Positions 1-64,000 of a stretch of 64,000 nt of DNA are shown piece by piece. This stretch comes from Bradyrhizobium sp. CCBAU 53338 (GTDB lineage: Bacteria; Pseudomonadota; Alphaproteobacteria; Rhizobiales; Xanthobacteraceae). The position numbers and the translations under genes are program-made. Below the pieces are notes generated by a model. That model was not told the DNA's origin. It did not search any database and saw nothing but the letters and a program-made list of their open reading frames with translations. How positions within the stretch are numbered: the first letter of the stretch is position 1; the number at the start of each line of letters is the position of its first letter. Where the stretch lies: positions 6,262,001 to 6,326,000 of the forward strand of contig NZ_CP030048.1 in the NCBI RefSeq assembly GCF_015291665.1, read 5' to 3'.

Positions 1-354
1 GAGGGTTGGACAGACGCCCAAATCGGTGAACTGGCGCGGCGCTTCAATGTGAGCCGTGAAGCCGTCGTTCGCAGGCTACTGACGCTTAATCGCACCACGC
101 AGGCATTTTACGCTCGCAAGCGAGGCCAATACGTCGCCGAGTATGAATCTCAGCGTGCGCGGCAGCGAGAGCAAACGACAGAGATCCGGCGGAATATGCC
201 GCAGGAAACGGTGAGCCATTTTGGCAAGCCGTTGGTGAGGATGCTTTTGAGCAACTACTGGCAAGATCGCATGACTCTCAGCGCGATCTCTGGCTATCTC
301 GGGCTAAAGGTGAAGCACATCCCGAAGCTAGCGAAGGCGGCGGGGCTCAGATAG
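1..354 (+). CDS. ImmA/IrrE-type metallopeptidase, C-terminal part (5' end outside window)
   Basis: The reading frame is open from base 1, so the gene begins upstream and only about 117 C-terminal codons are seen. The first residues form a helix-turn-helix-like stretch (ELARRFNVSREAVVRRLL), and the end (LSAISGYLGLKVKHIPKL) resembles the C-terminal helical domain of ImmA/IrrE proteases; the HExxH site would lie upstream. GTG at 49 is an internal codon, not the likely start. Four bases separate it from the DUF4411 gene, and this gene pair recurs as a toxin-antitoxin-like module. The family call rests on the C-terminal pattern and the neighbour. Base composition is lower in G+C than the core genes. 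Confidence 0.6.
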   Translation, partial: EGWTDAQIGELARRFNVSREAVVRRLLTLNRTTQAFYARKRGQYVAEYESQRARQREQTTEIRRNMPQETVSHFGKPLVRMLLSNYWQDRMTLSAISGYLGLKVKHIPKLAKAAGLR

Positions 355-358
355 TCGT

Positions 359-826
359 ATGACCGGATTGGTCTACAGCATCGACAGCAGCGCGCTGATC
401 CACGCTTGGCACCGGATTTATCGCCCGAAGAATTTCGGATTTGTGTGGGACGGCTTCGACAAGCTGATTGCCGAAGGTCGTTTCAAGTCATCGATCGAGG
501 TTTATAACGAGTTGCAGAAGAAAGACGACGAACTCTTCGCGTGGTGCAAAGACCGCAAGGAAAGTATGTTTGTCGAGATTGATGATCCGACGCAGGTGAT
601 CGTTGCGAAGATCATGGCCGCACATCCCAAGTTGGTCGATACCGTAAAGGGCCGGTCGGGTGCTGATCCTTTCGTGATCGCTCTTGCGGCGAGCACTACG
701 CCGCAAATGTGGGTCATCACCGAGGAGCATCCTGGGAAAGAACGTATTCCCGATGTGTGCGACGCCCAGAAGATCGACTATTGCGGCGTTGCCGATCTCA
801 TCGAGAAAGAAGACTGGACAAGCTAG
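359..826 (+). CDS. DUF4411 family PIN-like protein, probable toxin
   Basis: This 155-residue protein has PIN-like acidic positions: D9 in the N-terminal YSIDSSALI motif, an acidic residue in the EVYNEL segment, and D in GADPFVIALA near residue 104. PIN-fold proteins are usually Mg-dependent RNases; DUF4411 members commonly sit beside an ImmA/IrrE or HTH gene, as here, suggesting toxin plus antitoxin/regulator (inference). G+C counted over 361-600 is 123/240 (51%), against 69% in a uvrB sample, which suggests horizontal acquisition. The TAG stop is formed by TA at 824-825 plus the first base of the IS630 element; without the element the same TA is followed by G1872, so the stop is TAG either way and the protein is intact. 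Confidence 0.75.
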   Translation: MTGLVYSIDSSALIHAWHRIYRPKNFGFVWDGFDKLIAEGRFKSSIEVYNELQKKDDELFAWCKDRKESMFVEIDDPTQVIVAKIMAAHPKLVDTVKGRSGADPFVIALAASTTPQMWVITEEHPGKERIPDVCDAQKIDYCGVADLIEKEDWTS

Positions 827-851
827 AGCATGTTGTTTTTGACTGGAATCG
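826..851. repeat. IS630 left terminal inverted repeat
   Basis: Compared with the reverse complement of 1844-1869, the outer 15 bases match at 14 positions (GAGCATG, one mismatch, TGTTTTT). A partly matching inner stretch (GGAA, then CG) follows. Confidence 0.85.
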
Positions 852-913
852 GGATTCCCACAGGGAGCGATTTCTGATTCAACCTCCATGCTGGAGGGCG
901 GAGGCCAGCATGG

Positions 914-1856
914 ATGACGCGACCCTATTCTGAAGACATTCGGGAACGGGCTTTGGCGCGAGCTGACGCGGGGGAAACGGTTCGTTCGATTGCAGAGGCG
1001 CTACAGATCAGCCCCTCCTGCGTGACGAAGTGGAAGAATCTGAGGCGGGATACCGGAGGCCTGTCACCTGGCCAAATCGGCGGCCACAAGAAACGGGTTC
1101 TGTCGGATGCCAACGCCGACTGGCTGCGCAAACGCATTCGCTCGGGGCCATTCACCCTGCGCAAGCTGACGCAGGAACTGGCTGCACGCGGGATCAAGAC
1201 AGACGTGCGGGCGGTGTGGACTTTTGTTCACACCGAAGGGCTCAGCTTCAAAAAAAACGCTTCTACCAGCCGAGCAGGATCGCCCCGACGTCGCCCGTAA
1301 GCGGACCCGCTGGAAAGCACATCAAGGCAGGATCGACGTCGCGCGGTTGGTGTTTATCGACGAGACGTGGATCAAAACCAATATGGCACCATTGCGCGGC
1401 TGGGGGCCGTGCGGGCAGCGCCTCCAAGCATCTGCACCTTTCGGCCATTGGAAGACAATGACCTTCATCGCGGCGCTGCGTCACAATCGGATCAGCGCGC
1501 CTTGGGTGATCGATGGTCCCATCAATGGCGAGCTCTTCACGCTGTACGTCGAGAAGGTGTTGGCACCCACCCTCGCACCGGGCGAGATCGTCATCCTCGA
1601 CAATCTTGGCAGCCACAAGGGCAAAGCGGCCCGCCAAGCCATCCGCGCCAGAGGCGCTCACCGCATCTTCTTGCCGCCATACAGCCCTGACCTCAACCCG
1701 ATCGAGCAGGTCTTCGCCAAACTCAAACACCTCATGCGAGCTGCCGAAACTCGTGACGTCGAGGCAACCTGGCGAAAGGTCGGTGAACTCCTCGATCTCT
1801 TCTCAGAGCAGGAGTGCACCAACTACTTCAAAAACTCAGGTTACGTTTCCGTATAA
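914..1856 (+). CDS. IS630-family DDE transposase in two frames (frameshift at A8)
   Basis: Frame one (914-1300) encodes the N-terminal HTH region, beginning MTRPYSEDIRERAL and ending in the KLTQELAARGIKTDVRAVW segment. Frame two (open to 1856) encodes the catalytic core: D in VFIDETWIK, D in VILDNLGSHKG and E in NPIEQVFAKLKH, a complete DDE triad. The frames meet at a run of eight A at 1250-1257; the continuous product would read SFKKTLLPAEQ if seven A were decoded. This is either programmed slippage, common in this family, or a one-base insertion that inactivated the copy. Intact terminal repeats and target duplication argue that the element is recent. Confidence 0.85.
1250..1257 (+). other. 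A8 slippery run in IS630 transposase
   Basis: Eight consecutive A lie where the two transposase frames overlap. Reading from the first frame into the second needs a net +1 (or -2) change here. Confidence 0.6.
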
Positions 1857-1869
1857 AAACATCATGCTC
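1844..1869. repeat. IS630 right terminal inverted repeat
   Basis: This is the partner of 826-851. It begins right after or just over the transposase stop region and ends one base before the TA duplicate at 1870-1871. Confidence 0.85.
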
Positions 1870-2003
1870 TAGATCGTGATCGCGGTGATTGCCTCAGCCA
1901 TCTCCGCGTGCGTGCAAACCTCGGGAGTCGTGTGCGCGCACCGCAGCCTGAATTCGCGACGTGAGAGGACATAAGGGCCAATGCGCAAAATCATTGCCGG
2001 CAT

Positions 2004-2080
2004 TGGTACAGTTGGGTGGGCTCGAACCACCGACCTCCTGTTCCACAGACAGGCGCTCTAACCAACTGAGCTACAACTGC
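2004..2080 (-). tRNA. tRNA-His (anticodon GTG)
   Basis: The 77-nt cloverleaf on the minus strand has acceptor arm GCAGTTG/CAACTGT, a D-arm with AGCTCAGTTGGTTAGAGC, anticodon stem CCTGT/ACAGG around loop CTGTGGA (anticodon GTG), and T-loop GGTTCGAGC. CCA is encoded at 2004-2006. The first pair is G1:U72, the discriminator is A73, and the base before G1 is T, so the usual G-1:C73 identity element is not encoded. This is the known alphaproteobacterial tRNA-His variant. The 3' end faces the accessory DNA at 1-2003. Confidence 0.95.
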
Positions 2081-2332
2081 ATCCTTGCGAGCCGCCTCTA
2101 GGGCTGCCTGAAAAGGCCTGACTCCGAGGGGGCTGGACGGGGCGGAAACTAGGTGCAACGGGCGTTTTTGGCAAGGCCGCAAAAGGCGTTATTTGCCCCT
2201 CTTCAGCGCGATAAATCCCTGGATTCGTCCGCAATCCACCTCGTGGGACCTGAGCTCCTCGCCCGGATCGCGCCGGACGATGCTTCGCATCGCCGGAGCC
2301 GATCCGACCTCTCCTTTCGGGGAGAGGTGAAG
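2081..2332. other. Intergenic region upstream of tRNA-His
   Basis: This stretch lies between the tRNA 5' side and the phasin terminator. It should hold the tRNA promoter, but I see no convincing -35/-10 pair. A short palindrome of the CCTCTCC/GGAGAGG repeat family occupies 2307-2328. No gene is seen. Confidence 0.5.
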
Positions 2333-2363
2333 AAAAAAACCCGGGCCGCTGGGGCCCGGGTTT
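2333..2363 (-). terminator. Rho-independent terminator of phasin gene
   Basis: An 11-bp stem AAACCCGGGCC/GGCCCGGGTTT with a 5-nt loop is followed on the minus strand by a run of seven T (A run at 2333-2339). It lies 28 bases past the phasin stop. Confidence 0.85.
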
Positions 2364-2390
2364 CCTGATTGGGTCGATCCGCCGTTTTGA

Positions 2391-2825
2391 TCAGGCGGCG
2401 GGCTTGTAGAACTTCGAGGCGCTGGCCTTGATCGGCTCGGCGGTCTCGGCGGCGACGCGCTGGGTGAGTTCGACGAGCTCCTTGGCCTGGGCCTGGAAGG
2501 TCTCGAGCTGGGTGCGGGCGTGGCCGGTCCAGAGCTGGAAGGCGTCGGTCGGCGATCTGGTGCCGAACAGCTCCTGGGCGAAGTCCAGCGAGGCCGTGGT
2601 GTTGGCCTTGGCGAACTCCATCAGCTTGGCGGTGTACTCGCTCGCGCCCTTGGACGCCGAAGCGAACACGGCCTCGACGGTGCCGTTGTGGGTTTCGGCG
2701 GCGTCCTTGAACTTTGCGTAGGTCTCACGGGCCTGCGAAACGCCCTTCTCGGCGAACGCACGCATCTGCTCGGGAACCTCGAACGGAATGATCGAGGCAG
2801 AAAACGGATCAGTCGCACCTGTCAT
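2391..2825 (-). CDS. Phasin family protein
   Basis: This 144-residue protein begins MTGATDPFSASIIPFEVPEQ. It is mostly amphipathic helix with the phasin-like order: EQMRAFAEKGVSQARE, then ASLDFAQELFGTRSPTDAF, then the HARTQLETFQAQAKELVELTQ helix. Phasins coat polyhydroxyalkanoate granules and steer granule number and PHA synthase activity. The start at 2825 is chosen over the longer frame to 2894, because the extension reads as non-phasin sequence and the family normally starts close to this Met. It has its own terminator. A second phasin lies upstream on the same strand (3210-3593), separated by 384 bases, so the two are probably independent units. Confidence 0.88.
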   Translation of the reverse strand: MTGATDPFSASIIPFEVPEQMRAFAEKGVSQARETYAKFKDAAETHNGTVEAVFASASKGASEYTAKLMEFAKANTTASLDFAQELFGTRSPTDAFQLWTGHARTQLETFQAQAKELVELTQRVAAETAEPIKASASKFYKPAA

Positions 2826-3209
2826 GTTTGGTCCCTCAACGCTAATGAAAATGGAGTGAGCCTTCTGGCGCGCCCGCCGGCCAACCGGGGCCATTTCTTC
2901 TTGTTACGAGGTGGCGGGTACGAAGACTGGACACGCAGAACAACGAAATGGCTCGTCCAGCGTCCAGCATTGTCGCTGCCTAACATGTCAACATTGTGCA
3001 GCGCAATGCGGCTGTGGGGTGCGATGCGATAATTTAATCCTCAGGGCGAGGTTCCCGGGGCCGGGAACCGGGGGTTGCGGTATTTCGGTGCGAATGACGG
3101 AGACGGCCGGCTCCCTCTCCCGCTTGCGCAAGCGGGAGAGGTTGGACCGAGGCCGCGGCCGGGTCGGCGCGCACCAAGGAACGGGCGCGGGTTGCCCCCC
3201 TCTCGGGCT
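2826..3209. other. Intergenic region between two phasin genes
   Basis: This 384-base stretch carries the presumed promoter of the 2391-2825 phasin and the palindrome at 3114-3141. The only other striking feature is a G+C-rich segment around 3050-3075. No supported gene is seen on either strand. Confidence 0.5.
3114..3141. repeat. Perfect 28-bp palindrome, CCTCTCC-type repeat
   Basis: CCTCTCCCGCTTGC is followed directly by its reverse complement. The same core (CCTCTCCC...GGGAGAGG) recurs at 2307, 10979, 22000, 25221 and 27576, always between genes. Confidence 0.8.
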
Positions 3210-3593
3210 TCAGTGCTTCGCCTTGGTCGCGTCCATGGCGGCGCGGCTGACGGCCTGGCTCATTTCGCCGGCCTGTTCGGCCAGGGCCTTCATCTGGGCC
3301 TGGACGTAGTCGCCGTGCAGCCGCATCACCTCGGTGAGGTCCCGGGCGTGGACCAGCGACTGGGCGTAGTTCAGCGAGGCCTGCACATTGGTCTCGGCGA
3401 AGGCGATGGCGCGGGCGCCGATGTCCTTGGCGCCGGCGCGCATGGAGGCGCCGCGCTCTTCGATCGAGCCGGCGGCGGCTTCCGCGTTGGCGAGCAGTTT
3501 TTCGAAGGCGTCGCGGGCCTGCCTGAAGCTCGATTCCGCCATGTTCCGCATCTCCGGCGGAAGCTCGAAATGGCCATTTGCCTGATCGGTCAT
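3210..3593 (-). CDS. Phasin family protein, second copy
   Basis: The 127-residue product begins MTDQANGHFELPPEMRNMAE. It contains the phasin order SSFRQARDAFEKLL, then NVQASLNYAQSLVHARDLTEVM, then the GDYVQAQMKALAEQAGEMSQAV helix. It lacks the longer C-terminal tail of the neighbouring phasin and shares only the general pattern, so the two are divergent paralogues rather than a recent duplication. The start at 3593 is preferred because the upstream open frame is Arg/Pro-rich and unlike a phasin. It likely binds PHA granules. Confidence 0.85.
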   Translation of the reverse strand: MTDQANGHFELPPEMRNMAESSFRQARDAFEKLLANAEAAAGSIEERGASMRAGAKDIGARAIAFAETNVQASLNYAQSLVHARDLTEVMRLHGDYVQAQMKALAEQAGEMSQAVSRAAMDATKAKH

Positions 3594-3892
3594 GACTTGC
3601 TGCTCCTGTGCTGCTTTCTGCTTTGCCGGCCGTTTCGGCGGCCTTCGAAGGCTAGCCGACGACGGTATTGCCGGTATGACGCCCGCCCCCCGCGGATCGT
3701 TCTCGGCGGATTCCTGCGGATGCAACGACCATGCGCCTTGCGGGTTCAGCCACATTAAGGTTATCGCGGCTTTAGGCCGCCCCTGTCAGGGTGGGGCCGT
3801 GGACCTGACCGCGCCCGCGGGCGATACTAACTCTTTCTTAAGGCTGCCATTCCCGGCAGGCCTGTCGACGTGACGAGATACAAGCCGGTCGG

Positions 3893-6800
3893 ATGACGAA
3901 TTCGGATTTCCAGTTGCGAGGCGTCGGCGATCCCAGGCTGTCCGTGCATGCGACCTCGCCCTTGCCGGCCTGGCTCTGGTCGCCCGACGGCAGCCGCGTG
4001 CTGTGGGCCAATGCGGTCGGCGCAATATTTTTCGGCGCGGCCAATGCGGCCGAGCTCGCGCAAAGGACATTCGGACCGTCCGACACCCATCGCCGCCAGA
4101 TCGTCCGGCTCGCCCGCCAGCTGCCCGCGAACGGCGCGGTGAGGCTCGAGCGGATGCGCGGCTTCGGCGCGCGGCTCGGCACGCTCATGACCTGCGCCTG
4201 CGCGCGGCTCGATTTTTCCGACGGCAGCGAAGCCGTGCTCGTCACCGCGATGGATGCCACCGCGCGCAGCATGCCGCTGGTCGAGCGGCTGCATCGCCTC
4301 GTCGACGGCGCGACAACGCCGATGGCGGCGTTCGCGCCCGACGGCATGTTCGCCGGCGCCAGCGAAGCCGCACGCCCGCTGCTCGGCTTTCGCGATCTCG
4401 GCGAGGCCGGCCTCGAACAGGCGCGCAGCGATGCGCTCGGCAGCGGCCGCGTCGAGATCCCTGTCGGCATCGGCAAGATGGTGCTGCAACGGGTCGGCGC
4501 CGGGGCCGATGTCGGCCTCGTCGCGCTGATCGAGCCCGAGGTGACGCAGGCCGCGCCCGCGGCCGAGAGCGCGCCGGAGCCTGCGGCTGAAATGTTGCAT
4601 GAGGTGGTGCATGGAGCGGTGCAGCCGGCTGCCCCCGAGATGTCCGATGAACCCGCGCATCATGTCGTCGAGACGCCGCCGGCGGACGAGCTCGACGCCG
4701 GCATCGCGTTGTTCGATCCGTTTGCCGAGCCGGACGAGACGCCCGCGACGACCGAGACGATCGCAGCTGCGCCCGAGCCTGGTGCACACGAGGCGACGGA
4801 GATCGTCGCGATCCAGGATGCCGTGAAGGAAGCGGCCGAGGCGCCTGTCCGGGACACGATCGCCGAGACCGCGGAGACCGCGCCGGAAACAGCTGAGGAA
4901 AACCCGCCGGCAGCCATTGTGCCGCCGCAAGCTGCGCCGATCACATCAGCCATGGTCGAGCCGCCCGGACGTGCGGAGCCGCAGTCCGCACATGCTGAGA
5001 CACCTCGCCAGCATCCGCTGCGATTCCTGTGGCAGATGGATGCGCTGGGGCGCTTCGTGCTGGCGTCGAGCGAGTTCATCCGCCTGATCGGCGCGCACAC
5101 CGCGGCCGGCTTCGGCCGGCCCTGGCGCGAGATCGCCGACGAATTTGCGCTCGATCCCGATGGCCGCGTCGCGCAGGCGCTCGCCAGCCACGACACCTGG
5201 GCCGGCATCACCGTGAACTGGCCCGCCGATGGCGGCGAGCATCTGCCGGTCGAACTCGCAGGCCTGCCGGTCTACGACCGCGAGCGCAACTTCGCCGGCT
5301 TCAAGGGCTTTGGCGTCTGCCGCGATCTCGACGGCCTCAACCGGCTCGATGCGCTGCGCCGTTACGAATTGGTCTCCGAGCCGCATCCGCCGCAGAGCCT
5401 GTCGGCCGACGTGGTCGAGCCCGATCCCGAACCGGAGGCAGAGCCTCCGCTCGCGGCATCGCCGCCGCCCGAGCCTGAACCGCCCACTGCAATCGAAGCC
5501 GAACCGCCCGCACTTTTCATCGAAGCGAATTCACAACCAACCGATCCGGAAACGCCAGTGGAAACGCCTCCGAATGTCGTCCCGTTCCGCGCCCCCGGCG
5601 ACCAGAGGTCACAAGGCGACCAGAGATCGCCGACGCTGACGCCGGTCGAGAACAGCGCGTTCAACGAGCTCGCGCGGCAATTGTCCGAGCGGCTCGAACG
5701 CGATCGCGAACAGATTTCCTCAACTGCGGCCGAGCTGCCGGCGGAGGAGATCGCGTCCGAAGCGCAGATGCCGCCCGAGCCCGCTCTATCGGAGCCCCTG
5801 ATATCGGAGCCCTTGATCTCGGAGCTCGAGGCGCCGCCGGCCGCGGCCGAATGGCTGACCGAGCCGGCGCCGCCGCCGCGCGGCGACAGCCTGCGCGACC
5901 GCACGCTGCTGGATCTCGTGCCCTCGGGCATGCTGATCTACCGGCTCGACCGCCTGCTCTACGCCAACCCGGCGTTCCTGGCGCGCATGGGCTACGCCAG
6001 CATCAATGCGCTGGAAGACGCCGGCGGGCTGGATGCGCTCTATGTCGAGCCGGGCGTCTCCGCCGCCTCGAGCACGTCGCAATCGGGCACGCCGGTGACG
6101 ATCAGCGCGGCCATCGCGAACGGCGAGCAGGAGCTGGCGACGACGGAAGCGCATCTGCACACGATCGACTGGAACGGCGAGAGCGCGCATGCGCTGATCT
6201 GCGCGCTGCCGCAAGCCATCCCTGTCATGGTCGCGCCGACCGTCGTCACCGAGACCGTCGTCGCGGAAACCTTCCCCTACGCGTCCGATCCCGAGCCCGA
6301 GGCCGGCGAAGCCGATGCGGAAGATCTCGCCGCGATCCTCGACACCACGGCCGAGGGCATCGTGATGTTCGATGCCGAAGGCAACATCCACGCCTGCAAC
6401 CGCAGCGCCGAGGCTCTGTTCGGCTACGACGGCGAGACGCTGCTGCAGCAGACCCTGCTGACGCTGTTCGCGCCCGAGAGCCAGCAGATCGTCGTCGACT
6501 ATCTCGAAAGCCTCAAGAGCCAGGACATCGCGAGCCTGCTCGATCACGGCCGCGAGGTGCTGGGCCGCGAGAAGAAGGGCGGCGTGCTGCCGCTCGCCAT
6601 GATCATGGGCCGTACGCGGCCGGACGGTCCGAACTTCTTCGCCGTGTTCCGCGATCTGTCGCACGCGAAGAAGGGCGAGAGCGAGCTGACGCAGGCGCGA
6701 CGCCTCGTCGACGGCGCCGCCAATGCCAAGGCCGACATGCTGGCGCGGATCAGCCACGAGATCCGCACGCCGCTCAACGCCATCATCGGCTTTGCCGAGG

Positions 6801-7417
6801 TGATGATCTCCGAACGCTTCGGCGCGCTCGGCAACGAGCGCTACGGCGAATACATGAAGGACATCCGCGCCTCCGGCGAGCGCGTGATCACCATCGTCGA
6901 CGATCTGCTGGAGCTGTCGCGGATCGAGACCGGCAAGCTCGACCTGAATTTTTCGGGTTTGAACCTCAACGACCTCGTCGAGGCCTGTGTCACCGTGATG
7001 CAGCCGCAGGCCAATCGCGAGCGCATCATCATCCGCACCTCGCTCGCCCATGCGCTGCCGCAGGTGACGGCGGACGCGCGCGCGCTGCGGCAGGTGACGA
7101 TGAACCTGATCTCGAACTCGATCCGGCTCGCCAGCGCCGGCGGCCAGGTGATCGTCTCGACCGCGCTCTCCGACCGCGGCGAGATCGCGCTTCGCATCCG
7201 CGACACCGGCCATGGCCTCAGCGAACAGGAAGTCGCCGCCGCCATGGAGCCGTTCCGCACCCCGCCGCCCGGCGACGCCGCGGACGGCGCGGCGCTCAGC
7301 CTGTCGCTGACCAAGGCCCTGGTCGAAGCCAACCGCGCCCAGTTCAACATCAAGAGCGCGGGCAGTTCGGGCACGTTGATCGAAGTGACCTTCGCACCTG
7401 TGGCGACGCGGGCGTGA
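3893..7417 (+). CDS. Large cytoplasmic PAS sensor histidine kinase (PleC/DivJ/PdhS-like)
   Basis: The 1174-residue protein has no clear transmembrane segment. Residues about 1-200 are a PAS-like N-terminal module; about 200-370 and 500-650 are Glu/Pro/Ala-rich linkers; a PAS-like domain spans about 375-480; further PAS domains lie near 665-730 and 815-900. The HisKA H-box has H955 in RISHEIRTPLNAIIGF. The following segment (ERFGALGNERYGEYMKDI) matches the dimerization domain of the PleC/DivJ/PdhS cell-cycle kinases that act on DivK-type regulators (family inference). The ATPase domain has N-box NLISNSIRLASAGG and G1 DTGHGL. The usual GxGLGL G2 box is replaced by DGAALSLSLTK near 1130-1140. 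No response regulator is adjacent. Confidence 0.85.
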   Translation: MTNSDFQLRGVGDPRLSVHATSPLPAWLWSPDGSRVLWANAVGAIFFGAANAAELAQRTFGPSDTHRRQIVRLARQLPANGAVRLERMRGFGARLGTLMTCACARLDFSDGSEAVLVTAMDATARSMPLVERLHRLVDGATTPMAAFAPDGMFAGASEAARPLLGFRDLGEAGLEQARSDALGSGRVEIPVGIGKMVLQRVGAGADVGLVALIEPEVTQAAPAAESAPEPAAEMLHEVVHGAVQPAAPEMSDEPAHHVVETPPADELDAGIALFDPFAEPDETPATTETIAAAPEPGAHEATEIVAIQDAVKEAAEAPVRDTIAETAETAPETAEENPPAAIVPPQAAPITSAMVEPPGRAEPQSAHAETPRQHPLRFLWQMDALGRFVLASSEFIRLIGAHTAAGFGRPWREIADEFALDPDGRVAQALASHDTWAGITVNWPADGGEHLPVELAGLPVYDRERNFAGFKGFGVCRDLDGLNRLDALRRYELVSEPHPPQSLSADVVEPDPEPEAEPPLAASPPPEPEPPTAIEAEPPALFIEANSQPTDPETPVETPPNVVPFRAPGDQRSQGDQRSPTLTPVENSAFNELARQLSERLERDREQISSTAAELPAEEIASEAQMPPEPALSEPLISEPLISELEAPPAAAEWLTEPAPPPRGDSLRDRTLLDLVPSGMLIYRLDRLLYANPAFLARMGYASINALEDAGGLDALYVEPGVSAASSTSQSGTPVTISAAIANGEQELATTEAHLHTIDWNGESAHALICALPQAIPVMVAPTVVTETVVAETFPYASDPEPEAGEADAEDLAAILDTTAEGIVMFDAEGNIHACNRSAEALFGYDGETLLQQTLLTLFAPESQQIVVDYLESLKSQDIASLLDHGREVLGREKKGGVLPLAMIMGRTRPDGPNFFAVFRDLSHAKKGESELTQARRLVDGAANAKADMLARISHEIRTPLNAIIGFAEVMISERFGALGNERYGEYMKDIRASGERVITIVDDLLELSRIETGKLDLNFSGLNLNDLVEACVTVMQPQANRERIIIRTSLAHALPQVTADARALRQVTMNLISNSIRLASAGGQVIVSTALSDRGEIALRIRDTGHGLSEQEVAAAMEPFRTPPPGDAADGAALSLSLTKALVEANRAQFNIKSAGSSGTLIEVTFAPVATRA

Positions 7418-7447
7418 AGACGGCCGCGAACGAGGTGCGTGCAGCGC

Positions 7448-9424
7448 CTACGCCGCGCGCACCGTATCCAGGAACTTGCCGACCTCGAACTTGAGGCGGT
7501 TGCTGTCGCCCGACAGAGACCTCGCCGCCGACAGCACCTGCGCCGATGCCGAGCCGGTCTCGACCGCGCCGTGGCGCACGTTGCTGATGTTGGCGCTGAC
7601 CTGCGTGGTGCCGGCAGCCGCGCTCTGGACGTTGCGCGAGATCTCGCTGGTCGCGGCGCCCTGCTCTTCGACGGCGGCCGCGATGGTCGACGAGATCTCC
7701 GACAGGCGCTCGATGGTGCCGCCGATGGTCCTGATCGCGCCGACGGACTCGTTGGTGGCGCCCTGGATGCTGGCGATCTGCTGACCGATCTCGCCGGTCG
7801 CCTTCGCGGTCTGCTCGGCCAGCGCCTTCACCTCCGAAGCGACCACCGCAAAGCCGCGCCCGGCCTCGCCCGCGCGCGCCGCCTCGATGGTGGCGTTCAG
7901 CGCCAGCAGATTGGTCTGGCCGGCGATGGCGTTGATGAGCTCGACCACGTCGCCGATGCGGGCGGCAGCCCTGGACAATTCGCTGACGCGATCGTTGGTC
8001 TGGCCGGCCTGGCTGACGGCCTCGCCGGCGATGCGCGCCGAGGCCTGCACCTGGCGGCTGATCTCGTTGACCGAGGCGGTCAGCTCCTCCGCGGCGGAGG
8101 CGACCGACTGCACGTTGGTGGCGGCTTCTTCCGAGGCGGCCTCGACCAGCGTCGCCAATTCGCTCGAGCGGCCCGCAGTCGTCGTCAGCGACGTCGCCGA
8201 CGCCTCGAGCTCGGTCGCCGCCGACGATACGGTCTCCACGATCTCGCCGATCGCGCCTTCGAAATCGTCGGCCATGCGGATCATGTCGGCGCGGCGGCGC
8301 TCGGCGGCGAGCTTGTCCTGCCTGATCTTCTCTTCGGCTTCGTCGCGCGCCTTCTGCTCGGCATTGAGCTTGAAGGTCTCGACGGCCTGCGCGATCTCCC
8401 CGATCTCGTCGGGACGGCCGAGGCCCGGCAGCACGATGGCGAAATTGCCCTTGGCGAGTTCGATCATCGCCGCCCGCATCGCCGCGAGCGGCTTCGACAC
8501 CGAACGGCCGATGAAGACCCCGAGGCCGAGCACGCCGGACGCGATCAGCGCGATCGCGACGGCGATCCAGAACTGGATACCGTCGCGCTCGGCATCGTTG
8601 AGCCGGTCGGCTTCGGCGCGGATGCCGTCGACCGCGTTCGAGACCTGCGCGATCACGGGCTCGACCGCCGCGAACGCCTCCGACATCGCCTTCAATTCCG
8701 TCGCGAGCTTCAAGGCGGTCTCCATCCAGGCGGCGAAGTCGCGCTGATAGTCGGCGAGCTTCTGCCGCAGCTCGGTCTTCGCCGTCTCGGGAATGGCGGC
8801 CGCGTCGATGCCGGCCGAAAATTCCGACGCGCGCTTCTTCATCTCGCCGCCGTATTTGGCGTCGCGACGCAGCATGAAATCCTTCTCGTGCCGGCGCATC
8901 ATCAGCATGATCACCTTGAGCGGGGCATCGTGGAGCTGATCGACCTTGCTCTCGATCTCGTGGACGGAGCCGCGCAGGCGGCCTTCGAGGCCTGAATTCT
9001 CGTTTAGCCCGAGCCGCAGCCGCTCCTCGACCACCGCGGCGAAACGTGCCTGATAGCTCTTCAGCGACGCGTTCATCGCGTCGATCTTCTGTGCGAGCTC
9101 AGGCTTGCCGAGCGCCGCGATCCGGCCGCGGAGCCTTTCGATGTCGGCAGCGACTTCCTTGCCGATCTCGACCTGGCGCTGGGCCCTGGCCGCATCGCCG
9201 CGCAGCAGGAAATCCTTCTCGGCGCGGCGGCCTTCCAGCAGCTCGACCGCGATCCTGTTGTTCAGCTCGAACATCGTGCGCGCGTTATCGGCAGCGTCGC
9301 GATAGACGCCCATCGCGCGCTCGCCGTAGAGATGAATGCCGCCGATGAGGACCACGCCGGCGACGCCGATGACGCCGATCGCAGTGATCTTGTGGGTGAG
9401 CCGGAGGGAGAGAAGCCGCATCAT
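7448..9424 (-). CDS. Methyl-accepting chemotaxis protein
   Basis: This is a membrane chemoreceptor of about 658 residues. A short N-terminal tail is followed by transmembrane helix 1 ([20 protein letters not shown]), a roughly 250-residue helical periplasmic sensor with repeated KDF(L/M)LRRDA-type segments suggesting a helical-bimodular ligand domain, and transmembrane helix 2 near residues 283-305. A HAMP linker and a cytoplasmic signalling hairpin follow, with the conserved tip [22 protein letters not shown] at 9430 and ATG at 9424 or 9421 are all possible starts; a weak GGTGA favours one of the ATGs. No che gene is adjacent, so it is an orphan receptor presumed to feed a remote CheA/CheW cluster. 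Confidence 0.92.
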
Positions 9425-9555
9425 GTTCACCAGGCCGGTTGTGACTGATGCGGTTCATGAGGCGCTAACGCGTCAAAAACTCCGTTAATTTGCGGGCACG
9501 TAAGATTACGCGTATTGTGACAGAATGCACGTCAGAGTGCACAAGCAGAGCTCAA

Positions 9556-9585
9556 CAAAAAGCACGGCGCTCATCGCGCCGTGCT
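9556..9585 (-). terminator. Terminator of thiolase gene
   Basis: A perfect 10-bp stem AGCACGGCGC/GCGCCGTGCT with a TCATC-side 5-nt loop is followed on the minus strand by TTTTT. It lies 30 bases past the thiolase stop. Confidence 0.85.
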
Positions 9586-9615
9586 GCTTGCGACGTCGTC
9601 AGTGAGGCGATGGCC

Positions 9616-10788
9616 TCAGCTGTAGATCTCGAACAAGCCGGCGCCGCCCTGGCCGCCGCCGATGCACATGGTCACGACGCCCCACTTGGCCTTGCGGCGG
9701 GCGCCTTCCTGCAGCAGATGGCCGGTGAGACGGGCGCCGGTCATGCCGAAGGGATGGCCGATCGCGATCGAGCCGCCGTTGACATTGTACTTCTCGGGAT
9801 CGATGCCGAGCTTGTCGCGCGAATAGAGGCACTGGCTGGCGAAAGCTTCGTTGAGCTCCCAGAGATCGATGTCGTCGATCTTCAGGCCGTGACGCTTGAG
9901 CAGCTTCGGCACGGCGAAGATCGGGCCGATCCCCATCTCGTCGGGCTCGCAGCCTGCGGCCGCCCAGGCGACGAAACGGCCGAGCGGCTTGAGGCCGCGC
10001 TTCTCGGCGTCCTTGGCTTCCATCAGCACCACGGCGGCGGCGCCGTCGGAGAGCTGGCTGGCATTGCCGGCAGTGACGTACTTGCCGGGACCCTTCACCG
10101 GCTCGAGCTTGGCGAGCCCCTCCAGCGTGGTCTCCGGACGATTGCACTCGTCGCGGTCGACGACGTAGTCGACGATGCTCTCGGCCTTGGTGGCCTTGTC
10201 GACCACCTTCATCCTTGTCTTCATCGGGACGATCTCGTCCTTGAACTTGTTGGCCTGCTGGGCGGCGGCCATGCGGCGCTGCGACTCCAGCGAATACTCG
10301 TCCTGGTATTCGCGGCTGAGCTTGTAGCGCTCGGCGACGATGTCGGCGGTATCGATCATCGCCATGAAGATGTCGGGCGCGGTCTTCAGCAGTTCGGGAT
10401 CGATCGATTCCTTCGGCGTGCCGCCGCCGGGGATCGAGATGCTCTCGACGCCGCCTGCGACGATGCAGTCGGCGCCGTCGGAGCGGATCGAGTTCGCGGC
10501 CATCGCGATGGTCTGGAGCCCCGAGGAGCAGAAGCGGTTCACCGAGACGCCGCCGGTCGACTTCGGCAGGCCGGCGAGCAGCGCGGCTTGGCGGCCGATG
10601 TTGGGCGCACCATGGGCGCAATTGCCGAGATAGCAATCCTCGACATAATCCTTGTCGACGCCGGCGCGGTCGACCGCGTGGTGAATGGCGTGCGCCGCGA
10701 GCGACATCGGCGGCGTGATGTTGAATCCGCCGCGGCCGGATTTGGCGAGGCCCGTGCGCGCGTAGGAAACGATGACGGCTTCACGCAT
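9616..10788 (-). CDS. Acetyl-CoA acetyltransferase / thiolase family
   Basis: The 390-residue thiolase carries the nucleophile C87 in [11 protein letters not shown]345 in [10 protein letters not shown] and the second active cysteine C375 in TMCIGGGQG, the complete thiolase triad. It should condense or cleave acyl-CoA plus acetyl-CoA; whether the physiological direction is beta-oxidation or acetoacetyl-CoA formation cannot be read from sequence. ATG at 10788 is preceded by AGGGAG at good spacing. It is monocistronic, between the serA terminator and its own terminator. The position near two phasins is compatible with PHA metabolism, but that link is inference. Confidence 0.92.
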
Positions 10789-10879
10789 TGTTTTCTCCCT
10801 TTCGAACGATGGTACGGAGGCGCTGGTCAGAAGCGTTCTCTGGCCGCCATTGGTACACAAAGATTGGCCGGCGCGACAA

Positions 10880-10911
10880 TAAAAACGCCGCCTCCGGTGA
10901 CAGAGGCGGCG
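10880..10911 (-). terminator. Terminator downstream of serA
   Basis: A 9-bp stem CGCCGCCTC/GAGGCGGCG with an 8-nt loop is followed on the minus strand by TTTTT. It lies about 100 bases after serA and before the thiolase promoter region. Confidence 0.8.
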
Positions 10912-10978
10912 CTGTTCCGCGGGTCGGAATATATCGGCACCAGGCGCTGTGAAATCCGACTCTGTCGGCTTGCTGTGT

Positions 10979-11002
10979 CACCTCTCCCCAGCGGGAGAGG
11001 TG
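10979..11002. repeat. CCTCTCC-type palindrome behind serA
   Basis: CACCTCTCCC and GGGAGAGGTG form a 10-bp stem with a 4-nt loop, ending 5 bases before the serA stop codon. There is no T run, so it is a repeat rather than the terminator. Confidence 0.7.
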
Positions 11003-11007
11003 AAGAA

Positions 11008-12597
11008 TCAGAACGTCAGCGCCTTGACCTGCTTGACCTGCGGCAGGGCCTGCACCTTGGCGAGCAAATCGGCCGGCACCGCGCCGTCGACCTCGACCAG
11101 CGCGATGGCGTCGCCACCCTGCGAGACACGGCCGAGATGGAAGGTCGCGATGTTGATCTTGGCATCGCCGAGGAGGCCCGCGAACTTGCCGATGAAGCCC
11201 GGCTTGTCCTCGTTGGTGACGTAGATCATCGACTTGCCGAACTCGGCATCGACGCGGATGCCCTTGATGTCGACGAGGCGCGGCTTGCCGTCGTGATAGA
11301 CGGTGCCTGAGACAGAGCGCTCCTGCCGTTCGGTCGCGACCGTGACGGTGATCAGGCTCTCATAGTCGCTCTGCGCGGCGCGGGTCACCTCGTCGACCAC
11401 CATGCCGCGCTCCTTGGCGACGACGGGGGCGGAGACGACATTGACCTCGCCCAGCATCGGGCGCAGCAGGCCCGACAGCACCGCGGAGGTCAGCGCCTTG
11501 ATCTTCATTTCGGCGACGTGACCCTCATAGGTGATCGTGACCTTAGAGATGCCGGTCTCGGTGAGCTGGCCGGCGAACGAGCCCAGCTTCTCGGCGAGCG
11601 TGATGAACGGCTTGAGCTTCGGCGCTTCTTCCGCGGTGATCGACGGGAAATTGATGGCGTTGGAGATCGCGCCGGAGATGAGGTAGTCCGACATCTGCTC
11701 GGCGACCTGGAGCGCGACGTTCTCCTGCGCTTCGGTGGTGGACGCACCGAGATGCGGCGTGCAGATCACGTTGGGATGGCCGAACAGCACGTTGGCGGTC
11801 GCGGGCTCCTCGACGAACACGTCGAAGGCGGCGCCGGCAATGTGCTTGGAATTGAGCGCATCGACCACGGCGTGCTCGTCGACGAGGCCGCCGCGGGCGC
11901 AGTTGATCAGGCGCACGCCCTTCTTCATCTTGGCGATCGCGGCCGCGTCGATGATGTTCCTGGTCTTCTCGGTCAGCGGCGTATGCAGCGTGATGAAGTC
12001 GGCGCGCTTGAGCAGATCATCGAGCTCCACCTTCTCGACGCCGATGTCCTTGGCACGCTCCGGCGACAGGAACGGATCGAACGCGACCACCTTCATGCGC
12101 AGGCCGAGCGCGCGGTCGGCGACGATCGAGCCGATGTTGCCGCAGCCGACCACGCCGAGCACCTTGCCGGTGATCTCGACGCCCATGAAGCGGTTCTTCT
12201 CCCACTTGCCGGCCTGGGTCGAGGCGTCGGCCTGCGGGATCTCGCGGGCCAGCGCCAGCATGAGCGTAATCGCATGCTCGGCAGTCGTGATCGAATTGCC
12301 GAACGGCGTGTTCATCACGATGATGCCCTTGGCCGTGGCGGCGGGGATCTCGACATTGTCGACGCCGATCCCGGCGCGGCCGATCACCTTGAGGTTGGTC
12401 GCCTTCTCCAGGATCTTCGCGGTCGCTTTCGTCGCGGAGCGGATCGCGAGGCCGTCGTAATTGCCGATGATCTCGGCGAGCTTGTCCTTGTCCTTGCCGA
12501 GGTTGGGCTGGAAGTCGACCTCGACGCCGCGATCCCTGAAGATCTGCACGGCGGCGGGAGAGAGCGCGTCGGAAATGAGAACTTTGGGTTTGGTCAT
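11008..12597 (-). CDS. serA: D-3-phosphoglycerate dehydrogenase
   Basis: SerA oxidizes 3-phosphoglycerate to 3-phosphohydroxypyruvate with NAD, the first step of serine synthesis. The 529-residue protein is the long type. The N-terminal substrate half is split around a Rossmann domain (GVVGCGNIGSIVADRALG), with catalytic positions in NCARGGLVDE and the CTPHLGAST histidine. An intervening domain precedes a C-terminal ACT domain from about residue 455 (DKPGFIGKFAGLLGDAKINI), the usual site of serine feedback. The start at 12597 (MTKPKVLISDALSP) matches the family. It lies 125 bases downstream of serC in the same direction, forming a serC-serA unit interrupted by a palindromic repeat. Confidence 0.96.
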   Translation of the reverse strand: MTKPKVLISDALSPAAVQIFRDRGVEVDFQPNLGKDKDKLAEIIGNYDGLAIRSATKATAKILEKATNLKVIGRAGIGVDNVEIPAATAKGIIVMNTPFGNSITTAEHAITLMLALAREIPQADASTQAGKWEKNRFMGVEITGKVLGVVGCGNIGSIVADRALGLRMKVVAFDPFLSPERAKDIGVEKVELDDLLKRADFITLHTPLTEKTRNIIDAAAIAKMKKGVRLINCARGGLVDEHAVVDALNSKHIAGAAFDVFVEEPATANVLFGHPNVICTPHLGASTTEAQENVALQVAEQMSDYLISGAISNAINFPSITAEEAPKLKPFITLAEKLGSFAGQLTETGISKVTITYEGHVAEMKIKALTSAVLSGLLRPMLGEVNVVSAPVVAKERGMVVDEVTRAAQSDYESLITVTVATERQERSVSGTVYHDGKPRLVDIKGIRVDAEFGKSMIYVTNEDKPGFIGKFAGLLGDAKINIATFHLGRVSQGGDAIALVEVDGAVPADLLAKVQALPQVKQVKALTF

Positions 12598-12633
12598 GGG
12601 GATGATCCGTGGTGCGAGCTGCATTTACGGAAC

Positions 12634-12704
12634 GTCATCCGCGGGCCTGACCCGCGGATCCATCTCTTGAGCGATGGATGACCGGGTCAAGCCCGGCCAT
12701 GACG
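12634..12704. repeat. Multi-hairpin intergenic repeat between serC and serA
   Basis: Nested inverted repeats are present: outer GTCAT/ATGAC, ATCCGCGGG/CCCGCGGAT around CCTGA, CCATC/GATGG, and CCGGG/CCCGG. The element sits in the serC-serA spacer, where it could affect mRNA stability or relative expression. Confidence 0.75.
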
Positions 12705-12722
12705 AGGATGGGGTGAAACGCG

Positions 12723-13895
<1,173 letters not shown>

Positions 13896-13896
13896 G

Positions 13897-13965
13897 ATCT
13901 ACCCTTCCAGATAGTAAGCCTCCCGTTGGGGGGAGGTGTCCCGCCGCGGCTGATACGGGAATCGG
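13897..13965 (-). ncRNA. serC leader RNA-like element
   Basis: On the minus strand just before the serC ATG three stems can be drawn: TCCCG/CGGGA, CCTCCC/GGGAGG with a short loop, and CTATC/GGTAG whose loop contains the GGAAG Shine-Dalgarno. The alphaproteobacterial serC leader family (Corbino-type motif) is described as a leader whose last stem overlaps the serC ribosome site, which this fits. No covariance search was run, and the ligand, if any, is unknown. Confidence 0.6.
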
Positions 13966-13974
13966 GAAGGCCAG

Positions 13975-14181
13975 TCAAGGAAGTTCAGGCGCCTCACGCT
14001 GGAGTGATGGCTCCTCCGGAGCGATACCAGGGGATGCGACAGGCGCGAGCGCGTTCAGCAAGTCGGTGGCCTCGCTGATCAATTGCGCGGCACGGCGGCG
14101 GCTGCCGACCTTCAAAATGCACTTGTCGTTGGCCTGCACAACGTAATCGTTGCCGACCTTGATCATCGAATAGCTTGTCAT
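13975..14181 (-). CDS. Small conserved hypothetical protein
   Basis: The 68-residue product begins MTSYSMIKVGNDYVVQANDK and continues with a CILKVGSRRRAAQLISEATDLL segment, then a Pro/Glu-rich tail. The start at 14181 is preceded by GGGGA. The pattern (beta-strand pair followed by a helix) resembles small proteins I know only as hypothetical in Bradyrhizobium and Rhodopseudomonas. No catalytic motif, signal peptide or membrane segment is visible. It ends just before the serC leader. Confidence 0.65.
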   Translation of the reverse strand: MTSYSMIKVGNDYVVQANDKCILKVGSRRRAAQLISEATDLLNALAPVASPGIAPEEPSLQREAPELP

Positions 14182-14338
14182 CGAAATCCCCGAACCAACC
14201 GAGCCCGGTTTCAGACGCTCCGTAGCACCCTTCGTTCCGCGATCCACGTGAACGACGAACGGGTAGTTTATCAGCTGTTAAGATGAACGAAGGCGCGATC
14301 CGATTTCGTTGATCGCGCAACGCTCGCCGCGCGCTGCG

Positions 14339-14803
14339 TCAAAAGCGGACAGTCATGCCGGCGTGGCTCAATGCAAATCCGAGACGCTTGTAGAAGCGCT
14401 GCGCGTCGACGCGGCTCGAATGCGTCAGCAATTCGACCAGGTTGCAGCCGCGCGCTTTGGCTTCCGCGATTGCCCATTGCACCAATTGCTCGCCGATGCC
14501 GCGGCTGCGGCAGTCGGAGGCAACGCGGACATCCTCGAGCAGAGCACGAATGCCGCCTTGGGAACTGATGCCCGGAAGCACCGCGAGCTGCAGGCAGCCG
14601 ACCACCCTGCCCTCGCTTTCGGCAACGACCAATGTGAGATTCTGGTCGCGCTCGACGCGCTCGAACGCCTGATAGTAGACGACGGGAAGCGGATCCTCGA
14701 CGCGCTCGCGGCCGCGGCCGAGATGATCGTCGGCGAGCATCGCCACGATCGCGGACACGTCGTCGCGGCGCGCGGGGCGGATGGAGACGGACTTTTCGTT
14801 CAT
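14339..14803 (-). CDS. GNAT family N-acetyltransferase
   Basis: The 154-residue GNAT protein starts MNEKSVSIRPARRDDVSAIV. The acetyl-CoA-binding motif A is VRVASDCRSRGIGEQLVQWAI (Q/RxxGxG/A-like), and the C-terminal beta-bulge segment is AQRFYKRLGFALSHAG. The substrate is unknown. The start at 14803 follows an upstream stretch in the same frame that is only the antisense of the neighbouring GST gene. It lies 31 bases downstream of the GST gene on the same strand, so the two may be co-transcribed. Confidence 0.88.
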   Translation of the reverse strand: MNEKSVSIRPARRDDVSAIVAMLADDHLGRGRERVEDPLPVVYYQAFERVERDQNLTLVVAESEGRVVGCLQLAVLPGISSQGGIRALLEDVRVASDCRSRGIGEQLVQWAIAEAKARGCNLVELLTHSSRVDAQRFYKRLGFALSHAGMTVRF

Positions 14804-14834
14804 GCGGGTAGCTCCAGAACTCGGCGCGAAGGGC

Positions 14835-15425
14835 TCAGCGCACCGGTGGCAGACCGAGACAGGCCTCGGCTTCAGTGATCCAGCGGCGGATGGCGGCATA
14901 GCGGCCGAGATCGAAGCCGCCTTCATGCGCGAGGCGCGTATACGCGAGAAGCGAGACGTCCGCGAGCGAGACCGCATCGCCCGCGAAGACACGGCTCGCC
15001 GCCAGATGCTGCTCCATGCGGTCGAGCGCCGCATAGCCGCGCTTGACCTTGTCAGGATCGAGCTCGGAGGCGGCCTTGCCGAGATAGACCATCTGGAAAC
15101 GGCACACCGCGACATAAGGCTCGTGGCTGTACTGCTCCCAGAACAGCCATTCGTCCATCTTGGCGGCGGCAAAGGCGTCGCGCGGAACGAGTGCGCTGTC
15201 GCGGGCGAGATAGCGGATGATGGCGTTGGACTGCGCCAGCGTGCGGCCGTCGTCGAACGCGACGGTCGGAACCTGGCCGGCGCCGTTCATCTTCAGGAAT
15301 TGCGGCGTGCGCGTCTCGCCCTTGCGCGTATCGATCTCGATCCAGCGATAGGGCAATGCGAGATGATCGCAGACCCACTTCACCTTCAGACAATTGCCCG
15401 AATTGCTGTCGCCGTAGATTTGCAT
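14835..15425 (-). CDS. Glutathione S-transferase family protein
   Basis: The 196-residue GST has a thioredoxin-fold N-terminal half: MQIYGDSNSGNCLKVKWV, the cis-Pro region GAGQVPTVAFDD, and the glutathione-gamma-Glu contact QSNAIIRYLA. The all-helical C-terminal half contains the SLADVSLLAYTRLAHEGG motif. It probably conjugates or reduces small electrophiles; the substrate cannot be read. It is one of three GST-fold genes in the window (also 30021 and 37433), all divergent from each other. Confidence 0.9.
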   Translation of the reverse strand: MQIYGDSNSGNCLKVKWVCDHLALPYRWIEIDTRKGETRTPQFLKMNGAGQVPTVAFDDGRTLAQSNAIIRYLARDSALVPRDAFAAAKMDEWLFWEQYSHEPYVAVCRFQMVYLGKAASELDPDKVKRGYAALDRMEQHLAASRVFAGDAVSLADVSLLAYTRLAHEGGFDLGRYAAIRRWITEAEACLGLPPVR

Positions 15426-15499
15426 CGCTGCCGCCCCTTGTCGGGCGACAGAGCATCAGGACGCAGCCGAGCTGTCAACCGCGGCGGCGCGAGGGTGCA

Positions 15500-16378
15500 T
15501 CAGAACTTGTAACCGCCGCCGACGCGGAAATTGTTCAAGCCAACGGTGATGTCCTTGACGTTGGAAAAGCCGACATGCTCCCATTCGCCGCGAATGAGGA
15601 AGTTGCCGCAGATCGCGTATTCAATACCGATACCGGCGGTCCATCCGTACATGAACGCGTTCGCGCGCTGCTCGGTGCTCGCCCACGCGCCTGTGTCGAT
15701 CGTGTCCTGATGATGAGTCGTCGTGGTGACACCGCCGACCGTGACCGACGTATCGTAGTCGTCATGCTTGATGTAGGACACGGTCGCGAACCGCGAGACT
15801 TCGGCGCGCCCGATCGCCAGGCCTGCGAAAGCATAGGGCATGAAGTCGCCGCCGTCCCAACCAACCCGGCCGCGGAAAGTGGCGTAATCCTTGAGCTTCA
15901 GCGAAGCGCCGCCGCCGAGCGTGGTGACGTAAGTATAGGTGTGGCCAGTTGGCGCTGTCTCGCCGTCAAGGATGCGCGTCATGGAGTCGCTGGCCGAGCT
16001 CGCTATGTTGTTCATGTAGCTGTAATTTGCCTCGACGCCCATCACGGCATCGTAGAGCTGCCAGTTCTTGCCAACATAGGCGCCGAACCCTGTCGACTGC
16101 ACGTGGTTCTTCGGCAGCAGCGACCATCCGCCGACCGGCGCCTGGAGGATGCTGTTGCGAAGCATGAAGTCGGTCATCGACTTCGGAGCGTGGCTGAAAT
16201 CGATGTCGGTCGTAGCGAAGCCGAACTGGCCGCCGACATAAAAGCCTTCCCAATTCTGGGATGTCCTCGACAGTCCGTCGGTGAAGCCGCCGCGCAGGAC
16301 GGGCAGATCGGAGAGATCGGCCGCGTGTGCGGCGGACACAGATCCGAACACCGCTGCCACCAACCAAAGCCTACGCAT
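15500..16378 (-). CDS. Outer membrane beta-barrel protein (Omp25/31-like)
   Basis: The 292-residue precursor has a Sec signal peptide (MRRLWLVAAVFGSVSAAHA, cleavage near residue 19). The mature part carries GFYVGGQFGFA-like start strands, alternating amphipathic strands and the terminal strand NNFRVGGGYKF ending in Phe, the usual BAM signal. It resembles the Omp25/Omp31 porin-like group of Rhizobiales. GGAG lies seven bases before the ATG. A second barrel gene lies upstream on the same strand with its own terminator between them, so the two are separately expressed. Confidence 0.88.
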   Translation of the reverse strand: MRRLWLVAAVFGSVSAAHAADLSDLPVLRGGFTDGLSRTSQNWEGFYVGGQFGFATTDIDFSHAPKSMTDFMLRNSILQAPVGGWSLLPKNHVQSTGFGAYVGKNWQLYDAVMGVEANYSYMNNIASSASDSMTRILDGETAPTGHTYTYVTTLGGGASLKLKDYATFRGRVGWDGGDFMPYAFAGLAIGRAEVSRFATVSYIKHDDYDTSVTVGGVTTTTHHQDTIDTGAWASTEQRANAFMYGWTAGIGIEYAICGNFLIRGEWEHVGFSNVKDITVGLNNFRVGGGYKF

Positions 16379-16485
16379 TGCAACGCTCCATCGAACTCGA
16401 ACTGTCGAGCGTGATCATGGCTCGTTAACCTTAACCAATGGTTGCGTCCGGCGTTTTCGTCGCCGCTCGCCATGAAAAAAATGCA

Positions 16486-16518
16486 AAGCAAAACGGCGCG
16501 GGATGATCCCGCGCCGTT
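16486..16518 (-). terminator. Terminator of upstream outer-membrane gene
   Basis: A perfect 12-bp stem AACGGCGCGGGA/TCCCGCGCCGTT with a 3-nt loop is followed on the minus strand by TTTTGC and, further on, a longer T run. It lies 30 bases past the stop of the 16548-17384 gene. Confidence 0.8.
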
Positions 16519-16547
16519 AAGAGACGTTAAAGCGATGAGGCTCGCGA

Positions 16548-17384
16548 TCAGCCCTTGGTGACGAGCGGCGGCGGCACGTAGGCCGGCGGGCTGTTGAGCT
16601 CCCAGCGCACGCCGAGCTTCACGTCGTTCGAGGTGATGTTCCTGACCTTGATGGTCGAGGGGCCGGCGGCGCTGCCATCGAACGCACGGAAGTTGCCGGG
16701 CGCAGCGTCGCCGAGATTCATGTAGCTGTAGGCCAGTTCGACGGTGAACCCGGGATTGACCTTGTAGGCGAGACCGGCATGGGCGGCCCATGCGAAGTTC
16801 CACTTACCGTTGTTGTCGAAATAGGTGACGCTGTTGGACAGCGCGCCGGCGGTGTAGCGGACGCCGTTATCCTGGAAGCCCGAGAGCTGGTTGTAGGAAC
16901 CACCGAGGCCGGCGCCGATGAACGGCGTGATGCACCACCAGGTACCGAGATCGACATAGGCGTTGGCCATGACGACCCACTCGGACTTGCTGCCGGTGTA
17001 GGTGTTGGCTTCGACATCGGCCGCGCCGAGAGCGACGCTCTGCGAACCGTGCAGGTTGGCCTTGCCGCGGTACTGGCCGGTCACGTCGGCACGGAACCAG
17101 TTGTTGAAGCGATAGCCGACACCGACGTCGAACAGCGGCGAGGAGTCGAAGCCAAGCCCGGCCGTCGTGGTCGGGAACGCCGCCGACGTCGCGCTGTCGA
17201 TGCTCTTTGCGCTCTGGTTGGTCATGCCGATATCGCCGCGCAGATACCAGCCGCCGAAATCAGCGGGCGGAGCGGGCGGCGCGTACATGGGGGGCGGAGC
17301 CGCGATCGGCATATCGGCGGCAAACGCCATCGACGAGATCAAGGATGCCGCACCCGCGGCAAGGAGAGACTTAACGCTACGCAT
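16548..17384 (-). CDS. Outer membrane beta-barrel protein
   Basis: The 278-residue precursor has a signal peptide (MRSVKSLLAAGAASLISSMAFA), then a Pro-rich segment (PIAAPPPMYAPPAPPADFGG) that leads into GWYLRGDIGMTNQ, a barrel start typical of rhizobial surface antigens. Repeated amphipathic strands follow, including DVGVGYRFNNWFRADVTGQY and AGLAYKVNPGFTVELAYSYMN. The C-terminus ends VTKG rather than Phe, which is less typical. The start at 17384 is chosen because AAGGACG lies at proper spacing and the signal peptide begins there. Confidence 0.85.
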   Translation of the reverse strand: MRSVKSLLAAGAASLISSMAFAADMPIAAPPPMYAPPAPPADFGGWYLRGDIGMTNQSAKSIDSATSAAFPTTTAGLGFDSSPLFDVGVGYRFNNWFRADVTGQYRGKANLHGSQSVALGAADVEANTYTGSKSEWVVMANAYVDLGTWWCITPFIGAGLGGSYNQLSGFQDNGVRYTAGALSNSVTYFDNNGKWNFAWAAHAGLAYKVNPGFTVELAYSYMNLGDAAPGNFRAFDGSAAGPSTIKVRNITSNDVKLGVRWELNSPPAYVPPPLVTKG

Positions 17385-17612
17385 TGGCTTCGTCCTTATG
17401 GCCGGTGAGGCTGAAAACGAGCGCCTCACGTTCTGGAAACTCACGAGCCGGACGATGGCAGCAAATGCTTAAGCGCCACTTAACCCTAATTTTTAAGGTT
17501 GATTTTTTCTGACTGCACACGCGGATGCGGCGCGAGCGTTGCAAAAATGCTGCGGTGGCGCGCCGCAATTGCTAACGATTGGTGAAGCCGCAATGCAGCG
17601 AAAGAAGGTTTA

Positions 17613-18875
17613 TTAACGCCTGTGTTGCGGCAGCTTCGGCAGGAACACCGCAAGCAGGCCGATCGCCGGCAGATAGGCGCAGACCTGATAGACGAACTCG
17701 ATCGAGGTGTGGTCGGCGAGCCTGCCGAGCACGGCTGCGCCCAGGCCACCGATGCCGAAGGCGACGCCGAAGAACACGCCTGAGATCATGCCGAAGCGAT
17801 GCGGCACCAGCTCCTGCGCGAACACGATGATCGACGACGTCGTCGAGGAGATGATCAGGCCGATGATCACCGACAGCACCGCGCTTGCGACGAGGCCGGC
17901 ATAGGGCAGCGCCAGCGTGAACGGCAGCGCGCCGAGAATCGAGATCCAGATCACGATCTTGCGGCCGAAGCGATCGCCGAGCGGACCGCCGAAGAACGCA
18001 CCGACCGCATTCGCCGCCAGGAAGATGAAGAGAAAGATCTGCGCCGTCTGCGTCGACACGCCGAAACGGTCGATCAGATAGAAGATGTAGTAGCTCGACA
18101 GGCTCGAGACGTAGAGCTGCTTCGAGAACAGCAGCGCCACCAGCACGAGGAGTGCAACGACGACGCGGCGCGAGCTCGGCGCATCGGGATGGGCCTGAAC
18201 CGGCGCAGCCTTCCTCGTGGTGATCTGCGGCGCGTACCAGCGACCGATGCGCCAGAGGATGACGATCGCGAGGAATGCGATCGAGGAGAACCAGGCGATA
18301 CTGCCCTGCCCGAACGGCACGACGATGAGCGCAGCGAGCACCGGCCCCATCGAGGTACCGAAGCTGCCGCCGAGCTGGAACACCGATTGCGCAAAACCGT
18401 AACGGCCGCCCGAGGCGAGCCGCGCGATGCGTGCCGATTCCGGGTGAAACACCGCCGAGCCGAGACCGACCAGCGCGGCCGCAATCAGAATGACGAGATA
18501 TTGGTGCGCGGCGCTGAGCAGCAGGAGGCCGAAGAAGGTCGAGGCCATGCCGATCGACAGCGAGTAAGGCTGCGCCTTCTTGTCGGTGTAGTGGCCGACC
18601 ACCGGCTGGAGCAGCGATGCCGTGAACTGGAAGGCCAGCGTGATCATGCCGATCTGCGCGAAGTCGAGCGCGTAGGTGTCCTTCAGGATCGGATACACCG
18701 AAGCGATCAGCGACTGCATGGTGTCGTTGAGGAAGTGCGAGAAGCTGATGCCGGCGAGCACGATATAGGCCGGCCCCGCGGCGGTTTTGGCAGCGGACTT
18801 GGCGGCGGGCGCGACGTCGTTGACGACGACGGGCTCGGTCGGCGTTTCCGCAGGCACGACGACAGGCTTGTTCAC
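17613..18875 (-). CDS. fsr: MFS transporter, Fsr (fosmidomycin resistance) type
   Basis: The 420-residue, 12-helix major facilitator has an unusual 33-residue Pro/Val/Ala-rich cytoplasmic N-terminus. The first helix segment FSHFLNDTMQSLIASVYPIL and the QLTASLLQP-like FQFTASLLQPVVGHYTDKK loop are the hallmarks of the Fsr group, which exports fosmidomycin and probably other compounds. The natural substrate is unknown. The start codon is GTG at 18875. It is monocistronic; I see no terminator between it and the 16548 barrel gene. Confidence 0.88.
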   Translation of the reverse strand: MNKPVVVPAETPTEPVVVNDVAPAAKSAAKTAAGPAYIVLAGISFSHFLNDTMQSLIASVYPILKDTYALDFAQIGMITLAFQFTASLLQPVVGHYTDKKAQPYSLSIGMASTFFGLLLLSAAHQYLVILIAAALVGLGSAVFHPESARIARLASGGRYGFAQSVFQLGGSFGTSMGPVLAALIVVPFGQGSIAWFSSIAFLAIVILWRIGRWYAPQITTRKAAPVQAHPDAPSSRRVVVALLVLVALLFSKQLYVSSLSSYYIFYLIDRFGVSTQTAQIFLFIFLAANAVGAFFGGPLGDRFGRKIVIWISILGALPFTLALPYAGLVASAVLSVIIGLIISSTTSSIIVFAQELVPHRFGMISGVFFGVAFGIGGLGAAVLGRLADHTSIEFVYQVCAYLPAIGLLAVFLPKLPQHRR

Positions 18876-19020
18876 TGGAGCATCCCGGCGCGGCAGATTG
18901 CCGCGACCTCACAGGTACGATGCAACGCTCGGTGGAACCACCGCCAATCGCAAATGGCTGGGATGCGTGATGAGTCTCTTCTTCCCCTCTCCCCTTACAA
19001 GTGGAGAAGAAAGAAGAAGC

Positions 19021-20364
19021 TCAGGCCGCCGCCTGCCCCAGCGCCGAGACGATCGTGTCGACGACGTCCTCGACCAGGATGCGGTCCTCGCCTTCGCCCA
19101 TGACGCGGATCACGGGCTCGGTGCCGGAGGAGCGGATCAGCAGGCGACCGTGGCCGTTGAGGCGCTTCTCGCCGTCCGAGATGGCAGACTTGACGTCGGA
19201 ATCGTCGAGGGGCTTGCCGCCCTTGTGGCGGACGTTCTTGAGGATCTGCGGCAGCGGATCGAAGCGGTGGCACACCTCCGAGACCGGACGGCGCAGCCTC
19301 TGCACCACGGCCAGCACTTGCAGCGCGGCGACGAAACCGTCGCCCGTCGTGGCGTAGTCGGACAGGATGATGTGGCCGGACTGCTCGCCGCCGAGATTGT
19401 AGCCGCCGCTCAGCATCTGCTCGAGCACGTAGCGGTCGCCGACCGGGGTGCGCACGAGATCGAGCCCCTGCCCTTTCAGGAAGCGCTCGAGGCCGAGATT
19501 GGACATCACGGTGGCGACGATGCCCGGACGCGACAGACGGCCGTCCTCCTTCCAGCTCTGCGCGATCACCGCCAGCAGCTGGTCGCCGTCGACGACATGG
19601 CCGCGCTCGTCGACCAGGATGACGCGGTCGGCGTCGCCGTCCAGCGCAATGCCGATGTCGGCGCGCATCTCGCGCACCTTCCTCGACAGCGCTTCCGGCG
19701 AGGTCGAGCCGCAATCCTTGTTGATGTTGAAGCCGTCCGGCTCGACGCCGATCGGCACGACGTCCGCGCCCAATTCCCACAGCGCTTCCGGCACCACCTT
19801 GTAGGCGGCGCCGTTGGCGCAATCGACCACGACGCGCAGGCCGTCGAGCGAGAGATCGCGCGGCAGCGTGCGCTTGGCGAATTCGATGTAGCGGTCGTGC
19901 ACGCCGTCGATACGGCGGGCGCGCCCGAGGCTCGCGCTTTGTGCAAGCCGCTTCTCGATCGGCTCGTCGAGCAGCTGCTCGATCTGCTTCTCGACGTCGT
20001 CGGAGAGCTTGAAGCCCTGCGGGCCGAACAGCTTGATGCCGTTGTCCTCGAACAGATTGTGCGAGGCCGAGATCATGACGCCGAGATCGGCGCGCATCGA
20101 CTTGGTCAGCATCGCGACCGCCGGCGTCGGCATCGGGCCGACCAGCAGCACGTCCATGCCGACCGAGGTGAAGCCCGCGACCATCGCGTATTCGATCATG
20201 TAGCCCGACAGGCGAGTATCCTTGCCGATCACGACCCGGTGGCGGTGGTCACCGCGCTGAAATGCAAGGCCGGCGGCCTGGCCGACCTTGAGCGCGAGTT
20301 CCGGCGTGATCAGTCCGTTAGCGCGGCCCCGGATCCCGTCCGTCCCGAAATATTTGCGGCTCAT
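19021..20364 (-). CDS. glmM: Phosphoglucosamine mutase
   Basis: GlmM converts glucosamine-6-P to glucosamine-1-P for UDP-GlcNAc, feeding peptidoglycan and LPS synthesis. The 447-residue protein starts [16 protein letters not shown] and has the phosphoserine loop MISASHN (S101), the metal loop GDADRV and the substrate loops of the alpha-D-phosphohexomutase family (EQSGHII and [12 protein letters not shown]). The start at 20364 is the conserved one. It is apparently monocistronic here; the fsr gene downstream on the same strand is separated by 145 bases. Confidence 0.97.
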
Positions 20365-20583
20365 ATCGTCCCCCACGCAACAACCAGGAATCCCCAAGAC
20401 AACCTCCGGGTGCCCTGGCGGGCCCCGCATCCCTGATTTGCTAGGCTCTTATAAGCCTTACACCGCTAAATTGGCTTCAAAAAATATGATGAATCATTAC
20501 GGAACCGGGAAACCGGTACCATGGTAACCTGTTGTTAACACTATACTTCCGGTTTGAGCGCCGGAACGAGGCGGAACTGCCCC

Positions 20584-20793
<210 letters not shown>

Positions 20794-20851
20794 CTAGATG
20801 ACCCCTCAATCTTCCGATGCAAGACTTCTTAAGACGGGGCGGGGAACGTTC

Positions 20852-21988
20852 ATGAAGCACATCACCTGTATCGACGATCTTCGCGCGCTGCATAAGCGCC
20901 GCGTGCCGAAGGCGTTCTTCGACTATTGCGACCGCGGCTCCTATGCCGAGGAAACGCTGCGCGCCAACCGCGAGGACATGCAGCAGATCAAGTTCCGCCA
21001 GCGCATCCTGGTCGACGTCTCCAAGCGCGACACCTCGACCACGATTTTGGGCGAGCCCTCGACCATGCCGCTGATACTGGCGCCGGTCGGCCTGCTCGGC
21101 ATGCAGCATGGCGACGGCGAGATTCACGCCTGCCGCGCGGCGCAGGCCGCCGGCATCCCGTTCACGCAGTCGACCATGTCGATCTGCTCGATCGAGGACA
21201 TCGCGGCCGCCGTCGACAAGCCGTTCTGGTTCCAGCTCTACGTGATGAAGGACCGCGGCTTCATCAAGGATCTGGTCCAGCGCGCAATCGCGGCGAAGTG
21301 CAGCGCACTGGTGCTGACCGTCGATTTGCAGGTGATCGGCCAGCGTCATGCCGACATCAAGAACGGCATGACGATTCCGCCCGAGTGGTCGCTGTCGAAG
21401 TTCATCGACTTCGCGACCAAGCCGGCCTGGGTCTCCGGCGTGCTGCGGGGCAAGCGCCGCACCTTCGGCAACATCGCGGGCCATGTGAAGAACACCGAGG
21501 ATCTCAACCGCCTCGCCGAATGGACCGCCTCGCAGTTCGACACTTCCCTGAACTGGAAGGACGTCGAATGGATCCGGAGCATCTGGCCGGGCAAGCTCAT
21601 CATCAAGGGCATTCTGGACGTCGAGGACGCCGAGGAAGCCGCCAAGACCGGCGCACAGGCGCTGGTGGTCTCCAACCACGGCGGCCGTCAGCTCGACGGC
21701 GCGCCGTCCTCGATCGAGGTGCTGCCCGAGATCGTCGATGCGGTCGGCGAGAAGATGGAGATCATGTTCGACGGCGGCATCCGCTCCGGCCAGGACGTGA
21801 TGCGTGCGCTCGCGCTCGGCGCAAAATCCTGCATGATCGGTCGCGCCTACGCTTATGGCCTCGGTGCCGGCGGCCAGGCCGGCGTCGCCAAGGCGATCGA
21901 CATCATCCAGAAGGAGCTGCTGACCACGATGGGCCTGTGCGGCGTCAACCGGATCGACGAGATCGACGATCATGTCATTGCGGTGTGA
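20852..21988 (+). CDS. lldD: FMN-dependent L-lactate dehydrogenase / alpha-hydroxy acid oxidase
   Basis: The 378-residue enzyme of the FMN alpha-hydroxy acid dehydrogenase family oxidizes L-lactate (or a related 2-hydroxy acid) to pyruvate and passes electrons to quinone or oxygen. Visible motifs are FDYCDRGSYAE near the N-terminus, LAPVGLLGMQHGDGE, TQSTMSICSIEDIA, the IIKGI lysine, the catalytic histidine in SNHGGRQLDG, and FDGGIRSGQDVMRA for FMN phosphate binding. The ATG at 20852 follows GGGGCGGGG. A palindromic repeat separates it from convergent aroE. Confidence 0.92.
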   Translation: MKHITCIDDLRALHKRRVPKAFFDYCDRGSYAEETLRANREDMQQIKFRQRILVDVSKRDTSTTILGEPSTMPLILAPVGLLGMQHGDGEIHACRAAQAAGIPFTQSTMSICSIEDIAAAVDKPFWFQLYVMKDRGFIKDLVQRAIAAKCSALVLTVDLQVIGQRHADIKNGMTIPPEWSLSKFIDFATKPAWVSGVLRGKRRTFGNIAGHVKNTEDLNRLAEWTASQFDTSLNWKDVEWIRSIWPGKLIIKGILDVEDAEEAAKTGAQALVVSNHGGRQLDGAPSSIEVLPEIVDAVGEKMEIMFDGGIRSGQDVMRALALGAKSCMIGRAYAYGLGAGGQAGVAKAIDIIQKELLTTMGLCGVNRIDEIDDHVIAV

Positions 21989-21999
21989 GCCGCGGTTTG

Positions 22000-22027
22000 C
22001 CCTCTCCCCGTAAGAACGGGGCGAGGG
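22000..22027. repeat. CCTCTCC-type palindrome between lldD and aroE
   Basis: CCCTCTCCCCG and CGGGGCGAGGG form an 11-bp stem with one mismatch around TAAGAA. It separates two convergent genes. There is no T run, so a terminator role is possible but unproven. Confidence 0.7.
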
Positions 22028-22043
22028 ACCGCGCACTATTCTC

Positions 22044-22883
22044 TCAAGTCTTTGAGAGGTCGGCCTCGACCAGCGCGCGGAGCTCGGCCGTGACCTGCGG
22101 CCGCTGGCCGAACCACAGCTCGAAGCCGCGCACCGCCTGGTGCAGCAGCATGCCGAGCCCGTCGGCGGTCTTCAGTCCGCGGGCCCTGGCGGCCGCGAGC
22201 AGCGGCGTCACGAGGGGAACGTAGACGAGATCGGCGACAACGGCGGCTTCGGGCAGGCGCGCCACATCGACCTCGAGTTCGGGCTGGCCGTGCATGCCGA
22301 GCGAGGTCGTGTTCACGAGCAGCTTGGCCTGCGGCAGGACGTCGTTGATCCCGTCCCAGGCCCGCGGATGCACGTTCGGCCCGAACTGCGCGGCCAGCGC
22401 CTCGGCGCGGGCCAGCGTGCGATTGGCAAGATGAATGCGCGCGAAGCCGCGTTCGAGCAGGCCGAACACCACCGCGCGCGAGGAGCCCCCCGCCCCCATC
22501 ACCAGCGCCTCATCGGCCTTGTCCCAGCCGGGCGCGCTGGCGTCGAGATTGCCGAGAAAGCCCTCGACGTCGGTATTGGTCGAGCGCAGTTCGCCGTCTT
22601 CGAACCACAGCGTGTTGGCGGCGCCCACGGCCCTGGCGCGCGCATCGGGGGTCGACAGTTCGAGCACGCCGACCTTGTGCGGAATGGTGACGTTGGCCCC
22701 GACGAAGCCGCGCAGCGACAGCCGCAGCACGAAATCCCGGAGATCATCGGGCGGAACGGCCTCGATGACATAGCCACCCGCGATGCCGAGCGTGCGCAGC
22801 CAATAGTGATGGATCAGCGGCGAGCGCGAATGCGCGGCCGGCCATCCGATCAAGCAGGCTGCGGGCGGTTTGGGCGTCGTCAT
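22044..22883 (-). CDS. aroE: Shikimate dehydrogenase
   Basis: AroE reduces 3-dehydroshikimate to shikimate with NADPH in aromatic amino acid synthesis. The 279-residue protein shows the shikimate loop SRSPLIHHYW, catalytic lysine in NVTIPHK, catalytic aspartate in STNTDVEGF, and the Rossmann loop GAGGSSRAV with an NRT segment for NADPH. The start at 22883 is preferred; the upstream frame extension is Arg/Pro-rich. It begins 53 bases after the SulP gene in the same direction, so it may be read from the same transcript. Many relatives carry aroE beside coaE, so a second copy elsewhere is possible. Confidence 0.93.
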   Translation of the reverse strand: MTTPKPPAACLIGWPAAHSRSPLIHHYWLRTLGIAGGYVIEAVPPDDLRDFVLRLSLRGFVGANVTIPHKVGVLELSTPDARARAVGAANTLWFEDGELRSTNTDVEGFLGNLDASAPGWDKADEALVMGAGGSSRAVVFGLLERGFARIHLANRTLARAEALAAQFGPNVHPRAWDGINDVLPQAKLLVNTTSLGMHGQPELEVDVARLPEAAVVADLVYVPLVTPLLAAARARGLKTADGLGMLLHQAVRGFELWFGQRPQVTAELRALVEADLSKT

Positions 22884-22936
22884 CCTTCCCTCGGGTCGTG
22901 TTCGAGGGCGATCCATTTCGCGTCCGGCCGGTCCTG

Positions 22937-24691
22937 TCAAGCAGGCGGTTGATCCGCGGGTAAGGCCGCCCCCGGGGCGGCCTTGATGTCCGCGACCGCA
23001 CGCTCGATGGTCTGACGATAACGCGCACGTCGCGGGCCGACGCCATGCGTCAGCAACGCACGGCGCACCGCGGGCGAGGCCCCCGTGATGAAGAGCCGGA
23101 TACCTTGCCGCTTGGCCTTGGCGGCGACGCGGCCGAGCACGTTCGCCGCGGTGGAATCCAGGAACGGCACGGCCGCGAAATCCACCACCAGCGCCTTGCG
23201 CTTGTCGGCGATACCGTCGAGCACGCCCCCGATGGCGGACGCCGCACCGAAGAAGAACGCACCGGTGATGCGGTAAACCAGAACGTCGCGATCAACCGCG
23301 AGCGCGGCGTCGTAGGGCACGCGCTCGCCATTGCCGTCGTCGGGACGATCGGCCGCCACCAGCGGCGAACGCTCCTCGATGCCGGTCATCTCCGCCATGC
23401 GATGGATGAACAGCACCGCGCCGAGCGCGAAGCCGACCAGGATGCCTTCGGTGAGGTCGCGGAAGATCGTGAGCAGGAAGGTCGCGAGCAGCACGACGGC
23501 GTCGCCCCATGACGAGCGCAGCAGCGTCGCGAATTCGTGCTTCTCCGCCATGGTCCAGGACACCACGACGAGCACGGCCGCGAGTGCGGCGAGCGGGATG
23601 TAGCTCGCGAGCGGTGCTGCGACCAGCATGAACAGCAGCAGGAACACCGAGTGCAGCATGCCCGCCAGCGGCCCGCGCGCGCCGGCCCGGATGTTGGTCG
23701 CGGTGCGCGCAATCAGGCCGGTGACGCAGATGCCGCCGAACAGCGCCGCGCCGATATTGGCCGCGCCTTGCGCAACCAGCTCGCAATTGGAGCGATGGCG
23801 GCGCCCGGTCATGCCGTCGGCCACCACCGCCGACAGCAGAGATTCGATGGCCGCGAGCAGGGCGAACGAGATCGCATCGGGCAGCACCGCCGTCGCCTTG
23901 GCGAGCGAGAACGCCGGCAGCGCCGGCGAGGGCAACTCGCGCGGGATGCCGCCGAAACGCGATCCGATCGTCTCGATCGGGAGCGACAGTGCGGCGGTCG
24001 CGATGGCCGCGAGCACGACCGCGATCAGGATGCCGGGCCAGGACGGCCGCCAGATCCGCAAGGCGCCGATGATGGCGATGCTGACCAGCGCGACCAGGAC
24101 CGTAGCGGGATTGATGGTGTTGAGCCCCCCCGCGAGCGCGACGAGTTTCGGCACGAACTCGCTCGGCTCCTTTCCCGCGAGCGTGATGCCCGAGAGATCG
24201 CGAAGCTGGCTCGCAAAAATGATCACGGCGATGCCGGCGGTGAAGCCGACCGTGACCGGATAGGGAATGAACTTGATGTAGGTGCCGATGCGCAGCAGAC
24301 CCGCGGCGATCAGGATGATGCCAGCCATCAGGGTGGCAAGGATCACGCCGTCGACGCCGTGCCGCTCGGCGGTCACCGCGACCAGCACGATGAAGGCGCC
24401 GGCGGGACCGCCGATCTGGAAACGGCTGCCGCCGAGCAGCGACACGATGAAGCCGCCGACGACGGCCGTGTAGAGCCCGCGATCCGGCGTTACGCCCGAG
24501 GCGATCGCGATCGCCATCGACAGCGGCAGCGCGACGATCGCGACGGTGAGACCCGCGAACACGTCAGCGCGAAAATCCGCGAGGCCATAGCCTTCGCGCC
24601 AGACGGTGACGAGTTTTGGCAGGTACAATTCGGCAAAGGTCGGCTGACGCAACTGACGCAGTCCGCCTGCGCTTTCGCTGGTGATGCTCAT
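22937..24691 (-). CDS. SulP family anion transporter with STAS domain
   Basis: The 584-residue protein has about 12-14 hydrophobic helices in its first 430 residues, with the SulP signature region ADVFAGLTVAIVALPLSMAIAIA and GGSRFQIGGPAGAF. It ends in a cytoplasmic STAS domain (VLVYRITGAFFFGAASAIG and VVDFAAVPFLDSTAANVLG). SulP members carry sulfate, bicarbonate or carboxylates; the substrate is not readable here. It lies 91 bases downstream of a small HTH regulator on the same strand, probably as one transcription unit. Start ATG at 24691. Confidence 0.92.
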   Translation of the reverse strand: MSITSESAGGLRQLRQPTFAELYLPKLVTVWREGYGLADFRADVFAGLTVAIVALPLSMAIAIASGVTPDRGLYTAVVGGFIVSLLGGSRFQIGGPAGAFIVLVAVTAERHGVDGVILATLMAGIILIAAGLLRIGTYIKFIPYPVTVGFTAGIAVIIFASQLRDLSGITLAGKEPSEFVPKLVALAGGLNTINPATVLVALVSIAIIGALRIWRPSWPGILIAVVLAAIATAALSLPIETIGSRFGGIPRELPSPALPAFSLAKATAVLPDAISFALLAAIESLLSAVVADGMTGRRHRSNCELVAQGAANIGAALFGGICVTGLIARTATNIRAGARGPLAGMLHSVFLLLFMLVAAPLASYIPLAALAAVLVVVSWTMAEKHEFATLLRSSWGDAVVLLATFLLTIFRDLTEGILVGFALGAVLFIHRMAEMTGIEERSPLVAADRPDDGNGERVPYDAALAVDRDVLVYRITGAFFFGAASAIGGVLDGIADKRKALVVDFAAVPFLDSTAANVLGRVAAKAKRQGIRLFITGASPAVRRALLTHGVGPRRARYRQTIERAVADIKAAPGAALPADQPPA

Positions 24692-24782
24692 TGCCCACAA
24701 TGCTCCACTGCATCGTGCGGCCGCGTGCTTCGGCGCGACGGTGCGTTAGTTCAGACTGCTCCCGAGCATGATCGTCGCGGGA

Positions 24783-25055
24783 TCACGCCCCCATCCGACG
24801 CGGCGGCCCCGGCTCCTTCAGCCGAACGCCGCGTCCTCCGCTGTCGCTGCGCGCCTGTTCGCCGATCAGCTCGACACCGGCCCGGTCGAACGCCTCGACC
24901 ACCTTGATCAAGGTCTCGACCACACCGCGCACATTGCCGGTCGAGGCCTCCATCCGCTGGATGGTCGGCAGCGACACGCCGGCAAGCTCGGCCAGGGTTT
25001 TCTGGTCAATGCCGAGCAGCGCGCGGGCCGCCCGCATCTGGAATGACGTGATCAC
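24783..25055 (-). CDS. XRE-type helix-turn-helix regulator
   Basis: The 90-residue protein is almost entirely one HTH domain: MRAARALLGIDQKTLAELAG, then recognition helix VSLPTIQRMEAS, ending RGVVETLIKVVEAFDRAGVELI plus a short Arg/Gly-rich tail. GTG at 25055 is chosen because TGAGG lies five bases upstream; ATG at 25037 has no such site. It is immediately upstream of the SulP gene and has a clear promoter with an adjoining palindrome, suggesting autoregulation and control of the transporter (inference). Confidence 0.85.
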   Translation of the reverse strand: MITSFQMRAARALLGIDQKTLAELAGVSLPTIQRMEASTGNVRGVVETLIKVVEAFDRAGVELIGEQARSDSGGRGVRLKEPGPPRRMGA

Positions 25056-25075
25056 CTTGGCCTCACGTTTTAGCT

Positions 25076-25122
25076 CTTATAATTGATATTTTGTGCATGT
25101 ACAATGATGTAAAATACATCAT
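25076..25122 (-). promoter_or_regulatory. Promoter and putative operator of the HTH-SulP unit
   Basis: On the minus strand TTGTAC (25099-25104) and TATAAG (25076-25081) are 17 bases apart, a good sigma-70-type promoter. Directly upstream is a perfect palindrome ATGATGTA-AAA-TACATCAT (25104-25122), well suited to a dimeric XRE regulator. A second imperfect dyad TGTGCATGTACA overlaps the -35 region. Confidence 0.7.
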
Positions 25123-25220
25123 ATCGAGGCGAGCGCAAGGGGGCCTCGCTGTCTCCTCGGTCACTGCGAGGAGCTCTTGCGACGAAGCAATGACGCGTGG
25201 AGAGAGCCCAGCCCCAAGTC

Positions 25221-25248
25221 TCCTCTCCCCGCGAGAACGGGGAGAGGA
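25221..25248. repeat. CCTCTCC-type palindrome
   Basis: TCCTCTCCCCG and CGGGGAGAGGA form a perfect 11-bp stem around a 6-nt loop, 37 bases past the stop of the EF-G-like gene. Just beyond, 25163-25198 resembles a fragment of the repeat at 38142-38222 (GCGAGGAGC...GAAGCAATGACG). Confidence 0.75.
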
Positions 25249-25284
25249 CGAAAGAGCAAATGCGCCCTTACTGCGCTGGTCGGA

Positions 25285-27333
25285 TCACGCCGCGTGCTGA
25301 TGCGCGGCAATGATCTGGTCGGCGGCGCGTCCCGTGACTTCGGCCATATGGTCGAACTGACGCGTGAAACTGCCGGCGCCGGCGGTGGCGGAACGCAGTT
25401 CGACGATGAGTTCGCCGATCTCGGCTTCGGGCATCATGGCACGGACGCAGTCCCAGCCGCTCCAGCCGTCGCGGGTGTCGAAGCCGAGGATCTGGCCGCG
25501 CCGCGCCGACAGGATCGCGTTGATCTTGGCGGTGGCATCGGTCGGACACACGATCTCGACCACATGGATCGGCTCCAGCAAGACCGACTGGCATTGCGGC
25601 AGGCCTTCGTTGAGCCCGATCCGCGCCGCCGTGCGGAAGGCGAGGTCGGAGGAATCGACGCTGTGATATGAGCCATCGGTCAGCGTCACCTGCACATCGG
25701 TGACGGGGAAGCCGAGCGGGCCGCGGGCGAGCCCGTCGACGACGCCTTCTTCCACCGCGCCGATATAGTTGCGTGGCACAGCGCCGCCGACCACCTTCTC
25801 CGCGAACCTGAAGCCTTCGCCACGCGGCAGCGGCTGGATGTCGAGCACGACATCGCCGAACTGGCCGTGACCGCCCGATTGCTTCTTGTGGCGGCCACGC
25901 TGGACGATCGGCTTGCGGATGGTCTCCTGGTAGCCGATCGCGGGCGGATGCGAGGTGATCTTGACACCGAAGCGATCGCGCAGCCGTTCGCTGGCGACGC
26001 GCAAGTGCATCTCGCCCTGCCCCCACAGCACGGTGTCATGGGTCTGGGCGTTCTGCACGACGACGAGCGACGGATCCTCTTCGTGCAGCCGCATCAAGGC
26101 CTGGCCGAGCTTGACGTCGTCCTTGCGGTCGGTGGCCGCAACCGAAATGGCGAGCACCGGCGGCGTCGGCTCGGCGGCGGCAAGCGCAGCGGGCGCGGTT
26201 TTGCCGCTCGACACGGTGTCGCCGGTCTTGATCGGATCGAGCTTGGCGAGCGCCACGGTGTCGCCGGCGTCAGCCGTGGCGCGCTTGGTGTCGTAAGCAC
26301 CGTTGACGGCGAGAATGCCGGAGATGCGGCTCGTTCCGCCGGAAGCGGACTGCAACGTGGCGCCGTCGTCGAGATGGCCGGCGAGCAACCGGGTCAGCGA
26401 CAGCTTTCCGCCGTGCTGCGAGTGCAGCGTCTTGAAGACGAAGCCGAGCGCGTCCTTCGCGGAGGGCGCGCCGAGACGTTTTGCCGTCTCTGCTATCCCC
26501 GGCGCCTCGTGGCGCAGCGCCTTCATCAGACGCAGCACGCCGTTCTCGCGCGAGGCCGCGCCGAGCAGAACGGGGCAGATCAGTCCTTCGCGCAATTCGC
26601 GGGCGAGATCGTCGAACACGGCATCGCGCGGCGGCTGGATATCCTCCAGCAATTGCTCCATCAGTGCGTCGTCGTGATCGGCCAGCTTCTCCAGCATCGA
26701 GAAGCGCGCCTCCTTCTCGCGATCGAGATTGCCGCCGTCGAGCGCGACCACTTCGGACGCCTTGTGCTCACGATAGATGAACGCACGTTCCAGTGCGAGA
26801 TCGACGAAGCCCTCGATCAGCTCGCCCTTCCAGATCGGAATCTGGCGCAGCACCAGCGGCACGCGCGAGGCGGGCTGGAGCATCGCGAGCGTCTCTCGGA
26901 TGCGCTTGCTGGCGCGGTCGATCTTGTTGAGGAACAGGAAACGCGGGATCTTCAGCTCCTCCAGCTCGCGCAGGATGATCTGAAGCTGGGGCAGCTTCTT
27001 CTCGTCGGCCTCGCAGACCACGATGGCGGCGTCGACCGCGGGAAGCGCGGCGCGCATGTCGTGGGCGAACTCGACGGAACCGGGACAATCCAGGAAGGTA
27101 TAGCTGTCGCCCATGAAACTCGTGGTGGCGGCAGTCAGCCCGACAGTCATCTTGTGGTGACGGGCCTCGGGCGTGGCGTCGCCGACGGACGTTCCGTCGT
27201 CGACGCTGCCGGCACGCGGGATTGCGCCCGTCCGCGCCAGGATCGCTTCGAGAAGTGTGGTTTTACCTGATTGGAAAGGGCCCACCAGCGCAATGCACCG
27301 TGGACCTCGGGGACTTCTGACGTCTTGTCCCAT
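25285..27333 (-). CDS. EF-G-2-type translational GTPase (elongation factor G paralogue)
   Basis: The 682-residue protein has EF-G domain order. G1 is VGPFQSGKTTLLEAIL, G3 is DCPGSVEF and G4 is NKID. Domain II follows, then an EF-G domain IV with HKKQSGGHGQFGDVVLDIQP and a C-terminal domain with EPIHVVEIVCP and ARRGQILGF. The switch I region reads TPEARHHKMTVGLTAA instead of the RGITI box of canonical EF-G, matching the EF-G-2 type known from Thermus. The cellular EF-G should be in the str operon elsewhere. Start ATG at 27333 follows GAGGCGG. It is monocistronic. Confidence 0.88.
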   Translation of the reverse strand: MGQDVRSPRGPRCIALVGPFQSGKTTLLEAILARTGAIPRAGSVDDGTSVGDATPEARHHKMTVGLTAATTSFMGDSYTFLDCPGSVEFAHDMRAALPAVDAAIVVCEADEKKLPQLQIILRELEELKIPRFLFLNKIDRASKRIRETLAMLQPASRVPLVLRQIPIWKGELIEGFVDLALERAFIYREHKASEVVALDGGNLDREKEARFSMLEKLADHDDALMEQLLEDIQPPRDAVFDDLARELREGLICPVLLGAASRENGVLRLMKALRHEAPGIAETAKRLGAPSAKDALGFVFKTLHSQHGGKLSLTRLLAGHLDDGATLQSASGGTSRISGILAVNGAYDTKRATADAGDTVALAKLDPIKTGDTVSSGKTAPAALAAAEPTPPVLAISVAATDRKDDVKLGQALMRLHEEDPSLVVVQNAQTHDTVLWGQGEMHLRVASERLRDRFGVKITSHPPAIGYQETIRKPIVQRGRHKKQSGGHGQFGDVVLDIQPLPRGEGFRFAEKVVGGAVPRNYIGAVEEGVVDGLARGPLGFPVTDVQVTLTDGSYHSVDSSDLAFRTAARIGLNEGLPQCQSVLLEPIHVVEIVCPTDATAKINAILSARRGQILGFDTRDGWSGWDCVRAMMPEAEIGELIVELRSATAGAGSFTRQFDHMAEVTGRAADQIIAAHQHAA

Positions 27334-27636
27334 TCGCCGCCTCCTTGGTGTGGAGCTCGGCCCATGATTGGGTCGGCAAATGCAGATGCTCTGCCCGTCC
27401 CCGAGATTTGGCAAGCATCAAACGTCGCTGCGGTGCGTCGTCAGTTCGTCGTATCGCTATCGATCGATGTTCCACCTCTCCCGAAGGTCGGATCGCATCG
27501 AAAGATGCGATCCGGGTGAAGGTTACAGTCTCACTAAACGCGACGGCCCCTCACCCGGATTGCTACCGCCATCCGACCTCTCCCCGTCGGGGAGAGGTAA
27601 AGAGAAAGAGATCCTCGCCTGCAATGACGGAACGCC
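27334..27636. other. Intergenic region with palindromic repeat
   Basis: This 303-base stretch holds the EF-G-like promoter region and, at 27576-27598, a perfect ACCTCTCCCCG-T-CGGGGAGAGGT palindrome of the dispersed family. A weaker hairpin (GGATCGCATC/GATGCGATCC) lies at about 27489-27513. No supported gene. Confidence 0.55.
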
Positions 27637-28116
27637 TTAACGGCCTGGACGGAGTTCCAGGCTTTCGAGTCCAGCGGCAACGTTGAGGCCGACCTGGCCC
27701 TGCACGCTGAGCGGCTGAAGCGCGATCGAATTGTTGGAGCCGCCGACCAGCACGTTGCCGCCGAGGCCGACGCCGACCGAGGCGCTGCCCTGCGCACCGG
27801 CATAGTTGCCGGAGAGATCACCGGGGCCGAGGCGATTGACCGGTGCGAACACGCCCCAGGCGAGCGACGTCTCCTGGGTGATGCCGAGGTCGATGCCGAC
27901 CTTGCGGATCGTTGCAATGTAGCGGTCCTCGGGCAGACCGTCGGCGCGCAGCACGCAGCCGAGATTGGTCACCGATCCCACCACGAAGCCGATGCTGGCG
28001 CCGCCGCGGCATTCGAGCACGCCGACCCGTACCAGCCGCGACTGCGCGCTGGCACCCGCGATGGAAGCGACGAGGCACGCAGCAGTGAGTCCGGCGAGGA
28101 GGAGTGAGCGGTGCAT
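27637..28116 (-). CDS. DUF992 domain exported protein
   Basis: The 159-residue precursor has a clear signal peptide (MHRSLLLAGLTAACLVASIAGASA). The mature protein reads RVGVLECRGGASIGFVVGSV with a paired cysteine in TNLGCVLRADG, then a Gly-rich beta segment ending SVQGQVGLNVAAGLESLELRP. This matches the DUF992 pattern, an alphaproteobacterial periplasmic family without known function. The two cysteines could form a disulfide. The start at 28116 is fixed by the signal peptide. It is 110 bases downstream of the aatA terminator. Confidence 0.82.
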   Translation of the reverse strand: MHRSLLLAGLTAACLVASIAGASAQSRLVRVGVLECRGGASIGFVVGSVTNLGCVLRADGLPEDRYIATIRKVGIDLGITQETSLAWGVFAPVNRLGPGDLSGNYAGAQGSASVGVGLGGNVLVGGSNNSIALQPLSVQGQVGLNVAAGLESLELRPGR

Positions 28117-28225
28117 GAATGTCTCCGGCAATGAATGTGATGCGAGCAAAGAGGCGCGGCAGGAAGCCGCAGGGCGTTCTATGCCACAAGTGGCATGAGC
28201 GTGCCAGATCGCGCGGGCGTGAAAG

Positions 28226-28254
28226 AAAAAGGGCCCGCGCGAAGCGGGCCCTTT
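28226..28254 (-). terminator. Terminator of aspartate aminotransferase gene
   Basis: An 11-bp stem AAAGGGCCCGC/GCGGGCCCTTT with a 5-nt loop is followed on the minus strand by TTTTT (A run at 28226-28230). It lies about 24 bases past the stop codon. Confidence 0.85.
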
Positions 28255-28277
28255 CGTATCGGATCGTACCTGCAAGC

Positions 28278-30020
<1,743 letters not shown>

Positions 30021-30671
30021 ATGTACAAGCTCTATTCGATGCAACGCTCGGGCAACAGCTACAAGGTCCGCCTTGCGCTGGCGCTGTTGAACGTACCCTA
30101 CGAGGCGGTCGAGGTGGACATTCTGCGTGGCGAGAGCCGCACGCCTGATTTCCTGACCAAGAACCCGTCCGGCCAGGTGCCGCTGCTCGAGGTCGGCGAC
30201 AACCGCTATCTCGCGGAGTCCAACGCCATCCTCTGGTACGTCGCCGTCGGCACGCCGCTGGCGCCGGAGAATCGGATCGATCGCGCCGAGGCGCTGCAAT
30301 GGATGTTCTTCGAGCAGCATGCACTCGAACCAAATATCGGCGCCGCCTATTTCTGGCTGTCGCTGGTCAAGGGTGGCCGCGACCTGCAGACCCACGCGCT
30401 GGAGGACTGGATGGAGCGCGGCTATGGCGCGCTCCAGGTGATGGAGAACCATCTCAAGACCAACGACTACTTCGCAGCGCGTCAGCTCACGGTCGCCGAC
30501 ATCGCGCTGTACGGCTACACCCACCTCGCCGACCGTTGCGACTTCGACCTGGAGCCGTTCCCGGCGATCCGGGACTGGCTCAAGCGCGTCGAGGCGGCGC
30601 CGGGCTTCGTGGCGATGGACTGGCGTCCCGCCGACATCGACGATCCCGCCAGCATCGCGGCCGGAGCCTGA
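30021..30671 (+). CDS. Glutathione S-transferase family protein
   Basis: The 216-residue GST begins MYKLYSMQRSGNSYKVRLAL. It has the cis-Pro segment NPSGQVPLLEV, AESNAILWYVA for glutathione binding, and the helical C-terminal motif LTVADIALYGYTHLAD. It resembles the beta/YfcG-like or unclassified bacterial GSTs; S10 or Y6 could be the thiol-activating residue. The upstream region is long (540 bases), and it is followed by a small membrane protein gene 155 bases downstream. Confidence 0.9.
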   Translation: MYKLYSMQRSGNSYKVRLALALLNVPYEAVEVDILRGESRTPDFLTKNPSGQVPLLEVGDNRYLAESNAILWYVAVGTPLAPENRIDRAEALQWMFFEQHALEPNIGAAYFWLSLVKGGRDLQTHALEDWMERGYGALQVMENHLKTNDYFAARQLTVADIALYGYTHLADRCDFDLEPFPAIRDWLKRVEAAPGFVAMDWRPADIDDPASIAAGA

Positions 30672-30826
30672 AATCCGGTGCGGCGTTAAGAAATAGCGGG
30701 GGTTGCGTTAACCTTTGCCCCAATCCGGCCATGTTCGGCGCGATTGCCGCCCCAATATTGCCGGTTGAAATTGTGAAGTTATTCGGCGTCGCGGGTGATT
30801 CGCTCGCACGTTGAAGGATTTAGACC

Positions 30827-31003
30827 ATGATTCGGGCGTCCGGCACGGTCGGCTTTCAGGGCCAGACCGATACCGTCTCGTCTTCCCGGCTAGCCAGCGC
30901 GGTCGCGGCCTCGCTCGCCGTCGCCGCCCTCTCGCTGTGCCTGATCGTCACCCTCACGGTGCTGTCGACCAAGGCGACCATGGCGATGGGTCTGCCGGTC
31001 TGA
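30827..31003 (+). CDS. Small single-pass membrane protein
   Basis: The 58-residue ORF starts at ATG 30827 (MIRASGTVGFQGQTDTVSSS) and ends TGA at 31001-31003. The polar N-terminal 25 residues are followed by one hydrophobic helix (AVAASLAVAALSLCLIVTLT) and a short tail. Codon use is strongly G/C at the third position, like its neighbours, which supports coding. GAAGGA lies upstream at moderate spacing. Function unknown. Confidence 0.55.
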   Translation: MIRASGTVGFQGQTDTVSSSRLASAVAASLAVAALSLCLIVTLTVLSTKATMAMGLPV

Positions 31004-31076
31004 TCGCCGTTTCATCCTCGACAGCCTTCAAGGTGCCGCGCGGCCCCGCGCCTGATGGCATCGCGACGGGACGCCG

Positions 31077-31232
31077 ATGAAATCGCCTGTGGTCATCGTT
31101 GCAATCACCCTGACAGCAGCCATCCTGGTTGCGGCGTCGCTGTTGATCTTCGTCGGCACCCGCAAGGCGCCGGGGACGTCGACATGGAATGCGCCCGGGC
31201 AACAGCGCATCATGCACGCGCATTTGGTCTAA
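31077..31232 (+). CDS. Small single-pass membrane protein
   Basis: The 51-residue ORF runs from ATG 31077 to TAA 31230-31232. The product is MKSPVVIVAITLTAAILVAA, then SLLIFVG, then a polar tail with TSTWNAPGQQRIMHAHLV. It has one membrane helix and a positively charged cytoplasmic start. GGGACG lies at reasonable spacing. It follows the 30827 gene by 73 bases and may be co-transcribed with it. Function unknown; support is moderate. Confidence 0.5.
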   Translation: MKSPVVIVAITLTAAILVAASLLIFVGTRKAPGTSTWNAPGQQRIMHAHLV

Positions 31233-31363
31233 AATCATCCGAAAGCTTTGAGCGCGCAGGCAAGCTCCGCTTAAGCGCGCTGCGTGAAATCGCATTGCGC
31301 TCGCGCAGCCATGCGTCAGTCTGGCGGCCTTATTTCGTTCAGGGAGGAACGAGCGAGGGCCCC

Positions 31364-32170
31364 ATGCGGTTCGGATGGCGCGCCATCTCAGGTCCCGTGC
31401 TGACGGCAGCGATTGCTCTGCTGGCGATCGTGCTCGATCGCGCCGTTCCCCTTCCCTCGCCAGCGCCGCTGTTCGTCTGCGTTGTCGCGCTTGCCGGCGC
31501 GCTGTCGGGCCTTGCCTCCGCCATGACCAGCGCGGCCTTCGCCGTAGCGGGCGCTGCACTGTTCTTCCTTGGCCATCGTGCCATGCCCCTCCCTGCCGCC
31601 GCCGATCTGGTCGGGCTCCTCGCGGTGACGGCCTTCGGCACCGCTGCCATCACCGGCCTGATGCGCGAACGCCTGCTCGCAGCTCTCGCCGCCGAGCGGC
31701 ACAACCACGCCACCGCGGCGCGGCTGTCGGCCGCGCTCGATCAGGTCGATATCGGCATCGTGCTGCTCGATGCCGAGACCCGCGCCGAATTCATCAACCG
31801 CGCCTTCCGCGATTACTTCGCGCTGCCGGACGAGAAGGCCGACGATAGGCCGCCCTTCATCGCGCTGATGTATCACGGCCGCGACACCGGCGCGTTCGAG
31901 CTGCCGGAGGACGAGCTCGGCGTCTTCATCGCGCAGCGCATGGAGATGGTGCGGATCGGCGACGCCACCCCGATCAACATCGCCTTGCGCAACGGCGAGG
32001 TGCTGCGCTTCGTCTGCACCGCGCTGCCCGACGGCGGCCGCATGCTGAGCTACACGCCGGTGACCGACCTCGTGCGCCACACCGACGCGCCGGCGCGCGG
32101 GGATTATTATCGTTCGCTGCGCGATCCCGCGAGCCGCAAGCTGATCCGATATCTGCGCGTTGCGGAGTGA
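31364..32170 (+). CDS. Membrane-anchored PAS domain protein
   Basis: The 268-residue protein has three or four hydrophobic helices in the first 105 residues (AAIALLAIVLDRAVPLPSPAP, LFVCVVALAGALSGLASA, and two more). A cytoplasmic PAS domain of the PAS-7 type follows, from about 125: LDQVDIGIVLLDAETRAEF, then GEVLRFVCTALPDGGRMLSY. There is no kinase, cyclase or phosphodiesterase domain, so its output partner is unknown. The start at 31364 is chosen because the membrane helices begin right after it, and GAGGG precedes it. Confidence 0.75.
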   Translation: MRFGWRAISGPVLTAAIALLAIVLDRAVPLPSPAPLFVCVVALAGALSGLASAMTSAAFAVAGAALFFLGHRAMPLPAAADLVGLLAVTAFGTAAITGLMRERLLAALAAERHNHATAARLSAALDQVDIGIVLLDAETRAEFINRAFRDYFALPDEKADDRPPFIALMYHGRDTGAFELPEDELGVFIAQRMEMVRIGDATPINIALRNGEVLRFVCTALPDGGRMLSYTPVTDLVRHTDAPARGDYYRSLRDPASRKLIRYLRVAE

Positions 32171-32251
32171 CGCGCGACAACGCGATTGATCCGCAGCGCC
32201 ATCATCCGTATCAAGGACGCCTCATCGGCCCTTCGATCACGGATTTCCCAG

Positions 32252-32707
32252 ATGTCGCTCATCATTCGCTCGGTCACAAGGCAGGATTACGATCAATGGC
32301 TACCGTTGTGGGACGGCTACAACGCCTTCTACGGCCGCTCCGGTCCGACCGCGCTCGCGCCCGAGATCACCAAGACGACCTGGCAGCGCTTCTTCGATGC
32401 CTATGAGCCGGTGCATGCGCTGGTCGCCGAGAGCGAAGGCAAGCTGCTCGGGCTCACGCACTATCTGTTCCATCGCAGCACAACCGCGATCGAGCCGTCC
32501 TGCTATCTGCAGGACCTGTTCACGAACGAGGCCGCGCGCGGCAGGGGCGTCGGCTCGGCGCTGATCCATGGCGTGTACGAGCGCGCCAAAATCGCGGGCT
32601 CGCCTCGGGTCTACTGGCAGACTCACGAGACCAACACCACGGCTCAGAGCCTGTACGACAAGGTCGCGGAACGCTCAGGCTTCATCGTCTACCGCAAGAT
32701 CTTCTGA
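32252..32707 (+). CDS. GNAT family N-acetyltransferase
   Basis: The 151-residue GNAT starts MSLIIRSVTRQDYDQWLPLW. It shows motif A in LQDLFTNEAARGRGVGSALIHGVYE (R-G-x-G-V-G) and motif B with WQTHETNTTAQSLYDKVAERSGFIVY. The pattern is that of RimI-like or aminoglycoside-type small GNATs; the substrate is unknown. The start at 32252 is taken in preference to 32186, because the family begins near here. The gene is isolated between two intergenic spacers. Confidence 0.85.
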   Translation: MSLIIRSVTRQDYDQWLPLWDGYNAFYGRSGPTALAPEITKTTWQRFFDAYEPVHALVAESEGKLLGLTHYLFHRSTTAIEPSCYLQDLFTNEAARGRGVGSALIHGVYERAKIAGSPRVYWQTHETNTTAQSLYDKVAERSGFIVYRKIF

Positions 32708-32970
32708 CGGCCACCGGGCGGCGAGCCTGTGGATAACTCCTGATGTCACCGGCGCGTTACACACCGCGACTACCTTGCAGTCGCGTCTGATCAGGCCCCC
32801 CGTCACCGATCAAGCGCCCCAAGCGGTCCCCGTCAGTCGCCGCGTCTGACAGGGGCCGCATTTTTTTGCCCGGCCTCTCGTGCCGGCATGGCAGCAACGC
32901 AGGCGACCGCTTGCCGGTGCAGCGCACCGCGGTCACAATGGGCGCCTGCTTCGTTCTCACAGGATCTCCC

Positions 32971-33912
32971 ATGGAAATTCGTAATCTCGGCGGCTCCGGC
33001 CTGCGCGTGTCCGCGGTCGGGCTCGGCTGCAACAATTTCGGCCAGCGTATCGACCTCGAAGCCTCGCGCAAGGTGATCCACCGCGCGCTCGATCTCGGCA
33101 TCACGCTGTTCGACACCGCCGACATTTATTCGAACAGGGGCGGCTCGGAAAACGTGCTCGGCGCCGTGCTCGGCGACCGCCGCAAGGACATCGTGCTGGC
33201 GACGAAATACTCCAAGCCGATGACCGAGGACGGCACAAAGCAGGGCGCCTCGCGCCGCTACATCATGGACGCGGTCGAAGCGAGCCTGAAGCGGCTGAAG
33301 ACCGACTACATCGATCTCTATCAGCAGCACGACTATGACCCGCTGACGCCGATCGAGGAGAGTCTGCGCGCGCTGGACGATCTCGTCCGGCAGGGCAAGG
33401 TGCGCTACATCGGCAATTCGAATTTTCCGGCCTGGCGGATCGCCGAAGCGGAATACGTCGCGCGCGCGATGAATGTCTCCAGGTTCGTCTCCTGCCAGGA
33501 CGAATACTCGCTCGTCGTGCGCGACATCGAGAAGGATCTGCTGCCGGTCGCGCAGGAATACAAGCTCGGCCTGTTGCCGTTCTTCCCGCTCGCAAGCGGA
33601 CTTTTGACCGGCAAGTACAAGCGCGGCGTGGCCGCGCCCGACAATACCCGCTTCGGCCAGACACCGCGGCTGCGCGACCGCTACGTCACGCCGCGCAACG
33701 AAGACATCGTCGAGAAGCTCCAGGCCTTTGCGACGGCGCGCGGGCACTCGATGCTCGAGCTCGCCTTCTCCTGGCTCGCCGCCCGTCCGCAGGTGTCGAG
33801 CGTGATCGCCGGCGCCACCCGGGCCGAACAGGTCGAGCAGAACGTCAAGGCGATCGCCTGGCAGCTCAGCGCCGAGGAGATGGCGGAGATCGACAGGATC
33901 ACGCTGGGCTAA
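32971..33912 (+). CDS. Aldo/keto reductase
   Basis: The 313-residue (beta/alpha)8 NADPH-dependent oxidoreductase carries the catalytic tetrad: D51 and Y53 in FDTADIYSN, K79 in LATKYSKP and H120 in YQQHDYD. The NADPH-binding region is GATRAEQVEQNVKA near residues 270-290. It belongs to the YajO/YghZ-like group and probably reduces aldehydes or ketones. AGGAT precedes ATG 32971. It ends 16 bases before the convergent IsdG-like gene. Confidence 0.9.
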   Translation: MEIRNLGGSGLRVSAVGLGCNNFGQRIDLEASRKVIHRALDLGITLFDTADIYSNRGGSENVLGAVLGDRRKDIVLATKYSKPMTEDGTKQGASRRYIMDAVEASLKRLKTDYIDLYQQHDYDPLTPIEESLRALDDLVRQGKVRYIGNSNFPAWRIAEAEYVARAMNVSRFVSCQDEYSLVVRDIEKDLLPVAQEYKLGLLPFFPLASGLLTGKYKRGVAAPDNTRFGQTPRLRDRYVTPRNEDIVEKLQAFATARGHSMLELAFSWLAARPQVSSVIAGATRAEQVEQNVKAIAWQLSAEEMAEIDRITLG

Positions 33913-33928
33913 CGTTGAGGATGCGGCG

Positions 33929-34252
33929 CTACTTGGCGCCGCGTCCCACGGTCTGCTTGACCTCGAAACCTTCGAACTGGGGATGGCCCTGATAGAGCGG
34001 CTTGTTGTCCCCGGCGCGGGCATGCGCTGCGCGGAACGCCTCCGACCTGGTCCAGGCCTCGAACGCGGCATGGTTCGCCCACACTGTGTGCGAGGCGTAC
34101 AGCGTATGGTCCTCGAGCTCCGGCCCCTTCAGCAGATGGAATTCGACGAAGCCCGGCACCTTGTCCAGATGCGTGTCGCGCGACGCCCAGACCTGCTCGA
34201 AGGCAGCCTCTGAGCCTTTGGTGACTCGGAAGCGGTTCATGGCGATGTACAT
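33929..34252 (-). CDS. Antibiotic-biosynthesis monooxygenase fold protein, IsdG/HmuQ-like
   Basis: The 107-residue protein MYIAMNRFRVTKGSEAAFEQ has the ABM ferredoxin-like fold. The NRF, W30 in QVWASRD and H75-region (AAFEAWTRSEAFRAAHARAG) pattern resembles the IsdG/HmuQ heme-degrading monooxygenases, which open heme to release iron. No heme-uptake genes are adjacent, so the heme role is an inference from family resemblance. AGGAGAG lies upstream, fixing the start at 34252. It may instead be a quinol or generic ABM protein. Confidence 0.7.
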   Translation of the reverse strand: MYIAMNRFRVTKGSEAAFEQVWASRDTHLDKVPGFVEFHLLKGPELEDHTLYASHTVWANHAAFEAWTRSEAFRAAHARAGDNKPLYQGHPQFEGFEVKQTVGRGAK

Positions 34253-34338
34253 GACTTGTCTCTCCTGATGCTCACGCAATCATGTCGTTATTCCGCGACG
34301 CGCCGCAAGCCGCGAGCGCGCAATGACGGCGACGGTGG

Positions 34339-35562
34339 CTAAGCCACCAACCCCTTCATCGGCCTTGCGCTTGCGCTGTCCGGGAACACCGTCTGGGCCA
34401 GCACCTGATCCGACAGGCCGAACTGGCCTTGCAGCACGCCCTTGATCACGGAGCGCAGATCGGTGGTCGGCTTGAGGTCGCGGCCTTCATAGAGATTGGC
34501 GGGCTTGAGCCCCGGCCAGTCCGAGATGACGCGGCCGCCTTTCACGGCGCCGCCGGCGAGCAGCGCGATGGTGCCGGTGCCGTGGTCGGTGCCGTCGGTG
34601 CCGTTGATGCGCGCGGTACGGCCGAACTCGGTGGCGACGACGACGACGGTGTCGCGCCAGCGATCGCCGAGGCCGCTTTCGAATTCGGCGAGCGCGCCGT
34701 CGAGACCGCCGAGCAGGAAGGCGAGCCGCCCGACCGGACCGCCCTCATTGGCATGCGTATCCCAGCCGTCGAAGGCGAGTGCGGCGATGCGCGGGCCGTC
34801 ATCGGCGGCCATCAGCTTGGCCGCGCCGCGTGCGACCTGACGCATCTGGGCGACCTGGTTGCCGGGCTTCGGCTTCATGTCGTCGCCACTCGCGGCCTTC
34901 TCCAGTTGGAGGCCCTGCGACAGCGCCGACGCAAGCGCCGGATCACGATGACGGTAGAGATCGACGAGGCGCATCGCGGTGTCGTCGTCGGCCTGCGGCA
35001 GCGCGACCGGCGCCCAGCCGACCGTCGGCGCACTGCCGCGCAGCACCAACGGCGTGGTCGGGCCGACCGCGAGTCCGCTCGACACGCGCTCGCCGCGCGG
35101 CAGCGCCTCGAGCGCGCGGTTGAGCCAGCCGGACTGCACGCGGCCCGGACCGCCATAGCCGCTTTCGAGCACGTCCTGGCCGTCGAAATGCGAGCGGTCG
35201 CGGTAAGGCGTCGAGACGGCGTGGATCACCGCCGCATGCTGCGCGCGATACATCCGCGCGAATTCCGGCATGGACGGATGCAGACCGAAGAAGGAATCGA
35301 GCATCAGCGCGGGATGTGCGCCATTGGACGCGAGCGCGATCGAGCCGTGCAGGCCGGCATAATCGGGGTCGCCGATCGGAGCCACGGTCGCGAGCCCGTC
35401 GAGCGCGCCGCGCAGGATCACCACGACCAGACGCGGATCGTGCCCGTCGGCCGCGCGCGCGAATTTCGGCAAATAAGCCCAGGCGGCGAAGGAAGCGCCG
35501 CCGAGCAGCAGACCACGGCGCGAGGTGAGGAGCCGGTTTTCGACGCAGTCGATCATCTTCAT
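34339..35562 (-). CDS. DUF1501 family protein with Tat signal
   Basis: The 407-residue protein begins with a twin-arginine signal (SRRGLLLGGASFAAWAYLPK), which implies folded export. The body has the DUF1501 pattern seen in alkaline-phosphatase/sulfatase-superfamily proteins: VVVILRGALDGLATVAP, RSHFDGQDVLESG, WDTHANEGGPVGRLAFLLGG and VVVATEFGRTARINGTDGTDHGTG, with conserved Asp, His and Thr likely binding metal. ATG 35560-35562 overlaps the TGA of the upstream DUF1800 gene (ATGA), implying translational coupling; ATG 35556 also has well-placed AGGAG. Substrate unknown. Confidence 0.85.
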   Translation of the reverse strand: MKMIDCVENRLLTSRRGLLLGGASFAAWAYLPKFARAADGHDPRLVVVILRGALDGLATVAPIGDPDYAGLHGSIALASNGAHPALMLDSFFGLHPSMPEFARMYRAQHAAVIHAVSTPYRDRSHFDGQDVLESGYGGPGRVQSGWLNRALEALPRGERVSSGLAVGPTTPLVLRGSAPTVGWAPVALPQADDDTAMRLVDLYRHRDPALASALSQGLQLEKAASGDDMKPKPGNQVAQMRQVARGAAKLMAADDGPRIAALAFDGWDTHANEGGPVGRLAFLLGGLDGALAEFESGLGDRWRDTVVVVATEFGRTARINGTDGTDHGTGTIALLAGGAVKGGRVISDWPGLKPANLYEGRDLKPTTDLRSVIKGVLQGQFGLSDQVLAQTVFPDSASARPMKGLVA

Positions 35563-37115
35563 CTCCTCTGCAATTCCGGCGACATCAGCAGCAGCGCCAG
35601 TGCCTGCTGGCGCGATTCCGCGCGCTCGATGGTTTTGCGCGTTTCGGCCGACGCCGCATCGGCGGCGGCGAATTCCAAGAGATCGAGCGGATCGATGTTG
35701 GGCCCGAGCCGCGCGCCCATCTGCGAGGCGATGTCGAGCCGCAGCTTGATGCCTTCGGGCGCCGCCCAGGCCGCAGCGGTGTCGGGGAAACCGTTGGGGC
35801 CGGCCGGGGTCCACAGCGGCTGGCCGAGCAGGTTCAGACTGTTGAGGTAGAAACCGGGATCCTCCGGCACCCGCGCGAGCAGCCGGCCGCTCGCGACCAG
35901 GAAATCGTAAGGCGAGCGCATCTTGGTCAGCGGCGCTTTCCACGCCTCATCGGAATCGACCAAAGCTGTCGCAAGCGCCTTGAGATCGCCGTCGGTCCTG
36001 ACGAAGACATCGCGCAACCGCGCCACCAGCGCCGGTGGCGGATCGTCGGCGACGAAGTGGCGGGCGAACTTGGTGGCGATGAAATTCGCGGTCGACGGAT
36101 GACGGGCGATGTCGGCGAGCGCGGCTTCGCCCTGTGCCAGCCCGGTCGGCTCATAGGTCTTGCCGAGCAGCATTTGCGGCCCGGGCTGGTGCGCATTGGC
36201 GTTGAACGCGAACGAGCCGGGTACGCCGAGTTGTCCCTTGCGGCCGGCAAAGGTCCAGCCGGTGATGATGCGCGCGAGCGAGGTGACGTCCCCCTGCGTA
36301 TAGCCGCCACCGACGCCGAGCGTATGCAGCTCCATGATCTCGCGCGCGAGGTTTTCGTTCAGTCCACGCTTGCGGTTCTGGCCCGCGCGCGAGTCCGGTC
36401 CGAGCGATTGCTGGTTGTCGAGGAAGAACAGCATCGCCGGATGCTGCTCGACCGCCTTCAGCATGTCGGCGAAGCAGCCGAGCACATGCGAGCGGATCGC
36501 CTCGCGCTCGAACGCGCCGGCCCACATCCGCGCCAGTTCGCCCTTGCTCGCGGAGATGCAGAAATGGTTGGACCAGAACACGACCAGGCGCTCGGTGAAG
36601 CCGCAATCGACCAGCATCGCGCGCTGCAGCCGCGCCAGCGCCTCGGTGCGAAAGGTCTTCTGGATCACGTTGAGCGGCTGTGCCGGCTTTGCAGCGGCCG
36701 GCGCGGCGGCGCCGGGCTGCATGGTGCCAGGCTTCATCGCGTTGTCGGCCGGCTTCGCTTCGGCCATCTGGCCTGCGATCTCGGTCACGACCGTGTTGAG
36801 CGAGAGATTGCGCCGCAACTGGTTGTCGGGCTTCTGTTCGGCAGGCGGTTGCGGCGCTTCTGTCGGCGCAGCGGCCTTCGCGGCCTCACGCGCCTGCTTG
36901 ACCTGGTCCTGATAGGCAAACGCCGCCTGCCCGAGTTGCGGCGTCGATTGCAGACCCGGCGCCTCCAGCAGCACGCCAAAGGGGCGCGCCAGCTCCGCCT
37001 TCACGAAACCGCGGGGATCGGAGGCCGCATTGATGAGATCGCCCGAGGCGCCGCCGCGGGCACCGAAGCCGAAGCGGTTCAGCGCGACGAGGGCGGCTTG
37101 CGAATCGCGGGCCAT
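35559..37115 (-). CDS. DUF1800 domain protein
   Basis: The 518-residue protein of the DUF1800 family begins ALVALNRFGFGARGGASGDL. The conserved segment YTQGDVTSLARIITGWTFAG and RKRGLNENLAREIMELHTLG occur near the middle. DUF1800 and DUF1501 genes are regularly paired and may work together outside the cytoplasm on a secreted polymer; neither has a known reaction. An Ala/Pro/Glu-rich stretch near 70-130 may be a flexible insert. No clear signal peptide is seen. The gene stop overlaps the start of its partner. Confidence 0.85.
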   Translation of the reverse strand: MARDSQAALVALNRFGFGARGGASGDLINAASDPRGFVKAELARPFGVLLEAPGLQSTPQLGQAAFAYQDQVKQAREAAKAAAPTEAPQPPAEQKPDNQLRRNLSLNTVVTEIAGQMAEAKPADNAMKPGTMQPGAAAPAAAKPAQPLNVIQKTFRTEALARLQRAMLVDCGFTERLVVFWSNHFCISASKGELARMWAGAFEREAIRSHVLGCFADMLKAVEQHPAMLFFLDNQQSLGPDSRAGQNRKRGLNENLAREIMELHTLGVGGGYTQGDVTSLARIITGWTFAGRKGQLGVPGSFAFNANAHQPGPQMLLGKTYEPTGLAQGEAALADIARHPSTANFIATKFARHFVADDPPPALVARLRDVFVRTDGDLKALATALVDSDEAWKAPLTKMRSPYDFLVASGRLLARVPEDPGFYLNSLNLLGQPLWTPAGPNGFPDTAAAWAAPEGIKLRLDIASQMGARLGPNIDPLDLLEFAAADAASAETRKTIERAESRQQALALLLMSPELQRR

Positions 37116-37229
37116 CGATTTGTCCTCCGCGCGTTGCCAACCGCTTTCCTGGTCCGTGCGCGGCGCCTAATATACCGCAGCGACGGATGAACCCGACATG
37201 AAAATGACGCCAAAGCTTTTGCGTAAATC

Positions 37230-37436
37230 ATGACAAATCCGAAAGAAATCGCGTTCACGTCACCGGCCCCGCGGCGCCTCGTTTGTTCCCGATGCGGCAC
37301 CGAGTTCGGCTGCGACTTGTCGGGCAATTGCTGGTGCGCGGAGGAAAGCGCCAAGCTGCCGATGCCGGTCAAGGGCGAGGATTGTCTGTGCCGGGAATGT
37401 TTGCGCAAGGCGGCGGCGGAGGCCGCGCAAGCCTAG
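37230..37436 (+). CDS. Cysteine-rich CWC-type zinc-ribbon protein
   Basis: The 68-residue protein has CSRCGTEFGCD, then CWC, then CLCRECL, the arrangement of the small cysteine-rich CWC family. Six or more cysteines probably bind zinc. Function unknown. Its TAG stop (37434-37436) overlaps by two bases the stop of the convergent GST-like gene, both being part of CTAG at 37433-37436. No strong ribosome site is visible before ATG 37230. Confidence 0.75.
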   Translation: MTNPKEIAFTSPAPRRLVCSRCGTEFGCDLSGNCWCAEESAKLPMPVKGEDCLCRECLRKAAAEAAQA

Positions 37437-38131
37437 ACCGCGAACCCCGGCGATGTCCGCGCCATGCCGTCGAACGCATCGAGCAGCCTTTCGCGCCAGG
37501 CATAGACGGGATCATCCGCCTCGAGCAGCTTGAACGGGCTCACCACGCGCGCCCATTGAAAGCCGCCGAACACGATGTAGTCGGCATAGTTCGGCGCAGC
37601 GCCGCCGAGATAGGCCTGCGTCTTGAACGTCTGCCGCATGATCTCCAGCGATTTGCGAAACGCGACGACCGTGCTGTCGCGACTCGCCATGATCTCCTCC
37701 AGCTTCTTGCCGCCGAAGCGCGCCTCGCGCGATGAGCGGAAATAGTCGGCGTCGATTTCGGCGAGGTTTTTCGGGATGTCGGCGATGATGAGCGGAAAGA
37801 TGCCACCGACGATGGCGATGTCGCCCCATGCGTTGATCATGCGCGCCATGGCGCGACCGCCCTCGCCGCCGAACAGCGACGGACGATCGGGAAAATTGTC
37901 TTCGAGATAATTCGCGATCGCCCAGGAATCGACAACCGGCTTGTCGTGATGCAGCAGCACCGGAACCTTCTCCGAGCCGTGCGGCGCGATCGTGCTCTTC
38001 TCGGTGAAGCGCCAGGGCAGCGATTCCGCCGTCAGCCCCTTGTGCGCCAGCGCCATCCGCGTGCGCCAGCAGAACGGACTGAACGGGCGCGAGGTGTCGG
38101 TGCCGACGAGTTCGTAGAGTTTGAGCGACAT
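37433..38131 (-). CDS. GST-fold protein, LigE/beta-etherase-like
   Basis: The 232-residue protein starts MSLKLYELVGTDTSRPFSPFC. It has the thioredoxin half with SEKVPVLLHHDKPVVDSWAIANYLED and an extended helical C-terminal half (EDNFPDRPSLFGGEGGRAMARM and YLGGAAPNYADYIVFGGFQW). The combination resembles the LigE-type beta-etherase group of GSTs that act on aryl ethers, and related enzymes of unknown substrate. The N-terminal Ser in SRPFSPFCWR could activate glutathione. It faces the CWC gene tail to tail. Confidence 0.85.
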   Translation of the reverse strand: MSLKLYELVGTDTSRPFSPFCWRTRMALAHKGLTAESLPWRFTEKSTIAPHGSEKVPVLLHHDKPVVDSWAIANYLEDNFPDRPSLFGGEGGRAMARMINAWGDIAIVGGIFPLIIADIPKNLAEIDADYFRSSREARFGGKKLEEIMASRDSTVVAFRKSLEIMRQTFKTQAYLGGAAPNYADYIVFGGFQWARVVSPFKLLEADDPVYAWRERLLDAFDGMARTSPGFAV

Positions 38132-38141
38132 CGTGGGGCTC

Positions 38142-38222
38142 CGTCATTGCGAGCGCAGCGAAGCAATCCAGTCTGCTTCCGCGGAGACATTCTGGATTGC
38201 TTCGCTTGCGCTCGCAATGACG
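38142..38222. repeat. Long inverted repeat, about 30 bp arms
   Basis: The left arm CGTCATTGCGAGCGCAGCGA (continues to 38171) and the right arm at 38192-38222 are reverse complements with a single inserted base. The spacer is about 20 bases. It resembles the abundant dispersed CGTCATTGCGAGCG repeats of alphaproteobacteria. It lies between the GST gene start and the short 38245 gene. Confidence 0.85.
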
Positions 38223-38244
38223 TTGTTGAGGCAGATGTGCGCGT

Positions 38245-38475
38245 CTACCGCCCGTTGGTTCGCAGCAGCCTCTCGCCGTCTTCCGTCACCGCTATGACCA
38301 GGCCGAGGCCGGGCAGCGTCTGGCGCGCGACGAAGCCGCGATCGGCGGCGTCCTCCCAGATGGTGAGGCGGGGACACGAGGTTTTCCAGGTCGAGATCAC
38401 CTCGGCATAGGCGCGCGGCTCGCGCGCGATCCATTCGACGAAGTCCAGCACCAGCGGGTCGGCTTTACAGCTCAT
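38245..38475 (-). CDS. Small winged-helix-like conserved hypothetical protein
   Basis: The 76-residue protein MSCKADPLVLDFVEWIAREP continues into TSCPRLTIWEDAADRGFV and ends VIAVTEDGERLLR. The helix-turn-helix-beta layout suggests a winged-helix fold. Its ATG overlaps the TGA of the TauE/SafE permease gene (38472-38475), so it is translationally coupled to it. Similar short proteins are frequent and uncharacterized in Rhizobiales. A regulatory or accessory role for the permease is only an inference. Confidence 0.75.
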   Translation of the reverse strand: MSCKADPLVLDFVEWIAREPRAYAEVISTWKTSCPRLTIWEDAADRGFVARQTLPGLGLVIAVTEDGERLLRTNGR

Positions 38476-39251
38476 TGCAGGACTCCCTTGTCGAAGGCGG
38501 CCAGCACCGGCACACGCAGCAGGAGCCAGCCGCCATAGGCGATATAGTAGCAGGCGATGGTGGTGATCAGCTTGTTCGACCAGGTCATGAATTGCTGGTC
38601 GGTCATGGCTTCGAGAATGCGCCGCGCCAGCGAGGTGCCGAGCATCGAGGCTGCGATGGCGATACCGGCGAGCACGGGATCGAGCGTGGCGGCCTGGTCG
38701 ATGATGCCGCCGAAATAGATCAGCTTGGTGAAATGGCTGACCAGCTGGCACATCGCCTTGGTCGCCACCTTGTCGCGCCGGCCGAAATCGCCACCGAGAA
38801 AGAAAGTGTCGAGCAGCGGGCCGGAGACGCCGGTCATCAGCATCAAGCCCATGCAGATCGTGCCATAGACGGTGCCCTGCCAGAGGCTGTCAGGGTTGGG
38901 CTTGATGTTGGTCGGCAGCAGCCGCGCCATGAACGGCGTGGCGCCCAGCATCAAGAGCGCCATCGGCTTGTCGGGCACGTAGCGCGTGAGCGACCAGGCC
39001 GCCAGCGCGATGGCCGCGCCGACCAGGTAGTTCGCGACGGGACGCCAGCGGATGTGCTTGCGCCACAGCAGGGCGCGCCAGCCGTTCGAGGCCATCTGCG
39101 TGATCGCATGCAGCACCATCGCCGTCGGCAGCGGCATCAAGGCCAGCAGCACGCCGATCAGGATCAGCCCGCCCGCCATGCCGAACAGCCCCGACAGGAA
39201 CGCGGTGGCGACCATCAGCAATCCGAGGGCAGCGATCATGATGGGCGTCAC
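38472..39251 (-). CDS. TauE/SafE family permease (sulfite/anion exporter)
   Basis: The protein of about 259 residues has 8-9 hydrophobic helices and the TauE/SafE starting pattern LSGLFGMAGGLILIGVLLAL, with HAITQMASNGWRALLWRKH after helix 2. Members move sulfite, sulfoacetate or other small anions. AGGAGA lies 8 bases before GTG at 39251, which is therefore preferred to ATG 39239. It is followed by an overlapping small gene and is divergent from a LysR-type regulator gene, its likely controller. Confidence 0.85.
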   Translation of the reverse strand: MTPIMIAALGLLMVATAFLSGLFGMAGGLILIGVLLALMPLPTAMVLHAITQMASNGWRALLWRKHIRWRPVANYLVGAAIALAAWSLTRYVPDKPMALLMLGATPFMARLLPTNIKPNPDSLWQGTVYGTICMGLMLMTGVSGPLLDTFFLGGDFGRRDKVATKAMCQLVSHFTKLIYFGGIIDQAATLDPVLAGIAIAASMLGTSLARRILEAMTDQQFMTWSNKLITTIACYYIAYGGWLLLRVPVLAAFDKGVLQ

Positions 39252-39349
39252 GTGGGGATTCTCCTGTAGGCGAGTTAGGGACGCAGGCTGCTTCACTCCC
39301 TCTGCCCGCTTGCGGGGCGAAGCGAAGGGGGCCGCCTCAGCTTCGACAA

Positions 39350-39370
39350 ATCAGCATGAATTACGCTGAT
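39350..39370. promoter_or_regulatory. Putative LysR operator in divergent promoter region
   Basis: A perfect dyad ATCAGC-N9-GCTGAT lies between the divergent TauE/SafE (start 39251) and LysR (start 39447) genes. LysR-type regulators bind such interrupted dyads containing T-N11-A near their own promoters. No other dyad stands out in this 195-base region. Confidence 0.5.
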
Positions 39371-39446
39371 GTTTGTGCCTCGCTTGCCGTGTCGGCGCAA
39401 ACTGAGTTATCTTGGCCTGGCATCAGCTTTCCTGAGGGTTATCGAT

Positions 39447-40355
39447 TTGCGGCGGCTGCTCTTTCTCAACGGCATCAAGGCATTCGAGGCGGCGGCGCGA
39501 ACCGGCAGCTTTGCTGCGGCCGGAATCGAGCTGAGCGTGTCGGCGGCCGCCGTCAGCCGCATGGTGCATCTGCTCGAAGAGCGGCTCGGCGTCGCGCTGT
39601 TCGAGCGCAAGGCCAACAAGCTGGTGCTGACGCAGGCGGGCCGCGCCTATCAGGGCGGGCTGACGCCGATCTTCGACGCACTCGCCAGCCTCACCGCGCA
39701 GGTGACGGCGCCATCAAGCGTACGCGTGCTCACCATCGGCGTCGGCCACACCTTTGCGATGCGCTGGCTGATCCCGCGGCTGTCGGAGTTTCGCAGCGAG
39801 GAGCCCGACATCGAGGTGCGCTTCACCACCGGCGGCGCGTCGGTGCCGTTCGGCGAGGACTGGAGTTGCGGCATCAAGCTCGGCACCGGCGACTGGCCGG
39901 GGCTCGTCGCCGAACCCTTGTTCGCCGGCGACCTGACGCCGGTCTGCGTGCCCCGCCTCGCCGCCAGCCTGAAACGGCCGGCCGACCTCAAGGGGCCGAG
40001 CCTGATCCGCGTCGAACATTCGCCCGAGGACTGGCCGCTCTGGCTGAAGGCCGCGAATCTGCCCCGCATCACTCCGCGCGGGCCGGAGTTCCAGTTCTAC
40101 GGCCAGGCGCTGCAGGCCGCCGCCGACGGGCTTGGCATCGCCATGGGCATCCGGCCCTATATCGACGACGACCTCGCCGCTGGACGCCTGGTCGCGCCGT
40201 TCGACCTCTCGGTGCCCAAGGGCATGCGCTGGTACCTGCTGTACCGCAGCTTTCAGACCGAACAGCGCGATTTCGCCGCGTTCCGCCGCTGGATCATGCG
40301 GGCAGCGGCGGAACCCGCAACGCGGCCGCGACGGCGGACTGCCGGGCGGGCCTGA
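39447..40355 (+). CDS. LysR family transcriptional regulator (GcvA-like)
   Basis: The 302-residue protein has an N-terminal winged HTH (LNGIKAFEAAARTGSFAAAG and VSAAAVSRMVHLLEERLGVA) and a periplasmic-binding-like effector domain (IGVGHTFAMRWLIPRLSEFR) of the GcvA subgroup. GAGGG lies eight bases before TTG at 39447, so TTG is preferred to ATG 39369, whose extra 26 residues look unlike the family. Effector unknown. Position and dyad suggest it controls the divergent permease gene. Confidence 0.88.
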   Translation: MRRLLFLNGIKAFEAAARTGSFAAAGIELSVSAAAVSRMVHLLEERLGVALFERKANKLVLTQAGRAYQGGLTPIFDALASLTAQVTAPSSVRVLTIGVGHTFAMRWLIPRLSEFRSEEPDIEVRFTTGGASVPFGEDWSCGIKLGTGDWPGLVAEPLFAGDLTPVCVPRLAASLKRPADLKGPSLIRVEHSPEDWPLWLKAANLPRITPRGPEFQFYGQALQAAADGLGIAMGIRPYIDDDLAAGRLVAPFDLSVPKGMRWYLLYRSFQTEQRDFAAFRRWIMRAAAEPATRPRRRTAGRA

Positions 40356-40462
40356 GCTCGGAACCAGCTGAAAAAGCCGGCCCCTTGTGAACGGCTTCAC
40401 ATATCGAAATCCGCAAACGTGGTCCTCTAACCCTCCGACATCCGAGCATTTGGGGACTACCA

Positions 40463-40690
40463 ATGACGACCCTTTACGACGGCTTTGACATCGAATCCTT
40501 CGAAGCTGGCAAGGGACTGTGGCACGCCCGCATCCGGCGTGCCGATTTCAGCCCGGTTGCCATCGACGGCGTGCTGTTTCCGACCATGGAAGTCGGCTTC
40601 GCCTGGCCCGATCCCGACGCTGCGATCGCCGACGCCAAGCATCACATCGACCGCTTCCGCCGGCACACCGACGACAGCGACGACGAATAG
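40463..40690 (+). CDS. Small conserved hypothetical protein
   Basis: The 75-residue protein MTTLYDGFDIESFEAGKGLW continues with RADFSPVAIDGVLFPTMEVGF and an acidic tail. It reads as one compact alpha/beta domain with a C-terminal helix (AIADAKHHIDRFRRH). GGGGA lies six bases before the ATG. No family that I recognise; no membrane or export signal. It is followed 74 bases later by another small gene in the same direction. Confidence 0.65.
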   Translation: MTTLYDGFDIESFEAGKGLWHARIRRADFSPVAIDGVLFPTMEVGFAWPDPDAAIADAKHHIDRFRRHTDDSDDE

Positions 40691-40764
40691 GCATGACAAA
40701 TAGGCTTGGCGAGACGACAGCAGGACCGAGCGACAGCGCGGCATAGCAGGGGGAACACCGGTTC

Positions 40765-40995
40765 ATGTCAGTGATCGAATACGACGACGAACCGCGGCCG
40801 AGAATCTATTCGCGCAAGGTGATCACAATCTGCCCGGAATGCGACGGCGATCTCGCGGTGCTCCGTGTGATCGGCGGACGCGCCGGGTGCGAGTACTGGA
40901 CCATGCGCTGCACGGATTGCGGCGGGATCCATCTCGACATCCTCGAACCGCGCCTGACGGTCGTGGACGGCGACGGGCCGCTGCCGGCGGCGTAG
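40765..40995 (+). CDS. Small zinc-ribbon-like conserved protein
   Basis: The 76-residue protein has two CxxC knuckles, CPECDGDL and CTDCGG, separated by about 21 residues, a four-cysteine zinc-ribbon pattern. The body between them is a beta-rich stretch (LAVLRVIGGRAGCEYWTMR). AGGGGGAA precedes ATG 40765. It probably binds zinc and could contact nucleic acid or protein, but no partner is shown. It lies 91 bases before uvrB. Confidence 0.68.
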   Translation: MSVIEYDDEPRPRIYSRKVITICPECDGDLAVLRVIGGRAGCEYWTMRCTDCGGIHLDILEPRLTVVDGDGPLPAA

Positions 40996-41086
40996 TTCGA
41001 GCCTGCTGCCAACCTGCTGTCAGCAGCCTGCGGAGGGACGGGCTTTCGCCCTTTTCTAAGGGGCGGACTCGTCCCATATTCGCCCC

Positions 41087-44056
<2,970 letters not shown>

Positions 44057-44098
44057 GTTGTCGCTGGCAATTCGAGCGGGTTTCTTTACGCTGGGCTC

Positions 44099-44866
44099 AT
44101 GAAACTTGGCTTTGAAGAGTCCCAACTTTCCTACACCAGCGGCTCACAAAGTGCCCGCGCGTGGACCGAGGCTTGGGTCAAGGCGTGGGCGTACTGTCCG
44201 CATTGCGGCAACGCTAAAATGTCACAGTTTCCGAACAACAGCCCGGTTGCCGATTTCCTTTGTGCTACCTGCAAAGAGGAGTTCGAGCTCAAAAGCCAAA
44301 AGGGGAAATTCGGAGCGAAAGTCTCGGATGGCGCCTACAAGACGAAGTGCGAACGACTTGCTGCGAGCAACAACCCTAATCTCCTCTTGATGAACTACGA
44401 CCGAACCTCGCTTGCGGTCGTGAATCTTTTTATCGTACCGAAGCACTTTTTCGTTCCTGAGATTATCGAGAAGCGTAAGCCCCTAGCAATGACGGCGCGG
44501 CGCGCCGGCTGGATCGGCTCCAACATCCTGCTCAGCAAGGTGCCGGAGTCCGGCAAGATCCATGTAGTGCAGAGCGGCGTGGTTCGACCGAAAGAACAGG
44601 TACTTGAAGAATGGCAGAAGACGCTTTTTCTGCGCAGCAAGTCTTTGGAGGCGCGGGGCTGGTTGCTCGATGTACTGAAATGCGTGGAATCATTGGGCAA
44701 GCGTGAGTTCACGCTAGAAGAAGCCTATGCTTTCGATCGGCATCTCGGCGATCTCTATCCCGACAACCAGAATATCAGACCAAAGATACGTCAGCAGCTT
44801 CAGTATCTGCGAGATCGAGGATTTATCGAGTTCGTTTCTCGCGGCAGTTACCGTTTGAAATCGTGA
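44099..44866 (+). CDS. DpnI-like type IIM restriction endonuclease
   Basis: The 255-residue protein aligns by eye end to end with DpnI (254 residues). It has a zinc-binding CPHCG (C33/C36) and CATC (C55/C58), catalytic PD-(D/E)XK residues D52 and E63/K65 in VADF...FELKS, NNPNLLLM, ARRAGWIGSNILLSKVP, and a C-terminal winged helix (RPKIRQQLQYLRDRGFIEF). DpnI cuts Gm6ATC only when adenine is methylated, so this gene needs no cognate methylase. A 240-base sample (44161-44400) has 53% G+C, against 69% in uvrB. It overlaps the following zinc-ribbon gene. Confidence 0.9.
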   Translation: MKLGFEESQLSYTSGSQSARAWTEAWVKAWAYCPHCGNAKMSQFPNNSPVADFLCATCKEEFELKSQKGKFGAKVSDGAYKTKCERLAASNNPNLLLMNYDRTSLAVVNLFIVPKHFFVPEIIEKRKPLAMTARRAGWIGSNILLSKVPESGKIHVVQSGVVRPKEQVLEEWQKTLFLRSKSLEARGWLLDVLKCVESLGKREFTLEEAYAFDRHLGDLYPDNQNIRPKIRQQLQYLRDRGFIEFVSRGSYRLKS

Positions 44867-45156
44867 GGTTCGATCTGGCCTGGTTCCTGAATTTCTACCG
44901 ATGCGGCCGGTGCAGGAAGATATGGACCGACGAATGGTCATGCACCTGCGACGACGAGTGCCCGCACTGCGGGTTCAGCGACATGACGCCGTTCAACAGC
45001 GAAGATTTGACTGAGCTCATTGTGGAGGAAAACAAAAAATTCGTTGTATTGCGCTCGTCCGAAAATGCGGAGGACGACCCGGACTACGAGGAGCTTGGCC
45101 GCTTCGCGACGCGTGATGCGGCGAAGGAATTCCTGCGCTCACACCAGCCGAATTGA
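44863..45156 (+). CDS. Small zinc-ribbon protein coupled to the DpnI-like gene
   Basis: The 97-residue protein starts with GTG 44863, inside the stop of the DpnI-like gene (GTGA overlap), so it is translationally coupled to it. It has CGRCRKIW, then CTC, then CPHCG, a cysteine-rich zinc ribbon, followed by an acidic C-terminal half (DDPDYEELGRFATRDAAKEFLRS). Standalone ribbons with the W(x)DEWSCxCDDxCPxCG pattern occur widely without known function. It is not similar to DpnD as I know it. It may assist or regulate the endonuclease. Confidence 0.8.
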   Translation: MRFDLAWFLNFYRCGRCRKIWTDEWSCTCDDECPHCGFSDMTPFNSEDLTELIVEENKKFVVLRSSENAEDDPDYEELGRFATRDAAKEFLRSHQPN

Positions 45157-45194
45157 CATTCGACTATCTAATCCTTCTTGCCTTAGTGGTTATG

Positions 45195-45230
45195 GATTCC
45201 GGGCTCGCCGCTTTGCGGCGCCCCGGAATG
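45195..45230. repeat. TCCGGGCTC-type palindromic repeat
   Basis: GATTCCGGG and CCCCGGAATG flank a GCCGC/GCGGC inner stem around TTT. It is one of a family (also 45749, 58718 and 60629), with a common CCGGAATGAC end. Confidence 0.8.
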
Positions 45231-45255
45231 ACGATGGAGAGATTTCCTCCGCCCC

Positions 45256-45643
45256 TCACCCCATGCTCGCCGTCACCACGGCCATCACCGACAGCATCAG
45301 CACGATCGCAACCAGCTGCAGCGAGGCGGCCGGATGAGTGCGCCATTCCATGATCTTGTCTTGGAGCGACCGTGTGCCGTCGAAAAAGGTTGGTTCGTGG
45401 AGCGTATTGTAGAGCGCCGGGATGCTCGACCCGATCGTGACCGCAATGGTCGCGTGGATCAGCGAGGCGAAGACGACGAAGATGGCGACGCCAGGGTCGC
45501 CGACGAGATCGTGGTTGCCGCAGAGCTTAAGCAGCAGCGCGGCGGCGGCGAAGGTCGGAAAACTCTAGAGGGTCATGGTCAGCGCAAAGCCTTCGAGCGC
45601 GTTGCGTGGGCGAGACTTTTTTCGCGGCGGCGGTGACGGCCAT
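45256..45643 (-). pseudogene. Broken small membrane-protein gene (frameshift plus nonsense codon)
   Basis: Read from ATG at 45643 on the minus strand, the product starts MAVTAAAKK; one extra A in a six-A run (T run 45617-45622) shifts the frame. In the shifted frame the sequence continues KSRPRNALEGFALTMTL, then a TAG at 45565-45567, then a sound reading to the TGA at 45256: PTFAAAALLLKLCGNHDLVG, VVFASLIHATIAVTIGSS, ALYNTLHEPTFFDGTRSLQD, and a C-terminal membrane helix (LQLVAIVLMLSVMAVVTASMG). Two independent lesions make a functional product unlikely. The reading frame and hydrophobicity otherwise look protein-like, so this is a recently decayed gene. Confidence 0.7.
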
Positions 45644-45748
45644 GGCACGCCTCCCTGATGACACGCGGATGATGGTATCCGCGGTATCAAAGGGGAGATG
45701 TGAGATGGCTCACGCGCCTTAATCGGCCACCGGAACTGCGGTGCAATG

Positions 45749-45784
45749 GATTCCGGGCTCGCGCCAAGTGGCGCGCCCCGGAAT
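45749..45784. repeat. TCCGGGCTC-type palindromic repeat
   Basis: ATTCCGGG and CCCGGAAT flank GCGCC/GGCGC around AAGT. It lies 13 bases past the stop of the 45797 gene and belongs to the family listed at 45195. Confidence 0.8.
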
Positions 45785-45796
45785 GACGGGAGACGC

Positions 45797-46030
45797 CTAC
45801 AGCTTGCCCTGACCGTTCACCTGGCTCTGTTGCTGCTGCTTTTCCTGCTCTTTGGCGTGATGGCGGCCGTAGAGGCAGCCGGCGGCGGCGCCGAGCATGC
45901 CGTGGTGGCCGGCGTAACGGCCGGCGACGCCGCCGACGATGGCGCCCTTGATGCAGCCCTTGGCATTGGCGGCGGAGGTCGCGCCCAGCATGAGCAGCGC
46001 GGCGGCGACGGCGAGAAGCGGGGATTTCAT
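45797..46030 (-). CDS. Small exported glycine-zipper protein
   Basis: The 77-residue precursor has a signal peptide (MKSPLLAVAAALLMLGATSAANA), then glycine-zipper-like repeats KGAIVGGVAGRYAGHHGMLGAAAG, and a Gln-rich tail (EKQQQQSQVNGQ). Glycine-zipper stretches often associate with membranes. The start at 46030 is preceded by GGAGA. Function unknown. Confidence 0.75.
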   Translation of the reverse strand: MKSPLLAVAAALLMLGATSAANAKGCIKGAIVGGVAGRYAGHHGMLGAAAGCLYGRHHAKEQEKQQQQSQVNGQGKL

Positions 46031-46216
46031 GGGTTGATGTCTCCTGCGGTGTCGGCGTTTCAACGAGCGAGGAGCGGGCCGGGTTCCCCGCTTGTGTGAA
46101 CCGCCGTCCGTCGAAGTGCGACCAAGCGCTGAAGTCCCCTGTGTTTTTGCGGATTGATGCACCCGCGCGCCGCGCGATAGCGTTCGCGGTCCACGGCCAA
46201 CGCGGGCGGGAGCAGC

Positions 46217-46669
46217 ATGACGGTTGAATCGTTGAACAAGCAACGCGTACTGCACCTGCTCGACGCGTTCGCGCGCGGCGACATCGAGGCGGCGCTGTCG
46301 TGCTGCACGGACGACGTCGACTTCCTCACCCACGCCCCGATCGACGTGCTGCCGCATATGGGCCCGCGTCACGGCAAGGCCGAGCTGCGCGAGCTCTGGC
46401 AGACGGTGTGGTCGCGCTATCAGGACATCCGCTACAAGGCGCCGCAAATCGTCGCCGACGGCGACGACGTCGCGACCTATCTGCACGGCTATTTCACCAA
46501 GCGCAGCAGCGGCCGCATCGTGCAGTTCGACATGGCCGTGTTCTACACCTTCCGGAACGGGCAGGTCGCGCAGATCCGCGAGATCATCGATTCCTACGAT
46601 CTGGTGCAGCAGGTGCTGGAGCGGGAGATCGGGCCGCTGATCGCGGGGGCGGGCGTCGACGAAGGGTAG
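46217..46669 (+). CDS. NTF2-like / SnoaL-like fold protein
   Basis: The 150-residue protein MTVESLNKQRVLHLLDAFAR has the cone-shaped NTF2-like fold pattern: an N-terminal helix, DIEAALSCCTDDVDFLTHAP, and the sheet FYTFRNGQVAQIREIIDSYDLVQQVL. SnoaL-like members include ketosteroid isomerase-type and polyketide cyclases, and many uncharacterized proteins. GGGAG lies before ATG 46217. The 46988-47428 gene is a diverged paralogue 318 bases downstream. Specific role unknown. Confidence 0.8.
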   Translation: MTVESLNKQRVLHLLDAFARGDIEAALSCCTDDVDFLTHAPIDVLPHMGPRHGKAELRELWQTVWSRYQDIRYKAPQIVADGDDVATYLHGYFTKRSSGRIVQFDMAVFYTFRNGQVAQIREIIDSYDLVQQVLEREIGPLIAGAGVDEG

Positions 46670-46987
46670 ACCCTGTCGTCCTGACGAAAGCCGGCGAAAG
46701 CCGGGACGACATCGAGTACTGGCGCGCCCCGGCTTGTCTCGCCTCTCCCCACACCCATCCGTGGGGCGCCCCACGTGGAACCGGCCCCCGGCCGGGACCG
46801 GTAAATTACGGGGTTCTATTGCAAATCTCACACTTTGCGCTCACTTGTGCATTGCAAAAACGTGAATTGCGTTTTGGCCGAAATGCCGTATTTGTTCGTA
46901 CACAAATGAGTTGACCGGCCCCGGGGCACCCTACGGTGCATGGGGTTGTTTTCCGTTTTTCTGCAAGCCAGCGTCAGGACGGCCCAA
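46670..46987. other. Intergenic region with A+T-rich block and palindromes
   Basis: A perfect 16-bp palindrome CGTGGGGCGCCCCACG spans 46760-46775. ACCGGCCCC-type direct repeats flank an unusually A+T-rich stretch (about 46800-46915) with paired TTGCAA sites near 46819 and 46851. A GCACC/GGTGC hairpin follows at 46926. It probably holds the promoter of the second NTF2-like gene. No gene is seen. Confidence 0.5.
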
Positions 46988-47428
46988 ATGACAGAGCACA
47001 GCCTCTGGCGTTTCTCGCGCGCGTTGCACCGCGCGATCAACGACCGGCATTTCGAGGACATCGAGGCCCTGATCGACGAGGACGTCGAGTGGGCGATCTA
47101 CGGCCCGATCGACATGTTTCCGTTCCTGGGCGCGCGCCAGGGCAAGGCGGCCGTGCTCCAGGTCATCCGCCAGCTCGCCGACAATTTCCGCGTCCGCCGC
47201 TTCGACCGCGAGAGCATCATGCTGGGCGTCGATTCCGCCTCCTCGATGCTGCGCTATTCGCTGACGGCGCTGGATTCCGACAAGCCGATCAGCCTGCGCG
47301 TCGCGCAGTTCGCCCAGTTCAGGGCTGACAGGCTGATCAGCATGCGCGTGCTCGTCGACACGTTCGATCTGGTCGAGCAGGCACTCGGCCGCGCCATTCA
47401 TCTGCCAAAGATGACCAGCGTCGGCTGA
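46988..47428 (+). CDS. NTF2-like / SnoaL-like fold protein, second copy
   Basis: The 146-residue protein starts MTEHSLWRFSRALHRAINDR and repeats the order of the upstream paralogue: FEDIEALIDEDVEWAIYGPIDMFPFLGARQGKAAVLQVI, then RADRLISMRVLVDTFDLVEQAL. The shared GP-ID-(V/M)-x-P-x-(M/L)-G-x-R-x-GKA motif and the ending (D)LVEQ show common descent. Start 46988 is chosen over 46940 because the fold begins here. Function unknown. Confidence 0.78.
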   Translation: MTEHSLWRFSRALHRAINDRHFEDIEALIDEDVEWAIYGPIDMFPFLGARQGKAAVLQVIRQLADNFRVRRFDRESIMLGVDSASSMLRYSLTALDSDKPISLRVAQFAQFRADRLISMRVLVDTFDLVEQALGRAIHLPKMTSVG

Positions 47429-47650
47429 GGGGGACACCAACGGGCTCCGCAATGCGGGACCGACGATTGATGCTCCCGCGACGCGTACTGGCCTCCAGCC
47501 CCGCCGGACACTGTCGTGGAGATGCTCGTCGTCGGGGCGCGCGCGATCTGCGCGCGGCCCGTTGGTTCGTCATTCCGGGTGTGGGCAGCGCCACAATTTC
47601 GCAACGATAGCGCCGCATCCTCCGCGCGATCTGGGCTTGCGGGCAAGGCA

Positions 47651-48574
47651 ATGGAATTCACGACAGGTTTCGGCTGGAGCAGGCTGCCGTTGGCGGCCGC
47701 GTTCATTTTCGGCTCGGTGCTGACGGCCCAGGCGCAGATCATTCCGCCCTTCTCCCCGCCTCCCGGCGCGACCGCGCCCGACGACGAGGAAGCCGAGGTC
47801 GCCGAGACGACCCCCGATGCCAACGACGCCGACGTGCTCAAAGGCATCGACGTCGACAAGCTCGACTGGAGCCAGCTCGCCATCGACGCCGGCACGCTCA
47901 ACGACATCATCACCGCCAAGAAGCGGGCGCAGGCCGCCGCCAACAACGGCATGAACTGGTCGTCCAACGCCAACATCAACGGCTCCTCGGCCGTGACGGT
48001 GAAGCAGTCGGTGTCCTCGTTCTGGGACACCCGCGTCGGCGCCGACATGACGGTGACGAAGGAGCCGACCACGATGTCGGAGCTGCTGGCGCTGAAGGCC
48101 GAGAATGGCGGCAGCCTGCCGCAATCCTCCGGCAGCGCCTGGGCCGCCGCCACCGCGCCGGGCGCGGGCGCGATCTGGGACAAGACCGCGGTGGAAGCCC
48201 GCGTCGATCCCGGCAGTGAGCAGAGCAAGCTCGGCGCGTTGCTGACCAAGTCGGTGCCGCTGTCGAGCGATTATTCGCTGACGCTCCAGAACGGCTACAG
48301 CGTCAACCAGCAAGGCACCACGGCGCTGCCCGGCGTCGGCGGCCACATCACCCGCAACTACGAGACCGACCAGTCCGCCAAGGTCACGATCACCGATACC
48401 GGCACCAGCATCATCGCCGGCCAGACCATGTCGACCAGCGACGACAGGTGGCTGCGCAAGGTCGGCGCCGAGCAGAAGCTGTTCGACAACGTCACCGTCT
48501 CCGGCTCGGTCGGCGAAACCTCGCAAGGCGCGGTCAACAAGAGCGTGACGGCCGGCTTCAAGAAGACCTGGTGA
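47651..48574 (+). CDS. Exported hypothetical protein
   Basis: The 307-residue precursor has a signal peptide (GWSRLPLAAAFIFGSVLTAQAQ). The mature part opens with PPFSPPPGATAPDDEEAEVAE, a Pro- and acid-rich stretch. It continues with Ser/Thr/Asn-rich sequence (MNWSSNANINGSSAVTVKQS, then ALLTKSVPLSSDYSLTLQNGYS) and ends in beta-strand-like repeats (NVTVSGSVGETSQGAVNKSVTAGFKKTW), suggesting an outer-membrane or surface beta-structure. No recognised domain. Start 47651 is fixed by the signal peptide; GGGCAAGG lies just upstream. Confidence 0.7.
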   Translation: MEFTTGFGWSRLPLAAAFIFGSVLTAQAQIIPPFSPPPGATAPDDEEAEVAETTPDANDADVLKGIDVDKLDWSQLAIDAGTLNDIITAKKRAQAAANNGMNWSSNANINGSSAVTVKQSVSSFWDTRVGADMTVTKEPTTMSELLALKAENGGSLPQSSGSAWAAATAPGAGAIWDKTAVEARVDPGSEQSKLGALLTKSVPLSSDYSLTLQNGYSVNQQGTTALPGVGGHITRNYETDQSAKVTITDTGTSIIAGQTMSTSDDRWLRKVGAEQKLFDNVTVSGSVGETSQGAVNKSVTAGFKKTW

Positions 48575-48746
48575 GCCGTCTTCAGACTTCCCTAACCATA
48601 CGCCACGGCAAGGCCCCCGAATGGTCCGCCCTTGCCGCATCTCGGCCCTGTTGCGGTCAAAATCGGACGCCCAGATGCACCGGCCTGACACACATCGTCG
48701 TGCGGGGGACACTCGCGCCGCGCTCAACGCGAACAGGGGAATAACG

Positions 48747-49175
48747 ATGAACGCCATCCGTCCGGAAAAGGTTGAAGCAACCGAGACCGAAACCGTCGAC
48801 AGCAATCTCGCCGCCGTGACGGAAGTCGAAGCCGGCATCCGCGATTTCGTCCGCAACGACATCGCCTATCTGCGCCGGCCGGCCGCCGCCACGACCGCCA
48901 CCGACGCGCCGCCGCTCGATCCGAGCGCGGAAGCCACCGTCACCAACGTCAACTCGCTGATCCAGCGCGTCGCCGGCACCTCGCTCGCCGAGATCGAGAA
49001 TCTGATCTCCGAGCTCGAGAGCCTGCGCGACCTGCTCCATGCCGAAGGCCAGCGCGTCCAGCGCGAGATCTCGGGCTACGCCCAGCTCAGCCAGGCCGCG
49101 ATGAAGTCGACCCGCATGATCGCCGACAACGTCGCCCAGTGGAAGCGCGCCGCCGACGGCCTGCGCAACAGCTGA
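48747..49175 (+). CDS. Helical conserved hypothetical protein
   Basis: The 142-residue protein MNAIRPEKVEATETETVDSN has an Ala/Thr/Asp-rich linker, then a long predicted coiled-coil helix: TSLAEIENLISELESLRDLL, then RVQREISGYAQLSQAAMKST. It has no signal peptide or membrane segment. AGGGGA lies six bases before ATG 48747. A Rho-independent terminator follows. Function unknown. Confidence 0.7.
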   Translation: MNAIRPEKVEATETETVDSNLAAVTEVEAGIRDFVRNDIAYLRRPAAATTATDAPPLDPSAEATVTNVNSLIQRVAGTSLAEIENLISELESLRDLLHAEGQRVQREISGYAQLSQAAMKSTRMIADNVAQWKRAADGLRNS

Positions 49176-49201
49176 TCGAGCGAACCAGGCATCACCACCA
49201 G

Positions 49202-49235
49202 CCGCCGCGTTCCGAAAGGGGCGCGGCGGTTTTTG
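49202..49235 (+). terminator. Terminator after the 48747 gene
   Basis: CCGCCGCG/CGCGGCGG forms an 8-bp stem with a 12-nt loop followed by TTTTT on the plus strand, 27 bases past the stop codon. Confidence 0.8.
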
Positions 49236-49339
49236 ATTCCGGGGTGGAGATCGGGCTCAATCTTGAACCCTCCGCCCATCCCCGGCGACCAATGCCTGGC
49301 GCCCGTGCCACTGACGGCTGGGCCTGGGGACTCTTTCAA

Positions 49340-49477
49340 ATGGAAAGCATTCGGCCCGACAACACGGACCCGATACCGCTGCGGCCCGCGCCGAACCAGT
49401 TCGGGACCATCATGATGCGTTTTGTCGGGCTGCTGGCGGTTGCGATCGCGATCCTGGCGCTCGTCTATAGCCGCTGA
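49340..49477 (+). CDS. Small single-pass membrane protein
   Basis: The 45-residue protein MESIRPDNTDPIPLRPAPNQ leads into one hydrophobic helix (VGLLAVAIAILALVY) ending in SR. GGGGAC lies before the ATG. Codon bias matches the surrounding genes. Function unknown. Confidence 0.55.
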   Translation: MESIRPDNTDPIPLRPAPNQFGTIMMRFVGLLAVAIAILALVYSR

Positions 49478-49541
49478 GGGTGGGTGCCGCGTCGCGGCCC
49501 CGTGCGGAGGCCACTTCGTGGCCCCGCGGAGTTAACGAGCC

Positions 49542-49688
49542 TTAACGGCTCGCCTCGACCGTCGAGGCTTCCAGGGTGTAGGCGCCGTCGGCGTAGCCCT
49601 TCACCACCATGCCGGCAACCAGCATCACGGCCAGCGTCGCGGTAGCGAAGATAAATCCGACCAATTTCAGTGCGCCGCGGTCTGCCAT
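49542..49688 (-). CDS. Small single-pass membrane protein
   Basis: The 48-residue protein MADRGALKLVGFIFATATLA has one helix (FIFATATLAVMLVAGMVV) and a short polar C-terminus. GGGGACG precedes the ATG at 49688. Short proteins of this shape are common in Bradyrhizobium. Function unknown. Confidence 0.6.
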   Translation of the reverse strand: MADRGALKLVGFIFATATLAVMLVAGMVVKGYADGAYTLEASTVEASR

Positions 49689-49891
49689 AGTGCTCGTCCC
49701 CTGTACTCTGCCCAGTTCGTTCAAATAGACAGCGACAGGTTCATAATTGGTTAGCAACTCGATGGTTCCGGCAGCCTGCTTCGCGAGGCGCCAGCCATCT
49801 TGCGGAGGCTTATGGCAGCCACCCCGAATCGCGTCCATAGCGCGCGGGCAACACTTGCGCGCTCATTTCAGCCGTTCATTTTGGAACCGGT

Positions 49892-50371
49892 CTAACTGCC
49901 ATTCCGCATCGGCACGAAGGCGCTGGCGGTGATGGAATAAACCTCCTCGCCGCGCTGGTTGGTGCCGGTGGTGCGCGCGGTCAGGATGCCCCAGCCCGGA
50001 CGCGAGGCGGAGCTGCGCTTGTCGATGACGACGTTGGAATAGCTGATGATGTCGCCGGCGAGCACCGGCTTGATCCAGCGCAGGTCGCGAAAGCCCGGTG
50101 ACGGCCCCCACACCGCGATCTCCTCGCCGCGCGCGGTGGCTTCACGCGCCAGGCGCTGGCCATCGGCGACAAGCAGGCTCATGCAGGCCGAGCCGACATG
50201 CCAGCCGGAGGCAGCCAACCCGCCGAACAGGGAGTTCTTGCCCTCCTCCTCGTCGAGGTGAAAACGCTGCGGATCGAACTTCGCCGCAAAAGTCCTGATG
50301 GACTCCGCGGTGAACGCATAGGTGCCGATGTCGCGGCGATGGCCAACCTCGATCTCCTCGAAGAACCGCAT
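49892..50371 (-). CDS. MaoC-like hot-dog fold dehydratase
   Basis: The 159-residue protein MRFFEEIEVGHRRDIGTYAF has the MaoC-type R-hydratase catalytic pair in KFDPQRFHLDEEEG (Asp and His) and a SGWHVGSACMSLLV helix. It probably hydrates a 2-enoyl-CoA. Its ATG (50369-50371) overlaps the TGA of the preceding MaoC gene (TGATG), so the two are translationally coupled and may form a heterodimer. Confidence 0.88.
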   Translation of the reverse strand: MRFFEEIEVGHRRDIGTYAFTAESIRTFAAKFDPQRFHLDEEEGKNSLFGGLAASGWHVGSACMSLLVADGQRLAREATARGEEIAVWGPSPGFRDLRWIKPVLAGDIISYSNVVIDKRSSASRPGWGILTARTTGTNQRGEEVYSITASAFVPMRNGS

Positions 50372-50823
50372 CAGACCGCTCCCGCCCGCCGCTCGATCAG
50401 GATCGGCGAGGTCATCTCGCAGAGCGCTTCGCCCCTGGCGTTGCGCACGGTGCACTTGAACTTGACGATGCCGAGGTTCGGCCTGCTCTTCGAGGTGCGC
50501 GCTTCGATCACATCGACATCGAGCATCAGATCGTCGCCCGGCCGTAGCGGTGACAGCCAGCGCACCTCGTCGACCCCGGGCGATCCCAGCGAGGCGGCGC
50601 GGGTAATGAAACCGTCGGCCATCATCCGCATCATCAGCGAGCAGAGGTGCCAGCCTGAGCCGGACAGGCCGCGCAGCATGCTCCTGGAGGCGGCCTCCTC
50701 GTCCAGATGCATCGGCTGCGGATCGAACTCGGCGGCGAAGGCCAGGATCTCGTCGCGGGTCACATGGCGCGGGCCGAACGTTCCGTAGCGGCCGGTCGGG
50801 AAATCTTCGAAGGTCAGGGTCAT
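50371..50823 (-). CDS. MaoC-like hot-dog fold dehydratase, partner gene
   Basis: The 150-residue protein MTLTFEDFPTGRYGTFGPRH carries AEFDPQPMHLDEEAA with the Asp/His pair and the same SGWHL segment as its downstream neighbour. Both retain catalytic residues, unlike double hot-dog enzymes in which one half is inactive. A role in acyl-CoA metabolism is likely; the substrate is unknown. The start at 50823 is taken in preference to 50865 by similarity to the partner. Confidence 0.88.
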   Translation of the reverse strand: MTLTFEDFPTGRYGTFGPRHVTRDEILAFAAEFDPQPMHLDEEAASRSMLRGLSGSGWHLCSLMMRMMADGFITRAASLGSPGVDEVRWLSPLRPGDDLMLDVDVIEARTSKSRPNLGIVKFKCTVRNARGEALCEMTSPILIERRAGAV

Positions 50824-50983
50824 CTTTAGGAAAAGCTTTGCGGGAAGGACAGATTGTGGCCGCACTTTGCGGCAATCTCAACCCGCCGGTCCGCATGGCT
50901 CGTGCTACATTCGACGAGTCGGGCCGGACCTGCCTCATTGTTCTGATGGCGCGGCCGGGGCGCGATCTGCCCGGGGGAGAGAG

Positions 50984-51280
50984 ATGTTTTCATTCAGCGA
51001 TCTGTTTCAGTGGGACCGCTTCATCACGCCGACGATCATCAAGACCTTCTACTGGCTGGTGATCGGCGTGATCTGCCTGTTCGGCCTCTCCGGAATTTTC
51101 GCCGGCCTCACCGCGATGGCGATCAGCCCGTTCGCCGGCTTCCTCGTCGTGCTGGAATCGATCGCGGGCGTCGTCGTCGGCGTGGTGTTCTCGCGCATCG
51201 CCGCGGAATTGATCCTGATCGTGTTCCGCATCAACGAGCATCTCGGCGCCATCAGGGATCAGGGTGGCGGGATGCAGTGA
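50984..51280 (+). CDS. DUF4282 small membrane protein
   Basis: The 98-residue protein begins MFSFSDLFQWDRFITPTIIK. It has two hydrophobic segments (FYWLVIGVICLFGLSGIFAG and GFLVVLESIAGVVVGVVFSR), then ELILIVFRINEHL, which is the DUF4282 pattern. GGGGGAGAGAG precedes ATG 50984. Function unknown. Confidence 0.85.
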   Translation: MFSFSDLFQWDRFITPTIIKTFYWLVIGVICLFGLSGIFAGLTAMAISPFAGFLVVLESIAGVVVGVVFSRIAAELILIVFRINEHLGAIRDQGGGMQ

Positions 51281-51288
51281 CGGCACGC

Positions 51289-51437
51289 ACAGGTGCCGTC
51301 GACGCCTCTTCCACATTAAACCGGAATGCATCACGTCGCCCGCCGGCGACGCCATGTTCCTTGCCTTCGAGGCGCAGCTCGCCGGCATGGCGGCCTGCCA
51401 CCGAGATAGGCGTATCAGGCGCGACGTCGTTCTTCAC
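51289..51437 (-). pseudogene. Degraded duplicate of the ychF 3' end
   Basis: This minus-strand segment reads AGELRLEGKEHGVAGGRRDAFRFN, against [24 protein letters not shown] at the real YchF C-terminus. The DNA matches 52074-52216 strongly over about 70 bases (GCATCACGTCGCC, then TTCCTTGCCTTCGAG, then CGCAGCT), and weakly further out, with small indels that shift the frame. It has no N-terminal part and no own start. Together with ychF it brackets the acyltransferase gene as direct repeats. Confidence 0.7.
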
Positions 51438-51506
51438 CGCGTATTTACGCACGAATGCGAGGCTCGGCAGCAGAGGCGCGGGGCGCCGCGAGGGTCAGGA
51501 GCGAAT

Positions 51507-52070
51507 GTGGTGCGCAAGATCGAGAATCCGGTGCTGCGGGCCGGTGCGCGCCTGTTCTTCGCCTGTCGGCGCGCCTGGCTGACGCTGCGGTACGGGCGCC
51601 GGCTCCAGCTCGGACCCGGGATCGTGTTCAAGGGTCGGCTGGTGCTCGGTCCCGGGGTCCGGGTGTCGATCGGTGAGAGCTGCCGGATCGGCAAGCGCGT
51701 GCTGATCACCGGGCGTGGCCAGGTGACGGTCGGCAATGACACCTTGCTCAACGGCTGCTGGATCGGCTGCGAGCAGAAGGTCGACATCGGATCGTTCTGC
51801 CTGATCAGCGACTGCGACATCGTCGACACGGACTTTCACAACCTTCCCCCGCGGCTTCGGCACGAGCCTGCGGTTGCTCGGGCCGTCGCGCCGGTGCACA
51901 TCGGGGACAACGTGTGGGTGGGCGCACGCTCGATCGTGCTCAAGGGAGTGACGATCGGCGACCACTCGGTCGTGGGCGCCGGAGCGGTCGTGCGTGAGGA
52001 CGTCGCCCCGCGCGTGGTCGTCGCCGGGAATCCGGCGGCTGTCGTCAAGCAGTTCGGCGACGACGAATAG
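51507..52070 (+). CDS. Left-handed beta-helix (hexapeptide) acyltransferase
   Basis: The 187-residue protein has repeated hexapeptide motifs from about residue 30 onward (GPGIVFKGRLVLGPGVRVSIGESCRIG, VTVGNDTLLNGCWIG, VHIGDNVWVGARSIVLKGVTIGDHSVVGAGAVV). The catalytic-type His is in DTDFHNLPP. It resembles maltose/serine O-acetyltransferase-type enzymes that acetylate sugars or surface polysaccharides. AGGAG precedes GTG at 51507 or 51510. The direct repeats of the ychF end on both sides suggest that the gene arrived as an insertion. Confidence 0.82.
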   Translation: MVRKIENPVLRAGARLFFACRRAWLTLRYGRRLQLGPGIVFKGRLVLGPGVRVSIGESCRIGKRVLITGRGQVTVGNDTLLNGCWIGCEQKVDIGSFCLISDCDIVDTDFHNLPPRLRHEPAVARAVAPVHIGDNVWVGARSIVLKGVTIGDHSVVGAGAVVREDVAPRVVVAGNPAAVVKQFGDDE

Positions 52071-52091
52071 GCAGGCGCCGTCGTTGCGGCC

Positions 52092-53189
52092 TTACGTATT
52101 GAAGCGGAAATGCATGACGTCGCCGTCGGCGACGACGTATTCCTTGCCTTCGAGCCGCAGCTTGCCGGCATCACGCGCGCCGGCTTCGCCGTTGAACGCG
52201 ACGTAGTCCTGATAGGCAATCGTCTCGGCGCGGATGAAACCCTTCTCGAAATCGGTGTGGATCACGCCGGCCGCGCCCGGCGCCTTGGTGCCGCGATGGA
52301 TGGTCCAGGCGCGCGCTTCCTTCGGGCCCACCGTGAAATAGGTGATGAGGTCGAGCAGCGTGTAGCCGGCGCGGATCAGGCGATCGAGGCCGGCCTCTTC
52401 CAGACCCAGCGTCTCCAGGAAGTCGGCCCGCTCCTCGCGCGAGATCGTCGCAATCTCGGATTCGATCTTGGCGGAGATCACGACGGCGACCGCGCCTTCC
52501 TTGGCGGCCTGTTCCTGCACGGCCTTCGAAAACGCATTGCCCGTGGCGGCGGAGCCCTCCTCGACGTTGCAAACGTAGAGCACGGGCTTGGACGACAGCA
52601 GGCCGAGCATGCCGAAGGCGCGCTCTTCTTCGGCCTTGCGCTCGACGAGGCGCGCGGGCTTGCCCTCGCGCAGCAGCACCAGCGTGCGGTTGACGAGGTC
52701 GAGCTGCTCCTTGGCGTCCTTGTCGTTGCCCTTGGCCTTCTTGGTGAGGTTGTCGACGCGCTTTTCGAGGCTGTCGAGATCGGCGAGCATCAGCTCGGTC
52801 TCGATGGTCTCGATGTCGGCGAGCGGAGCGATCTTGCCCTCGACATGGGTGATGTCGGAATCCTCGAAGCAGCGCACGACATGCGCGATGGCGTCGACCT
52901 CGCGGATGTTGGCGAGGAACTGGTTGCCGAGACCTTCACCCTTGGAGGCGCCGCGCACGAGGCCGGCGATGTCGACGAAGGTCAGCCGGGTCGGGATGAT
53001 CTGCGCTGATTTGGCGATCGCCGCGAGCTTGTCGAGCCGCGGATCGGGCACGGCGACTTCGCCGACGTTCGGCTCGATGGTGCAGAACGGATAGTTCGCA
53101 GCCTGCGCCGCGGCCGTCTCGGTCAGCGCGTTGAACAAGGTCGACTTGCCGACATTGGGCAATCCGACGATTCCGCATTTGAATCCCAC
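52092..53189 (-). CDS. ychF: Redox-regulated ATPase YchF (Obg family)
   Basis: YchF/Ola1 is a ribosome-associated ATPase linked to stress and redox response. The 365-residue protein has the P-loop [35 protein letters not shown] (G3 region), a coiled-coil insert, and a C-terminal TGS domain. The G4 element reads NVEE instead of NKxD, the change that gives YchF its preference for ATP. The start is GTG at 53189. It begins 4 bases after pth, so it is coupled to it. Its 3' end is duplicated at 51289-51437. Confidence 0.96.
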
Positions 53190-53193
53190 GAGC

Positions 53194-53799
53194 CTATTCC
53201 TTGCCGTTCTCGTCCTTGGTCAAAAATCCCTTCGCCTGCATCGCAAGATGCACCCTGTTGGCGAAGGTCGCGTCAGTGCCCTTGGCGATCAGTGCGGCGT
53301 GCTCGGCCACCGCGTCGCAGAGCGTCGTCACCCACTCGTTGTCGGCCTTGGCGAAGTCCGACAGGACATGGCCGTGCACCATCTCCTTGACGCCGGGATG
53401 ACCGATGCCGAGCCTGACACGGCGATACTCGTTGCCGATATGCGCCGATATCGAGCGCAGACCGTTATGGCCGGCGATGCCGCCGCCGATCTTCACCCGC
53501 ACCTTGCCCGGCGGCAGCTCGAGCTCGTCGTGAAACACCGTGGTATCGCCCGGCGCGATCTTGAAGAAGGCCGCCGCCTCCTGAACGCTGCGGCCGGAGT
53601 CGTTCATGTAGGTCGTGGGCTTGAGCAGGATTATACGCTCGGTGCCTAGCGTGCCTTCCGAGGTCTCGCCCTGAAAGCGACGGCGCCATGGTGCGAAACC
53701 ATGACGCCGTGCGATCTCGTCCACGGCCATGAAGCCGATATTGTGCCGGTTACGTGCGTATTTCGCGCCGGGATTGCCGAGCCCAACAAAGAGTCGCAT
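53194..53799 (-). CDS. pth: Peptidyl-tRNA hydrolase
   Basis: Pth frees tRNA from peptidyl-tRNAs dropped by ribosomes. The 201-residue protein opens [20 protein letters not shown] with N9 and the catalytic H19, followed by [13 protein letters not shown]. Later segments include [27 protein letters not shown] and [13 protein letters not shown], all conserved. It lies between rplY and ychF on the same strand. Confidence 0.96.
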
Positions 53800-53860
53800 G
53801 ACGCGGCGCGCCCCTCAGCCGGCACGCGATCCGGGGACCGCGCGCCGGCTTCTCGAGAGA

Positions 53861-54589
53861 TTACTTCTTCTTGTCGCCGCCGGCCGGAGCCTTGGCAGCC
53901 GCCGCAGGCGCAGCAGCGCCCGCAGCCGGAGCCGCAGCACCCGCAGCCGGAGCAGCGGCACCCGCCGCCGGAGCGGCGCCGCCGGCAGCAGCCGCAGCCG
54001 CGGCCTTCTGCTCTTCGGCGTAGCCGGACGGCGGCACGATGGTGACGAGGGTCGCGTCGGCGCGGGTCAGCGCCTTCACGCCGTTCGGCAGCTTGACGTC
54101 AGACAGATGCAGCGAATGACCGATTTCCAGCGAGCCGACGTCGGCCTCGATGTACTGCGGAATGTTCTCGACACCGCATTCGAGCTCGATCGCGTGGGCC
54201 ACGATGTTGACCGTCCCGCCGCGCTTCACGCCGGGCGAGCCTTCCGCCTTCACGACATGCAGCGGAACGCTGATGCGGATGGTGGCGCCTTCGCCGAGAC
54301 GCATGAAGTCGACGTGGATCGGGAAATCCTTGACCGGATCGAGGTGATAGTCGCGCGGAATCACGCGGTGCTTCTTGCCATCGAGGTCGATGTCGACCAG
54401 CGTGGTCAGGAACCGGCCGGCGAGGATGCGCTGGCGCAGTTCACGATCTGCAATCGAGATCGTCAGCGGGGGCTGGTTGTTACCATAGATCACTCCGGGC
54501 ACTCTGCCGGCGCGACGCTCAGCCCGGGCGGCCCCCTTGCCGCTCTTCGGACGTGCGGTCGCCTTCAATTCCTTGACGGTCGTCGCCAT
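53861..54589 (-). CDS. rplY: 50S ribosomal protein L25/Ctc, long form
   Basis: The 242-residue L25 binds 5S rRNA in the large subunit. The N-terminal L25 domain starts MATTVKELKATARPKSGKGA and continues with ERRAGRVPGVIYGNNQPPLT; the TL5/Ctc C-terminal beta domain spans about 95-195. The tail of about 45 residues is a low-complexity run of PAAGAAA repeats ending KKK, which the core family lacks. A GGGCCGC/GCGGCCC hairpin lies just before its start. It is first in the rplY-pth-ychF run. Confidence 0.95.
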   Translation of the reverse strand: MATTVKELKATARPKSGKGAARAERRAGRVPGVIYGNNQPPLTISIADRELRQRILAGRFLTTLVDIDLDGKKHRVIPRDYHLDPVKDFPIHVDFMRLGEGATIRISVPLHVVKAEGSPGVKRGGTVNIVAHAIELECGVENIPQYIEADVGSLEIGHSLHLSDVKLPNGVKALTRADATLVTIVPPSGYAEEQKAAAAAAAGGAAPAAGAAAPAAGAAAPAAGAAAPAAAAKAPAGGDKKK

Positions 54590-54783
54590 AGTCTAAGTCC
54601 TTGTTTTTGCAAAAGTTAATGGGCCGCAAGGCGGCCCATGGCGTACGCCGCAGCAAGCCTCCAGGGGTGCGGGGGCCGCGGACGTGGCGGGCTTGTACCC
54701 GGAAGATGCGGAAATGACAAGGAGAATGGGCTGGCCGGCAGATTACCGGGGAGCCCCCTGGTATCCCGGATGGAGCGGACTAA

Positions 54784-55035
54784 CTACCCGCCGAGCTTGG
54801 CCTCCAGCGCCGCGATGCGCGCCTTGAGGGCCTCGTTCTCCTCGCGGGCGAGGCGGGCCATGTCCTTGACCGCCTCGAACTCCTCGCGCTTGACCAGGTC
54901 CATGTCGCGCAGGAACTTCTCGGCCTGCGTCCGCATCACCGTGTCGAACTCGCGCTTGACGCCCTGGGCCGCGCCGGCGGCGTCGTTCATCATGCGGCCG
55001 ATCTCGTCGAAAAACCGGTTGGTGGTCTGGGTCAT
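54784..55035 (-). CDS. ubiK: Ubiquinone biosynthesis accessory factor UbiK
   Basis: The 83-residue protein MTQTTNRFFDEIGRMMNDAA has the BMFP/UbiK pattern: a membrane-touching N-terminal helix followed by a coiled coil (VKREEFEAVKDMARLAREEN and ALKARIAALEAKLGG). UbiK assists the ubiquinone hydroxylase complex with lipid binding. The start at 55035 is set by this pattern. It is divergent from the dienelactone hydrolase gene and close to lgt, an arrangement common in this class. Confidence 0.85.
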   Translation of the reverse strand: MTQTTNRFFDEIGRMMNDAAGAAQGVKREFDTVMRTQAEKFLRDMDLVKREEFEAVKDMARLAREENEALKARIAALEAKLGG

Positions 55036-55196
55036 GTCGGCCTCCGATAAACTTTGCGCGAACGCGCAAAAAGACAATGGCAATCCGCGAAGGCGGGTTC
55101 AAGGCCCGCGCGGCGGTATCCTTGTCATGCCCCGGTTTCCTTGCAATCGTATTCAACGTCCCTGCATAACAAGAATCACAAGGCGGAACGCAAGAC

Positions 55197-55931
55197 ATGA
55201 TCGAGCAGCAGATCGCTATTCCCACCAAGGACGGCCACACCGCCACCTTCATCGTCCATCCCGAGCGCGGCGGACCGTTCCCGGTCATCCTGTTCTACAT
55301 GGACGCGCCGGCGATCCGCGAAGAGCTGCGCGACATGGCGCGCCGGCTCGCGACCTCGGGCTATTACGTGATGCTGCCGAACCTTTACTATCGCTCCGGC
55401 GTCATGGAGCTCGGCGCGCTGCCGGCCGATCCAAACGCACCGGAGCGCAAGCGCATGTTCGCGCTGATGGGCTCGCTCACCATTCCCATGATCATGGACG
55501 ACACAAGCGCGCTGCTCACCTATGCCGAGGGCCAGACCGCCGCGAACACCAAAATCGTCGGCACCGTCGGCTATTGCATGAGCGGCCGCTACGCCGTGAA
55601 TGCCGCCACGCATTTCCCCGACAGCGTCAAGGCTGCCGCCTCGGTCTACGGCACGCAGCTCGCGACCGACCAGGCCGACAGCCCGCATCTCGCAGCCAGC
55701 AAGACCAAAGCCGAGCTCTATTTCGCCTGCGCCGAGACCGACATCTATGCGCCGACCGAGATCATCGAGAAGGTCAAGCAGGGCATGAACGGCGCGAAAG
55801 CCGAGGTCGAGATCTATCCCGGCACCCATCACGGCTTCGCCTTCCCCAAGCGCCCGGTCTATGATCGCGACGCCGCCGAGCGGCATTGGGAGCGCTTGCT
55901 GGCGCTCTATCGCCGCAATCTCCATCAATAG
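55197..55931 (+). CDS. Dienelactone hydrolase family protein
   Basis: The 244-residue alpha/beta hydrolase has the nucleophile elbow GYCMSGR with C127, the catalytic His in GTHHGFAF, and Asp in the [10 protein letters not shown] region, the Cys-Asp-His triad typical of DLH. It likely opens a lactone or hydrolyses an ester; the substrate is unknown. AAGGCGG precedes ATG 55197. It ends 8 bases before lgt, so it may lead the operon. Confidence 0.9.
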
Positions 55932-55939
55932 CAGGCGCG

Positions 55940-56785
55940 ATGCCCCTTCTGCTCATCGACTTCCCGTCCTTCAACCCGATCGCGGTCGCGATCGGGCCGT
56001 TCGCGGTCCGCTGGTACGCGCTGGCCTATATCGGCGGCATCGTCATCGGCTGGCTCTATGCGCGCTCGCTGCTGAAGAACGAGCGCCTGTGGGGCGGCCC
56101 CGCACCGATGTCGCTGGTGCAGGTGGACGACTTCATCCTCTGGGTCACGCTCGGCATCATCCTCGGCGGCCGCACCGGCTACGTGCTGTTCTACAATCTC
56201 CCCTTCTTCATCGATCATCCCGCAGCGATTCTCCGGCTGTGGGAAGGCGGCATGTCCTTCCACGGCGGCTTCCTCGGCTGCGTCGTCGCGGTGATGTGGT
56301 TTGCCAATCGCAACGGCATCTCGATCCTGTCGCTCGGCGACATCACGACCGCGGTCGCTCCAATCGGGCTGCTGCTGGGGCGTATCGCCAATTTCATCAA
56401 CGGCGAATTATGGGGCCGCGCCACCGATGCGAGCCTGCCCTGGGCCATGATCTTCCCCAACGATCCGACACACCTGCCGCGTCATCCGAGCCAGCTCTAT
56501 GAAGCCGGCATGGAGGGCATCCTGCTGTTCACGGTGCTCGCGATCATGATCCGCCTCGGCGCCCTGAAGCGCCCCGGCATGATCCTCGGCGCCTTCATCC
56601 TGATGTATGGCCTGACCCGCATCGCCGGCGAGCATTTCCGCGAGCCGGACGTTCAGCTCGGCTTCCTCTGGGGGGGATTGACCATGGGCATGCTGCTGTC
56701 GATCCCGATGCTACTCGTCGGCGGTGCGCTTATTGTATGGGCTGTCAGGCGCGGTGCGCGGAAGCCCACCGAGGCCGTCAGTTAA
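55940..56785 (+). CDS. lgt: Prolipoprotein diacylglyceryl transferase
   Basis: Lgt transfers diacylglycerol from phosphatidylglycerol to the cysteine of lipoprotein precursors. The 281-residue, about 7-helix membrane protein has the conserved [14 protein letters not shown] and [17 protein letters not shown] motifs and [15 protein letters not shown] near the C-terminus. ATG 55940 is chosen over 55886. It is followed by midA 20 bases later and then pgeF. Confidence 0.96.
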
Positions 56786-56805
56786 TTCGTTTCGAGAAGA
56801 CAATT

Positions 56806-57924
56806 GTGACCGACCAACCACTGCTCAACGAGATCAAGGCGCTGATCAAATCCTCGGGCCCCATGCCGGTCTGGCGATACATGGAAACGTGCCTGATGCA
56901 TCCGCGCTACGGCTACTACGTCTCGCGCGATCCGCTCGGGCGCGAGGGCGACTTCACGACCTCGCCCGAGGTCAGCCAGATGTTCGGCGAGCTGCTCGGC
57001 CTGTGGACCGCCTCGGTGTGGAAGCAGATGGGCTCGCCGCAATTCCTGCGGCTGATCGAGATCGGCCCCGGCCGCGGCACCATGATGGCGGACGCGCTGC
57101 GCGCACTGCGCGTGCTGCCGCCGCTCTATCAGGGGCTCAGCATTCACCTGGTCGAGGTCAACCCGGTGCTGCGCGAACGGCAGCAGGCGACATTGTCGGG
57201 CGTGCGCAACAACATCGCCTGGCACGACAGCATCGACGACGTGCCTGATGGTCCCAGCGTCATCCTCGCCAACGAGTATTTCGACGTGTTGCCGATCCAC
57301 CAGATGGTGAAGCGCGAGGGCGGCTGGCACGAGCGCGTGATCGAGATCGATCCCAACGGCAAGCTCCAGTTTGGCGCAGCGGCCGAGCCGATGCCGCGCT
57401 TCGACGTGCTGCTGCCGCCTTTGGTGCGCGCGGCGCCTGTCGGTGCCGTGTTCGAATGGCGCCCCGATACCGAGATCATGAAGCTCGCCACCCGCGTGCG
57501 CGACCAGGACGGTGCGGCTCTGATCATCGACTACGGCCATCTGCGCAGCGATGCCGGCGACACCTTTCAGGCCATCGCACGCCACACCTTCACCGATCCC
57601 CTGAAGGCGCCGGGCCAGGCCGACGTGACCGCCCATGTCGATTTCCAGGCGCTCGCGCGCGCGGCCGAGGATGTCGGCGCCCGCGTCCACGGGCCGGTGA
57701 CGCAAGGCGATTTCCTCAAGCGCGTCGGCATCGACACCCGTGCGGCTGCGCTGATGCAGAAGGCGACGCCGGAGGTGGCCACCGACATTTCCGTGGCCCT
57801 GAAGCGGCTGACCGACACCGGGCGCAGCGGCATGGGTTCGATGTTCAAGGTGCTCGGAATCTCCGAGCCACGGCTGACGGGCATTGCCGGCCTCAGCGAT
57901 CTCGAACAGACCGAGGACGATTGA
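56806..57924 (+). CDS. MidA/NDUFAF7-type SAM-dependent methyltransferase
   Basis: The 372-residue protein has the class I SAM fold with LRLIEIGPGRGTMMADALRA and the MidA features GREGDFTTSPEVSQMFGELL and ILANEYFDVLPIHQMVK. NDUFAF7/MidA symmetrically methylates an arginine of the complex I subunit NDUFS2 in mitochondria; a similar role in bacteria is an inference. The start is GTG at 56806, with GAGAAG upstream. Its TGA (57922-57924) overlaps the ATG of pgeF. Confidence 0.9.
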   Translation: MTDQPLLNEIKALIKSSGPMPVWRYMETCLMHPRYGYYVSRDPLGREGDFTTSPEVSQMFGELLGLWTASVWKQMGSPQFLRLIEIGPGRGTMMADALRALRVLPPLYQGLSIHLVEVNPVLRERQQATLSGVRNNIAWHDSIDDVPDGPSVILANEYFDVLPIHQMVKREGGWHERVIEIDPNGKLQFGAAAEPMPRFDVLLPPLVRAAPVGAVFEWRPDTEIMKLATRVRDQDGAALIIDYGHLRSDAGDTFQAIARHTFTDPLKAPGQADVTAHVDFQALARAAEDVGARVHGPVTQGDFLKRVGIDTRAAALMQKATPEVATDISVALKRLTDTGRSGMGSMFKVLGISEPRLTGIAGLSDLEQTEDD

Positions 57925-58691
57925 TGACTCTCGCTTCATCGTTGCTGGCGGCGGTACCGGGCCTGCGCCATTCCTTCTTCACTCGCGAAGGCGGTGTCTC
58001 CAGCGGCATCTATTCCGCGCTGAATGGCGGGCTCGGGTCCCACGACGATCAGGCCCTTGTTGCGGAGAACCGCCGCCGCATGGCCGAACACGTCGGCGTC
58101 GCGGCCGACCGTTTCCTCAGCCTGCATCAGGTCCACTCGCCCGACGTGCTCGTCACCGACGCCCCCTGGCCGAGCGGTCCACGGCCGAAGGGCGATGCGC
58201 TGGTGACCAAGACGCCCGGCATCGCGCTCGGCGTATCCACCGCCGATTGCGGCCCGGTGCTGTTCGTCGATCCCGACGCGCGCGTGATCGGCGGCGCCCA
58301 TGCCGGCTGGAAAGGCGCGCTGACGGGCGTGCTGGAATCCACTGTTGCGGCGATGGAAAAGCTCGGTGCGACACGCAGCGGCATCATTGCCGCGATCGGC
58401 CCGTTGATCCGCCAGGACAGCTACGAGGTCGGCAACGAGTTCGTCACACGCTTCATCGAAGCCAATGCAGACAACGCCGTGTTCTTCATCCCGTCGGTGC
58501 GCGAGGGCCACGCGATGTTCGATCTCGCGGGCTTCATCCGCAAGCGGCTGGAAGCCGCCGGCATTCTGATGATCGACGATCTGGGTCTCGACACTTACGC
58601 CGACGAACGCTTCTTCAGCTATCGCCGTTCGGTGCATCGCAAGGAGCCGGACTACGGCCGCCACGTCCACGCGATCGCGCTGGAGGGGTGA
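57924..58691 (+). CDS. pgeF: Peptidoglycan editing factor / YfiH-type multicopper-like oxidase
   Basis: The 255-residue DUF152 protein begins MTLASSLLAAVPGLRHSFFT and has the metal-ligand set H71 in LHQVHSP, C109 in STADCGPV and H126 in GGAHAGWKG. PgeF (YfiH) removes mis-incorporated L-Ser from peptidoglycan precursors; older names call it polyphenol oxidase or laccase-like. ATG overlaps the midA stop (TGATG). It ends the lgt-midA-pgeF run. Confidence 0.92.
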   Translation: MTLASSLLAAVPGLRHSFFTREGGVSSGIYSALNGGLGSHDDQALVAENRRRMAEHVGVAADRFLSLHQVHSPDVLVTDAPWPSGPRPKGDALVTKTPGIALGVSTADCGPVLFVDPDARVIGGAHAGWKGALTGVLESTVAAMEKLGATRSGIIAAIGPLIRQDSYEVGNEFVTRFIEANADNAVFFIPSVREGHAMFDLAGFIRKRLEAAGILMIDDLGLDTYADERFFSYRRSVHRKEPDYGRHVHAIALEG

Positions 58692-58717
58692 ACACACAGG
58701 CAACATTAACGATCGTC

Positions 58718-58794
58718 ATTCCGGGGCTCGCGAAGCGAGAGCCCGGAATCTCAAGATTCCGGGGTTCGATGCTTGCGCATCGCCCCGGAATGAC
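58718..58794. repeat. Double TCCGGGCTC-type hairpin repeat
   Basis: Two adjacent hairpins are present: CATTCCGGGGCTCGC/GCGAGAGCCCGGAAT around GAA, and GATTCCGGGG...CCCCGGAATGA enclosing ATGC/GCAT. It sits past pgeF. The pair recurs at 60629-60710 with the same order. Confidence 0.85.
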
Positions 58795-58854
58795 CGTGTG
58801 CTGTGTCCCCCCTGCCCTAGACCTTAATCGATTTTAACGATATCGCTGCCCTCA

Positions 58855-59472
58855 ATGAGGGAAGCGTCATCCATCTTGCGCCGTGCGGGCTCGCGCGTGC
58901 TGGCGGTCGTTTTGCTGGCGGCAGCGACTGCGCTTGGCGGCTGCGCCGGAGGCGGCGGCAATGCCGCCAATTCCTACGCGATGGCGCCGGGCGCCGGCTC
59001 CGGGGCAACGGTCGCGTTCGAATCCATCGACGGGCCGCCGCCGCAGGTGTTCGACCGCATGGTTGGCGTGCTCGACAGCGAATCCAAGCTGCGCAGCCTT
59101 TCGATCGTCTCCCGCGAGGGGACGGCTGCCTATCGCGTGCGCAGCTATCTCTCCGCCCAGGTCGTGCGCGGCAAGACCGTGATCGCCTGGGTCTGGGACG
59201 TCTACGACGCCAACCAGCAGCGGGCGCTGCGCCTCTCGGGCGAGGAACCGACCGCGGCCAAGGGCGGCCGAGATCCCTGGCAGGCTGCCGACGACCTCGT
59301 GCTGCGGAAGATCGCCCAGGCCGGATTCAGCGGACTTTCCAATATGATCAACGGAACGCCTGATGCGCCGGGCTCGGTTCCGGGTCTGCGCGGACCCGCA
59401 GTGGCAAGCGCGGCACCGGAGGCCCCAGTGGCTGAGATGCCGGCTACCGCGCTCGGCTATGCCCAGCAATAA
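58855..59472 (+). CDS. Lipoprotein of unknown function
   Basis: The 205-residue precursor has a signal peptide with lipobox LGGC (C about 30): SRVLAVVLLAAATALGGCAG. It therefore needs Lgt and signal peptidase II. The mature protein has Ala/Gly-rich flanks and a globular middle (FDRMVGVLDSESKLRSLSIV, then VWDVYDANQQRALRLSGEE) of no recognised family. ATG 58855 has no clear ribosome site; TTG at 58876 is possible. Confidence 0.8.
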   Translation: MREASSILRRAGSRVLAVVLLAAATALGGCAGGGGNAANSYAMAPGAGSGATVAFESIDGPPPQVFDRMVGVLDSESKLRSLSIVSREGTAAYRVRSYLSAQVVRGKTVIAWVWDVYDANQQRALRLSGEEPTAAKGGRDPWQAADDLVLRKIAQAGFSGLSNMINGTPDAPGSVPGLRGPAVASAAPEAPVAEMPATALGYAQQ

Positions 59473-59666
59473 CCACCGCTAAACCACGGGCTCAGTTACC
59501 AGCCAAGCCGTTGGCCCGACTCAGGATTTTCGGAGGGAAAACGTAGCATCCCGGGTTGCCATTGCGGCCTCTCGCCTGATATTTCCTCGCCCGTCATAAC
59601 CGTGCTGCCAGTGGGTATTCTCAGATGTTGAACGTCGTATCCAGCAAAGCGCGGGAGGAAGCGTCC

Positions 59667-60620
59667 ATGTCGGCCAAGAACGGCTCCATCAAGCTCGTCG
59701 CCGGCAACTCCAATCCGGCTCTCGCCCAGGCCATCGCGCAGGGCCTCGACATGCCGCTGACCAAGGCGGTGGTGCGGCGCTTCGCCGACATGGAGATCTT
59801 CGTCGAGGTCCAGGAAAACATCCGCGGCTCGGATGCCTTCATCATCCAGTCGACCTCGTTTCCAGCGAACGACAATCTGATGGAGCTGCTGATCATCACC
59901 GACGCGCTGCGCCGCTCCTCGGCGCGCCGCATCACCGCCGTGATCCCCTATTTCGGCTACGCCCGGCAGGACCGCCGTTCCGGCTCGCGCACGCCGATCT
60001 CGGCCAAGCTCGTCGCCAACCTGATCACCCATGCCGGCGTCGACCGCGTCATGACGCTCGACCTGCATGCCGGCCAGATCCAGGGCTTCTTCGATATCCC
60101 GACCGACAACCTCTTCGCTGCGCCGTTGATGGTGCGCGACATCCGCGAACGTTTCGACCTCGGCAAGGTGATGGTGGTCTCGCCCGACGTCGGCGGCGTG
60201 GCCCGTGCCCGCGGCCTTGCCAAGCGCATCAACACCCCCCTCGCGATCGTCGACAAGCGCCGCGAGCGTCCGGGTGAATCCGAAGTCATGAACGTGATCG
60301 GCGACGTCTCCGGCTACAGCTGCATCCTGGTCGACGACATCGTCGATTCCGGCGGCACGCTGGTGAACGCAGCCGATGCGCTGATCGCCAAGGGCGCCAA
60401 GGATGTCTACGCCTACATCACCCACGGCGTGCTCTCCGGCGGCGCAGCGGCCCGCATCGCCGGCTCGAAGCTGAAGGAACTCGTCATCACCGACTCGATC
60501 CTGCCGACGGAAGCGGTGACCAAGGCGCCCAACATCCGCACGCTGCCGATCGCCAGCCTGATCTCGGACGCAATCGCGCGCACCGCGGCTGAGGAGTCGG
60601 TGTCGAGCCTGTTCGACTAG
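59667..60620 (+). CDS. prs: Ribose-phosphate pyrophosphokinase
   Basis: Prs makes PRPP from ribose-5-P and ATP for nucleotide, histidine and tryptophan synthesis. The 317-residue protein has [20 protein letters not shown] (ATP/flexible loop), the PRPP-binding loop [12 protein letters not shown], and [10 protein letters not shown] (class I). GGGAGG lies before ATG 59667. It is close to, but separate from, the rplY-pth-ychF run. Confidence 0.97.
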
Positions 60621-60628
60621 CTTGCACG

Positions 60629-60710
60629 CCGTCCTTCCGGGGCGGCGCGCACGCGCCGAACCGGGAATCTCGGGATTCCGGGCTCTCACTTCGCGAGCCC
60701 CGGAATGACG
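60629..60710. repeat. Double TCCGGGCTC-type hairpin repeat
   Basis: A degraded first hairpin (TTCCGGGGC...GAACCGGGAA) is followed by GATTCCGGGCTC/GAGCCCCGGAAT. It lies 9 bases past prs, has the same structure as 58718-58794, and ends CCGGAATGACG. Confidence 0.8.
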
Positions 60711-60869
60711 TTTTCAAATTGACTCGTGGGGTGTGGGCAAAGGCGAGAGGCGTCGTGCCTACTCTTTCCCTCACGACGCGCCGCAGCACGCCTCCCTGCT
60801 CCTCGGGTTGTTGCCGGCCGCACCCCATGACATCATCGTGACACCGAGTCATCTCTGCCTGGATAGCTG

Positions 60870-61898
60870 ATGCCGCGCCGGAAATTCCCTTGGGAAAAGC
60901 TGTCGGACGACGAGTTGCTCGAGCAGCGCCTCTCCAGCCTGAGGGTGACGGTCGAAGGCACATGGCTCGAGGACTGCGTCGCCACGCTCCACGAGGAGAT
61001 GGAAGAGCGCGGCATCCGGCTGCGGCCGCACACGTGGATTTCGAGCGAATGGTTCAGCCCGGGAGACGTGCCCGGCATCGCTATCCCCTTCTATCTCGCC
61101 CATCCTCGGCTGATGAAGCTCGAGAAGAAGATGATGTTCGACGTCGAGGGCGGAACCTGGCGCGAGTGCATGGCCATCCTCCGTCACGAGGCAGGCCATG
61201 CCGTGCAGCACGGCTATCAGTTGCAGCGCCGCCGCCGCTGGCAACAGCTGTTCGGCCCGTCGTCGAAACACTACCCGCGCTACTACCGGCCCAACCCGGC
61301 GAGCCGGCGTTACGTCCAGCACCTTCGGCTCTGGTACGCACAGAGCCACCCCGACGAAGACTTCGCCGAGACGTTTGCGGTGTGGCTGCGGCCGCGCTCG
61401 AACTGGCGGACGCGATATGAGGGCTGGCCGGCGCTGAAGAAGCTCGAATATGTCGACGAGCTGATGGGCGAGATCGCGGGAAAGCGCCCGCTGATCACGA
61501 CGCGCGAGCGTGTCGATCCACTGAGCAGGCTGAGCCAGACGCTCGAAGACCACTACAAGAAGAAGCAGGCTTTCTACGCCTTCACGCCACCGAAGACCTA
61601 CGACCGCGACCTCTCGCGGCTGTTTTCAGCCGATCCACGGCATCATCGCTCACAGCCCGCCTCCAGCCTGATCAGGCGACACCGCGCCCAGATCAGGCAA
61701 CTGGTCGCGCGGTGGACGGGCGAGAACCAGCTCACGCTCGATGCCGTGCTCGACGACATGATCTCCCGCTGCCGCGAGCTCGATCTGCGCGCGGTGGGTT
61801 CCGAACAGAAGCTCGTTCTCGATTTCACCGTCCTCGTGACCGCCAAGACGATGCACGCGCTGTTTGGCCCGTCTCGGCGCAAATGGATCGCGCTATGA
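60870..61898 (+). CDS. Putative zinc metallopeptidase (HEAGH type)
   Basis: The 342-residue protein has H106-E-A-G-H110 in ILRHEAGHAVQHG, and E167 in DEDFAETFAVWL as a possible third ligand. This matches the putative zinc-binding metallopeptidase family of unknown substrate. The middle is rich in Arg, Tyr and Trp; the C-terminal part has RHRAQIRQLVARWTGENQ. No signal peptide is visible, so it likely acts in the cytoplasm. Its TGA overlaps the ATG of the ATP-grasp gene (ATGA), so the two are coupled. Confidence 0.82.
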   Translation: MPRRKFPWEKLSDDELLEQRLSSLRVTVEGTWLEDCVATLHEEMEERGIRLRPHTWISSEWFSPGDVPGIAIPFYLAHPRLMKLEKKMMFDVEGGTWRECMAILRHEAGHAVQHGYQLQRRRRWQQLFGPSSKHYPRYYRPNPASRRYVQHLRLWYAQSHPDEDFAETFAVWLRPRSNWRTRYEGWPALKKLEYVDELMGEIAGKRPLITTRERVDPLSRLSQTLEDHYKKKQAFYAFTPPKTYDRDLSRLFSADPRHHRSQPASSLIRRHRAQIRQLVARWTGENQLTLDAVLDDMISRCRELDLRAVGSEQKLVLDFTVLVTAKTMHALFGPSRRKWIAL

Positions 61899-62929
61899 GA
61901 CGACTCCGTATTCTCGTGCTGATGCATCCGGACTTCCTGCCGCCGGACTCGACCGACGGATACACGCCACAGGAAATCAACACCTGGAAAACGGAATACG
62001 ACGTCGTCAGCACCCTGCGCGCGGCCGGCCATGAGGTCCGCCCGCTCGGCGCGCAGGAGGAGATCAGGCCGATCCGCGAGGCGATCGAGGAGTTCAAGCC
62101 GCACGTGGTGTTCACGCTGCTGGAGGAATTCCACTACAACGTCGCCTACGACCAGCACATCGCCAGCTATCTCGAGCTGATGAAGGTCCCCTATACCGGC
62201 TGCAACCCGCGCGGCCTGATCCTGGCGCGCGGCAAGGACCTGTCCAAGACGCTGGTGCATCATCGGCGCATCGCGGCACCGGCTTTTGCGGTCTTCCCGA
62301 TGCGCCGCAAGGTGAAACGGCCGAAACATCTTGCGCTGCCGCTGATCGTCAAGGCGCTCAACATGGATGGCTCCTTCGGCATCTCGCAGGCGTCCATCGT
62401 CGATACCGACGAGAAGCTGGCCGAACGCGTTGCGTTCATCCACGAGCGGGTAGAGACCGCCGCCATCGCCGAGCAGTTCATCGAGGGGCGCGAGCTCTAT
62501 GTCGGCGTGCTCGGCAACAACCGGCTGCGCGTCCTGCCGGTGTGGGAATTGAAGTTCGGCAGCATGGGCGGGCGCAGTTCGCGCCACATCGCGACCGAAA
62601 AAGCCAAGCACGACACCGACTATCAGGAGAAGCTCGGCATCGTCGACGGGCCGGCGAAAGACCTCGCGCCCGAAGTCACCGCACGCATCCAGCGCGCCGC
62701 GAAACGCATCTACCGGGCGCTGGGCCTCGACGGCTACGCGCGCATCGATTTCCGCCTCGCCGCCGACGGCACACCGTATTTCATCGAGGCCAACCCCAAC
62801 CCGGAAATCGCCAAGAGCCAGGAGTTCGCCACCGCGGCGCAACACGACGGGCTGAAGTACAAGGATCTGCTCCATCGCATCCTGACGCTTGGGATCAGCC
62901 GGGCCAAGGCGGGCGTGTCGTTGGGCTGA
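61895..62929 (+). CDS. ATP-grasp ligase, D-Ala-D-Ala ligase-like
   Basis: The 344-residue ATP-grasp protein begins MRRLRILVLMHPDFLPPDST. It shows the ATP-binding core PLIVKALNMDGSFGISQASI, AEQFIEGRELYVGVLGNN, and the metal-binding end YARIDFRLAADGTPYFIEANPNPEI. It resembles D-Ala-D-Ala ligase, but lacks neighbours from the murein cluster. It likely joins an amino group to a carboxylate; the substrate is unknown. It is translationally coupled to the metallopeptidase gene. Confidence 0.85.
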   Translation: MRRLRILVLMHPDFLPPDSTDGYTPQEINTWKTEYDVVSTLRAAGHEVRPLGAQEEIRPIREAIEEFKPHVVFTLLEEFHYNVAYDQHIASYLELMKVPYTGCNPRGLILARGKDLSKTLVHHRRIAAPAFAVFPMRRKVKRPKHLALPLIVKALNMDGSFGISQASIVDTDEKLAERVAFIHERVETAAIAEQFIEGRELYVGVLGNNRLRVLPVWELKFGSMGGRSSRHIATEKAKHDTDYQEKLGIVDGPAKDLAPEVTARIQRAAKRIYRALGLDGYARIDFRLAADGTPYFIEANPNPEIAKSQEFATAAQHDGLKYKDLLHRILTLGISRAKAGVSLG

Positions 62930-62942
62930 GCGTAAGGTGAAG

Positions 62943-63401
62943 TCAGCGCGCTTCGGCCTTCGCGCTCACCACGTCTGCAAACGACTTGAAGAATTCCGCG
63001 GCAAGCTTCGTCGCGGTCGAGTTGATCAGCCGCGCACCGAGCTGGGCGAGCTTGCCGCCGATCTGCGCGTCGACCTCGTAGTACAGCACCGTCACGTCAG
63101 CGCTCTCGGAGTCCAGTCGCACGACCGCGCCGCCCTTGGCGAAGCCCGCGACACCGCCAGAGCCTTCGCCGGAGATACGATAGGAGTTGGGCGGATCGAG
63201 ATCGGACAGCGTCACCTTGCCGCTGAAGGTCGCCTTCACCGGACCAACCTTGAAGACGACAGTTGCGGTCATCTCGTTCGGCGCGGTCACGTCGAGCGAC
63301 TGGCAGCCGGGGATGCACTGCTTCAGCACAGCGGGATCGTTCAGCGCCGCCCACACCTGCTCGCGTGACGCCGGAATGCGCTGGCTGTCGTTCATCTGCA
63401 T
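62943..63401 (-). CDS. coxG: CoxG / SRPBCC family protein (CO dehydrogenase subunit G-like)
   Basis: The 152-residue protein begins MQMNDSQRIPASREQVWAAL and has the SRPBCC/CoxG pattern NDPAVLKQCIPGCQSLDVT, then GEGSGGVAGFAKGGAVVRLD. CoxG helps membrane recruitment of CO dehydrogenase-type molybdenum hydroxylases. It follows the xdhC gene by 10 bases on the same strand. The structural subunit genes are not seen here. Confidence 0.88.
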   Translation of the reverse strand: MQMNDSQRIPASREQVWAALNDPAVLKQCIPGCQSLDVTAPNEMTATVVFKVGPVKATFSGKVTLSDLDPPNSYRISGEGSGGVAGFAKGGAVVRLDSESADVTVLYYEVDAQIGGKLAQLGARLINSTATKLAAEFFKSFADVVSAKAEAR

Positions 63402-63411
63402 GGTGGGTGTC

Positions 63412-64000
63412 TCATTCTCGGTTGGCTGATTGATAGGCGGCGCGTTGGCCGCGCCGGCGTTCCCTGGTGATCTCGGCGAGGATCGACATCGCGATCTCCT
63501 CCGGCGTGATGGCGCCGAGATCGAGTCCGGCCGGGGCCTTGAAATCATCGATCGCAGCGGCGTTCGCGCCCTCCGCAAGCAGCTTGACGCGCAGCGAGGC
63601 CATCTTGCGGCGGCTACCGACGAAGGCGTGATAGCAGGCCTTGGTCGCGAGCGCGGCACGCAAGGCGGCTTCGTCGCCCTTGCCCTGTGTCGAGACCACG
63701 ACGAAACGTCTGGCGTCGTTGAGCTCGCCGAGCTGGTAGCCATCGATGACCATATCGGCATCCGGCTGCCCGGTGAGTTCGGCGGCGGGCGCCGCGAGCG
63801 TGACGTGATAACCGAGCACGCGCGCCTGCACCGCAAGCGACAGGGCCACCGGGCTCGCACCAAGAACGACGAGCGAGGGATGCGGCAGCACCGGCTCGAC
63901 GAAAATATCCATCGTGCCCTTGCTCGGACACATGTTGCTGGCGAAGCGGATGCCGTCGCGGCTTTCTCCGGCGCTCACCCCGAGCTCAGCGAGCAGGTTT
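63412..64000 (-). CDS. XdhC/CoxI family protein (5' end outside window)
   Basis: About 195 C-terminal codons are seen; the frame stays open to base 64000. The sequence contains FASNMCPSKGTMDIFVEPVL, then a Rossmann-like LVVLGASPVALSLAVQA, and ends with ITPEEIAMSILAEITRERR, matching the XdhC_CoxI C-terminal domain. XdhC/CoxI proteins insert or sulfurate the molybdenum cofactor in xanthine/CO dehydrogenases. With coxG it marks a molybdenum-hydroxylase maturation cluster that continues outside the window. Confidence 0.85.
   Translation of the reverse strand, partial: NLLAELGVSAGESRDGIRFASNMCPSKGTMDIFVEPVLPHPSLVVLGASPVALSLAVQARVLGYHVTLAAPAAELTGQPDADMVIDGYQLGELNDARRFVVVSTQGKGDEAALRAALATKACYHAFVGSRRKMASLRVKLLAEGANAAAIDDFKAPAGLDLGAITPEEIAMSILAEITRERRRGQRAAYQSANRE

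Follow-up and report, generated by a model that had tools for sequence, protein, structure and literature searches.

The closest described systems are those of Streptococcus pneumoniae and Neisseria. Pneumococcal DpnI is described in a passage of PMC8515895 as an endonuclease plus DpnD, and the same article cites a 1986 paper by Lacks whose title refers to cassette exchange at DpnI/DpnII; part of PMC3573125 presents DpnI and DpnII as alternative loci. The DpnI residues L129, R135 and W138 are named as lining the methyl cleft in a section of PMC4117772, in which D53, an active-site residue, serves as a control. In Neisseria, Drg (dam-replacing gene) is portrayed in a portion of PMC4269198 as a GmeATC-specific endonuclease encoded in a low-GC locus. 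A search of open-licence PubMed Central returned no paper on a DpnI or dam-replacing system in Bradyrhizobium, and likewise none on such a system with a zinc ribbon in Rhizobiales.

Here we analyse a DpnI-type gene and its small neighbour in a 64 kb stretch of Bradyrhizobium sp. CCBAU 53338 DNA (the window). The relevant features are as follows.

41087..44056, + strand: uvrB, conserved upstream neighbour by which the site is recognised (ORF list, flank comparison)
44064..44098, + strand: promoter-like block with CTGGCA and TACGCT spaced by 17 nt, 6 nt ahead of the dpnI ATG; 7 of 12 letters agree with the consensus
44099..44866, + strand: dpnI-type gene encoding 255 aa, with a zinc-binding catalytic domain (residues 5-180) and a winged helix at the C terminus (residues 184-252) (Pfam, PADLOC, PDB alignment)
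44863..44874, + strand: alternative start GTG 44863, which overlaps the dpnI stop and extends the ribbon gene upstream in frame (ORF list, start comparison)
44875..45156, + strand: zinc-ribbon gene, 93 aa, most likely from CTG 44875 (ATG there in 30 of 31 relatives)

The sequence-only reading of this region had proposed that the 255-residue protein is a DpnI homologue which keeps the zinc cysteines, catalytic D52/E63/K65 and the winged-helix end, and all of this is borne out. The protein scored 235.6 bits against PF06044 (Pfam DpnI; cut-off 26.7) and 326.4 bits against the PADLOC mREase_II model, and it aligned with PDB 4ESJ over residues 10-252 (E 4.2e-79, ∼50% identical), matches far beyond chance. 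Its winged helix scored 102.9 bits against PF17726 (DpnI_C; cut-off 23, E 1e-29). In the 4ESJ alignment, L129, R135 and W138 of the methyl cleft are conserved, and C33, C36, C55, C58, D52, E63 and K65 fall on identical DpnI residues, which we take to be the zinc cysteines and the catalytic D/E/K. Judged by its sequence, the window gene thus encodes an intact DpnI, in which the catalytic, zinc, methyl-cleft and winged-helix elements are all present. The protein is basic (pI 9.45). With respect to base composition, the 53% G+C given earlier for a 240-base sample compares with our value of 53.2% for dpnI (ribbon gene, 56.7%), but uvrB stands at 64.3% over the 700-residue core used, a stretch for which the earlier 69% is too high.

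The second gene had been said to start inside the first stop and to encode a ribbon with four to six cysteines. An ORF from GTG 44863 to 45156 (+ strand, 97 aa) does exist; however, among the 31 homologues whose starts were inspected, from 38 loci with the ribbon, the conserved start codon was ATG in 30 and GTG in one, with CTG 44875 at the same position in the window. An ancestral start at the GTG inside the dpnI stop is thus improbable, and because CTG replaces a conserved ATG, ribbon expression may be lower in this strain. As for the cysteines, C14, C17, C27, C29 and C33 are invariant in 25 aligned rows, and C36 is present in at least 90% of them. The same rows are acidic, with a mean pI of 4.54 and net charges of -6 to -19. 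An AF2 model of the 97 aa form (pLDDT 86, pTM 0.63) shows six strands and one helix. Foldseek returned 330 matches to this model at E up to 10, none of those in the PDB falling below E 0.19, and no Pfam match exceeded its cut-off. A separate gene for a 76 aa zinc-ribbon-like protein (CPxCG-like, below cut-off) lies just before uvrB at window positions 40765-40995 and is kept in near relatives.

The promoter-like block before dpnI may serve a leaderless dpnI transcript. A similar block was seen in 17 of 24 loci (window, L002-L011, L013-L025), the same loci to which the pattern was fitted after inspection. A loose promoter score was slightly above that of shuffles (6.05 versus 5.02, 37 loci), and a stricter promoter scan did not report the block before dpnI.

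A profile search of the own genome for PF02086, PF05869 and PF01555 found no protein of the first two families and a single PF01555 protein, CcrM-like, which scored 611.5 bits against the CcrM model (strict cut-off, 830); the genome contains one DpnI. Self-cutting is therefore not expected from these families, in keeping with the earlier suggestion that the gene would do its host no damage. With 620 GATC sites in the window, where base composition predicts 207, a Dam-methylated chromosome would presumably be cut very often. Five methylated motifs are described for B. diazoefficiens; GANTC greatly outnumbers the others, the word GATC is absent from the main text of the article, and the last A of another motif, CRAGGAT, is methylated (PMC4840208, in part); methylation of CRAGGAT followed by C would leave a one-strand mark in GATC.

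We also asked how Dam-type genes are distributed across 146 Bradyrhizobium genomes. The idea that DpnI-positive genomes avoid Dam was not supported: any PF02086 match was found in 4/29 DpnI-positive versus 14/117 other genomes (Fisher p 0.76). Strong Dam-type matches were present in four of the 146 (G082 and G016 by TIGR00571, G080 and G019 by PF02086 score only), none of them DpnI-positive (p 0.58). Methylases of DpnI-positive genomes fell below the TIGR00571 cut-off of 114.85 bits (G118, 85.3; G056, 78.5; G048, 39.1), in a scoring that left out the G107 methylase and a second G118 match.

To see how steadily the ribbon accompanies dpnI, we kept the best 80 of 90 relatives of the DpnI protein as loci, 41 of which are alphaproteobacterial as judged by record titles. 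The ribbon lies near dpnI in 38 of these 41, the exceptions being L032, L036 and L043, and in 0 of the 39 other loci, two of which are titled only bacterium and several of which reach contig ends. Within the class, then, the ribbon is present at most homologous loci, as the sequence-only reading had anticipated, but the association does not extend to the loci outside it. In L038, L041 and L042 the ribbon sits upstream rather than downstream of dpnI, still close by. Single broken copies occur on either side: the ribbon is truncated beside a full-length DpnI in L016 (the same genome as G056) and L040, both copies keeping the zinc half, and a broken DpnI accompanies a full-length ribbon in L002, L042 and G051. 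These one-sided breakages do not support a toxin-antitoxin-like dependence, and indicate that neither gene needs the other over short times. The earlier suggestion of a two-protein defence loses ground for related reasons, as the ribbon occurs without DpnI, DpnI occurs without the ribbon, and the overlapping GTG is probably not ancestral.

Within Bradyrhizobium, PF06044 matches were found in 29/146 genomes, including a different, short and weak type in G068 and G112 and a fragmented copy in G051. The ribbon adjoins dpnI in all 27 of the 27 genomes with a non-weak DpnI. Ribbon matches extend to 45/146 genomes, and the 18 outside the 27 pairs are decayed copies, stubs or partial matches; we inspected the surroundings in 12 of these 18, and, remains aside, the unpaired matches lie by eye mostly in mobile-element or phage-type DNA. 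Class-wide, PF06044 was found in 5/385 genomes, full-length and strong only in the own genome (the G311 match is a piece at a contig end), and the ribbon in at least 2/385; sampling of the class was too thin. Order-wide, DpnI was found in 8/347 genomes (four full, four weak) and the ribbon in at least 6/347. For the class and order, at most 13 or 14 ribbon candidates were scored per genome, and some may have been missed.

Several of the other loci have peculiarities of their own. In two Marinicaulis loci, the ribbon is replaced by a different gene of 60-62 aa, with no Pfam match (E 0.5), immediately ahead of dpnI (L036 3843-4031, L043 5817-5999). A PF01555 methylase gene directly precedes dpnI in one Uhrbacteria record (L035 3481-4038), and in one Flavobacterium record (L048, ∼5900-8600) dpnI lies, by eye, between apparent pieces of two methylase genes. 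Some Rhizobiales genomes also encode short DpnI-like proteins of ∼150-205 aa (L092 4743-5192, L093 4621-5187, L111 1471-1935, L112 1498-2115, L114 1447-1935); by eye, these keep the CxxC pairs and RxGW, but QxK replaces ExK and no winged helix is seen.

The pair occupies a variable site behind uvrB. A uvrB match lies upstream of dpnI in 24/24 named records (L002 to L025), and the window UvrB is 94.6% identical to that of B. manausense (L002). We examined 90 uvrB 3' flanks, drawn from 92 matches in 93 genomes (G058 and G074, in which the contig ends there, were omitted). Both genes were present in 18, a dpnI stub in one, ribbon stubs in two and neither in 69, although 30 of the 90 flanks span only 1.5 kb and G029 counts among the last group despite a decayed ribbon further on. 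The 18 flanks with both genes belong to the same 18 genomes with a non-weak DpnI among the first 93. The distance from uvrB to the pair is mostly <1.1 kb, reaching ∼2.6 kb in G037. Remains include, in G029, a ribbon that has lost a cysteine and is garbled in its central part, ribbon ends alone in G126, G006 and G052, and the first dpnI residues in G040. The two genes thus tend to decay together, single broken copies notwithstanding. Other occupants behind uvrB include an HNH protein (G061), a SIR2-STAND protein ∼0.7 kb on (G080), and NACHT and poly-A-polymerase-head proteins (G029). In G016, a fragmented genome (89% complete, 5% contamination, 720 contigs), uvrB is followed by a low-GC island that encodes two DGQHR proteins and a methylase of the Dam family (TIGR00571, 240 bits; cut-off 114.85). 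In L210 and L213 (genomes G038 and G086), the 3' end of uvrB recurs ∼2.5-3.3 kb further downstream, a duplication that could be a trace of earlier insertions.

The histories of the neighbours differ. For the window and the near loci used for dN/dS (listed below) except L024, which lacks a uvrB part, the uvrB tree and the dpnI tree are mutually incompatible in AU tests (p 4e-15 and 1e-96), at a Robinson-Foulds distance of 30 (21 taxa). We further compared synonymous divergence between the window and 10 loci. Versus L002, L003 and L008, dS is 0.91-2.13 for dpnI and 0.11-0.47 for the flanking genes; versus L004, it is 1.80 for dpnI and 0.14-0.38 for the flanking genes, except for ntf1 (1.00), which is poorly matched and probably a different gene. 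The small flanking gene h75 also reaches 1.2-1.4 when relatives further off are compared. Ribbon dS versus L002, L003, L004 and L008 is intermediate, at 0.71-1.29. Repeated replacement at one address fits both the dS values and the tree conflict; a faster synonymous rate in a low-GC gene may have some part in the former, but on its own would leave the latter unexplained. Hence the pair appears to be passed between strains and yet to stay at its address behind uvrB. One caveat is that ribbon dS is below dpnI dS against L003 (0.71 versus 2.13) and L004 (0.87 versus 1.80), and the two may at times have been transferred separately.

We consider it probable that the window holds a stand-alone DpnI-family methyl-directed restriction gene, which forms with the ribbon a cassette exchanged behind uvrB. 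Restriction of Dam-methylated DNA is the function to be expected of the window DpnI. The enzyme would cut Gm6ATC in DNA arriving from Dam-positive donors and, should an element bring in a Dam gene, the cell's own DNA, while resident unmethylated GATC would stay safe. For the acidic ribbon, a close neighbour probably co-expressed with dpnI, the likeliest role, which we put forward only tentatively, is that of a small accessory protein binding to the basic DpnI or modulating it, and the two would be swapped between strains as one cassette at a single chromosomal address behind uvrB. A shift of the nuclease to a different methylated site, or a loss of its activity in this strain, appears very unlikely. 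Identity with DpnI is only ∼50% over the aligned part and the nearest relative, L002, has an in-frame stop in dpnI, but the catalytic and methyl-cleft residues align with those of DpnI and median dN/dS is low (dpnI, 0.054; ribbon, 0.108; uvrB, 0.090), with dS near-saturated for dpnI and the ribbon. These medians cover 21 loci (L003-L019, L021, L022, L024, L025) and the window; L002 and L023, which have stops in dpnI, L020, and L026 onward were left out.

The role of the ribbon is harder to assign. Its domain has relatives without DpnI in plasmids, phages and, by eye, regions resembling conjugative elements. Most of the mobile-element matches span model positions ∼4-47 only, but a full-length ribbon occurs without DpnI in G589, by eye near conjugation-type genes, a full-length relative with fewer cysteines in G757, and a second, free full-length copy in L021 besides its dpnI-ribbon pair. 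A tblastn match covers ribbon residues 5-94 as a putative frame in viral contig L225, and no relative of the DpnI protein was found in viral contigs. The ribbon, in short, is a conserved neighbour of dpnI but not specific to it. It could accordingly be a fellow passenger, a mobile-element small protein carried in the same cassette and kept for a separate function, a reading that we take seriously but doubt: adjacency is complete in the 27 Bradyrhizobium genomes, the four found with ribbon remains at or close to this site and no dpnI (G029, G126, G006, G052) hold only a damaged ribbon or a stub, and even where the ribbon has shifted upstream it stays close to dpnI. Another reading, which we deem unlikely, has the ribbon restrain DpnI: as an acidic inhibitor it would postpone cleavage, giving useful methylated DNA time to establish itself or sparing the cell when a Dam-bearing element arrives. 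Mobile elements and phages often carry anti-restriction genes, ribbon relatives reside on both, and a strongly acidic protein adjoins a basic nuclease; charge, however, is weak evidence, and DpnI kept with a truncated ribbon or none argues against a needed antidote, although two truncated copies keep the zinc half. A bolder version of the accessory role is similarly doubtful: here the ribbon would be a dedicated zinc-dependent acidic DpnI regulator derived from mobile elements in alphaproteobacteria, and strains would alternate at the uvrB site between an anti-Dam cassette of DpnI plus ribbon and other modules, one of them with a Dam-family methylase.

If the DpnI is active, DNA from Dam-positive Escherichia coli could enter some Bradyrhizobium strains poorly, and this would be a practical concern for rhizobium genetics. 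The ribbon, for its part, is a conserved but uncharacterised companion to a restriction enzyme that ranks among the best known. The window protein has the same domains and key residues as R.DpnI of S. pneumoniae (PDB 4ESJ, 4KYW; PF06044 and PF17726). The partners appear to differ, in that R.DpnI is described together with DpnD whereas the window partner is a zinc ribbon without a Pfam match over cut-off. The site differs from the pneumococcal DpnI/DpnII loci in that the methylase rests on one fragmented genome (G016), its module includes DGQHR proteins, and no DpnII set was recognised; it resembles them in having dpnI at a fixed, seemingly exchanged position, at which G016 carries a Dam-family methylase. 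As portrayed in the source cited above, Drg of Neisseria, a GmeATC endonuclease in a low-GC locus, is likewise comparable to the window DpnI protein, which N. gonorrhoeae records match at 41%, but its gene sits in the leuS/dam locus and not behind uvrB. The mobile-element zinc-ribbon proteins share the Cys-rich N-terminal domain with the window ribbon; most span only positions ∼4-47, whereas the DpnI-linked ribbon has a further part of ∼45 residues. The enzyme is thus a known kind in a little-studied group, and the steady ribbon partner is the new part.
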